A stretch of 39,868 bases of DNA, taken from the NCBI GenBank assembly GCA_016869215.1, contig VGEP01000039.1, positions 1 to 39,868 on the forward strand. The letters are read 5' to 3'. The position numbers were made by a program, and so were the translations under genes. Source of the DNA: Alphaproteobacteria bacterium. Its GTDB lineage: Bacteria; Pseudomonadota; Alphaproteobacteria; Rhizobiales; Xanthobacteraceae. The notes under the pieces were generated by a model. That model was given only the letters and a program-made list of their open reading frames with translations, ran no database searches and was not told the origin of the DNA. Of the stretch, positions 1 through 39,868 are shown piece after piece (the first letter of the stretch is position 1; each line of letters opens with the position of its first letter).

Positions 1-1
1 G

Positions 2-196
2 CTTCGGCGCGAAGCCGGGCCGGCCGAGATCGACGCCGCGCATCGCAGACTGTTCGGCGCGCCGCCGCCCGGCGGCTGGCACGCCGGCCTGCGGCTGCCG
101 CCGCAAGCCACGGTTTCGGAGCTTTACGGGCGAATTCCGGAATGCGACGCATTCCGGGCGGCGTGCGGGCGGATATCCGCAAGTTACGCGTGGTAG
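2..196 (+). CDS. C-terminal part of an unrecognised protein (partial at left edge)
   Basis: An open frame enters from the left edge and ends at TAG (194-196). About 64 residues are visible, with strong G/C preference at third codon positions as in the neighbouring genes. The tail is hydrophilic with several Trp, Tyr and Cys residues and has no motif I recognise. In related bacteria lysC often precedes ptsP, but this tail does not look like aspartate kinase. The other two forward frames are also open here, so the reading frame is an inference. Confidence 0.35.
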
Positions 197-276
197 CCGA
201 TACCGCCGTTTGGCTTGCAGTTCGCATGGGCCATTCGCTATAGCCCTTGCACTATGCGGCACTAAGGAACCGGCCA

Positions 277-2544
277 ATGCGTGGCGCGCTTGGCGGCCCG
301 CGCGTGCTGTTGCGCCGGCTTCGCGAAGTGATGGCGGAGCCGGTCAGCGCGCAGGAACGCCTCGACAAGGTTGTCGTACTGATCGCCGCCAACATGGTGG
401 CGGAGGTCTGCTCCGTCTACGTGTTGCGCGTAGACGGCACGCTCGAACTGTACGCCACCGAAGGCCTCAAGCGCGAAGCCGTCCACCAGACCGTCCTGCG
501 CCAGGACGAAGGCCTCGTCGGCCTCGTTGCGAGCGAGGCGCAGCCGGTCAATCTCTCCGAGGCGCAGACGCACCCGGCCTTCTCCTACCGGCCGGAAACC
601 GGCGAAGAGATTTATCACTCCTTCCTCGGCGTGCCGATTCTGCGCGCCGGCAACACGCTCGGCGTTCTGGTTGTGCAAAACCGCGCGCGCCGCACCTATT
701 CGGAGGAGGAAGAAGAGGCGCTGCAGACCACCGCCATGGTGCTGGCGGAGATGATCGCCTCGGGCGAGTTGCTCTCCATCGCCAAGCCGGGCGCCGAGCC
801 CGCAATCCGGCCACGGTTGCATCTGACCGGCCAGGCATTGTCCGACGGCATCGCACTCGGCCACGTGGTGCTGCACGAGCCGCGCGTCACCGTGAAGGAC
901 GTCATCGCCGACGACGTTCCCAAGGAGCTGAAGCGCCTCGACGAGGCGATCGCCACCTTGCGCGCCGATCTCGACCTCATGCTGGAGCGCGGCGAAGTCG
1001 CAGACGGCGGCGAGCACCGCGACGTGCTCGACGCCTATCGCATGTTCGCGCACGACAAGGGCTGGCTGCGCCGCTTGCGCGAAGCGGTGATGACCGGCCT
1101 CACCGCCGAAGCCGGCGTCGAGCGCGTGCAGTCCGACAACCGCGCCCGCATGCTGCGCGTCACCGATCCCTACCTGCGCGACCGGCTGCACGACCTGGAC
1201 GACCTCGGCAACCGGCTGATGCGCCAGCTCATGGGCCAGGACCACGCCCCGCCGCGCGAGCAGTTGCCGGACAGCGCGATCCTGGTGGCGCGGTCGATGG
1301 GCCCGGCGGCGCTGCTCGACTACGACCGCCGCAAGCTGCGCGGCCTCATTCTGGAAGAGGGCGGCCCGAACTCGCATGTCGCGATCGTCGCGCGCGCGCT
1401 CGGTATCGCCGCGGTCGGCGAGATCGAGAACATCTCGGGCCTTGTCGATCCCGGCGACGCGGTGATCGTCGACGGCGCGACCGGCGACATCCACATCCGG
1501 CCGCCGAGCGACATCGAGAGCGCCTACAGCGAGCGGGTCAAGCTGCGCGCGCGCCGGCAGGCGCAATACCGCGCGCTGCGCGACAAGCCCTGCGTCACCA
1601 AGGACGGCGAATCCATCGCGCTGATGATCAACGCCGGGCTGCTGGTCGACCTGCCGCATCTGTCCGAAACCGGCGCCGGCGGGATCGGGCTGTTTCGCAC
1701 CGAATTGCAGTTCATGATCGCGACCGAAATGCCGCGCATCAGCGAGCAGCTTGCGCTCTATCGCGCCGTGCTCGACTCCGCAGGCGACCGGCCCGTAACC
1801 TTCCGCACCCTCGACATCGGCGGCGACAAGGTGCTGCCCTACATGCGGGCCGAGGTGGAGGAGAACCCGGCGCTGGGCTGGCGCGCGATCCGGCTCGGAC
1901 TCGACCGGCCCGGCCTGATGCGCAGCCAGATCCGCGCACTGCTGCAAGCCGCGGCCAGCCGCGAGCTGAAGGTGATGTTTCCCATGGTCGCCACCGTCGC
2001 CGAGTTCGACGAGGCCAAAGGCATGATCGAGCGCGAGCTCACCTCGCTGCGGCGGCGCCGGCACAAGCTGCCGGACCGCGTCGAAGTCGGCGTCATGGTG
2101 GAGGTGCCCTCGCTGCTGTTCCAGCTCGACGAACTGATGCCGAAGGTCGATTTCCTGTCGGTCGGCTCCAACGATCTGGCGCAGTTTCTCTATGCGTCCG
2201 ACCGCGGCAATCGCCGGGTGGCCGACCGGTTCGACCCGATCTCAGCGCCGATGCTGCGGGCCCTGAAGATGATCGCCGAGAAGGCGCGCGCCGCCGGCAA
2301 GCCGGTGGCGCTGTGCGGCGAACTGGCATCGAAGCCGATCGGCGCACTGGCGCTGGTCGGGCTCGGCTACCGCGCGCTGTCGCTGACGCCGTCGGCGCTC
2401 GGCCCGGTCAAGGCCATGCTGCTGGAGCTCGACGCCAAGAAGGCCGAGGCGGCGGTCGTTCCGCTGCTGGAAACGGCCTCGCCCAGCCCCAATATTCGCG
2501 AGCGACTGGAAAGCTTCGCGGCCTCCGAAGGCCTGCCCCTGTGA
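277..2544 (+). CDS. ptsP: Phosphoenolpyruvate-protein phosphotransferase PtsP (enzyme I-Ntr)
   Basis: First enzyme of the nitrogen phosphotransferase system: it takes phosphate from phosphoenolpyruvate and passes it to NPr in the cytoplasm, which links nitrogen and carbon status to regulation. An N-terminal GAF sensor domain lies at about residues 15-160. The swivel domain carries the phosphorylated His367 in [12 protein letters not shown]. The C-terminal PEP-binding barrel has [26 protein letters not shown] and the catalytic Cys680 in ALCGELA. The length of 755 residues fits the family. I chose ATG at 277 because AAGGAA (264-269) lies seven bases upstream; an in-frame TTG at 247 lacks such a site. 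The stop overlaps the prfA start, so the two are probably translationally coupled. Confidence 0.95.
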
Positions 2545-3623
2545 CGACCATTCCCGAAGCCAAGCTCGACGCGCTGCTCGCCCGGCACGCGGCGATCGAA
2601 GCCGAGCTGGCGCAGCAAATGCCGGCCGAGACCTTCGTCAAGCTGTCGCGCGAATTCGCCGAACTCGATCCGGTGGCGGACAAGATCAAGGCCTTCCGCA
2701 GCCTTGCGTCCGAACTCGCCGAATTAGAGGCCCTCGCCGCCGACCCGGCGGGCGATCCCGCAATGCGCGAGATGGCGGTCGAAGAAAGGCAGTCGCTGGA
2801 GGACAAGCGCGTCAAGCTCGCCGAGGACCTGCGGCTGGCGCTGCTGCCCAAGGACGCCATGGACGAGCGCAACGTGATTCTCGAAATCCGCGCCGGCACC
2901 GGCGGCGACGAGGCCTCGCTGTTCGCCGGCGACCTGTTCCGGATGTACGAGCGCTATGCCGCCCGGCAGGGATGGACCACCGAACTGCTGACGGCGAGCG
3001 AAGGCACCAAAGGCGGCTACAAGGAAATCGTCGCCGAAGTGCGCGGACGCGGACCGTTCGCCAAGCTCAAATTCGAGTCCGGCGTCCACCGCGTGCAGCG
3101 CGTGCCCGAGACCGAAGCGCAGGGCCGCATCCACACCTCCGCCGCCACCGTCGCCGTGCTGCCGGAGGTCGAGGACGTCGACATCGAGATCAGGGACGAC
3201 GACCTCAAGATCGACACCATGCGGGCGGGCGGCGCCGGCGGACAGCACGTCAACAAGACCGAATCCGCCATCCGCATCACGCACATCCCGAGCGGCATTG
3301 TCGTGGCGGTGCAGGAGGAACGGTCGCAGCACAAGAACCGCGCCAAGGCGATGGCGATGCTGCGCGCCAGACTCTACGACGCCGAAAAGACGAAGCTCGA
3401 CAAGGCCCGCGCCGCCGAGCGCAAGGACCAGGTCGGCAGCGGCGACCGCTCGGAGCGGATCCGCACGTACAATTTCCCGCAAGGCCGGGTCACCGACCAC
3501 CGCATCAACCTCACGCTCTACAACCTGCCCAAGGTGATGGAGGGCGAGGCTCTGGGCGAGATCGTCGACGCTCTGGTGGCCGACCATCAGGCGTCGCTGC
3601 TTGCGGCCGAGGGAGCGGCATGA
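2541..3623 (+). CDS. prfA: Peptide chain release factor 1 (RF1)
   Basis: RF1 recognises UAA and UAG stop codons and triggers release of the finished protein from the ribosome. The protein has 360 residues, the usual length. The GGQ tripeptide that enters the peptidyl transferase centre is at residues 233-235 ([14 protein letters not shown]). The stop-codon recognition site has the P-x-T form (RVPETE), which marks RF1 rather than RF2. It starts at GTG 2541, overlapping the ptsP stop by four bases (GTGA). Its own stop overlaps the prmC ATG (ATGA). Gln235 is the expected substrate of the PrmC encoded next. The frame stays open upstream through ptsP, but that part is a shadow. Confidence 0.96.
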
Positions 3624-4522
3624 TCGCGGCGCACGCGCTCGCGGACGTTTCCGGCATTCGCGGTGCGACCGTCGAACAGGCGCGCCGCGTGCTGGCGCAG
3701 ACGTTCCGCGAGGCGGGACTCGACTCGCCGGACCTCGATGCGCGCCTTCTCGTCGGCCACGCGCTGGCGCTCGATCGCACCGGGCTTGCGGTCGACGCGG
3801 CACGCCGTCTGGACGGCGCGGAGGCGCAGCGTATCGGCGCTCTCGCCGCACGCCGCCTCGCCCGCGAGCCGGTGGCGTACATCATGGGCATCAAGGAATT
3901 CTGGGGCCTGCCGCTGCGGGTGTCGCGTGCGACGCTGGTCCCGCGGCCGGAAACCGAGACCGTGGTGGAGGCGGCGCTTGCGGCCGTCGGCGGCAGGCGC
4001 GAACGAACGCTGCGCATAGCCGACATCTGCACCGGCAGCGGCGCAATCCTGCTGGCGCTGTTGAGCGAACTGCCGAACGCCACCGGCATCGGAACGGATA
4101 TCAGCGCCGACGCGCTCGCGGTCGCGCAATCCAATGCCGATGCGCTCGGGCTCGGATCGCGCGCGCAATTCAAGGTTTCCAACTATGCGGCCGCGCTCAC
4201 AGGCCCGTTCGATTTGATCGTCTCCAACCCGCCCTACATTGCGAGCGCCGACATCGACGGTCTTGCGCCGGAAGTCCGATGCGAACCGAGACTTGCGCTC
4301 GACGGCGGCACGGACGGGCTCGAAGGCTATCGCGCCATCGCCCGTTCGGCGCGCGGCCTGCTCGCAACGGACGGCCGGCTGGTGGTCGAACTGGGCGCCG
4401 GCCAGGAGGCCGCGGTCGCTTCGTTGTTCAAGTCGGCCGGGCTTGCGCCGGAGCCTGCGCGCACCGATCTGATGGGCATTCCACGCGCGCTTCCGGCGGG
4501 TGTTGCCTTATTGACGCCATGA
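3620..4522 (+). CDS. prmC: Release factor glutamine N5-methyltransferase PrmC
   Basis: SAM-dependent enzyme that methylates the glutamine of the GGQ motif in release factors and so speeds termination. The 300-residue protein has a helical N-terminal substrate-binding domain, then a Rossmann-type methyltransferase domain. The SAM loop reads [14 protein letters not shown], and the family's catalytic NPPY sits at residues 203-206 (VSNPPYIAS). The ATG at 3620 overlaps the prfA stop, which ties production of the enzyme to that of its substrate. It is the last gene of the ptsP-prfA-prmC run; a 450-base stretch without a gene follows. Confidence 0.95.
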
Positions 4523-4972
4523 CCGAACAGCATTGTGAAACCGCAAAAAAGCACTTGGATTATCCCTTCAGAGGGACTAGCTTCTGGCCACGGAATCGAC
4601 CCGATGGTCACATCGCTCAAGCCCGGGGCTGAAGCCCGGCGAGGCGGGCGGTGGACTAGAGAGAACGCCGGGTCAGACGGCAAACAGGATCGCCGAATTC
4701 GGGTCAGAAGGCTGCCGGCCGAGCGCGCATCGGGCTAATACGACGCATTAACGACAGCGACGCCCAAGATGAGACACAAGCACCGCCGCGGCTGGATCGC
4801 GGCCGGGGGAAAGTTGCGGCCAGCGCGATGAACCGGAGCGTTCAGCCGGCTTGCGCGGGCGCAATCCGCACCGTTGCGGCAGGCGTCGCGAGTTGGGACG
4901 CGTGATTACTCGTTGGGTGAATGAACCGGCGGCATCGGACCGCTGCAAACAGGAGTCGGCGACAGGCGAGCC
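4523..4972 (+). other. Long gene-free stretch upstream of the DUF4167 gene, possible leader or small RNA
   Basis: No convincing reading frame lies in these 450 bases. They hold a perfect ten-base palindrome (CCGAATTCGG, 4693-4702) and a distant pair of complementary seven-mers, GGCGGTG (4647-4653) and CACCGCC (4781-4787), which could close a fold enclosing the palindrome. A weak promoter-like TTGGAT is at 4555-4560 with no clear -10 box. There is no T-run terminator after prmC. A long 5' leader or a small RNA is possible but unproven. Confidence 0.3.
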
Positions 4973-5755
4973 ATGAGAAACGGTCAAAACAAGCGCATGC
5001 GGGGACGCAACCGTAACAAGGGGCATCACGGTCATCACCACAATCCGCTGACGCGGGTTTACGAGTCAAACGGACCGGACGTGAAAATCCGCGGCACCGC
5101 GCATCACATCGCCGAGAAGTATTTGCAGCTGGCCCGCGACGCTGCGTCATCGGGCGACCCCGTCACCGCCGAAAATCACTACCAGCACGCCGAACATTAC
5201 TCGCGGCTGATCCAGGCGGCGCAGGAACAATTCCGTCAGCAGAACCCGTACTACCAGGCGCCTCCCGGACCCGGCGAAGCGAACCGCGACGAAGCCTTCG
5301 ACGACGACGGCGACGACACCGGTCAACAGCAGCCGCAGGCGCAGCCGAACTTCGGCGGCGGCCAGCAGCAGCCCTATCCGCCGCGCGAGCAGCCGCAGCC
5401 TTATGGCGGACAGCCGCAGCAGCACCAGGGCCGCCCGCAGCACTATCAGCAGCAGCAACCGCAGCAGTATCAGCAGCCGCAGCAGTATCAGCCGCGCCAG
5501 CCCGAGCCGCAGCCCGCGCCGATCGACGTCAGCGACGGGGAACGGCTGCCGTCGTTCATCACCGGCTCGCAGGCGCAGCAGCCCGCGATGGGCAACGGCC
5601 AGAACGGCCACGACAACAACCAGGGCGGCGGCGAGCGCTTCCCGCGTCACCGCCGGCGGCGTCATCGCGGCCCGCGGCAGGACGGCCAGCCCGGCGGACA
5701 GGACTTCCGCGGCGGCGACGAAGGGTCCGACGACTCGCGTCCCGGCAACAGCTAA
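4973..5755 (+). CDS. DUF4167 domain-containing protein
   Basis: A conserved protein of Hyphomicrobiales whose function I do not know. The first 25 residues are very basic and rich in Arg, Asn and His (MRNGQNKRMRGRNRNKGHH), which suggests nucleic-acid contact. Residues about 25-95 are the conserved helical core (NPLTRVYESNGPDVKIRG, then AEKYLQLARDA). From about residue 95 the chain is low complexity, first Gln/Pro-rich with many QQ and PQ repeats, then Arg/Gly-rich near the end, and is probably disordered. ATG 4973 is the only start that keeps the basic N-terminus. A strong hairpin follows the stop. Confidence 0.85.
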   Translation: MRNGQNKRMRGRNRNKGHHGHHHNPLTRVYESNGPDVKIRGTAHHIAEKYLQLARDAASSGDPVTAENHYQHAEHYSRLIQAAQEQFRQQNPYYQAPPGPGEANRDEAFDDDGDDTGQQQPQAQPNFGGGQQQPYPPREQPQPYGGQPQQHQGRPQHYQQQQPQQYQQPQQYQPRQPEPQPAPIDVSDGERLPSFITGSQAQQPAMGNGQNGHDNNQGGGERFPRHRRRRHRGPRQDGQPGGQDFRGGDEGSDDSRPGNS

Positions 5756-5776
5756 GCGAACGGTCTTTCGATTGCA

Positions 5777-5810
5777 GCAGAGCCGGGCCGCAAGCCCGGC
5801 TCTGCCTTTT
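5777..5810 (+). terminator. Rho-independent terminator-like hairpin after the DUF4167 gene
   Basis: A perfect twelve-base stem (5777-5788 with 5794-5805) closes a CGCAA loop and is followed by CTTTT. It lies 21 bases after the DUF4167 stop. The short T-run makes it a moderate rather than ideal terminator. Confidence 0.65.
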
Positions 5811-5826
5811 CGGGAACCTTGAGCCT

Positions 5827-5886
5827 CTTGTTTTGACGCGTTTTCTTGACGCGACCCGGTCCCCACTTCGCTCGAAAACGCTATAG
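5827..5886 (-). repeat. 60-base interspersed repeat, copy 1
   Basis: Read on the minus strand this matches 6701-6760 at about 55 of 60 positions, so the two copies are inverted around the methyltransferase gene. The unit starts CTATAGCGTTTTCGAGCG and ends near AAACGCGTCAAAAC. GCGTTTTC near one end pairs with GAAAACGC near the other, so one strand can fold. The methyltransferase stop codon (TAG, 5881-5883 on the minus strand) is inside this repeat. Confidence 0.85.
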
Positions 5887-6630
5887 CCGTGCTGCGCCGC
5901 GCGGAGCCGGCGACGGCGCCAGCGCCGGTTCGAGCGCCGGCAGGAGCTTGCGCTTTTCGCGGCGCGCCGGGATCGCGCGATAGACCTGCTTGGTCGCCTC
6001 GACGATGTGCATGCCCGCGAACGGCGCCGAGATCGTCGCGCCCGCCCGCTCCCAGGCCACCGCCGAGCGCAGGAACCAGCCGCGCGGAATCGGCGGCACG
6101 TAGAGCGCCTCGCCCCACGACACCGGCGTGAACCAGGCGTCGCGCAACAGATGTGTGATCTGGGTTCGCGAATAGGGCAGGCCCTGGCCGAACGGCGTCG
6201 TGTCCATGCGCGCCCACAGTCCGCGGCGGTTCGGCACCACTGCGAGCAACTGGCCGCCGGCCGCAAGCACGCGCCAGACTTCGCGCAGCAATGCCGTCGC
6301 ATCGTGCGATATTTCCAGCGAATGCACGAGCAGCACACGGTCGACGGCGGCGTCCGGCAGCGGCAGCTCGAATTCGTCGACCAACGCCGACAGCGCCGGT
6401 TGCGTGCTCGGCCATTTCACCACGCCTTGCGCCGCCGGCATGAAGGCGAGGCAGCGCTCGGCCTCCTCGCGGAACGGCCCGAGATAGGGCGTCGCGTAGC
6501 CGAGACCGACCATGCGCAGCCCCTTCGCATCGCTCCAGCGCCGCCGGATGGCGCGCCCAATGAAGTGCCGCGCCACCGAACCGAGCCGGTTGGCGTAGAA
6601 GTCGCGCAGGTCGACGACGTCGATGCTCAT
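5881..6630 (-). CDS. Class I SAM-dependent methyltransferase (methyltransferase type 11)
   Basis: Predicted cytoplasmic methyltransferase of 249 residues; the substrate is unknown. An N-terminal segment (MSIDVVDLRDFYANRLG) is followed by a Rossmann-like core with VGLGYATPYLGPF as the SAM loop, LPLPDAAVDRVLLVHSLE as the post-II region and a LLREVWRVLAAGG helix-strand typical of the type 11 family. The C-terminal tail is rich in Arg, Pro and Ala. It is divergent from gloB, a pairing I recall in related genomes, so a link to glyoxalase metabolism is possible but unproven. The last codon and stop come from a repeat, suggesting that insertion set the present C-terminus. Confidence 0.8.
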   Translation of the reverse strand: MSIDVVDLRDFYANRLGSVARHFIGRAIRRRWSDAKGLRMVGLGYATPYLGPFREEAERCLAFMPAAQGVVKWPSTQPALSALVDEFELPLPDAAVDRVLLVHSLEISHDATALLREVWRVLAAGGQLLAVVPNRRGLWARMDTTPFGQGLPYSRTQITHLLRDAWFTPVSWGEALYVPPIPRGWFLRSAVAWERAGATISAPFAGMHIVEATKQVYRAIPARREKRKLLPALEPALAPSPAPRGAARL

Positions 6631-6700
6631 GTGGCAATCCTATCACGGTCCGCCCTTCGGCCGGACGTTCTAGGCCGCGGCAGGCCGTGCTACGGTCGGT

Positions 6701-6760
6701 CTATAGCGTTTTCGAGCGAAGTGGCTTCCGGTTCGCGTCAAGAAAACGCGTCAAAACAGA
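6701..6760 (+). repeat. 60-base interspersed repeat, copy 2
   Basis: Second copy of the element at 5827-5886, in the opposite orientation. It occupies the gap between the divergent methyltransferase and gloB genes and ends about 25 bases before the gloB ATG, so it would be transcribed in the gloB leader if the promoter lies upstream. The main differences from copy 1 cluster at 6725-6732, in the middle of the unit. Confidence 0.85.
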
Positions 6761-6785
6761 AAGCTAGAACCGCCGAGGAGTCGAA

Positions 6786-7553
6786 ATGCCCGCCGAGATC
6801 AAGCTGTTTCCCTGCCTGAAGGACAATTACGGCGTCCTGATCCGCGACACCGAAACCGGCCGGACCGCCGCCATCGACGCGCCGGAAGCCGCGCCGGTGG
6901 AGGCCGCACTCAAGACCGCCGGCTGGAAGCTCGACGACATCCTGGTGACGCACCACCACGGCGACCACACCGGCGGCATCGCGGAGCTGAAGCAGAAGTA
7001 CAAGTGCCGCGTGGTGGCGCCTGCGGGCGAGGCGTCGAAGATTCCGCTGGTCGACGAGACCGTGCGCGAGGGCGACACGGTGAAGGTCGGCAATCTCACA
7101 GCCAACGTGATCGAGACGCCCGGCCACACCGCGGGCCACATCACGTTCTGGTTTCACGGCGAGAAGGTCGCGTTCGCGGGCGACACGCTGTTCTCGATCG
7201 GCTGCGGCCGGGTCATCGAAGGCAGCGCGGAGACGATGTGGGCCTCGCTGAAGAAGCTGCGCGACCTGCCCGGCGACACGCAGGTCTATTGCGGCCACGA
7301 ATACACGCTGGCGAACATCAAGTTCGCGCAGACGATCGAGCCCGGCAACGCGGCGCTTGCCGCGCGCGCCAAGCAGGCGGCCGATCAGATCGCGGCGGGC
7401 AAGCCGACGATTCCGACCACCATCGACGAGGAGAAGGCCGCGAACGTGTTCCTGCGCGCCGACGTGCCCGCGGTCGCGGCCGCGGTCGGACTTGCGGGGA
7501 AATCGGCGGCGGAGGTGTTTACGGAAGTCAGGGCGAGGAAGAATAAGTTTTAG
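6786..7553 (+). CDS. gloB: Hydroxyacylglutathione hydrolase (glyoxalase II)
   Basis: Hydrolyses S-lactoylglutathione to lactate and glutathione, the second step of methylglyoxal detoxification in the cytoplasm. It has the metallo-beta-lactamase fold with all expected metal ligands: His56, His58, Asp60 and His61 in THHHGDHTGG, His114 in TPGHTAGHIT, Asp133 in FAGDTLF and His171 in YCGHEYT. The 255-residue length is usual. ATG 6786 has GAGGAG a few bases upstream. A repeat lies in the region before it and a palindrome pair begins seven bases after the stop. The glyoxalase I gene is not in the window. Confidence 0.95.
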   Translation: MPAEIKLFPCLKDNYGVLIRDTETGRTAAIDAPEAAPVEAALKTAGWKLDDILVTHHHGDHTGGIAELKQKYKCRVVAPAGEASKIPLVDETVREGDTVKVGNLTANVIETPGHTAGHITFWFHGEKVAFAGDTLFSIGCGRVIEGSAETMWASLKKLRDLPGDTQVYCGHEYTLANIKFAQTIEPGNAALAARAKQAADQIAAGKPTIPTTIDEEKAANVFLRADVPAVAAAVGLAGKSAAEVFTEVRARKNKF

Positions 7554-7559
7554 CCGCTC

Positions 7560-7609
7560 GTGTCCCGGGCGACCCCGGCGCTAAGCCGGGGAGACCCGGG
7601 ACCCCGGTT
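7560..7609 (+). repeat. Nested palindrome, left flank of the GIY-YIG gene
   Basis: Outer stem GTCCCGGG/CCCGGGAC encloses an inner stem CCCCGGC/GCCGGGG with loop GCTAA. The ends GTGTCCCGGGCGA and GAGACCCGGGACCCCGGTT recur exactly, inverted, at 7922-7960. The block ends 15 bases before the GIY-YIG ATG. It may also act as a terminator for gloB. Confidence 0.85.
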
Positions 7610-7624
7610 GAGTCGGAAGCACCG

Positions 7625-7921
7625 ATGCCGACGTTCTATGTGTACATTCTCGCAAGCCGCTATCGCGGCACGATGTATGTCGGCGTCACGAACGATCTCA
7701 GCCGAAGGATGGGCGAACACAAATTTGGAGTCGTTCCGGGATTCACAAGGCAATACAAAGTGAACCGCCTCGTCTACTTCGAAGCCTACACTTCGATCCT
7801 AGAGGCTCGCGCGCGCGAACGGGCGCTGAAGCGCTGGCATCGCGACTGGAAATTCAAGATTATCGAAGCGATGAATCCGGATTGGCGCGAGTTAACGCCA
7901 AGCCTGATTGCGGTCGTATAG
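7625..7921 (+). CDS. GIY-YIG nuclease superfamily protein
   Basis: Small single-domain protein of 98 residues of the type annotated as a putative endonuclease. The GIY and YIG strands appear as YVYILAS (residues 5-11) and MYVGVTNDLSRRMGEHK (17-33), with the conserved Arg27, Glu31-His32 and a candidate metal-binding Glu65 in ARERALKRW. The C-terminus ends in the family's NPDWREL segment. ATG 7625 is the only suitable start; no strong ribosome site is visible. The gene is packed between two inverted copies of a palindrome: the left ends 15 bases before the ATG and the right begins at the base after the stop. Its biological role is unknown. Confidence 0.85.
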   Translation: MPTFYVYILASRYRGTMYVGVTNDLSRRMGEHKFGVVPGFTRQYKVNRLVYFEAYTSILEARARERALKRWHRDWKFKIIEAMNPDWRELTPSLIAVV

Positions 7922-7960
7922 AACCGGGGTCCCGGGTCTCGCTCCGCTCGCCCGGGACAC
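7922..7960 (-). repeat. Palindrome, right flank of the GIY-YIG gene
   Basis: Inverted copy of the left flank (7560-7609). It starts at the base after the GIY-YIG stop codon. Stem GTCCCGGG/CCCGGGAC holds a loop that, on the minus strand, reads CGAGCGGAGCGAGA. This loop resembles that of the palindromes at 32507-32630, although the stem sequence differs. Confidence 0.85.
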
Positions 7961-7970
7961 GCGCGCCGCG

Positions 7971-8537
7971 TCAATCCTTCGCGCGCTCCACGTACGACCC
8001 GTCCTCGGTCATCACCACGACGCGGGTGCCGGTGTCGATGAACGGCGGCACGTTGGTGCGAACGCCGTTGGAGAGCTTCGCCGGCTTGTACGACGACGAC
8101 GCGGTCTGGCCCTTGGTGACCGGCTCGGTCTCGACGATCTCCAGCACCACCTTCTGCGGCAGCTGGATCGCCACCGCGTTGCCTTCGTGCATGCTGAGCA
8201 TCACCTTCATCTCGGGCTGGAGATAGAGCTTGCCGTCGCCGACCAGGTCCTCCTGCAGGGTGATCTGGTCGTAGGTCTCCGAGTTCATGAAGTGGTAGCC
8301 TTCGGCGTCGCTGTAGAGGAACGTAAAGTCGCGGTCCTCGACCACGGCGCGCTCGACCTGGTCGGTGGTCTTGTAGCGCTGCGACATCTTCACGCCGTCG
8401 CTGATGCGGCGCATGTCGATCTGGGTGGTCGGCGTGCCCTTGCCGGGATGGAAGCTCTCGGCGGTCAGAACGACGCAGAGCCTGCCGTCGAGATCGAGAA
8501 CGTTGCCCTTGCGGACCGAGCTGGCGATAACCTTCAC
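7971..8537 (-). CDS. efp: Translation elongation factor P
   Basis: EF-P binds stalled ribosomes and rescues translation of polyproline stretches. The 188-residue protein has the three-domain layout: a KOW-like N-terminal domain and two OB domains. The tip of domain I carries Lys33 in FHPGKGTP, the residue that matches the modified Lys34 of E. coli EF-P. Genes for both modification enzymes lie close by: epmA starts 110 bases away on the opposite strand and epmB lies further on. This implies beta-lysylation rather than rhamnosylation, which needs Arg here. The gene converges with the GIY-YIG gene across a palindrome. Confidence 0.96.
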
Positions 8538-8592
8538 AGGGAATTCCTCTTGCGGACAAAGGGGCCTGACAGCCCTCCAATTCGGGGCGCAA

Positions 8593-8615
8593 CATACCGA
8601 TCCTGCGCCGGTATG
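8593..8615. promoter_or_regulatory. Inverted repeat between divergent efp and epmA
   Basis: CATACCG (8593-8599) and CGGTATG (8609-8615) form a perfect seven-base inverted repeat with a nine-base spacer. It lies inside the 110-base gap that must hold both divergent promoters, so it could be a shared operator. No clear promoter boxes can be assigned. Confidence 0.35.
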
Positions 8616-8647
8616 CCAGCCTTTTCCGCAAAAACGACGGGGCTTTC

Positions 8648-9697
8648 GTGACCATCCTCTCCTCCCCCTGGTGGGACCGTGACGTCTATGCCGACCGGCG
8701 GCCGTTCCTGCTGGCGCGGGGCCGGATTCTAACGGCGCTCAGGGAGTGGTTCCGGCAGCGCGGCTTCCTTGAGGTCGAGACGCCGGCGCTGCAAGTCTCG
8801 CCCGGCAACGAGACCCACCTGCACGCTTTCGCCACCGAGCTTGCGGCCCCGGACGGGACACGCACGCCGATGTATCTGCACACCTCGCCGGAGTTCGCCT
8901 GCAAGAAGCTGCTCGCCGCGGGCGAAACGCGGGTGTTCACCTTCGCGCGCGTGTTCCGCAACCGCGAGCGAACCGCCCTGCACCATCCGGAATTCACCAT
9001 GCTGGAATGGTACCGGGCGAACGAGCCTTACGAGGCGCTGATGGAGGATTGCGCGGCGATCCTCGCCGAGACCGCCAAGGCCGCGGGCACCGGCGTGCTG
9101 CGCCACCGCGGCCGCGAGGCCGATCCGTTCGCGCCGCCGGAGCGCGTCGATGTGACCGGCGCGTTCGCCGCGTTCGCGGGCATCGACCTGATGGCGACAT
9201 TACCCGGCGGCTGGCCGGACCGCGATGCCTTCGCGGCGGCGGCGCAGACCGCGGGCGTGCAGACCGCCCCCGACGACGACTGGTCGGACATCTTCAGCCG
9301 CGTGCTGGTCGAGCGGATCGAGCCGCGGCTCGGGCGCGACCGCGCGTCGCTGCTGGACCGCTATCCGTCGCCTGAGGCCGCGCTGGCGCGCCCCGCCGAC
9401 GATCCGCGGCTCGCGCGCCGTTTCGAACTCTATGCCTGCGGCGTCGAGCTTGCGAACGGATACGACGAACTGACCGACGCCGCCGAGCAGCGCCGCCGCT
9501 TCGAAGCGTCGATGGCCGAGAAGCAGCGCCGCTACGGCGAGCGCTATCCGATCGATCCTGACTTTATTGCCGCGCTGCCGGCCATGCCGCAGGCGAGCGG
9601 CATCGCACTCGGCTTCGACCGGCTGGTGATGCTCGCAACCGGCGCGGACCGGATCGAACAGGCAATGTGGGCGCCGGTCGCGGGCGGAGAGCGCTGA
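8648..9697 (+). CDS. epmA: EF-P lysine--lysine ligase EpmA (PoxA/GenX family)
   Basis: Attaches (R)-beta-lysine to the tip lysine of EF-P. It is a paralogue of the class II lysyl-tRNA synthetase catalytic core without the N-terminal anticodon-binding domain, hence 349 residues. Class II motif 2 is [20 protein letters not shown] and motif 3 is [13 protein letters not shown]. The start is GTG 8648, in-frame just before the conserved [14 protein letters not shown]; no strong ribosome site is visible. It is divergent from its substrate gene efp, and the enzyme supplying beta-lysine, EpmB, is encoded about 1.2 kb downstream past an unrelated transporter subunit. Confidence 0.93.
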
Positions 9698-9813
9698 ACG
9701 CGTCGCATTGACCGGCGCACAGCGGCGGCCCTAGGCTTGCGCGGGTGCCCAAACGCCGACGGCGCAGCCGCCAACGAGATCGCAGCGGGCACGATGCCGA
9801 GGAGGAACATGTC

Positions 9814-10782
9814 ATGCGCGTCACCCGCACCTTGACCCGTGCACTCGCCGCTGCGGCCTTGGTCGCCGGCTTTGCCTTGCCCGCGAACGCCCAGTCCTAT
9901 CCGTCGCGCAACGTCACCATGATCGTGGCGTTCCCGGCCGGCGGTATCGCCGACATCATCGGGCGTCTGGTCGCGACCAAGCTTTCCGACCGGCTCAAAC
10001 AAAGCGTCGTGGTGGAGAACCGCGGCGGCGGAGGCGGCAACATTGCCGGGCGCGCGGTGGCAACGGCGGCGGGCGACGGCTACACGGTGCTGACGACGAC
10101 CACATCGATCGCGGTCAACCACACCGCATCCAAGAATCGCGGCTTCGAGACCCGCGATCTGCGCCCCGTCGCGATCGTGGCATTCACGCCCGACGTGCTG
10201 GCGGTGCATCCGAGCAATCCGGCGAAGACGCTGAAGGAGTTCATCGCCAACGCCAAGGAGAAGCAGTTCACCTACGGCAGCGCCGGCCCCGGCACCGCGC
10301 CGCAGATCCACGCCGAATATTTCTTCGGCCACCTCGCCAAGGTGAAGTATGTGCACGTGCCGTTCCAGGGCGGCGCGCCGGCGATCACGGCCGCGCTCGG
10401 CAACCACGTCGATTCCACCCTGCTGTCATTCCCGCCGATGGCGCCGCATTTGCGCAGCGGCGCGCTGCGCGGCCTCGGCATCGCGAGCGAGAAGCGCAAC
10501 AAGACCATCCCGGGCGTGCCGACCTACGCCGAGCAGGGCTTCCCGAACTTCTATTCCGGCTCCTGGATCGGCATTTTCGCGCCGGCCAAGACGCCCGACG
10601 CTGTGGTGGCCCGGCTCAACGCCGAGATCACCGCGCTGATGAAGGAACCCGACGCCGTCGACCGGCTGACCAAGGCCGGTTTCGATCCAATGACGAACAC
10701 CGTCGCCGAGGCCGAGGCCTACTTCAAGCGCGAGATCGAAAGCTGGGGCAAGATGGTCACGGCGACCGGCTTCTCGAATTGA
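9814..10782 (+). CDS. Tripartite tricarboxylate transporter (Bug family) substrate-binding protein
   Basis: Periplasmic solute receptor of the TctC/Bug type, 322 residues. Residues 1-26 form a Sec signal peptide with a likely cut after PANA. The mature start SYPSRNVTMIVAFPAGG and the later IIGRLVATKL and ENRGGGGGNIAG segments are typical of the family, which binds carboxylates or related small acids. ATG 9814 was chosen because GGAGGA lies seven bases upstream and the signal peptide begins there. No TctA or TctB membrane genes are nearby, as is common for Bug proteins, so the ligand cannot be inferred. It sits between epmA and epmB, which it has no known link to. Confidence 0.9.
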   Translation: MRVTRTLTRALAAAALVAGFALPANAQSYPSRNVTMIVAFPAGGIADIIGRLVATKLSDRLKQSVVVENRGGGGGNIAGRAVATAAGDGYTVLTTTTSIAVNHTASKNRGFETRDLRPVAIVAFTPDVLAVHPSNPAKTLKEFIANAKEKQFTYGSAGPGTAPQIHAEYFFGHLAKVKYVHVPFQGGAPAITAALGNHVDSTLLSFPPMAPHLRSGALRGLGIASEKRNKTIPGVPTYAEQGFPNFYSGSWIGIFAPAKTPDAVVARLNAEITALMKEPDAVDRLTKAGFDPMTNTVAEAEAYFKREIESWGKMVTATGFSN

Positions 10783-10800
10783 GCGCTTCGCCCCCGGCGG

Positions 10801-10914
10801 CTGTCATCGCCCGCGAATGCGGGCGATCCAGTAACCATTGACACTTGTAGCGGGCACGGCCGCGCGTTATCGGTCGCCACGATTGCCGGATGCCCCGCCT
10901 TCGCGGGGCATGAC
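10801..10914. repeat. Pair of inverted REP-like hairpins
   Basis: Two hairpins face each other between the Bug gene and epmB. The first (10801-10830) has stem ATCGCCCGC/GCGGGCGAT with loop GAAT, flanked by CTGTCAT and ATCCA. The second (10888-10914), read on the minus strand, has stem ATGCCCCGC/GCGGGGCAT with loop GAAG and a matching GTCAT and ATCC frame. The flanks are shared, but the stems differ in matched pairs. Confidence 0.8.
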
Positions 10915-10926
10915 GCCGAGGCCGCC

Positions 10927-11976
10927 ATGAACGCCGCGCCGAAAACCCTGCGCCATCTCTCCGAACTGCAGGCGGAGGGGCTAACGCCCGACGCCAGGCG
11001 CGCCGCGCTGGAGCGCGTCGCCGCGCAATACGCGGTCGCGATCACGCCCGCAATGGCAGAGCTGATCGACCGCACCGATCCGGACGATCCGGTCGCACGG
11101 CAGTTCGTGCCGTCCGAGGCCGAACTGGAAACGCGGCCCGAAGAACGCGCCGATCCGATCGGCGACGATGCGCACAGTCCGGTGGCGGGCATCGTGCACC
11201 GCTATCCCGACCGCGCGCTGCTGAAGCTCACCCACGTCTGCGCGGTCTATTGCCGGTTCTGTTTCCGGCGCGAGACGGTCGGTCCCGCGGCCGAACCGCT
11301 GACGCCGAAGCAACTCGACGCCGCGTTCGGCTACATCGCCGCGCATCCCAAAATCTGGGAGGTCATCCTGACCGGCGGCGACCCGCTGGTGCTGTCGCCG
11401 CGCCGGATCAAACAGACCGTGACGCGGCTCGCCGCCATCGATCACGTGAAGGTCGTCCGCGTGCACACGCGCGTGCCCGCCGCCGATCCGGCGCGCATTA
11501 CGCCCGCGCTGGTGCGCGCGCTGAAGGCCAAGGGCAAAGCGACCTATGTGGTGCTGCACGTCAATCACGCGCGCGAACTGACCGAGGCCGCGCGCACGGC
11601 CTGCGCGGCGTTCGTCGACGCCGGTGTTCCGATGCTGAGCCAGTCGGTGCTGCTCAAGGGCGTCAACGACGATCCCGAAGCGCTCGGCGCGCTGATGCGG
11701 GCGCTGGTCGAGTGCCGGATCAAGCCGTACTACCTGCACCACGGCGACCTTGCGCCCGGCACGGCGCACCTGCGCACCACCATAGAACGGGGCCAGTCGC
11801 TGATGCGCGCGCTGCGCGGGCGATATTCCGGCTTGTGCCAGCCGGAGTATGTGCTCGACATTCCCGGCGGCCACGGCAAGTCGCCGATCGGGCCGGGCTA
11901 TCTCACCGGCGAGAACGGCGGCTACACGGTCGAGGACTACAACGGAGCGCGGCATTGCTATCCGCCCAAGGCCTGA
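10927..11976 (+). CDS. epmB: EF-P beta-lysylation protein EpmB (lysine 2,3-aminomutase family)
   Basis: Radical SAM, PLP-dependent aminomutase that converts (S)-alpha-lysine to (R)-beta-lysine, the group EpmA attaches to EF-P. The 349-residue protein has the iron-sulfur motif CAVYCRFC (Cys105, Cys109, Cys112), the TGGDPLVLSP segment and a C-terminal PGGHGKSPIG with the predicted PLP lysine Lys318. The N-terminal LRHLSELQAEGLTP is the usual KamA-type start. A catabolic lysine 2,3-aminomutase would look similar, but its closeness to efp and epmA favours EpmB. The DUF985 gene begins 11 bases downstream. Confidence 0.92.
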   Translation: MNAAPKTLRHLSELQAEGLTPDARRAALERVAAQYAVAITPAMAELIDRTDPDDPVARQFVPSEAELETRPEERADPIGDDAHSPVAGIVHRYPDRALLKLTHVCAVYCRFCFRRETVGPAAEPLTPKQLDAAFGYIAAHPKIWEVILTGGDPLVLSPRRIKQTVTRLAAIDHVKVVRVHTRVPAADPARITPALVRALKAKGKATYVVLHVNHARELTEAARTACAAFVDAGVPMLSQSVLLKGVNDDPEALGALMRALVECRIKPYYLHHGDLAPGTAHLRTTIERGQSLMRALRGRYSGLCQPEYVLDIPGGHGKSPIGPGYLTGENGGYTVEDYNGARHCYPPKA

Positions 11977-11987
11977 CCGCCAAGGAA

Positions 11988-12401
11988 ATGTCCGCTGCCG
12001 ACGTGATCCGGATGCTGGAACTGAAGCCGCATCCGGAAGGCGGCCACTTCCGCGAAACCTTCCGCGACCCGCGCACGATCGAGGGCCGCGCCGCCTCCAC
12101 CGCGATCTATTTCCTGCTGGCGCGCGGCGAACGCTCGCACTGGCACCGCGTCGACGCCGCAGAGGGCTGGCACTGGTACGCGGGCGCGCCGCTCGATCTG
12201 CAAATTCATTCCGGAATTGGCACCGAGACGGTTCGCCTCGGCGCCGATCTGGCCGCGGGCGAGCGCCCGCAGGCCGTCGTTCCGGCCCACGCCTGGCAGG
12301 CTGCCGAAACATTAGGCGACTGGACGTTGTGCGGCTGCACGGTCGCGCCGGGATTCGAGTATTCGGGCTTCGAACTGGCGCCGCAGGGATGGCTGCCATG
12401 A
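11988..12401 (+). CDS. Cupin domain-containing protein (DUF985)
   Basis: A 137-residue single-domain cupin of the DUF985 group; its reaction is not known. The conserved start MSAADVIRMLELKPHPEGGHFRET is trimmed here to its hallmark PHPEGGHFRETFRD, followed by cupin strands with SHWHRVDAAEGWHWYAG, where the histidines are likely metal ligands, and VPAHAWQAAE. ATG 11988 has AAGGA only three to four bases upstream, so a slightly earlier start is possible. It is transcribed with epmB and may share its promoter; a functional link to EF-P modification is not implied. Confidence 0.85.
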   Translation: MSAADVIRMLELKPHPEGGHFRETFRDPRTIEGRAASTAIYFLLARGERSHWHRVDAAEGWHWYAGAPLDLQIHSGIGTETVRLGADLAAGERPQAVVPAHAWQAAETLGDWTLCGCTVAPGFEYSGFELAPQGWLP

Positions 12402-12534
12402 CCGGGCATTGAAATCCAGCCGGCCGGACCGCCCGAAGACGCGGCACAGAGCGCATCGTGCTTGTCAAGTGACGGACGCACACGCCCGATGGCCTCTGCC
12501 CGTGCCAGATAGGCTGTGATATCCATTCATTCCG

Positions 12535-14484
12535 ATGGGGACCCGGCGCCAGACCGGGCGGGCGGAATTTTCGTCGATGCCTAGTTTGTGTATATGCCCG
12601 GGTCGCGGCAATGCGCGGTTGGCCGTCGCTCGACGGACGCTACTTGCCGGCGCGGCTGTTGTAGCGCCGTTGACATTGGGGCTGTTGGCATCGAACCCCG
12701 CCGGTGCGGCCTGCGTCCAGGTCGGCCAAAACGTCACCTGCACCGACACCACGTTCAACTACAACTCCGGCGCACAGGCGAACCTGAACGTCACCGTCCA
12801 GGCGGGCGCCATCGTTATCGGCAACAACGGCAACGACGCCATCCGGATCTCGAGCACCACCAGCGCAACGCTGACGAACAACGGCACCATCGACGGCTTT
12901 GTGACGATCCTCAGCACCGTCGCGGGCTCCGATACGTTCACCAACAACGGCATCCTGAAGATCACCGATCCGACCGCAAATCTTCAGGAACACTCGATGG
13001 TCGGCACCAACTTCACGCAGACGGCCAACGGAACGCTCTACGTCCGCGTCGATTCCAACGATTTCTATGACGGCATCTTCAGCCGGTCGGCCAACCTCAA
13101 CGGCGGGCTGGTCGTGGTCGTGCAGCCGGGCCTGTATGGCGCCCAAACCACGTTTACAAAGGTGATCAACACATCGACCGGAACAGCGGGCGGCTTCAGC
13201 AGCATCCTCACGTCGTCGCCGTTCTTTACGGCACGCACGGCCGTCAATGCCGACCCCAACGATCTCGATGTCATCCTGACGCGCGTCGGCTTCGGGTCCA
13301 TTCCCAGCATGACCCCCAACCAGCGCGCCGTCGGCAACGCGCTGGAGGGCAGCTACTCGACCACGCTGACCGGCAACGCTGCGACGCTCTACAGCAACCT
13401 GCTCGCCGCCAACTCCGTGACGGTCCTCGACAACATCTCCGGCGAAGGCACCAGCGCCACGCAGAATGCGGCGTTCGGCGCCGGCTCGTTGTTCAACAAT
13501 GCCATGCAGGGCCAGGGCCTGTTCGGCCCGAACGGCGCGATCAACGGCCTGCTGCCGCTGCCCTACGCCGAACCGGCCAAGCCGCGCGGCCACGAGGCCT
13601 TCGCCGCGCTGAAGGCGCCGGGCAAGCCGCAGGCGGGCGAGCCGTCGCGCTGGCGCGTCTGGGTCGCGGGCTTCGGCGCGTCCCGAGGCTTCGACGGCCA
13701 GACCTCGACCGGCAGTTCGAACCAGTCGGTCCGCAACTACGGCGGCGCGCTCGGGGTCGAGCGAAACCTCAGCCACGATCTGACATTCGGCGTCGCCGTC
13801 GGCGGCAGCGGCTCGAACTTCTCGGTCGGCAATCTTTCGACCACCGGCAGAGTGACCGGCGGCCACATCGGCGCCTATGCGGTCAAGGCCTGGGGCGCGG
13901 CCTATGGCGCAGCGTCGCTCAGCTACGCGCTGTTCGAGAACGACACCCGGCGAACGATCGTCGGCGTCGGCACGACCGAAACCGCCACCGGCCGATTCAC
14001 CAGCCATCAAGTCGGCGCCAGGATCGAGCTGGGACGCCGCCATGCGCTGGGCCCGGCCGCCGTGACGCCGTTCGTCGCCATCGAGCCCGCCGCGCTTTGG
14101 CAGCAGGGCTACACCGAGACTGCGTCGGGCATTCTCGGCCTGTCGGTCGCCTCGCGCACTGCAACATCCCTGCCGTCGTTCCTCGGCGTGCAGATTGACA
14201 GCCGGCACACGCTGTCCGGCGGTGCAACGATCGCACCCTACGCGCGCGCCCCGTGGGTACACGAGTTCCTGCCCAATCGCCGCGTGACCGCGACGTTCGT
14301 CTCGATCCCGACCGCGACCTTCACCGTCGACGGCGCCCGGCCGGCGACCGACGCCGCGCGAATCGACGCCGGGGCGAAGCTTGCGCTCCGCCCCGGTCAC
14401 GCAGTGTTTGCGAATTTCGCCGGCGAATGGTCGAGCCGGACCGACAGCTATTCGGCGACCGGCGGCTATCGCGCCACTTGGTGA
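12535..14484 (+). CDS. Autotransporter domain-containing outer membrane protein
   Basis: Type Va autotransporter: a secreted passenger fused to an outer-membrane beta-barrel. A signal peptide ends near AGA-ACVQVG. The passenger, up to about residue 370, shows Asn/Gly/Thr-rich strands such as TLTNNGTIDGF and TFTNNGILKI, typical of beta-helix repeats. The barrel spans about residues 373-649, starting WRVWVAGFGASRGF and ending in aromatic Trp (GGYRATW). The passenger is short for the family. ATG 12577 is an alternative start; neither site has a clear ribosome-binding sequence. The last 19 bases overlap the 3' end of the convergent membrane gene. The passenger's role is unknown. Confidence 0.88.
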   Translation: MGTRRQTGRAEFSSMPSLCICPGRGNARLAVARRTLLAGAAVVAPLTLGLLASNPAGAACVQVGQNVTCTDTTFNYNSGAQANLNVTVQAGAIVIGNNGNDAIRISSTTSATLTNNGTIDGFVTILSTVAGSDTFTNNGILKITDPTANLQEHSMVGTNFTQTANGTLYVRVDSNDFYDGIFSRSANLNGGLVVVVQPGLYGAQTTFTKVINTSTGTAGGFSSILTSSPFFTARTAVNADPNDLDVILTRVGFGSIPSMTPNQRAVGNALEGSYSTTLTGNAATLYSNLLAANSVTVLDNISGEGTSATQNAAFGAGSLFNNAMQGQGLFGPNGAINGLLPLPYAEPAKPRGHEAFAALKAPGKPQAGEPSRWRVWVAGFGASRGFDGQTSTGSSNQSVRNYGGALGVERNLSHDLTFGVAVGGSGSNFSVGNLSTTGRVTGGHIGAYAVKAWGAAYGAASLSYALFENDTRRTIVGVGTTETATGRFTSHQVGARIELGRRHALGPAAVTPFVAIEPAALWQQGYTETASGILGLSVASRTATSLPSFLGVQIDSRHTLSGGATIAPYARAPWVHEFLPNRRVTATFVSIPTATFTVDGARPATDAARIDAGAKLALRPGHAVFANFAGEWSSRTDSYSATGGYRATW

Positions 14485-15185
14485 TGTGGCCGCAGCGCCT
14501 TCAGCGCGGGCAGCGTGACCAGCGCGAGGATCAGGCCGGCGAAAATCTTCATGACGCCGACAAGCGCGGCACTGGCGGCGAGCGAGGTAGTCGTCAGGGC
14601 CGTTGCTCCAAGCGTTTGAAGAGCCAGCACGCTGGCGGAGTAGAGAACCGCGATGTCGACGCTGTACGCCGCGGCCATCCAGACAACCCACAGCAGCGCA
14701 CCTTGCGCGGCGCGGCGGATCACCAGCGCCTCGACAGTTCCAAAGACCGCGCCCAGCAGCGCACCTGCGATCAACGCGGCCATGAGCCCGCCAAAGAAGA
14801 GCGTGGGGGCAATCGATGTCGGCGGCGCCACGGCGGGCGTCACTCCAAAGACGTTGCCCAGGACGAAAAACGCGGACATGTAGCCGGTCACGACGATCAT
14901 CCAGAGCGTCATCGGAAACTTCGGGACCGCAACCTGCAGGACCGCGCCGCGCATCCACGCGAAGGCCAGCGCGAAGATCACATCGGCTGCGACCGTCAGC
15001 CCTAGCGCGATCCGCTTGAGCGTCACGCCTGCCGCTGGATCCTCGGCGCCGATCGCGACCGAGGACAGGTAGGCGATACCGGCCGCGGCCAGAAAGACGA
15101 CCTGTGCGCCGACATGAGCCAGGACCCATTGGCGGCCGAGAGACGGATTGGAATGTTGCGAATAAACGTCAAGCGCGGCCGACAT
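14466..15185 (-). CDS. Hypothetical multi-pass membrane protein
   Basis: A 239-residue protein with about six hydrophobic segments, for example HVGAQVVFLAAAGIAYL, LFFGGLMAALIAGALLGAVF and LVGVMKIFAGLILALVTLP. I recognise no family. ATG 15185 was chosen because AGAGGAG lies upstream on the minus strand; a TTG six codons earlier is less likely. The 3' end overlaps the autotransporter tail by 19 bases in convergent orientation. The gap upstream (15186-15370) holds an imperfect palindrome, TGTAACGTTAACA (15317-15329), that could belong to its promoter. Confidence 0.65.
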   Translation of the reverse strand: MSAALDVYSQHSNPSLGRQWVLAHVGAQVVFLAAAGIAYLSSVAIGAEDPAAGVTLKRIALGLTVAADVIFALAFAWMRGAVLQVAVPKFPMTLWMIVVTGYMSAFFVLGNVFGVTPAVAPPTSIAPTLFFGGLMAALIAGALLGAVFGTVEALVIRRAAQGALLWVVWMAAAYSVDIAVLYSASVLALQTLGATALTTTSLAASAALVGVMKIFAGLILALVTLPALKALRPHHQVAR

Positions 15186-15370
15186 GAATCGCTCCTCTTG
15201 CAACAGCGTTCGGCATGGCGCCAGCCGACGAGCGCGGCGTATCCGCGCCGCGGCCGCCGTCCCGTCATGCCCGCAGTTTGGTCGGAGCGGGCCGCGCGCA
15301 GGTTCAAAGCAGAAAATGTAACGTTAACAGTGGGATAAGACAGGCGCCGCCGCGGTCGGGCCTGCTGCGG

Positions 15371-16597
15371 TCACTCCGCCGCCATCGGCCTTGCGGCCTC
15401 CCGCATATAGCCCTCGCGGGTCTGCGGCAGCTTCCAGCCGAGCATGCGGGAGGCGACCAGCGTGCGCAGCACCTGCGCGGTGCCGCCGCCGATGGTGAAC
15501 ATGCGCACGTCGCGCGCCATCCGCTCCAGCGGCAGATCGCGCGAATAGCCGCGCGCGCCGAACATCTGCAGCGAGTCGTTGACGATCCTGATCGCGGCTT
15601 CGGAAGCGAAAATCTTGGCCTGCGCCGCCAGCATCGGATCGGGGAACGCGCTCTGCCCGCCCTGCCCGCGCGAGCGCGCCGCGGCGTGAAGCATCAAGCG
15701 CGCCGCCGAGAGCTGAATCTGCATGTCGGCCAGCATCCACTGCAGGCCCTGGAACTCGCCGACCGGCCGGCCAAACTGCTCGCGCTGCTTCACCCAGCCG
15801 ACCGCGAGGTCGAGCGCGCCGGCGGCGATTCCCATCGCCACCGTGCCCGCGCCGACGCGCTGGCTGTTGTAGGCATTCATCAGGTCGGCGAAGCCGCGCT
15901 TGAAACCCGACGGCGGCATCACGACCATGTCGGCGGGCGCCTCCATGTCCTCGAACGCGAGCTCGCCTTCCGGAATGCCGCGCAGGCCCATGGTCTTTTC
16001 GCGCCGGACGATTTTCAGGCCCTGGGCTTCGCCGCGCACCGCGAGAAAGCCGCCGATGCCGAGTTCCTCGCCCTTCTCGTCGAACACGCGGGCAAAGATC
16101 AGATGCAGCTTGGAGACGCCGCCGCCGGTGATCCAGTGCTTGCGGCCGTTGACGATGTAGCGGTCGCCGCGCTTGTCGGCGCGGGTGGTCAGCGCGGTGG
16201 TGTCGGAGCCGGCGTCCGGCTCGGTGATGCAGATCGCGGGCTTGTCGCCGGACAGCACCAGCGACGCCGCGAGCTTCTTCTGCTCCTCGGAGCCGTAGGC
16301 CATCACCGTGGAGATCGCGCCCATATTGGCCTCGACCACGATGCGCGCGGTGACGGTGCAGCACTTCGCCATCTCCTCGATCACCAGCACGGTGTCGAGG
16401 AACGAACGCCCCTGGCCGCCGTAGGCCTTCGGGATGGTCATGCCCATGAAGCCCGCCTCGGCGAGCGCATTGGCGACGTCCCAGGGGTATTGCTCGGTGG
16501 CGTCGACTTCGGCCGCGCGCGGCCGCGCCACGCGCTGCGCGAATTCGCGGGCGCGCTGCTGCAGCGCGAGTTCGTCGGAGTTCAGGCCGTGACTCAT
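15371..16597 (-). CDS. Acyl-CoA dehydrogenase family flavoprotein lacking the canonical catalytic Glu
   Basis: A 408-residue protein with the complete acyl-CoA dehydrogenase fold: FAD-contact segments ICITEPDAGSDTT (residues 122-134) and HWITGGGVSKLHLIFAR, QREQFGRPVGEFQ (271-283) and LQMFGARGYSRD (343-354). The usual catalytic Glu before Gly-Thr is Gly371 here (FTIGGGTAQV). The alternative Glu position of the isovaleryl-CoA type appears to be Gln246 (NAYNSQRVGAG). As I recall, 3-sulfinopropionyl-CoA desulfinases show a similar substitution, so the reaction may not be a dehydrogenation. The substrate is unknown. ATG 16597 has GAGAGGA upstream. It has no obvious operon partner. Confidence 0.88.
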   Translation of the reverse strand: MSHGLNSDELALQQRAREFAQRVARPRAAEVDATEQYPWDVANALAEAGFMGMTIPKAYGGQGRSFLDTVLVIEEMAKCCTVTARIVVEANMGAISTVMAYGSEEQKKLAASLVLSGDKPAICITEPDAGSDTTALTTRADKRGDRYIVNGRKHWITGGGVSKLHLIFARVFDEKGEELGIGGFLAVRGEAQGLKIVRREKTMGLRGIPEGELAFEDMEAPADMVVMPPSGFKRGFADLMNAYNSQRVGAGTVAMGIAAGALDLAVGWVKQREQFGRPVGEFQGLQWMLADMQIQLSAARLMLHAAARSRGQGGQSAFPDPMLAAQAKIFASEAAIRIVNDSLQMFGARGYSRDLPLERMARDVRMFTIGGGTAQVLRTLVASRMLGWKLPQTREGYMREAARPMAAE

Positions 16598-16684
16598 GGC
16601 GTCCTCTCGGTGGCACGCCGAGGCGTGGCACTGAAATGAATGTGAAATTGTGCCCGCCAGCGACGGACATGGTCAAGCCGCCGG

Positions 16685-18364
16685 TCAGGCCGCGCGGACC
16701 TTTTCGAGAAAGCCATCGATCAGATGGCCGAACTTTTCGGCCGCGGCTGCGGAGGCGGCCGACGAGGCCTGCACGTCGGCGGCGGCCGCGCGCGTGCGTT
16801 CCACGCTGCCTGCGAGCTCGTCCACGGTGCCGGTCAAACCCGCGGTCCACGCCGCGGTATCCTGGACATCGCGAAGGATCGAAGTGGTTACGCTGCTCTG
16901 CTGCGTGACCGCCGTGGAAATCTCGGTGGCATGAGACGTGGCAATCGCGCCTGTGGCGTTGATTTTCTGAATGGCATCGACGACGCCCGACGTTTGCCGG
17001 CGCACCTCGGACACCTTGGCGGCGATGTCGCCGGTCGCCTTGGCGGTTTGCGCCGACAGCGTCTTGACCTCGGAGGCAACCACCGCAAATCCCTTGCCGG
17101 CGGCCCCGGCCCGCGCGGCCTCGATCGTCGCGTTGAGCGCCAGCAGGTTGGTCTGGCGCGCGATCGAGTCGATGAAGGTCGCAACATCGTCGATGCTTTG
17201 CGCCGAGCCGGAGAGACCGTCGATCATGCGGGCCGCTTCCCTGGTCCGCGTCGCCGCGTCCCCGATTGCGGCTTCCGCCATGCGGACCGACATCGAGATG
17301 TTCCCGATCGACGCCGAAAGCTCCTCGGCGGAGGCCGCCACACCCGCCACGTTTTCGGACACTTCGCGGGAGGTCCGGGTTGTCCGCTCTGCGGTCGACT
17401 TCATGTCCGAAGCCGAGGCGGCGAGGTTCGTCACCGCCTTGCGCATCGCATCGACCGAGGTGACGCTATCCCCCAACGCGTCCCGGATCGCCGCCTGGAA
17501 TTCCGCGATATTCTTCTCCAGCCGCTCGCGCCGCGAATCGCGGTCTGCGGCGTCCCTGGCGCGCTCGCCTTCGAGGCGCGCCCTGACGCTGGCGTTTTCG
17601 CGGAACACCGCGAGCGCGGACAGCACCGCGCCGATTTCGTCGGCGCTCGCAGGCTTGGGCACCGGGCTCGCAATATCGCCTTCGGCGATACGCGACACGG
17701 CTGCAATCGCGGCTTCGAGCGGCCGCCTCACTCCGAATTGCAGCACCAGCCATCCGATGCCCAACAGCGCGACGATGCCGGCGACGAGCGAAGCGACAAT
17801 GGTGTGCCGCGCTTGCGCCGTCCGCCGTTCGAACGCCGCGACGGCGGCGCGTTCGCCGGCCTTGGCCAGTTCGTTCGCTTTGAGGATGAGCTCGCGAACC
17901 CTGTCGGTGTGCTTCACGGCTGCAACCAGATGGAACATCATCTCGTCGCGCTGATCCAGCTCGATCTCTTCCCTGATTTCCCGCCACGCGCGCACCGACG
18001 ACGCCAGAGACCGGGTCAGCGCTTGCTGATCCTCGGGAGCCAGGATCTCGGCCAGGAACGGCTGGATTTGCGCGTGCAACTTCCGAAAGTGAGCGAGCGT
18101 GGCTTCGCCGTCGGCAAATGCCTGCTTCTGCTCGTCCGGGGTCAGATCGAGGCCGAGCGACGCGAACGCCGTTGCGGTGCGCAGAATGCTCACCGCGGCG
18201 TCGTGAATGGCCTCACTGCGGCCCTCGGCGGAACGTTCATGCTGCAGATGAGCCTGCAGAGCCGACAGCTCATGCAGGCTCAGTCCGACAACGGCTGCCG
18301 TCGCAACGGCTCCGAAGACCAGGATGCCCAGGATCCGATGCCGCAACCCGATACGACGCAGCAT
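16685..18364 (-). CDS. Methyl-accepting chemotaxis protein
   Basis: Transmembrane chemoreceptor of 559 residues. Transmembrane helix 1 lies at about residues 11-30 and helix 2 at 188-210. Between them is a helical periplasmic sensor domain of about 155 residues. A HAMP linker follows (about 211-265). The cytoplasmic signalling coiled coil contains the hallmark hairpin [20 protein letters not shown], where CheA and CheW dock. No CheR-docking pentapeptide is visible at the C-terminus. The ligand is unknown. The gene lies 50 bases downstream of the small PepSY-like secreted protein and may be cotranscribed with it. No other che genes are in the window. Confidence 0.92.
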
Positions 18365-18414
18365 GGCCTAGTCCCGTACACGATCGAGCGCGGATCGGTC
18401 TCTTCGCCGGAAGC

Positions 18415-18681
18415 TCAGCTCTTGTGCTCTTCGACGACGTTTCCGGTGATCGGATGAAAATACACTTCGATCCGCTTGCCGGACGCATCCTGCCCGTAGA
18501 TTTCGTAGCAGTTGCCGGTCGTCACCTTGAAGACGCGGTATTTGTAGCCGAGCGTGGCGATCTTGGCTTTCATATCGCCTTCGCTCATCCATTTCGATCG
18601 CGGCTCGGTCGTGCAAGTCGGGCCGGCGAACGCAGGGCCCGTGCAAATCAGAACGGCAAACGCAGCGGCAACGTAACGCAT
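18415..18681 (-). CDS. Small secreted PepSY-like protein
   Basis: An 88-residue protein with a signal peptide (MRYVAAAFAVLICTGPAFAG, cut near AFA-G). The mature part has WMSEGDMKAKIATLGYKY, then strands FKVTTGNCYEIYG and GKRIEVYFHPITGNVV, which match the PepSY_2 pattern of a helix followed by strands. Two Cys in the mature part could form a disulfide. It is probably periplasmic; members are thought to modulate other proteins, but no target is evident. ATG 18681 has GAAGGA upstream. It is just upstream of the chemoreceptor on the same strand. Confidence 0.8.
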   Translation of the reverse strand: MRYVAAAFAVLICTGPAFAGPTCTTEPRSKWMSEGDMKAKIATLGYKYRVFKVTTGNCYEIYGQDASGKRIEVYFHPITGNVVEEHKS

Positions 18682-18748
18682 GGCGATCCATCCTTCGCAG
18701 AAGCGTGAGACTGATTTTTAACCATGCCGAACGGGGCTTAAGGCGCCG

Positions 18749-18788
18749 TAAAAATCACCCCTCGCCGCCGTGGAATTTCCGCGGCGGC
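18749..18788 (-). terminator. Possible terminator after phbB
   Basis: On the minus strand a ten-base stem (18779-18788 with 18764-18773, one G-T pair) is followed after about nine bases by a T-run (18750-18754 as A on the plus strand). The spacing to the T-run is longer than ideal. A second seven-base hairpin, GACGGCG/CGCCGTC (18815-18833), is closer to the phbB stop. Confidence 0.4.
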
Positions 18789-18842
18789 AACGGTTAAGCG
18801 GCATTAATCATTGTGACGGCGGCAATCGCCGTCGCGCGCGGC

Positions 18843-19568
18843 TTAGATGAAGTACTGCCCGCCGTTGGCGCTCAGCGTCGAGCCGGTGATCAGCCCGGCG
18901 TCATCGGAGGCCAGGAACACCACACAGCGCGCGATCTCCTCCGGCTCGCCGAGGCGGCCGATCGGGATCAGCGGCAGGATCGACTTCTCCAGCACGTCCT
19001 TCGGCACCGCCTGCACCATCTCGGTGTTGATGTAGCCCGGCGCGATGGCGTTGACCGTGATGCCGGCGCGCGCGCTCTCCTGCGCCAGCGCCTTGGTGAA
19101 GCCGAGCTCGCCGGCCTTGGCCGCGGAATAGTTGGTCTGGCCGAGCTGGCCCTTCTGGCCGTTGATCGAGGAGATGTTGACGATGCGGCCGAACTTGCGC
19201 TCGCGCATGCCCTCGATGACGTTGCGGCACATGTTGAACAGCGAGTTGAGGTTGGTGTTGATGACCGCGGTCCACTGCTCGGGCTTCATGCGGTGCAAGG
19301 TGGCGTCGCGGGTGATGCCGGCGTTGTTGACCAGCACATCGACCGGGCCGATGTCGGCCTCGACCTGCTTAAGCCCCGCCGCGCAGGCCTCGAACGACGA
19401 CACGTCCCACTTGTAGACCGCGATTCCGGTTTCGGCCTTGAACTTCTGCGCCGCCTCGTCGTTGCCGGCATAGTTTGCGGCGACCTTGTAGCCCGCCGCC
19501 TTCAGCGCCTTGGAAATCGCAGCGCCAATGCCGCGTGTTCCACCCGTCACCACCGCTACGCGTGCCAT
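18843..19568 (-). CDS. phbB: Acetoacetyl-CoA reductase (NADPH)
   Basis: Second step of PHB synthesis: reduces acetoacetyl-CoA to (R)-3-hydroxybutyryl-CoA. It is a short-chain dehydrogenase of 241 residues, the usual PhbB length, with the nucleotide loop GGTRGIG (9-15), NNAG (81-84) and catalytic Ser134, Tyr147 and Lys151 in NISSINGQKGQLGQTNYSAA. The ATG at 19568 has GGAGAACG upstream on the minus strand; an in-frame start 14 codons earlier is less likely. It follows phbA on the same strand after a 180-base gap that holds a strong hairpin and a short duplication. Confidence 0.95.
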   Translation of the reverse strand: MARVAVVTGGTRGIGAAISKALKAAGYKVAANYAGNDEAAQKFKAETGIAVYKWDVSSFEACAAGLKQVEADIGPVDVLVNNAGITRDATLHRMKPEQWTAVINTNLNSLFNMCRNVIEGMRERKFGRIVNISSINGQKGQLGQTNYSAAKAGELGFTKALAQESARAGITVNAIAPGYINTEMVQAVPKDVLEKSILPLIPIGRLGEPEEIARCVVFLASDDAGLITGSTLSANGGQYFI

Positions 19569-19622
19569 CGTCCGTTCTCCCAGTTTCTTCTCAAACCCAC
19601 CGGCACTCACACCTTAAAGACG

Positions 19623-19651
19623 GCAATGGCCGGCACAAGGCCGGCCATTGC
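19623..19651. terminator. Strong hairpin between phbA and phbB
   Basis: A perfect twelve-base stem (19623-19634 with 19640-19651) with a five-base loop. Read in the phb direction it is followed by CGTCTTTAA, a weak T-run. It could reduce read-through from phbA into phbB or protect the upstream transcript. The sequence AATGGCCGGC recurs near 21085 upstream of phaR, so it may also be a small repeat. Confidence 0.5.
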
Positions 19652-19698
19652 GCAGTCTTTGACGCAGTGCGAAAGCGTCGGCGTTCCACGCGACTTTC

Positions 19699-21047
<1,349 letters not shown>

Positions 21048-21125
21048 CTATGCGGAAAACGCCTATTTTGACCGGCGGAATGGCAATGGCCGGCGGGGGC
21101 CGGCTTCGGGGGAAGCGACCAGCGC

Positions 21126-21722
21126 ATGGCAAAATCCGAAGAGCCCATCAAAATTAAAAAATACGCCAACCGGCGGCTCTACAACACCGGTACCAGCACG
21201 TATGTGACGCTCGAAGACCTCGCCACGATGGTGAAGAACGGCGAGGATTTTACGGTCGAGGACGCCAAGACCAACGAAGACATCACCCGGTCGGTGCTGA
21301 CCCAGATCATCTTCGAGCAGGAAAACAAGGAAGGCGGGCAGAACCTCCTGCCCATCAACTTCCTGCGCCAGCTCATCCGCTTCTACGGCGACAGCATGCA
21401 GATGCTGGTGCCGCGGTACCTGGAAGCTTCGATCGACTCGCTGACGCGCGAGCAGGAGAAGTTCCGCGAGCAGCTCACCCAGGCCTTCGGCATGGGCGGT
21501 TTCGGCGCCATCGAGGACCAGGTCCGCCGCAACATGGAGATGTTCGAGCGCAGCTTCGCGATGTTCGCGCCGTTCGCGCGGCAGGGCGGGCAGAGCGGCC
21601 AGCCAACCGGCGAAGCGCCGGGCCCGGGCCCGGACAAGCCGCCGGGCGACATCGACGATCTCAAGCGCCAGATGGAAGAGATGCAGCGCCGTCTCGACCG
21701 CCTGAGCGACAAGGACAAGTGA
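21126..21722 (+). CDS. phaR: Polyhydroxyalkanoate synthesis repressor PhaR
   Basis: Regulator that binds DNA upstream of phasin and PHB genes and is released when it binds nascent PHB granules. The 198-residue protein starts with the conserved DNA-binding segment IKIKKYANRRLYNTGTSTYV and LEDLATMVKNGEDFTVEDAKT, followed by the PHB-accumulation region (LLPINFLRQLIRFYGDSMQ), a Gly/Pro-rich linker and a C-terminal coiled coil (DDLKRQMEEMQRRLDRL). ATG 21126 gives the standard N-terminus. It is divergent from phbA across 201 bases and converges with the EAL gene with only 29 bases between stops. Confidence 0.95.
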   Translation: MAKSEEPIKIKKYANRRLYNTGTSTYVTLEDLATMVKNGEDFTVEDAKTNEDITRSVLTQIIFEQENKEGGQNLLPINFLRQLIRFYGDSMQMLVPRYLEASIDSLTREQEKFREQLTQAFGMGGFGAIEDQVRRNMEMFERSFAMFAPFARQGGQSGQPTGEAPGPGPDKPPGDIDDLKRQMEEMQRRLDRLSDKDK

Positions 21723-21751
21723 CGCGACGCGCCGTCCCGGAATGACAGCGG

Positions 21752-23602
21752 CTAAGGCCGCATGCTCTTACGGCGATCGACCGGCGCGACCGTGCCCCAC
21801 GGCCGCTCGACCGAGCCAAGGCCGATCAGCGCGCCCTGCAGATGGTCGCAGCCCCAGGCTTCGAGTATCTGCGCGGCATGCTCGTCCTGCACCCACTCGG
21901 CGACGGTCTTGAGCCCGAGCCGCCGCGCCAGATCGATCAGCGTGCGGACGAAGGCGCGGTCGTCCTCGGATTGTGCGACATTGCGCACGAACGCTCCGTC
22001 GATCTTCAGCAGATCGACACCGAGCTTGCGCAGATTGCGGAACGACGTATAGCCCGCACCGAAATCGTCGATGGCGATGCGGCAGCCGCGGTCCTTGACG
22101 CGGCTGACGAAGCCGCGGGTGTCGTCGAGGTCCTGGATCGCCGCCATCTCGGTGATCTCGACGATCAGCCGCTCGGCCACCCCCGAATGCGCACGCAGCA
22201 GCGCGTCGAGCGCCGACCACCAGTCGGGATCGACCGTCGACGCCGGCGACACGTTGACGCTAGCATGCAGGCCCGGAACCGCCGCCATTTCGCCGATCAG
22301 CAGTTCGAGCACGCGATGGTCGAGCAGGCGGACCAGCCCCAGCCGCTCCGCGACCGGGATCACATCGTTGGCCTTCAGCAAAGAACCGTCGGCGCGCTTG
22401 ATGCGCAGCAGGCATTCGTAGAACGCGGGCTTGCGCGTCGCCGCGTCGACCGCGGGCTCGAACGCGAGCACGACCCGCCGCTCGTTCAGCGCCGCCACGA
22501 TCTCATCGCCCGAGCGGACATTCTCGCGGCGCATCGCGTCGCGCTCGACGTTCGGCCGGTAGACCTGGAACGAACCGCGGCGCTTGGCCTTGGCGCGCTC
22601 CAGCGTCTCCTGCGCGCGCGCCAGAATTTCCTGCACGGAGCGCGCATGGCGCGGCGCGGTGACGCCGCCGATCGTGACCGTCGCTGCGACCGGCCCCGCC
22701 GCGGTCCGGATCACGTCGTCGCGCACGCCGGCGAGGAACCGCTCGGCGGCGCGCTCCATGTCCTCTGGGCCGCAGTTGTTGAGGATGACGCCGAACTTGT
22801 TGCCGGAGAAGCGGCCGATTTCGTCACCGCCACGCATCTTGGCGCGCAGGCGCTTGGCGACCGAGCCGATCACCTCGTCGGCGACGTCGAAGCCGTAGGC
22901 CTCGTTCAATCGCGACAGATTGTCGATCGCGACCAGCATGAACCCGCACGAGCCGCGCTGGCGCGCCGTCTCGTCCATCGTCGCCTGCAGCACCTCGGCC
23001 AGCCGCCAGCGATTCATCTCGCCGGTCAGGCTGTCGAAGCGGGACAGGAAAGCGAGCCGCTCCTCCTGCTCGTGGCGTTCGTTGATCGTGCGGACAACGC
23101 CATGTGCGCGCGAAGGCTTGCCGGACGCATCGGCGAACCAGCGCCCGGTGTCCTCGATCCAGAGCACTGCGCCATCCGGGCCGGCGCGCAGCGCGTATTG
23201 CAGCTGATAAGCGACGCCGCGGCCGTCGTCGCGCTGCGACGATTTCATGACCGCATCGAAACGCGAAGCCGTCGTTGCGGGATCGAGCAGCTTTGCATAT
23301 GCGCGCCCGCTGGAGAGCGCCGCGGCATTCTCGGCCTTGATCAGCCCGGCCGCATCGCCGCCCCAGGTCAGCGCGTCGCTTGCAATGTCCCAGCAGTACG
23401 GCACCTCACCGACCGACGCCATGATCGCTGCGGCATCGACTGCAGATTCCGTTGCCGGCGCCGGCGCGGGCGGCGCGAACACGTTTGCACCCGCCGTCGA
23501 TTCGATTGGCAGTTCGGATCGCCGCGGCGGAGCCGCGAACACGTCCGGCGCGCCGTCCGGCGACGTGCGGAACACGGGCGCGCGGGTGTCGCGATCTTGC
23601 AT
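21752..23602 (-). CDS. PAS-GGDEF(degenerate)-EAL cyclic-di-GMP protein
   Basis: A 616-residue protein without transmembrane segments. A Pro/Ala-rich N-terminus is followed by a PAS domain at about 66-190, a GGDEF domain at about 200-360 and an EAL domain at about 375-605. The GGDEF signature is SGNKF, so cyclase activity is unlikely. In the EAL domain the signature is ECL, but the residues needed for catalysis seem present: Glu in YECLLRI, Asn in VNVSP, Glu in EITE, DDFGAG, Lys in LLKIDG, Glu in VAEWV and Gln in LQGAL. It is therefore probably a cyclic-di-GMP phosphodiesterase. ATG 23602 (MQDRDTRAPV) was preferred to longer forms because AAGG and GACGGAA lie upstream. Confidence 0.85.
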   Translation of the reverse strand: MQDRDTRAPVFRTSPDGAPDVFAAPPRRSELPIESTAGANVFAPPAPAPATESAVDAAAIMASVGEVPYCWDIASDALTWGGDAAGLIKAENAAALSSGRAYAKLLDPATTASRFDAVMKSSQRDDGRGVAYQLQYALRAGPDGAVLWIEDTGRWFADASGKPSRAHGVVRTINERHEQEERLAFLSRFDSLTGEMNRWRLAEVLQATMDETARQRGSCGFMLVAIDNLSRLNEAYGFDVADEVIGSVAKRLRAKMRGGDEIGRFSGNKFGVILNNCGPEDMERAAERFLAGVRDDVIRTAAGPVAATVTIGGVTAPRHARSVQEILARAQETLERAKAKRRGSFQVYRPNVERDAMRRENVRSGDEIVAALNERRVVLAFEPAVDAATRKPAFYECLLRIKRADGSLLKANDVIPVAERLGLVRLLDHRVLELLIGEMAAVPGLHASVNVSPASTVDPDWWSALDALLRAHSGVAERLIVEITEMAAIQDLDDTRGFVSRVKDRGCRIAIDDFGAGYTSFRNLRKLGVDLLKIDGAFVRNVAQSEDDRAFVRTLIDLARRLGLKTVAEWVQDEHAAQILEAWGCDHLQGALIGLGSVERPWGTVAPVDRRKSMRP

Positions 23603-23799
23603 TTCCGTCGAACCTTTTTGGGATGTCCGCGTTGCACCAAATGACGACATCGCGGCACCGAACCGGAGCGTACGATTAGCCGAAACCCATGAATAAACGG
23701 CAAATCGCCGGCTTCGGGCCGGTCCGAGCCGCGGCACGCGGATTGCGGAGTCCACCTCAGGCGGGCGCGTCATGTCCCGCGATGAGACAGAGGCGTGTC

Positions 23800-24039
23800 A
23801 TGGTGGAAGCAAGCGATTTACCATCTTCGAGCCGGGCGCTCGTCGTGCGCGGAAGCAACGACAACACGCCGCCGGGCGGCGGCGCGCAAGTCCGCATGGG
23901 CGCAGGCTTCCTCACGCACCTGATCGCGACGCAGTGGAAGCTGCCGCAGGCGCGCGAGCGCCGCCGCGCCGAACCGGAAGACGCGATCGCGGCCTACAAG
24001 GCCACCGTCGCGCGAATTCAGGCGTTGAACCGTCAGTAA
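23800..24039 (+). CDS. Small conserved hypothetical protein
   Basis: A 79-residue protein starting MVEASDLPSSSRALVVRGSN. A flexible Gly/Pro-rich middle (DNTPPGGGAQVRMG) is followed by a helical, basic C-terminal half (FLTHLIATQWKLPQARERRR, then AIAAYKATVARIQALN). I do not recognise a family. ATG 23800 has GAGG seven bases upstream; ATG 23782 in the same frame is an alternative. It converges with the gamma-glutamyltransferase gene, nine bases apart, and is divergent from the EAL gene. Confidence 0.6.
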   Translation: MVEASDLPSSSRALVVRGSNDNTPPGGGAQVRMGAGFLTHLIATQWKLPQARERRRAEPEDAIAAYKATVARIQALNRQ

Positions 24040-24048
24040 CCGATTGCG

Positions 24049-25632
24049 TCAATATCCGAGCGCGCAACCGTCCTTGCGCGGCTCCGAGCCGCCGATCAGC
24101 ACCCCGCGCCGCCAGTCGATGCGGATCGCCTGTGCGCCGCCCCACGGCGTCGGCGCGGTGACGACATCGTGGCCGCGCGCCTTCAAGCCCTCGACAGTCG
24201 CAGCCAGCATGCCGCGTTCGACGACCGTGCGCTCGCCCTCGAAGAACGCGCGCGGCGCATCGATCGCGGCCTGCACGTCCATGCCGAAGTCGACCATGTT
24301 CGTCACCATCTGCACGTGGCCCATGGGCTGATAGTGCGCGCCCATGACGCCGAATGTGGTGTCGCAGCGCCCATTGCGCATGGCGAGCGCCGGGATGATC
24401 GTGTGCATCGGCCGCTTGCCCGGGCCGAGCGCGTTCGGATGGCCGGGATCGAGCACGAAGCCCGAGCCGCGGTTGTTGAACAGCACGCCGGTCTTTTCGG
24501 TGCAGATCGCCGAGCCGAATGACGAGTAGAGCGAGTTGATCAGCGACACCGCCCGGCGGTCGCGGTCGACCACCGTGAGATAGACCGTGTCGCTGCCGGG
24601 CGTGGGCGCAGCAGGCAGCGGAACGCGCTTGTTCGGATCGAGCCGCGAGGCGAGGCGCTTCGCGAACGCCTTGTCGTTCAGCGCCTCGACCGAGACTCGC
24701 ATGTGCGAGGGCTCGGCAATGTGCGTGTCGCGCACCGCAAAGCCGAGCCGCGCCGCCTCCAGCATCAGGTGGAAGCGGTCAGGGCCTAACGGATCGAGCT
24801 TCGACAAGTCGAACTGCTCCAGCACGTTGAGCGTGACCAGCGCGGTCAGCCCTTGCGTGTTCGGCGGCAGCTCCACGAGATCGACGCCGCGGTAGTTCGT
24901 GGAGATCGGCGTCTGCGCCTCGCCGCGATGGCGCGCGAAGTCGTCCTCGGTGAGCACCGAGCCCGCGGCCTGCAGCGTTGCGACCATGTCGCGCGCGACC
25001 GGACCTTCGTAGAACGCGCGCGGGCCGTCTTTCGCGACGGCCTTGAGCGTCGCGGCCAGCGCCGGCAGCTTGATCGTGTCGCCCTCGGCGGGCGCCTGGC
25101 CGCCGAACAGATAATGTTTCGTTGCGCCGGCGCTGTTGCCGAGCTTCGTCACCCAGCCTTTCCAGTCCGCGGCAACGCGCGGCGCAACCGGAAAGCCGTG
25201 CTCGGCATAGCGGATCGCGGGCGCCAGCGCCTTTTCGAGCGCGATCGTGCCGCGCGCCTTCAGGATCGCGTCCCAGGCCTCGATCGCGCCCGGCACGTTG
25301 ACCGAATGTGGCGAGGTCGCCTCGATCGCGCGCATGCCCTTGGCGAGCAGCGCCTCGGCGGAGGCTTTGGCGCCCGAGCGGCCGCAGCCGTTGTAGCCCC
25401 ACACCGGCTTGCCTTGCTCCGAGATCAGCACGAAGCAGTCGCCGCCAATGCCGGTCATGTGCGGCTCGATCACGCACAGCACCGCGACCGCCGTCACCGC
25501 AGCATCCACGGCATTGCCGCCGGAACGCAACACGTCGATGGCGGCGAGCGTCGCCAGCGGATGCGAGGTCGCGGCCATCCCCTCGCCGGCGATGACCGGC
25601 GAGCGGCCGGGAAGGTGAAAGTCTCTCGGCAT
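24049..25632 (-). CDS. ggt: Gamma-glutamyltransferase family protein (cytoplasmic type)
   Basis: An Ntn-hydrolase of 527 residues that self-cleaves into two subunits. The predicted nucleophile is Thr349 in PGSDTVYLTVVDRDR, where cleavage would occur. Also present are the early GEGMAATSHPLAT, GGNAVDAAVTAVAV and GIGGDCFVL segments, and a later FGSAICTEKTGVLFNN region. There is no signal peptide, unlike classical periplasmic GGT, so it may act in the cytoplasm on glutathione or another gamma-glutamyl or amide substrate. The exact substrate is uncertain and the symbol marks the family. It begins 13 bases after a small membrane protein gene and is probably in one operon with it. Confidence 0.88.
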   Translation of the reverse strand: MPRDFHLPGRSPVIAGEGMAATSHPLATLAAIDVLRSGGNAVDAAVTAVAVLCVIEPHMTGIGGDCFVLISEQGKPVWGYNGCGRSGAKASAEALLAKGMRAIEATSPHSVNVPGAIEAWDAILKARGTIALEKALAPAIRYAEHGFPVAPRVAADWKGWVTKLGNSAGATKHYLFGGQAPAEGDTIKLPALAATLKAVAKDGPRAFYEGPVARDMVATLQAAGSVLTEDDFARHRGEAQTPISTNYRGVDLVELPPNTQGLTALVTLNVLEQFDLSKLDPLGPDRFHLMLEAARLGFAVRDTHIAEPSHMRVSVEALNDKAFAKRLASRLDPNKRVPLPAAPTPGSDTVYLTVVDRDRRAVSLINSLYSSFGSAICTEKTGVLFNNRGSGFVLDPGHPNALGPGKRPMHTIIPALAMRNGRCDTTFGVMGAHYQPMGHVQMVTNMVDFGMDVQAAIDAPRAFFEGERTVVERGMLAATVEGLKARGHDVVTAPTPWGGAQAIRIDWRRGVLIGGSEPRKDGCALGY

Positions 25633-25645
25633 GGTCGGCGGCGCG

Positions 25646-26062
25646 TCAGCCCGCCATCGCGTCGACTTTTTCGATGGTCATGTCGCGCTGCGCGGTCCTG
25701 AGCGTGACGATGAAGCCCCCGAGCACGTCGACGATGCTGAGCATCATCAGGATGAAGAACGTCGAGGTCCCGGCCTGCCTGACCAGCAGGAACTCAAGCA
25801 GCATGACGATGAACAGCGCCAGCGACAGGATGTGGTCGACCATCGACCGCACGCCGATTTTGGTGGCCTTGAAGATTTCCAGAGGCAACAGTAGCACCGC
25901 AATGGTGATGATGATGTCCGACGTGGTGATGGACCAGCTTCCGCCGGAAACCAGCGTGAACGAGGTGATCGTGTCGGTCCAGTTCACGCCCGGCGTCAGA
26001 AACGCGATCATGTTGTAGATCGCGAACGGCACGACCAGCAGCGGGAATCCGATCAAGTACAT
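25646..26062 (-). CDS. Small four-helix membrane protein, conserved hypothetical
   Basis: A 138-residue protein with four likely transmembrane helices (for example YLIGFPLLVVPFAIYNMIAF, IIITIAVLLLPLEIF and LSLALFIVMLLEFLLV) and a short cytoplasmic tail. No family is recognised. ATG 26062 has a strong GAGGAGG site upstream. The stop is 13 bases before the gamma-glutamyltransferase start, so the two are likely cotranscribed; a functional link is not evident. Confidence 0.75.
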   Translation of the reverse strand: MYLIGFPLLVVPFAIYNMIAFLTPGVNWTDTITSFTLVSGGSWSITTSDIIITIAVLLLPLEIFKATKIGVRSMVDHILSLALFIVMLLEFLLVRQAGTSTFFILMMLSIVDVLGGFIVTLRTAQRDMTIEKVDAMAG

Positions 26063-26160
26063 GGCCGAACCTCCTCGGGCTTGCAGCGCGATTTCAATAA
26101 ACCGGATCCAATGGACCCGTTACGCACGCCTCGGGGGACAACCGCAGAACGGGGCAGCGA

Positions 26161-26349
26161 TCAGACCTCGCCGCCCTTCGGCTTGAGCACCGCGCGGCCC
26201 TTGTACATGCCGGTCTTCAGGTCGATGTGGTGCGGGCGGCGAAGCTCGCCGGAATCCTTGTCTTCGATGTAGGTCGGCTGCTTCAGCGCGTCGGCCGAGC
26301 GGCGCATGCCGCGCCGGGACGGCGAGGTTTTCTTCTTCGGCACAGCCAT
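26161..26349 (-). CDS. rpmF: 50S ribosomal protein L32
   Basis: A 62-residue ribosomal protein with the standard start [18 protein letters not shown] and the [17 protein letters not shown] segment of alphaproteobacterial L32. It lacks the zinc-binding cysteines found in some other L32 forms. The ATG at 26349 has CAGGAGA upstream; an in-frame ATG seven codons earlier is not the start. It lies downstream of mtgA on the same strand, separated by about 90 bases, the layout I recall from related genomes. Confidence 0.97.
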
Positions 26350-26441
26350 GGGATCGGTCTCCTGAAACAACGGCGCATCGGACGCCGGTCGGTCGTTACC
26401 TGTTGGAAAGCCGGGCTTATAGAGGAACGCCCCCGGCTAGG

Positions 26442-27170
26442 CTAGGGGGTTCGCAAACACGCATCGATCGGCCCGGAACGGGCCGCGCGGCCCTGCACGA
26501 TCCCCGCGATCCGCCGGACCGCGGGACCCGGCTGGCGGGCGTTGCGGCGCCTCGGATTGGGCAGAATCGCGGCCATCAGCGCCGCTTCGCCCGCGCTCAA
26601 GTCCCGGGCCGGCTTGTTGAACGCCCGGCGCGCGCCGGCTTCCACGCCGAACTCGCCGCGCGGACCCCATTCGGCAATGTTGAGGTAAATTTCCATGATC
26701 CGTCGCTTGGACAGCACAAGGTCGATCCACAGCGCCAGCGGGAACTCCAGCGCCTTGCGGACCATGCTGCGCCCCTGCCAGAGGAACAAGTTCTTGGCGA
26801 CCTGCTGGGTGATGGTCGAGCCGCCGCGCATTTCGGAGATGTCGTCGGCCTCCCGATAGGCCTCGCGGAGCTGGCCCCAGTCGATGCCGCGATGACGGCA
26901 GAACTGGCCGTCCTCGGAGGCGATCACGGTGCGCGGCAGGACCGGCGCGACGCGATCCAGGGACACATTTGTCCGCACCACCCGCGCCCCGGTAACCCAG
27001 CGCGCCATCATCAGGGTCGAGACCGGATCGACGAACCGGTAGACGGGCGTCAGCAGATAGGGCAACAGCAACAGGATCAGCACCGCCGCAATCGCCACGC
27101 GCGCCACCCGGCCCCAGACGCTGCGGGGTGCGCCGCGGGACGCGCTGCGGGGCGAACCAATGCTTGTCAT
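26442..27170 (-). CDS. mtgA: Monofunctional biosynthetic peptidoglycan transglycosylase
   Basis: Membrane-anchored glycosyltransferase that polymerises lipid II glycan strands in the periplasm. The 242-residue protein has an N-terminal anchor at about 20-42 ([16 protein letters not shown]) and the GT51 motifs in order: [15 protein letters not shown] with the catalytic Glu, [17 protein letters not shown] and [15 protein letters not shown]. The C-terminus ends with the family's [19 protein letters not shown] 27170 was chosen as the first methionine before the anchor. It is divergent from ispA with only 28 bases between start codons, so promoters must overlap the genes or transcripts may lack leaders. 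Confidence 0.94.
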
Positions 27171-27198
27171 TGCGCGTGAGTTAAGCACAATTCCTCCC

Positions 27199-28155
27199 AT
27201 GTCACGCCCGGCCGCCAAAACCGAACCCCGCCAGGACGCCTCGTTTCCCGCCCGGCTCAATGCGGCGGCGGCCGAAACCGAGCGCCTGCTTGAGCGTCTG
27301 ATGTCCGACGCCCTCGTTGACGGCGAGATCGCCCGCCCGGCGCGGCTGATGGAATCCATGCGGTATTCCAGCCTCGGCGGCGGCAAGCGGCTGCGGCCGT
27401 TCCTCACCGTAGAAACCGCGGCGCTGTTCGGGGTTCCCCGCGAGCGGGCGCTGATGGCGGGCGCAGCGGTCGAATGCATCCACTGCTACTCGCTGGTGCA
27501 CGACGACCTGCCGGCGATGGACAACGACGACCTGCGCCGCGGCCGGCCGACCGCCCACAAGGCGTTCGACGAGGCGACCGCGATCCTGGCCGGCGACGGG
27601 CTTCTCACCTTCGCCTTCGACATTCTGGGACGGCCGGAGACCCATCCCGATGCCGCGGTCCGGATCGCGCTGGTGACCGGGCTCGCGCGCTCGGCCGGCC
27701 TCGGCGGCATGGTCGGCGGCCAACTGCTCGACCTCGCTGCCGAAGGCCGCTTCGGCCGCAACGAAGCGCCGCAAGGCGAGCAGGGCGTGCTCACCATGCA
27801 GGCCATGAAGACCGGCGCGCTGCTGCACTTCTCCTGCATGGCGGGCGCGATCCTCGGCGGTGCGCAGCCCGACAAGCGCGACGCGGTCAGCCGCTACGGC
27901 AAGATTCTCGGCCAGGCGTTCCAGATCGCCGACGATCTGCTCGACGTCGAGGGCGACGCCGCCACGCTCGGCAAGGCCGCCGGCAAGGACGCCGCCCACG
28001 GCAAGGCGACGCTGGTCGATCTGCTCGGCATTCCCGGCGCGCATGCGCGGCTCTCCGCGCTGGTCGCCGACGCCGAGGCCGCGCTCGCCCCGTTCGGTGC
28101 GGACGCGGCAACGCTGACGGACGCCGCCCGCTTCGTCGCCGAGCGCCGCGCCTGA
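27199..28155 (+). CDS. ispA: Farnesyl diphosphate synthase (short-chain polyprenyl synthetase)
   Basis: Condenses isopentenyl diphosphate with allylic diphosphates to give C15 (possibly C20) prenyl diphosphate for quinones, hopanoids and undecaprenyl carrier. The 318-residue protein has the first Asp-rich motif [14 protein letters not shown] preceded by HCYSLVH, as in bacterial farnesyl synthases, GGGKRLRP for the substrate phosphate, and the second Asp-rich motif DDLLD. The ATG at 27199 lacks a ribosome-binding site and lies 28 bases from the divergent mtgA start. A geranylgeranyl synthase is the main alternative. Confidence 0.92.
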
Positions 28156-28164
28156 GCGGGCGCG

Positions 28165-29769
28165 ATGATCGCGACCTTCCAGATCCTGCTGTTTTTTCTC
28201 GCGGTCCTCGTCATCGTCGCGCTGATCGCCGAGCGCCTGAAAATGGCGCCGTCGATCCTGCTGGTGCTTGCGGGCGTGGCGCTCGCCTTCGTCCCCGGCC
28301 TGCCGCGCATCAACCTGTCGCCCGAGTTCGTGCTCTACCTGCTGCTGCCGCCGTTGATCTATTCCGCGGGCGTGGCGATGAGCTGGCGCGAGTTCCGCTA
28401 CAACCTGAGGCCGATCGCGCTGCTCGCCTTCGGCTGCGTGGTGTTCACCACCTGCGCGGTCGCGGCCGCGCTGCATTACGTGCTCGGCTGGCAATGGGGC
28501 GTCGCCTTCGTGCTCGGCGCAATCGTGGCGCCGCCCGACGTCGTGGCGCCGCTTGCGGTGGCGCGCCGGCTGAGACTGCCGCGCCGGCTGCTGGTGGTGC
28601 TCGAAGGCGAGGGCCTCGCCAACGACGCCACCGCGCTCATTCTCTACCGCTTCGCCGTCGCCGCGGTGTCGATGGGCGTGTTCTCGCTGCCGCAGGCCGC
28701 GGCCACGTTCGGGCTGATCGTGGTCGGCGAGATTCTTTACGGCACCGGCGTCGGCTGGATGAGCCTCAGACTCCGTCAATGGGCGCACAACCCGCGCGCC
28801 GAGATCACGCTGTCGTTGATGACGCCCTACATCGCCTACTGGCTGCCGCTCAATCTCGGCGGCTCCGGCGTGCTGGCGACCGTCGCCGCGGGGCTCTACG
28901 TGAGCTGGAACGGCCCGCGCCTGATCTCAGGCGCGACGCGCCTGCAGGGCATCTTCTTCTGGGATCTGATCGTCTATCTGATCGAGGGCTTCCTGTTCCT
29001 GCTCACCGGGCTGCAGGCGCGCGTGCTGTGGGAGACGGCCCAGTCGTTCTCGCTGCGCGAACTTGTCGTCGCCACACTGCTGGTGACCGCGGTCGCGATC
29101 GTGGCGCGCTTTGCCTGGGTGTTCCCAGCGGCTTACGTGCCGCGCTGGATCAGCCCGTCGCTGCGCGAGCGCGATCCGTACCCGTCGTGGCAGCTCGTCT
29201 TCATGCTGTCGTTCACCGGCGTGCGCGGCGTGGTCTCGCTCGCGGCGGCGCTGGCGATCCCGCTCACCATCGAGAACACCGACCCGTTCCCGCAGCGCGA
29301 CCTGATCCTGTTCGTCGCCTTCGGCGCGATCGTCATCACGCTGGTCGGACAGGGCCTGATGCTGCCGCTGGTGATGCGCTGGCTCAAGCTCGCAGGCGAA
29401 GGCGAGGCCGAGCAGCGGCGCGAGCGCGAGGCCGAGCTTGCGGCGCGTGCGGAGGCGATACGTGAGGCGCACCGCCACCTCGACACGGTCGCCGCCGAAC
29501 GCAAGCTCGGCGCCGCGGTGGTCGAGTTCCTGGAAGCGCGGCACCAGCACCGGCTGCGGCAGGTGCCGGCGACGATCGACGAAGCGGCCTTACGCTCGCA
29601 GCTCAACGACGGCCTGCGGCTGGAACTGATCGCAGCCGAACGCACGTTCCTTCACGACATGCTGCGGCAGGGCAAGATCACCGACGAGTCGCGGCGGCGG
29701 CTGGAACGCGAGCTGGACCTGGAGGAATCCGCGATCTTGTCCAACGGCGAAGGCGACACGCCGCTGTAG
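28165..29769 (+). CDS. Na+/H+ antiporter (CPA1 family)
   Basis: Inner-membrane cation/proton exchanger of 534 residues. About twelve transmembrane helices fill residues 1-410. Ion-site motifs are recognisable: AIVAPPDVVAPLAVARRL, where the Asp matches the transport Asp, and EGEGLANDATALIL. FTGVRGVVSLAAALAIPL is a late conserved helix. The C-terminal 120 residues are a charged, helical cytoplasmic domain (GEAEQRREREAELAARAEAI) that may regulate activity. It follows ispA after nine bases and is probably cotranscribed. A palindromic repeat begins about 13 bases after its stop. Confidence 0.92.
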   Translation: MIATFQILLFFLAVLVIVALIAERLKMAPSILLVLAGVALAFVPGLPRINLSPEFVLYLLLPPLIYSAGVAMSWREFRYNLRPIALLAFGCVVFTTCAVAAALHYVLGWQWGVAFVLGAIVAPPDVVAPLAVARRLRLPRRLLVVLEGEGLANDATALILYRFAVAAVSMGVFSLPQAAATFGLIVVGEILYGTGVGWMSLRLRQWAHNPRAEITLSLMTPYIAYWLPLNLGGSGVLATVAAGLYVSWNGPRLISGATRLQGIFFWDLIVYLIEGFLFLLTGLQARVLWETAQSFSLRELVVATLLVTAVAIVARFAWVFPAAYVPRWISPSLRERDPYPSWQLVFMLSFTGVRGVVSLAAALAIPLTIENTDPFPQRDLILFVAFGAIVITLVGQGLMLPLVMRWLKLAGEGEAEQRREREAELAARAEAIREAHRHLDTVAAERKLGAAVVEFLEARHQHRLRQVPATIDEAALRSQLNDGLRLELIAAERTFLHDMLRQGKITDESRRRLERELDLEESAILSNGEGDTPL

Positions 29770-29782
29770 ATTTCTTGTCTGA

Positions 29783-29890
29783 ACATGATCTTGTCCGACC
29801 TTCCTTCGCCCGCCGAAGCTGGCTTCGCGAAGGCGGGAAATCCGTTCCCCTCCCGGATCAAGTCCGGGACAGGCTTTTTCGGGATCATGT
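29783..29890. repeat. Palindromic intergenic element between convergent genes
   Basis: Outer ends ACATGATC (29783-29790) and GATCATGT (29883-29890) are inverted. Inside lie a hairpin TCCCGGA/TCCGGGA (29851-29869) and a longer one around CGAAGC-TGG-GCTTCG (about 29813-29827) with outer CCCGC/GCGGG pairing. It fills the gap between the antiporter stop and the stop of the next minus-strand gene, whose TAG begins one base beyond it. It may end both transcripts. Confidence 0.75.
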
Positions 29891-30235
29891 CTAGCGCGCG
29901 CCGCTCCACCACAGCTTCAGCCGCCGCCATTGCCGGCGGGCCTTGCTGGACAGCAGCGCCAGCACGATGCCGATCACCAGGATCGGCATCACGATCAGCA
30001 GCAGCCAGGCCATCGCGAAGAACGCCAGCGCAGCGATGAAACCGACGATCACCAGCCCCAGGATCAGAGCCGGAATGCTCGGGCGGCCGACATAGATGCG
30101 CTGCGTGCCGTCGGTTTCCTCGACGCGCATCCAGATACCGCCGGGCCCGCGCTCGGCACGGCTGTCCCGGCCGGGCGGGATGATCTCCGGTTCGCTGCGG
30201 GGACGCTCGGGACCTGAAGGGTGGTTCGTGGACAT
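29891..30235 (-). CDS. Small membrane protein with two hydrophobic helices, unknown function
   Basis: A 114-residue protein. The N-terminal 30 residues are Pro/Arg/Glu-rich (NHPSGPERPRSEPEIIPPG) and probably disordered in the cytoplasm. Next come a short strand region (GGIWMRVEETDGTQRIYVGR) and a long hydrophobic stretch, about 55-95, that can form two transmembrane helices, ending in a basic tail. I recognise no family by name. ATG 30235 was chosen over one 12 codons upstream, which lies in the gap after the dioxygenase. It follows the TauD-type gene on the same strand by 51 bases. Confidence 0.7.
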   Translation of the reverse strand: MSTNHPSGPERPRSEPEIIPPGRDSRAERGPGGIWMRVEETDGTQRIYVGRPSIPALILGLVIVGFIAALAFFAMAWLLLIVMPILVIGIVLALLSSKARRQWRRLKLWWSGAR

Positions 30236-30286
30236 GGCGGGTAATGTGGGTCGGCGGCCGGCCGGTGGCAACAGCGGCGCGCCGCG

Positions 30287-31168
30287 TCAGAACGGCCGCT
30301 CGCCCTTGATCGTGACGCGGTTGCCGTAGCGGGTGTGCGGCCAGTAGTCCCACATCGCGCGGTGCTGGGCGCAGCGGTTGTCCCAGAACGCGATGGCGTT
30401 CTCGGTCCAGCGGAAGCGGCACTGGAACAGCGGGTTTTCCGAGTGGTCGTAGAGATAGTTAAGGATCGCGTCGCTCTCGTCGCGCGGGATACCGACAAGG
30501 TGCGTGGTGAACCCGCGGTTGACGTAGAGCGCCTTCTTGCCGGTCACCGCGTGCGTGCGGACCACCGGATGCTCGGCGCGCGGATACTTCGGCTTGTCGG
30601 CGATGCCGTGGTTGGCGTAGAGGCCGCGATACACCGGCTCGCCGTCGTGCACCGCGTTGAGCCCTGCGAGATAGGTCTTCATGCGCTCCGACAGCGCGTC
30701 GTAGGCCGCGTACATCGAGGCGAACAGCGTGTCGCCGCCGTGCGGCGGGCACTGCTTGATGTGCAGGATCGAGCCCATCGGCGGCTCCTCGTCGCAGGAC
30801 ACGTCCGAGTGCCACCCCTCGCCGTTGGCGCGCGGCGAGTTCTTGTCGGCGTGGATTTTCATCAGCGCCGGCTCGCCCTCTTCGTGGGGCGCTGCGGGAT
30901 GGATGTGCAGCTCGCCGAACAGCCGGCCGAAGGCCAGATGCTGCTGCGGGGTGATGTGCTGATCGCGGAAGAAGATGACGAGGTTCTCGGCGAGCGCCCG
31001 ATGAATTTCGTCGAACTGGCGGTTGGTGAGCGTCTTGCCGAGATCGATGCCGGTGATCTCCGCGCCGATGATGGGCGTGAGCTTGTCGACGCCGATGGTC
31101 TCGTAGGGCGCGCCGTCGTCGACGACGTGACGGATGCGCGGGCCGTCCTTGTTGGCGATCGAGCTCAT
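30287..31168 (-). CDS. TauD/TfdA family alpha-ketoglutarate-dependent dioxygenase
   Basis: Non-haem iron oxygenase of 293 residues that couples 2-oxoglutarate decarboxylation to oxidation of a small substrate. The iron triad is His120 and Asp122 (EGWHSDVSC) and distal His269 (CAQHRAMWDYWP); Arg280 or Arg284 would bind 2-oxoglutarate. Other family segments are PIIGAEITGIDLG near the start and GGDTLFASMYAAYD. ATG 31168 has GGAGGAAAC upstream. No sulfonate transporter genes are nearby, so taurine is not supported as substrate; 2,4-D-like ethers, alkyl sulfates or other compounds are possible. Confidence 0.9.
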   Translation of the reverse strand: MSSIANKDGPRIRHVVDDGAPYETIGVDKLTPIIGAEITGIDLGKTLTNRQFDEIHRALAENLVIFFRDQHITPQQHLAFGRLFGELHIHPAAPHEEGEPALMKIHADKNSPRANGEGWHSDVSCDEEPPMGSILHIKQCPPHGGDTLFASMYAAYDALSERMKTYLAGLNAVHDGEPVYRGLYANHGIADKPKYPRAEHPVVRTHAVTGKKALYVNRGFTTHLVGIPRDESDAILNYLYDHSENPLFQCRFRWTENAIAFWDNRCAQHRAMWDYWPHTRYGNRVTIKGERPF

Positions 31169-31226
31169 GGTGTTTCCTCCGGCAGCTTTGCCCATCCTAT
31201 CCGCTTGTTGGGCAAGATTGCAGCCC

Positions 31227-31307
31227 GTAGCCCGCATGAAGCGCAAGCGGGATGCGGGCAGGTTTCGCCGCGCATTCCCGGATTGCGCTTCGCGCTATCC
31301 GGGCTAC
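31227..31307. repeat. Inverted pair of tagcccg-type repeats
   Basis: GTAGCCCGCATGAAGCGC (from 31227, to about 31258) and the region 31277-31307 ending ATCCGGGCTAC are near reverse complements and each can fold. Similar sequences occur at 33771-33838 and, as a single arm, near 33072-33100. It fills the gap between the divergent dioxygenase and MetE-like genes. Confidence 0.7.
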
Positions 31308-31338
31308 CCTTGCTGCAACCCACATGAAGGAACGCCCT

Positions 31339-32460
31339 GTGCCATCATCCGCGCAACCTCCGTTCAAGGCCGAAGTCGTCGGTTCCCTGCTGCGGCCAGC
31401 CGCGATCTTCGAGGCGCGCGACGCCCGCGCGCAAGGCCGCGCCAGCGCCGAAGAGCTTTGGGCGGTCGAAACCAAAGCGGTCGAGGATGCGGTCGCGCTC
31501 CAGCGCAGCGTTGGCCTCAAGGTCTGCACCGACGGCGAGTTCCGCCGCCGGCACTGGTTCATGGACTTCATCGAGCGCATCGACGGCGTCGGCTTCGAAG
31601 GCTCGCTGCCGACGCGGTTCCACAACGAGGGCGGCGACATCGAATTCGCGCCGCCGCGCGTGGTGGTGAACGGCAAGCTCCGCCGCTCGCAGCCGCTGTC
31701 GGTGCATCACTTCGAAGGCCTGAAACCCATCGCGGAGCGCGCAGGACTTGTGCCCAAGCAGCCGATCCCCTCGCCGACGCTGCTGCATTTTCGCGGCGGG
31801 CGCGCGGGCATCGACAGCACCGCGTATCCGGACCTGAAGGAGTTCTTCGCTGACCTCGCCAAGGTCTATCGCGAGGAGATCGCGGCGCTGTACGCCGCCG
31901 GCTGCCGCTATGTGCAGATCGACGAGACCAACCTGCCGTTTCTCTGCGACCCGAAGATGCGCGAGGGCGCCAAGGCGCGCGGCGAGGACCCGGAAGCGCT
32001 GCCGCGGACTTACGTCGCGCTGCTCAACGACTGCCTGCGCGACGTGCCGGACGACATGACCGTCGGCATCCACATGTGCCGCGGCAACCACGAGAGCGCG
32101 TGGGCCGCGGAAGGCGCCTACGATCCGGTCGCGGAGCTGGCGTTCGGCGGCATCGACGTCGACGCGCTGTTTCTGGAATACGACAGCCCGCGCGCGGGAA
32201 GCTTCGCGCCGCTGAAGTACCTCGGCAAGGGCAAGACCGCCGTGCTCGGGCTCGTGACGACGAAGAAGGGCGCGCTCGAAACCAAGGACGAGCTGAAGCG
32301 CCGGATCGACGAGGCCGCGCGCGCTACGCCGCTTTCGCAACTGGCGCTGAGCCCGCAATGCGGGTTCGCCAGCACGATCCGTGGCAATGCGCTGACGCCG
32401 GACGAGCAGAAGCGAAAGCTGGAGTTGGTGGTCGAGGTTGCGAGAGACGTTTGGGGTTGA
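31339..32460 (+). CDS. MetE C-terminal-like zinc methyltransferase (single domain)
   Basis: Homologue of the catalytic C-terminal half of cobalamin-independent methionine synthase, 373 residues, without the N-terminal half. The four zinc ligands are conserved: His245 and Cys247 (GIHMCRGNHES), Glu280 (LEYDSPRAGS) and Cys341 (LSPQCGFAST). It also has YVQIDETNLPFL and an N-terminal VVGSLLRP. Such enzymes may transfer methyl or alkyl groups to a thiol; the methyl donor and acceptor are unknown, so calling it methionine synthase would go too far. GTG 31339 was chosen because AAGGAA (31327-31332) lies six bases upstream; ATG 31324 in frame is the alternative. Confidence 0.87.
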   Translation: MPSSAQPPFKAEVVGSLLRPAAIFEARDARAQGRASAEELWAVETKAVEDAVALQRSVGLKVCTDGEFRRRHWFMDFIERIDGVGFEGSLPTRFHNEGGDIEFAPPRVVVNGKLRRSQPLSVHHFEGLKPIAERAGLVPKQPIPSPTLLHFRGGRAGIDSTAYPDLKEFFADLAKVYREEIAALYAAGCRYVQIDETNLPFLCDPKMREGAKARGEDPEALPRTYVALLNDCLRDVPDDMTVGIHMCRGNHESAWAAEGAYDPVAELAFGGIDVDALFLEYDSPRAGSFAPLKYLGKGKTAVLGLVTTKKGALETKDELKRRIDEAARATPLSQLALSPQCGFASTIRGNALTPDEQKRKLELVVEVARDVWG

Positions 32461-32506
32461 GCGACGATCGCCGCGACCGGTGAATGCAGCGATGCACGAT
32501 CCACGC

Positions 32507-32630
32507 GCTGTCATTCCGGCCGAGCGAACGAAGTGAGCGAGAGCCGGAATCCATATTCCCTGTCTCGCCATGATCGCACCATTCGTGGTTATGGATTCCG
32601 GCACTCGCTTCGCTCGGCCGGAATGACAGC
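32507..32630. repeat. Inverted pair of REP-like hairpins
   Basis: The left arm (32507-32555) and right arm (32590-32630) are reverse complements except for an eight-base insertion in the left loop. Each arm starts GCTGTCAT, has stem ATTCCGGC/GCCGGAAT, a GAGCGAAGCGAG-type loop, and ends ATCCATA. The flanks match those of 10801-10830, while the stem differs. The 34 bases between the arms show no gene. Confidence 0.9.
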
Positions 32631-32726
32631 CGAGAGGCTGTGCCTGGCGAATTAAAAGCCAACGCTCCGCAGGTCCGGGGGACTTTGTTTCGGGCGCCCG
32701 GAAAGCCCGCGTCCCTGTTTCCGTTG

Positions 32727-32907
32727 CCCCTCGAAACGAGGGGATGGAGCGCCGGGAGGCGCCAGGGCGCTGGCGAAGCGCCCTTTGGCGGACGGTTATC
32801 GGACGTCCGCCGCACGCCGAGCTTCCGGGACCCAAGTGAAGTGAGGGGATGGGGGTCCCGGGGCGCGCGGGCCCTCGGCGAAGAGCCCTGCGCCTCCCGG
32901 CGCTCCA
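32727..32907. repeat. Large branched folding element
   Basis: A perfect 18-base inverted repeat (32745-32762 with 32890-32907) would close a junction with inner hairpins: AGGGCGC/GCGCCCT (32764-32784), GGCGGAC/GTCCGCC (32787-32811), CCGGGACCC/GGGTCCCGG (32825-32861) and a bulged GGG..CTC/GAG..CCC (about 32869-32889). One more hairpin, CCCCTCG-AAA-CGAGGGG (32727-32743), stands directly outside. No reading frame here looks coding. It may be a structured RNA, a repeat element or both. Confidence 0.7.
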
Positions 32908-32990
32908 CCGGGCGCGCGTTGTCGGCGCACCCGCCCCGCTCCGTCTCCGAACGTCCCTATAGAAGACGCCCTCGAATGAGTGAGGCTGGA

Positions 32991-33018
32991 AATATTCCTA
33001 GCATTAGATAGGAATATT
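32991..33018. promoter_or_regulatory. Operator-like palindrome upstream of the HEPN-like gene
   Basis: AATATTCCTA (32991-33000) and TAGGAATATT (33009-33018) form a perfect ten-base inverted repeat with an eight-base spacer. The right arm overlaps the first two bases of the -35 box, a typical place for a repressor. The size and spacing resemble operators of small helix-turn-helix regulators. No regulator gene is next to it. Confidence 0.65.
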
Positions 33019-33044
33019 GTCAAGAGCCGAAAGTGAGATATAAA
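33017..33044 (+). promoter_or_regulatory. Sigma-70-type promoter for the HEPN-like gene
   Basis: TTGTCA (33017-33022) and TATAAA (33039-33044) are 16 bases apart, a close match to the vegetative consensus and the clearest promoter in the window. Transcription would start near 33051, leaving a leader of about 65 bases. That leader can fold through AGGCGCA (33048-33054) and TGCGCCT (33082-33088). Confidence 0.7.
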
Positions 33045-33115
33045 GTCAGGCGCAAGTGCGAAACGGCGTTTCGGATTTCGCTGCGCCTAATCCAGACTAG
33101 CGTAGGAGAGACATC

Positions 33116-33763
33116 GTGATCGGAGCACCAATTGGCGGAGCGCCGATCGGCGGCGCGCCACTCGTTTACATAATCCCAGCGGCACACACCAAAGAGGGCA
33201 AAGAACGGTTGCGGGACTACTATGAGGCGCTAGGCCGCTTCGTGGACAAGTTCTCCCGCGTCGAAGCGGCGATCACCCGCACGCTTTGGCACTACGCGAA
33301 GACGTCGCCAGAGATCGCCAAAATCGTTTTCAGTGGGGCAAAGCTTGACAGTTCGACGCAATACATCAAACAAATCGCAAAGGCGACCAACGTCAGGCAG
33401 GAATTGCGTGACGATCTAGACGACGTGTTCCAGCAACTGGGGATCATCAACGGTGTGCGGAACGGCGTGGTCCACTATGGAGCGGAGTTCGTCGCGGAAG
33501 GCAACGCGATTGTGTCGGACGCCCTGAAGGCAAAGGGTGAGCCCTACTCGTTCCCAATCTCACCCGACGCTCTCAACGACATGACGGCTGATCTCGACAA
33601 AATCATAGCTCATCTAAAAACTCAGCACCTTAACGACCACCGTAGCTATACGATCCTCGGCAATCCCATGCACTCTTCATGGCGATACAAACATCCGGTA
33701 GTGCCAAAGACACGACAAGGGAAAGCTGAAGATCGGCGCACTCAAACGCGCGATCCAAAATAG
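33116..33763 (+). CDS. HEPN-like protein of unknown function
   Basis: A 215-residue protein, by eye less GC-rich than its neighbours. After a repetitive N-terminus (GAPIGGAPIGGAP) comes a helical body: a long helix RDYYEALGRFVDKFSRVEAA, a second at SSTQYIKQIAKAT, a third ending GIINGVRNGVVHYG and a fourth DALNDMTADLDKIIAHL. Arg115-Asn116-x3-His120 fits the R-x4-H motif of HEPN domains, many of which are RNases in toxins and defence systems. This is a fold-level inference from one motif and predicted helices. GTG 33116 has AGGAGAG five bases upstream. No antitoxin-like gene lies next to it. Confidence 0.7.
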   Translation: MIGAPIGGAPIGGAPLVYIIPAAHTKEGKERLRDYYEALGRFVDKFSRVEAAITRTLWHYAKTSPEIAKIVFSGAKLDSSTQYIKQIAKATNVRQELRDDLDDVFQQLGIINGVRNGVVHYGAEFVAEGNAIVSDALKAKGEPYSFPISPDALNDMTADLDKIIAHLKTQHLNDHRSYTILGNPMHSSWRYKHPVVPKTRQGKAEDRRTQTRDPK

Positions 33764-33770
33764 CGACCTT

Positions 33771-33838
33771 GTAGCTCGCATGAAGCGGAGCGGAATTTGG
33801 ACATAGGAGCCCCGGATTTCGCTACGCTCCATCCAAGC
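33771..33838. repeat. tagcccg-type repeat pair after the HEPN-like gene
   Basis: GTAGCTCGCATGAAGCGGAG (from 33771) and CCCGGATTTCGCTACGCTCC (from 33821) are rough reverse complements and resemble the pair at 31227-31307. The element starts eight bases after the HEPN-like stop and ends nine bases before the stop of the convergent gene, so it may separate the two transcripts. Confidence 0.65.
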
Positions 33839-33847
33839 GACGCTTGC

Positions 33848-34516
33848 TTAGCCTAGTAAGAACCCCGGAAGATGCCAGGCAAGAATTGGCCCTGCAGCAA
33901 TCGAAAACTTTTCGTCATTCGTATGCGGTACGCAGAGCATTCCAATGGCGGCGCCTTCTTCATCAATGATTGGCGAACCGGACAATTGGCTATGCACTTC
34001 GACCGGCGCATTCCTCGCACTAAAAGGCGCTTCGTATAGTATCAGCTCTCGATCCATATAAGCGATGTATTCGCTCCATTGGTTGTCCTGTGTGAACAGC
34101 CAAATTCGATGATATGTCTCGACACCTTCACCTAGTCCTCTTGGTCGTCGAATTCGGTAATGATCATCCCGACCCGTTATAGTGCCGCCGGTGTATTGCG
34201 TACCCTCGTGCTCCAGTGTTTCTGGAAGCTCCATAAGAATCGCTATATTGGACACAATATCAGCGAACGTGCATATCGCAGACCGCGAAGGAGCTTCGCC
34301 GAGTCTTCCAATAATGTTCTCGTATCGGACCGTTTGGCCTGTCTCGTCATATTCAAAGGGGTGAAATTTCGGCAAGTGTGGAAGACAGCTTAGTGCAGTA
34401 ACAATTTGCCCGCCGCAGACAAAGCCGCGGCTATGTTTGCCAACCTGCACAATCGCGCGCCTTGCGCGCTCAAAATCTATTTTAGACAACGTGGAAGTGC
34501 GGCCATGCCAAGCCAT
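33848..34516 (-). CDS. Trypsin-fold protein with a degenerate catalytic triad
   Basis: A 222-residue protein, by eye lower in GC than its neighbours and without a signal peptide. It shows a chymotrypsin-like layout: GFVCGGQIVTALSCLPH where the His of TAAHC is Ser43, SNIAILMEL where the Asp of the DIAxL strand is Asn90, and VHSQLSGSPIIDEEGAAIG with the nucleophile position Ser179 kept. Loss of His and Asp suggests an inactive, binding-type protease fold. The assignment rests on motif order and spacing. It converges with the HEPN-like gene; the two may belong to one acquired islet. ATG 34516 has GGAG nine bases upstream. Confidence 0.6.
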   Translation of the reverse strand: MAWHGRTSTLSKIDFERARRAIVQVGKHSRGFVCGGQIVTALSCLPHLPKFHPFEYDETGQTVRYENIIGRLGEAPSRSAICTFADIVSNIAILMELPETLEHEGTQYTGGTITGRDDHYRIRRPRGLGEGVETYHRIWLFTQDNQWSEYIAYMDRELILYEAPFSARNAPVEVHSQLSGSPIIDEEGAAIGMLCVPHTNDEKFSIAAGPILAWHLPGFLLG

Positions 34517-34602
34517 TCAAGTTGCTCCATCACAGCAACAGCCGATCATTACAAAAATGGCTCGTCAATTGATGGATCGCGCCTACGTCGCGGCTCCCAA
34601 TA

Positions 34603-35850
34603 CTACTCCGCCGCCGTCCTCGTGCCCTGGCCATACCGCTTCTCAATATAATCCACCACCAGCTTCTGAAAATCCGCCGCCACCGTCGGCCCGCGCAGCG
34701 TCACCGCCTTCTTGCCGTCGATGAACACAGGAGCTGCCGGCGCCTCGCCCGTGCCCGGCAGCGAAATGCCGATGTCGGCGTGCTTCGACTCGCCCGGCCC
34801 GTTGACGATGCAGCCCATCACCGCGACGTTCAGCCCCTCGACGCCGGGATACTTCTTCTTCCACTCCGGCATCGACGCGATGATGAACTTCTGGATCGAG
34901 CCAGCGAGCTCCTGGAACGTGGTCGAGGTGGTGCGGCCGCAGCCGGGGCACGCCGCGACCAGCGGCACGAAGGTGCGGAAGCCCATGGTCTGCAGGATTT
35001 CCTGCGCGACCTTCACCTCCAAGGTGCGGTCGCCGCCGGGCTCGGGCGTGAGCGAGACGCGGATGGTGTCGCCGATACCCTGCTGCAGGAGAATGCCGAG
35101 CGCCGCCGACGAGGCGACGATGCCCTTCGATCCCATGCCGGCCTCGGTGAGGCCGAGGTGAATGGCGTAGTCGGAGCGGCGGCCGAGTTCCGAATAGACA
35201 CAGATCAAGTCCTGCACCGCAGACACCTTCGCCGAGAGAATAATGCGGTTGCGCGGCAGGCCGATCTCCTCGGCGCGCGCGGCCGAGAGCAGCGCGGACT
35301 GCACCATCGCCTCCTGCGTGATCTCGCGCGCCTCCTTCGGCGCGTTCGACTTCGCGTTCTGGTCCATCAGGTGCGTGAGCAATTCCTGGTCGAGCGAGCC
35401 CCAGTTGGCGCCGATGCGCACCGGCTTGTTGTGCTTGATCGCCATCTCGACGATGGCCGAAAACTGGCGGTCCTTCTTGTCCTTGAAGCCGACGTTGCCG
35501 GGGTTGATGCGGTACTTGTCCAGCGCCTCGGCGCAGCCGGGATGCTCGGCGAGCAGCTTGTGGCCGATGTAGTGGAAGTCGCCGACGATCGGCACGTTGC
35601 AGCCGATCTTGAGCAGGCGCTCCTTGATCTTCGGCACCGCGGCCGCGGCCTCATCGCGGTCCACCGTAATGCGCACGATCTCGGAGCCGGCGTTGGCCAG
35701 CGCCGCGACCTGCCGGACGGTGGAATCGACGTCCGCGGTGTCGGTGTTGGTCATCGACTGCACCACCACCGGCGCGCCGCCGCCCACCGTGACGTTGCCG
35801 ACCTGCACCGGAACCGACCGGCGGCGGGGCTGTAGGGAAGCCTCGGACAT
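34603..35850 (-). CDS. ispG: 4-hydroxy-3-methylbut-2-en-1-yl diphosphate synthase (GcpE)
   Basis: Penultimate step of the MEP isoprenoid pathway: reductive conversion of the cyclic diphosphate MEcPP to HMBPP with a 4Fe-4S cluster. The 415-residue protein has the N-terminal barrel ([20 protein letters not shown]) and the C-terminal cluster domain with ligands Cys301 and Cys304 (ACPGCGRTT), Cys347 ([11 protein letters not shown]) and Glu354. The MEP pathway feeds the substrates used by IspA, encoded 7 kb away. The gap upstream holds a pair of inverted palindromes. Confidence 0.96.
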
Positions 35851-35927
35851 GGGTTACTCCTGCTCGGGAGACATATAGCCCGTCTTTCGCGACATTTTCA
35901 CCTCCCCGATCCGGGCGAAAATCCGAT

Positions 35928-36051
35928 CCCCACCCCAACCCTCCCCCTTTCAGGGGGAGGGAGCGCACGTGGCAACGCCGCGAACCGGCCGCAGTCAAGG
36001 CGCTTGCGGGACGACCTTCCTCCCCCTGAAAGGGGGAGGAATGAGGTGGGG
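35928..36051. repeat. Inverted pair of C/G-run palindromes between ispG and the EamA gene
   Basis: CCCTCCCCC/GGGGGAGGG with loop TTTCA (35939-35961) and TTCCTCCCCC/GGGGGAGGAA with loop TGAAA (36017-36041) are each palindromic. Together with their outer flanks (35928-35952 and 36027-36051) they match as reverse complements at about 20 of 25 positions. No gene lies between them. Confidence 0.75.
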
Positions 36052-36066
36052 GTCTCCGCCTTCCCC

Positions 36067-36975
36067 TCACCGCGGCCGGTTGACCAGCACCAGCCCCGCC
36101 GCCACCAGCACCACCGCCGCCGCGAACGCCCAGGTCAGCGGCTCGCCCAGCACCAGGTGCCCCGCGGCGACCCCGAACAGCGGGGTGAGGAAGGTGAAGG
36201 CCGACAGCCGGCTGGCCGAGAACCGCTGGATCAGCGCGAACCATGCGATGAAGGTCACGCTCACGATCAGCGTCTGATAGCCGAGCGAGCCGAGCGCTGT
36301 GGCGGACGGCACGCCCGCGAACCGTTCGCCGAACGCGAGCGCGCCCGCGCCCACGATCGGCACGCACAGCACGAGCTGATAGAGCAGTGTCTTCTCCGGC
36401 GAGACGCGGTTAAGCGCGCTTGCCTTGATCACCAGCGTGGTCGCGGCCCAGGCCGCGGCTGCGGCGACCATCATGGCGTCGCCGAGCCATTGGTTCGGAT
36501 CGGCCGCGGGCGCGGGCACGCCGAAGGCCAGCACCATGCCGGCGAACGACAGCAGCAGCCCCGCCCATTGCATGGCGCCGAAACGGTCGCCCGGCAGAAA
36601 GAAACGCGCGCCGATCACGACGAAGAACGGCGCGAGATAGATGAAGAGAACGGCGCGCGAGGCGGTCGTGTAAAGGAGGCCGCGGTAGATCAGCAGGAAC
36701 TCCAGCCCGAACAGCGCACCGACCACGAGGCCCGTCATCAGCGTGCCGTCGCGCGCGGCGATTGGCAGACCGCGCAGCCGCATCCAGGCGAGGACGATCG
36801 CGGCGCCCAGCGCGGTGCGGATCGTGCATTGGGTGAGCGGCGGCACGTCCGCGATGGCGAGCTTGATCGCGACCTGGTTGAAGCCCCAGGCGAGGCACAG
36901 CAGCACGGTGAGCGCCATGCCGGCGGCGTCGAGCGGACGGGCGTGGCTCGCGGGAATTTCGGCGATCTTCGGCAA
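36067..36975 (-). CDS. EamA/DMT-superfamily transporter
   Basis: Inner-membrane protein of 302 residues with ten predicted helices in two EamA repeats of five (first repeat LTVLLCLAWGFNQVAIKLAI onwards; second from WLGDAMMVAAAAAWAATTLV). Such proteins export or import small metabolites; the substrate cannot be inferred. The start is uncertain: TTG 36975 lies three bases after the stop of the Fur-family gene, suggesting coupling, while ATG 36918 would remove the first 19 residues but keep all helices. It is probably in one operon with the upstream regulator. Confidence 0.85.
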   Translation of the reverse strand: MPKIAEIPASHARPLDAAGMALTVLLCLAWGFNQVAIKLAIADVPPLTQCTIRTALGAAIVLAWMRLRGLPIAARDGTLMTGLVVGALFGLEFLLIYRGLLYTTASRAVLFIYLAPFFVVIGARFFLPGDRFGAMQWAGLLLSFAGMVLAFGVPAPAADPNQWLGDAMMVAAAAAWAATTLVIKASALNRVSPEKTLLYQLVLCVPIVGAGALAFGERFAGVPSATALGSLGYQTLIVSVTFIAWFALIQRFSASRLSAFTFLTPLFGVAAGHLVLGEPLTWAFAAAVVLVAAGLVLVNRPR

Positions 36976-36978
36976 TGG

Positions 36979-37464
36979 CTACGCCGCGTCGCGGCAGTGC
37001 GCGCAAAGTCCGGCGATCTCGATCACCGGCGTCTTGGGCGTGAAGCCCGCGCCGCGCGCGGCGGATTTCAGTCCGTCGGCGACCGCGGCGGACGACGCCT
37101 CGCCGACCGAGCCGCATTGCTCGCAGATCATGAACACAGCCAGCTCGCCCTTGGCGTGATCGCCAACGCAGGCGAAGAACGCGTTGCGGCTCTCGATGCG
37201 GTGCACGAGTCCCTGGTCGCGCAGAAAGTCGAGCGCGCGATAGACCGTGATCGGCGCGTGGCGCGAGCCGCCGCTGGCGGCGCGGTCGATGATCTCGTAG
37301 GCGCCGAGCGGCTTGTGGCTCTCCAGCAGCACCTCCAGCACCTGCCGCCGGATCGGAGTGAGCCGCTGCGCGCGCTGCTTGCACAGCGCCTCGGCATGCG
37401 CGAGCGCGTCCGCGGTGCAGCGCGCGTGATCGTGGCCGGGGGCGTGAAAGACCGTTTGGGACAT
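36979..37464 (-). CDS. zur: Fur family transcriptional regulator, probably Zur
   Basis: Metal-responsive repressor of 161 residues. An N-terminal winged helix (QRLTPIRRQVLEVLLESHKP, then GGSRHAPITVYRALDFLRDQG) is followed by a dimerisation domain with two structural zinc pairs, CEQC and the C-terminal CAHC. Sequence type and short length favour Zur (zinc uptake regulator) over Fur, but the metal is an inference. ATG 37464 gives an N-terminus with several His (HAPGHDH). It is divergent from bdhA across 198 bases and precedes the EamA gene, which may be cotranscribed. Confidence 0.82.
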   Translation of the reverse strand: MSQTVFHAPGHDHARCTADALAHAEALCKQRAQRLTPIRRQVLEVLLESHKPLGAYEIIDRAASGGSRHAPITVYRALDFLRDQGLVHRIESRNAFFACVGDHAKGELAVFMICEQCGSVGEASSAAVADGLKSAARGAGFTPKTPVIEIAGLCAHCRDAA

Positions 37465-37566
37465 GCAAGGCTCGAAGCGCAACATAGGCCGGGGCGGCGG
37501 CAAATTCACCCCGGACCGCCGCGCGTCCCCGGCCGCGCAAACTTGCAGCAGGCCCTGCGAAGGTAT

Positions 37567-37583
37567 TTGTTGCAATGCAGCAA
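37567..37583. promoter_or_regulatory. Candidate PhaR-type site upstream of bdhA
   Basis: TTGTTGCAATGCAGCAA contains the palindrome TGC-AAT-GCA (37571-37579) inside a wider near-palindrome (GTATTTGTTGC / GCAGCAATAC). A -10-like TACAAT follows at 37584-37589. As I recall, PhaR proteins of alphaproteobacteria bind TGC-rich palindromes of this kind at phasin promoters. The site is 80-96 bases before the bdhA start, in the gap shared with zur. Confidence 0.5.
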
Positions 37584-37662
37584 TACAATCGCCACGTTCG
37601 AGGTCTAACGACGGAACCGGGCCGGGCCCGGCGGTCCAGGACATATACCCAAGGGATTCCAT

Positions 37663-38445
37663 ATGCTTAAGGGAAAGAACGCAGTCGTCACGGGTTCCAC
37701 CTCGGGAATCGGACTGGGCGTGGCGCGGGCGCTCGCCAAGGACGGCGCCAACGTCCTGATCAACGGCTTCGGCGACAAGGCCGAGATCGAGGCCGCGCGC
37801 ACGGCGATCGAAAAGGAGTTCGGCGTCAAGGCGATCTACTCGGGCGCCGATATGACGAAGCCCGCCGAGATCGCGGCGATGATCGCGACGGCGGAAAAGA
37901 GCTTCGGCTCCGTCGATGTGCTGGTGAACAACGCCGGCATCCAGCATGTCGCCCCGATCGAGGAATTCCCGGTCGAGAAATGGGACGCGGTCATCGCCAT
38001 CAACCTGTCGGCGGCGTTCCACGCCATGCGCGCCGCGGTGCCCGGCATGAAGGCACGCAAGTGGGGCCGCATTATCAATACGGCATCGGCGCATGGCCTG
38101 GTCGCCAGCGGCGAGAAGGCCGCTTACGTCGCCGCCAAGCACGGACTCGTCGGCCTGACCAAGGTGGTGGCGCTCGAAACCGCGAACGACGGCATCACTT
38201 GCAACGCCATCTGCCCCGGCTGGGTGTTGACGGCGCTGGTCGAGCGGCAGATCGAGGCGCGCGCCAAAGCGTCCGGGAAGTCAGTCGAGGCCGAGAGCAT
38301 TGCGCTGCTGTCCGAGAAGCAGCCGATGCACAAATTCAGCACGCCGGAAAGCATCGCCGCGCTCGCGGTGTTCCTGTGCAGCGATGCGGCCGCGACCATC
38401 ACCGGCTCGGCCTACTCCATCGACGGCGGCTGGACCGCGCAGTGA
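37663..38445 (+). CDS. bdhA: 3-hydroxybutyrate dehydrogenase
   Basis: NAD-dependent oxidation of (R)-3-hydroxybutyrate to acetoacetate, the step that returns PHB monomers to central metabolism. The short-chain dehydrogenase of 260 residues has the loop TGSTSGIG (10-17), NNAG (89-92) and catalytic Ser142, Tyr155 and Lys159 (NTASAHGLVAS, then AAYVAAKHG). The GITCNAICPGWVLTALVERQ region is typical of this enzyme. ATG 37663 has AAGGGA six bases upstream. Its stop overlaps the start of a patatin-like gene by one base, and a possible PhaR site lies upstream, linking it to the phbAB-phaR locus. Confidence 0.93.
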   Translation: MLKGKNAVVTGSTSGIGLGVARALAKDGANVLINGFGDKAEIEAARTAIEKEFGVKAIYSGADMTKPAEIAAMIATAEKSFGSVDVLVNNAGIQHVAPIEEFPVEKWDAVIAINLSAAFHAMRAAVPGMKARKWGRIINTASAHGLVASGEKAAYVAAKHGLVGLTKVVALETANDGITCNAICPGWVLTALVERQIEARAKASGKSVEAESIALLSEKQPMHKFSTPESIAALAVFLCSDAAATITGSAYSIDGGWTAQ

Positions 38446-39572
38446 TGAACCTGTTCGCCCGTGCATTCAAACGTTCGAATGCGCCCAAGAGTACGCATAA
38501 GCCGGGCGGCAAAAAGCGCATCAACCTCGCGCTGCAAGGCGGCGGCGCGCACGGCGCATTCACCTGGGGCGTGCTCGACGAATTGCTCGAAGACGGCCGC
38601 ATCGAAATCGAAGGCGTGTCGGGCGCGTCCGCCGGCGCGGTCAACGCCGTCATGCTGGCCGACGGGCTCGCCCGCGGCGGACCGGAGGAAGCGCGCAAGC
38701 GTCTCGCAGACTTCTGGCGCGCCGCGAGCCGCGACGGCGACATGTCGGCGTTCCAGCGCGCTATCTCCGACCGGCTGTTCTCGCTGATCCCGATCGCGGG
38801 TGCGCCGATCCAGACCTGGTTCGATACCGTGTCGCGGTATCTGTCGCCCTACGATCTCAACCCGCTCAACATCAACCCGCTCAAGGACCTGATCGAGAAG
38901 TTCGTCGACTTCGACGCCGTGCGCGGCAGCGGCCTCCAGCTCTTCGTCGCGGCGACCAACGTGCACACCGGCCGGCTGCGTATTTTCGACCGTGCGACGA
39001 TCACAGCGGAGGCGGTGATGGCGTCGGCCGCGCTGCCCTACGTGTTCCGCGCGGTCGAGATCGACGGCGTGCCCTACTGGGACGGCGGCTATTCGGCGAA
39101 CCCGCCGATCTTTCCGTTCTTCCGGACGACGCAGACCGAGGACGTGCTGGTGGTGCAGATCAATCCCGTGCTGCGGACCGCGACGCCGACCTCGGCGCGC
39201 GAGATCATGAACCGCGTCAACGAGATCACCTTCAACGCCTCGCTGGTCGCCGAGTATCGCGCCATCGAGTTCGTGAGCCGCCTGATCGACGGCGGACGAC
39301 TGCCGCGCGGCACCGGGCCGGGCGAATACCGCCGCATCAACGTGCATCGCGTCGACTTGGGATTCATCGGCAAGAAGCTGACGCCCGCGAGCCGGCTGAA
39401 CACCGATTTCGACTTCTTCGAGATGCTGCACCGCGCCGGCCGCCGCGCCGCGCGGCGCTTCCTCGACCGGCATTTCGACGACATCGGCGTGCGCAGCACG
39501 ATCGACCTGCGCGCCGAGATGCGGGTCGAGCAGGACGAGCCGCTGCCTGCGGCGGCGGGCGGGCAAGCCTGA
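38445..39572 (+). CDS. Patatin-like phospholipase family protein
   Basis: A serine hydrolase of 375 residues with a Ser-Asp dyad. It has the oxyanion motif GGGAHG (32-37), the nucleophile elbow GASAG with Ser62, and the catalytic Asp213 in WDGGYSANPP. No signal peptide or transmembrane segment is present, so it likely acts in the cytoplasm or at membranes or granules. It overlaps the bdhA stop (TGATG) and is surely cotranslated. This placement suggests a role in PHB use, for example on granule lipids or polymer, but sequence alone supports only lipid-type hydrolase. Confidence 0.88.
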   Translation: MNLFARAFKRSNAPKSTHKPGGKKRINLALQGGGAHGAFTWGVLDELLEDGRIEIEGVSGASAGAVNAVMLADGLARGGPEEARKRLADFWRAASRDGDMSAFQRAISDRLFSLIPIAGAPIQTWFDTVSRYLSPYDLNPLNINPLKDLIEKFVDFDAVRGSGLQLFVAATNVHTGRLRIFDRATITAEAVMASAALPYVFRAVEIDGVPYWDGGYSANPPIFPFFRTTQTEDVLVVQINPVLRTATPTSAREIMNRVNEITFNASLVAEYRAIEFVSRLIDGGRLPRGTGPGEYRRINVHRVDLGFIGKKLTPASRLNTDFDFFEMLHRAGRRAARRFLDRHFDDIGVRSTIDLRAEMRVEQDEPLPAAAGGQA

Positions 39573-39599
39573 CGCAATCGGGGCTGATATAGTGGCGGC

Positions 39600-39868
39600 A
39601 TGACGACGACGCTTGCCACAGCCAGCATTGGACCTGCGCGCCTCGACGTGATCGTCGCGGACATCACGACGCTCGCGATCGACGCCGTCGTCAACGCCGC
39701 CAACGAGTCGCTGCTCGGCGGCGGCGGCGTGGACGGCGCGATCCACCGCGCCGCGGGCCCGGAGCTGCTCGCGGAGTGCCGCACGCTCGGCGGCTGCCCG
39801 GCCGGCTCGGCGAAGATCACGCGCGGCTACCGGCTGCCGGCGAAGCACGTCATTCACGCCGTCGGTCC
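39600..39868 (+). CDS. Macro domain protein (N-terminal part, cut by right edge)
   Basis: The first 89 residues of a macro domain, which binds or hydrolyses ADP-ribose derivatives such as O-acetyl-ADP-ribose. [20 protein letters not shown] and [20 protein letters not shown] are the hallmark segments, followed by the [20 protein letters not shown] strand. The Asn in NAAN and the GGGGVDGAI loop are the expected ligand contacts. ATG 39600 lies 27 bases after the patatin-like stop, so it may extend the bdhA operon. The C-terminus is outside the window. Confidence 0.93.

Follow-up and report, generated by a model that had tools for sequence, protein, structure and literature searches.

A GIY-YIG gene between two inverted palindromes

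The DNA analysed (hereafter the window) was a stretch of 39,868 nucleotides from an alphaproteobacterial genome, and unlabelled positions refer to it. The junction between the convergent genes gloB (6786-7553, plus strand) and efp (7971-8537, minus strand) was occupied by a unit with the following parts:

7559..7961, plus strand: whole unit (palindrome, GIY-YIG gene and inverted palindrome, 403 bp), its edges set by conservation over 30 copies from its own genome
7559..7609, plus strand: left palindrome (REP), head outward and tail CCCCGGTT facing the gene
7625..7921, plus strand: GIY-YIG nuclease gene (98 aa, Pfam PF01541) of the palindrome-associated clade A
7922..7961, minus strand: right palindrome (REP), inverted, tail facing the gene and head outward

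The left palindrome was composed of a CGTG head, a stem-loop core (7563-7601) and the tail, and ended 15 bases before the ATG; the right one began at 7922, the very next base after the stop codon (7919-7921). The inner arms of the inverted repeat (7591-7609 and 7922-7940) were 19 nt long and 100% complementary, and the outer arms (7555-7572 and 7948-7965) were 18 nt long with 94% complementarity. Both palindromes were predicted by ViennaRNA to form hairpins, with ends common to both and unlike middles. The ORF, its Pfam match, the arms, the hairpins and the coordinates confirmed the original prediction of a GIY-YIG gene boxed in by two inverted palindromes, including their spacing from the gene, shared ends and differing middles. 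The window also contained two tail-to-tail doublets without a gene, made up of other CGTC types (10803-10829/10888-10914 and 32510-32552/32593-32627).

The encoded protein

The window protein matched the Pfam GIY-YIG family with an E value of 3.7e-15 and a score of 56.4 bits, the cut-off being 22.6. This was its sole Pfam domain, with no extra DNA-binding domain of the NUMOD type, and no NCBIfam family matched it. An AlphaFold2 model (mean pLDDT 87.9, from an alignment of 49 sequences) was nearest to the UPF0213 structures 1zg2 (E 2.9e-4) and 1ywl (E 6.3e-3) in the PDB, followed by weak matches to Slx1 structures (E 0.015 and above), and I-TevI was absent among the 50 fold matches listed. Residues Y7, Y18, R28 and E65, presumably the catalytic residues of the GIY-YIG domain, were invariant in the 49 sequences, as was N84. 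Values of dN/dS were between 0.05 and 0.10 in eight close nuclease pairs, a rough estimate with dS above 1 (saturated in L031/L032; the pair L036/L062 was left out for a frame error), and by this measure the gene appears to be under strong purifying selection.

A survey of 2006 groups prokaryotic single-domain GIY-YIG proteins with Slx1 and lists "no C-terminal Asn" for this prokaryotic Slx1-like group (PMC1564403). Taken together, the UPF0213/Slx1-like fold of the model and this placement suggest that hairpin or branched DNA may be the substrate.

Palindrome copies and doublets in the source genome

The pattern TCCCGGGCN{3,30}GACCCGGGA had 31 matches in the 5.15-Mb genome and the reversed pattern had none, so the recurrence of the palindrome is not due to chance; for the CGTC pattern there were 56 matches vs. 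one for its reversed form. Alignment of 30 copies gave the consensus C-GTG-TCCCGGGC...GACCCGGGA-CCCCGGTT, conservation dropping outside CGTG and past the TT that ends the tail. In a strict motif test, an inverted partner was found within 80 nt on the tail side of 16 of the 30 copies and on the head side of none (random 80-nt windows score 2.9%); the two window copies were among the 30, and neither scored because the gene lies between them. Under a looser rule 22 of 28 copies (window pair excluded) formed doublets of 102-158 bp (about 130 bp); the L001 doublet was doubtful, and L004, which adjoins a second nuclease gene, had no doublet. As partners occurred on the tail side and not on the head side, the dispersed unit is a tail-to-tail palindrome doublet; in the gene unit, which is such a doublet too, the gene takes the place of the spacer.

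The longest word shared by the two ends of 22 doublets averaged 4.36 nt vs. 4.19 nt after shuffling (113 of 500 shuffles as high), so no target-site duplication is claimed. A doublet at L238 (5380-5530) was bordered at each end by the 8-nt direct repeat ATGACCTC, and separated two genes whose stop and start overlap in two relatives.

Palindromes beside homologous genes

A set of relatives comprised 61 genomes (the window's own plus 60), 47 of which had a nuclease match at E ≤ 1e-3. Seventy homologue loci were taken from it, most of them being the best-ranked matches as far as about E 2e-23, a set that omits some loci of similar E as well as partial and remote matches. An inverted repeat with a score of at least 15 spanned the gene (within 200 bp) at 55 of these loci, and CGTC hairpins were detected on some side of 44 and on both sides of 30. 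The hairpin detector required a GTC head and an 8-bp stem, so that the window's own type and short stems escape it and all hairpin counts are low. The palindromes varied with lineage and paralogue, many being of the CGTC type (for example, CGTCATTGCCGGGCTTGACCCGGCAATCCA). At L236 (G038:C84:6275-6685) a nuclease remnant (E 2.1e-4) lay between two inverted CGTC palindromes and looked like a unit decaying into a doublet.

A scan of named genomes, many of them MAGs, yielded at least 584 confirmed loci, of which the best 80 were kept; these included Rhizobium, Caulobacter, Lysobacter, Massilia, Kangiella, Nitrospinae, Armatimonadetes and Hanstruepera. Inverted repeats scoring at least 15 spanned the gene at 46 of the best 80 loci, the other 34 failing this test, vs. 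13 of 799 other ORFs from the same loci (≥ 100 aa and > 600 bp from the gene) and 9 of 288 short ORFs. CGTC hairpins were present on both sides at 45 of the 80 loci vs. 10 of the 799 other ORFs, and on at least one side at 64; at most of the remaining 16, visual inspection revealed a palindrome whose stem was shorter. The nearest palindrome turned its tail to the gene in 39 of 54 cases upstream and 44 of 55 downstream. Where palindromes lay on both sides (45 loci), both tails faced the gene in 29, both heads in 5, and the orientation was the same in 11.

An even draw of 120 genomes from within the phylum gave 32 with a match at E ≤ 1e-12, in 58 places; 34 full-length close homologues and 10 remote ones were tested, a selection that omits 6 places from genomes covered earlier and 8 partial matches. 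Among the 34 close homologues, 26 had a hairpin on some side, 15 on both sides and 17 an inverted repeat scoring at least 15, and 6 had neither hairpin nor inverted repeat. The 10 remote GIY-YIG genes had no hairpin, and 3 had an inverted repeat of that score. Reading of the flanks showed palindromes adjoining the homologues of Neisseria gonorrhoeae, Planktothrix, Spirosoma, Aeromonas and S. meliloti, and in Photobacterium the nearest lay more than 100 bp downstream. In pSymB of S. meliloti Ak57 (L116, around 1050-2050) a palindrome array held a partial 3' copy of the nuclease beside the whole gene. The proposed link between gene and palindromes, against which homologues lacking them would speak, was borne out in all three sets, most homologues carrying them.

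Pairing of nuclease and palindrome types

Arms were usable at 58 of the 70 loci, and the other 12 were dropped. Of the 456 untied comparisons that these loci gave, 424 joined the closer nuclease paralogue to the more similar palindrome and 32 did not (3 ties). Shuffling the arms among paralogues within genomes gave 50%, with no value as high in 1000 trials; the comparisons draw on overlapping loci and lack mutual independence, which the shuffles take into account. With the 23 pairs showing any outer-flank similarity excluded, the result was 385 of 416 (31 against; 0 of 2000 shuffles as high); the outer flank extended about 300 bp per side for 40 loci, so that some synteny may go undetected. 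By these comparisons, the match between nuclease and palindrome is specific to the paralogue.

Were REP-rich intergenic gaps simply a shelter for a small selfish gene, with protein and palindrome functionally unlinked, a paralogue-specific match would not be expected, and the synteny-excluded test strongly disfavours this. Several palindrome families did visit the same junctions, as a shelter would allow, but other ORFs of the same loci were seldom flanked in this way and other small GIY-YIG clades (see below) lacked two-sided palindromes; we regard the shelter explanation as highly improbable.

Palindrome density in genomes with and without the nuclease

The 43 genomes that have the nuclease showed a median CGTC-pattern density of 13.6/Mb, vs. 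5.1/Mb for the 18 that lack it (MWU, p 0.002). Density rose with gene number, tallied by hand, with Spearman coefficients of 0.54 overall, 0.68 in the genus and 0.55 in the family, and this correlation was absent in the order-level set (0.25, p 0.23). Within 37 genomes of the family, each of four palindrome types was denser in the presence of its cognate nuclease (one-sided p 0.010, 0.004, 0.005, and 0.007). The cognate labels were assigned manually, on the strength of motifs in the flanks or of closeness to the window protein, so that the flanking copies themselves count in the density. Kinship between genomes is ignored in all of these density statistics, which express correlation only.

Exceptions were found in both directions, and a strict dependence of the palindromes on the nuclease was rejected. 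Genome G014 held 28 window-type copies with a remote GIY-YIG match only; G010 and G021 (30 and 24 copies) had no nuclease labelled window-type, other clade-A nucleases being present; and G030 had 113 CGTC-pattern matches and no nuclease match. Conversely, window-type copies were zero in G007, G035, and G036, 3 of the 14 genomes whose nuclease was labelled window-type or near. G058 had CGTC palindromes and no nuclease match, and was rejected as a clean counterexample, the pairs examined sitting in a longer repeat about 80-93% alike; this repeat is dispersed and some 400 bp long or longer, and the pairs within it (L218-L235, L237) had fixed spacing. The possibility that palindromes are equally common without the gene failed as regards density, in the overall comparison as in the four types, but dependence was not absolute (G014 and G030, and in the reverse direction G007, G035 and G036). 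We are highly confident that the GIY-YIG nuclease is a dedicated partner of its palindrome family.

Occupied and empty sites

The gloB-efp junction was compared in 10 genomes of the genus, a species-level comparison in which the direction of gain or loss is inferred. The unit was at this site in four (G002, G006, G009, and G007, the last with a frameshifted gene). It was empty in G001, where one base and no palindrome separated the stop codons, and in G004 (about 45 bases). G008 and G010 had other CGTC palindromes without a gene, and at this point G003 had another neighbour and G005 a contig end. G004 (5 bp) as well as G008 (2 bp) lacked a gene-less doublet located at G000:C49; in G010 its place was taken by one from a different family, and no junction was obtained at the G009 locus. 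Where the genome has its second gene unit (C2:77.3 kb), G008 had a doublet of another family instead, and five other genomes gave no junction. Sinorhizobium K101 kept a palindrome at the position of the Ak57 nuclease, where the gene was absent; this pair was rejected as an empty site, the array region having no clean junction.

These junctions bear on two further explanations. Palindromes acting as bidirectional transcription terminators, or as stabilisers of the mRNA of their neighbours, would suit a convergent gloB/efp junction and GC-rich hairpins, and REPs are described as mostly downstream of genes and plausible RNA elements by Di Nocera (2013). Nevertheless, a T run after the stems was absent by eye, G001 has the two stop codons one base apart with no palindrome, and the pairing with nuclease types would be unexplained; we consider such a role very unlikely to be the explanation, and it may be a side effect. 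A homing-type nuclease that cuts palindrome-free alleles and is copied in by recombination would account for empty alleles at the same gloB-efp site, and GIY-YIG domains are found in homing endonucleases according to the 2006 survey (PMC1564403). It is equally improbable: palindromes and gene-less doublets were at many unrelated sites, the nearest folds were UPF0213 and Slx1 with I-TevI missing from the matches listed, and the short protein had no added DNA-binding domain in Pfam.

Recent transposition of the gene was rejected, since copies of the gene within a genome were at most 79.4% identical; the closest pair between genomes (L036 in G001 and L062 in G002) reached 91.6%. No strain-level movement was seen. 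The low identity within genomes and the low dN/dS indicate that the gene is selected and long-resident. It looks, from these sequence comparisons, like a long-resident, trans-acting gene of the RAYT kind and not like a recently jumping minimal element. RAYT genes are likewise selected and long-resident. With this correction, and with the palindrome doublet as the unit that disperses, the idea of a mobile or repeat-maintenance unit is supported.

A role in maintenance or policing, in which Slx1-like or SbcCD-like cutting of replication-stalling REP hairpins or cruciforms co-evolves with the palindromes without spreading them and the flanking copies serve as cis signals or substrates, would account for most of the data equally well. 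The UPF0213/Slx1-like fold, the strong purifying selection with a long stay at one site, and the persistence of palindromes where the gene was not found all agree with it. Maintenance alone leaves unexplained, however, the frequent flanking of the gene by inverted palindromes, the polymorphic doublets and the higher palindrome density with the gene, and we consider it unlikely, though the most plausible of the alternatives.

Other GIY-YIG clades

Remote GIY-YIG control loci split into clades, and the three remote genes with inverted repeats led to the pairing of clade B with a second palindrome family, CTGAG...TCGAAG. This motif flanked 8 of 9 clade B loci (both sides in 6) and, in a new search, 8 of 10 (both sides in 6). 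The two sets share 3 loci and comprise 16 distinct ones; as the motif was defined after the first nine, the 7 new loci are the fair test, and 5 of these had it, 3 on both sides. It was found at none of the 80 clade A loci and at 17 of 800 random positions, never on both sides. A KGWSRxKKEALI-like motif was observed in clade B (L207, L210, L314, L316-L318, L320, L321, L323, L324-L333).

Among the 18 loci of clades C and D, CGTC hairpins lay on one side in 3 and CTGAG...TCGAAG in 1, and neither was on both sides at any, so that the link between nuclease and palindrome is clade-specific. A tree built from 68 chosen rows set each of the four clades (A to D) apart by a branch supported at 98/98 or better; it did not resolve how the clades are ordered, and its bootstrap had not settled. 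Five clade D genes (L199, L204, L206, L208, and L215) followed a tRNA-Ala-like gene in 5 of 5 loci by eye.

Proposed mechanism and relation to known systems

The comparisons above show the anatomy of the unit, the pairing by family, the number of copies, the organisation in doublets, the empty sites and the purifying selection; hairpin binding, cleavage and movement resulting from cleavage we infer as parts of one mechanism. A stand-alone Slx1-like GIY-YIG endonuclease would be the dedicated enzyme of one REP palindrome family, each paralogue serving its own. It would recognise its palindrome in the folded hairpin form (single strand or cruciform) and nick at the unpaired ends, either the CGTG/CGTC head or the CC tail. 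Through such nicking, REP doublets (two inverted REPs, heads outward, with a short spacer, about 130 bp) could be excised or copied in trans and re-inserted into intergenic gaps with no regular target-site duplication. The nuclease gene, housed in a doublet in the place of the spacer, would be held at one site for a long time by selection, and gene-less doublets would multiply meanwhile. The statement as a whole, in which a RAYT-like and Slx1-like nuclease of hairpins serves its cognate REP doublets in trans, seems to us probable.

With somewhat less assurance, at slightly better than even chances, GIY-YIG nucleases may be a second, unrelated class of enzymes founding and driving REP/REPIN populations, clade A being the enzyme of the CGTC-tagged REPs and clade B that of CTGAG...TCGAAG, so that REP systems of differing chemistry arose at least twice. 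As part of this joint reading, and held with the same slight preference, clade A may reach from Alphaproteobacteria to Neisseria and, by flank reading, also to a cyanobacterium and Bacteroidota. If true, the evolution of REP populations would have taken place twice, each time with an enzyme unrelated to the other, and a role would be found for many proteins whose sole annotation is "GIY-YIG nuclease family protein". No published link of GIY-YIG proteins to REP, REPIN or palindromic repeats was found in the open-access literature searched, and "GIY" is absent from the main text of RepRanger 2025 (PMC12306157).

The window protein belongs to the GIY-YIG superfamily by its domain with Tyr, Arg, and Glu, and shares with the UPF0213/prokaryotic Slx1-like proteins (1zg2 and 1ywl) a single GIY-YIG domain, these being its nearest solved structures. 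UPF0213 proteins are hypothetical in the PDB titles and predicted repair enzymes in the 2006 survey (PMC1564403), and the open-access literature searched yielded no link of theirs to palindromes. Eukaryotic Slx1-Slx4, whose substrate is branched DNA, resembles the window protein in a weak match of the GIY-YIG fold but differs in having a RING domain and an Slx4 partner (PMC1564403) and in being a host repair enzyme. Two other classes were rejected: a classical insertion sequence, there being no general direct repeats at the doublet ends and gene copies at most 79% identical, and a GIY-YIG homing endonuclease, the protein having 98 aa and no NUMOD-type domain beside GIY-YIG in Pfam.

CGTC-tagged REPs (Di Nocera, De Gregorio, and Rocco, 2013), which include Neisseria dRS3, appear to match the palindromes of the homologues, with a CGTC/TGTC head, a stem and a CCA tail. 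They are defined by an unpaired CGTC, TGTC or CCTC head, a stem of 8-9 bp and a CCA tail; a CGTC-type hairpin was found at 64 of the best 80 loci and at 26 of the 34 close homologues, and many dispersed copies were found here too (31 window-type and 56 CGTC-pattern). Those of the window itself form a diverged type that has a CGTG head, a longer loop and a CCCC tail. CGTC-tagged REPs are reported in all alphaproteobacterial orders and in five phyla and, as stated there, apparently without a dedicated transposase, a question left open in that paper (PMC3733652). Here, in contrast to their description without a dedicated enzyme, a nuclease is tied to them, and the clade A nuclease is a strong, and the best, candidate for the enzyme so far missing, by which CGTC-type REPs would be spread or maintained. 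The 2006 survey asks whether more GIY-YIG proteins are molecular parasites (PMC1564403); a palindrome-matched nuclease of 98 aa joins that question to the one on CGTC-REP enzymes.

The closest parallel in organisation is REP/REPIN with RAYT (the REPtron), with its high-copy palindromes, dispersed inverted doublets, cognate palindromes flanking the gene and one paralogue per family. Cognate REPs repeated in the genome flank the nuclease gene here, and inverted REP doublets with a short spacer, the REPIN concept as given in PMC3116915, are the main organisation under both the strict and the looser rule. The difference lies in the enzyme, which is GIY-YIG and not an HUH/Y1 tyrosine transposase (no such domain was found in the window protein by Pfam or fold, which gave GIY-YIG only), and in the tags, which are CGTC-like instead of GTAG. 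The likeness to REP with RAYT, but with another nuclease family, first proposed for this locus is supported by the flanks, the repeats, the pairing and the GIY-YIG fold.
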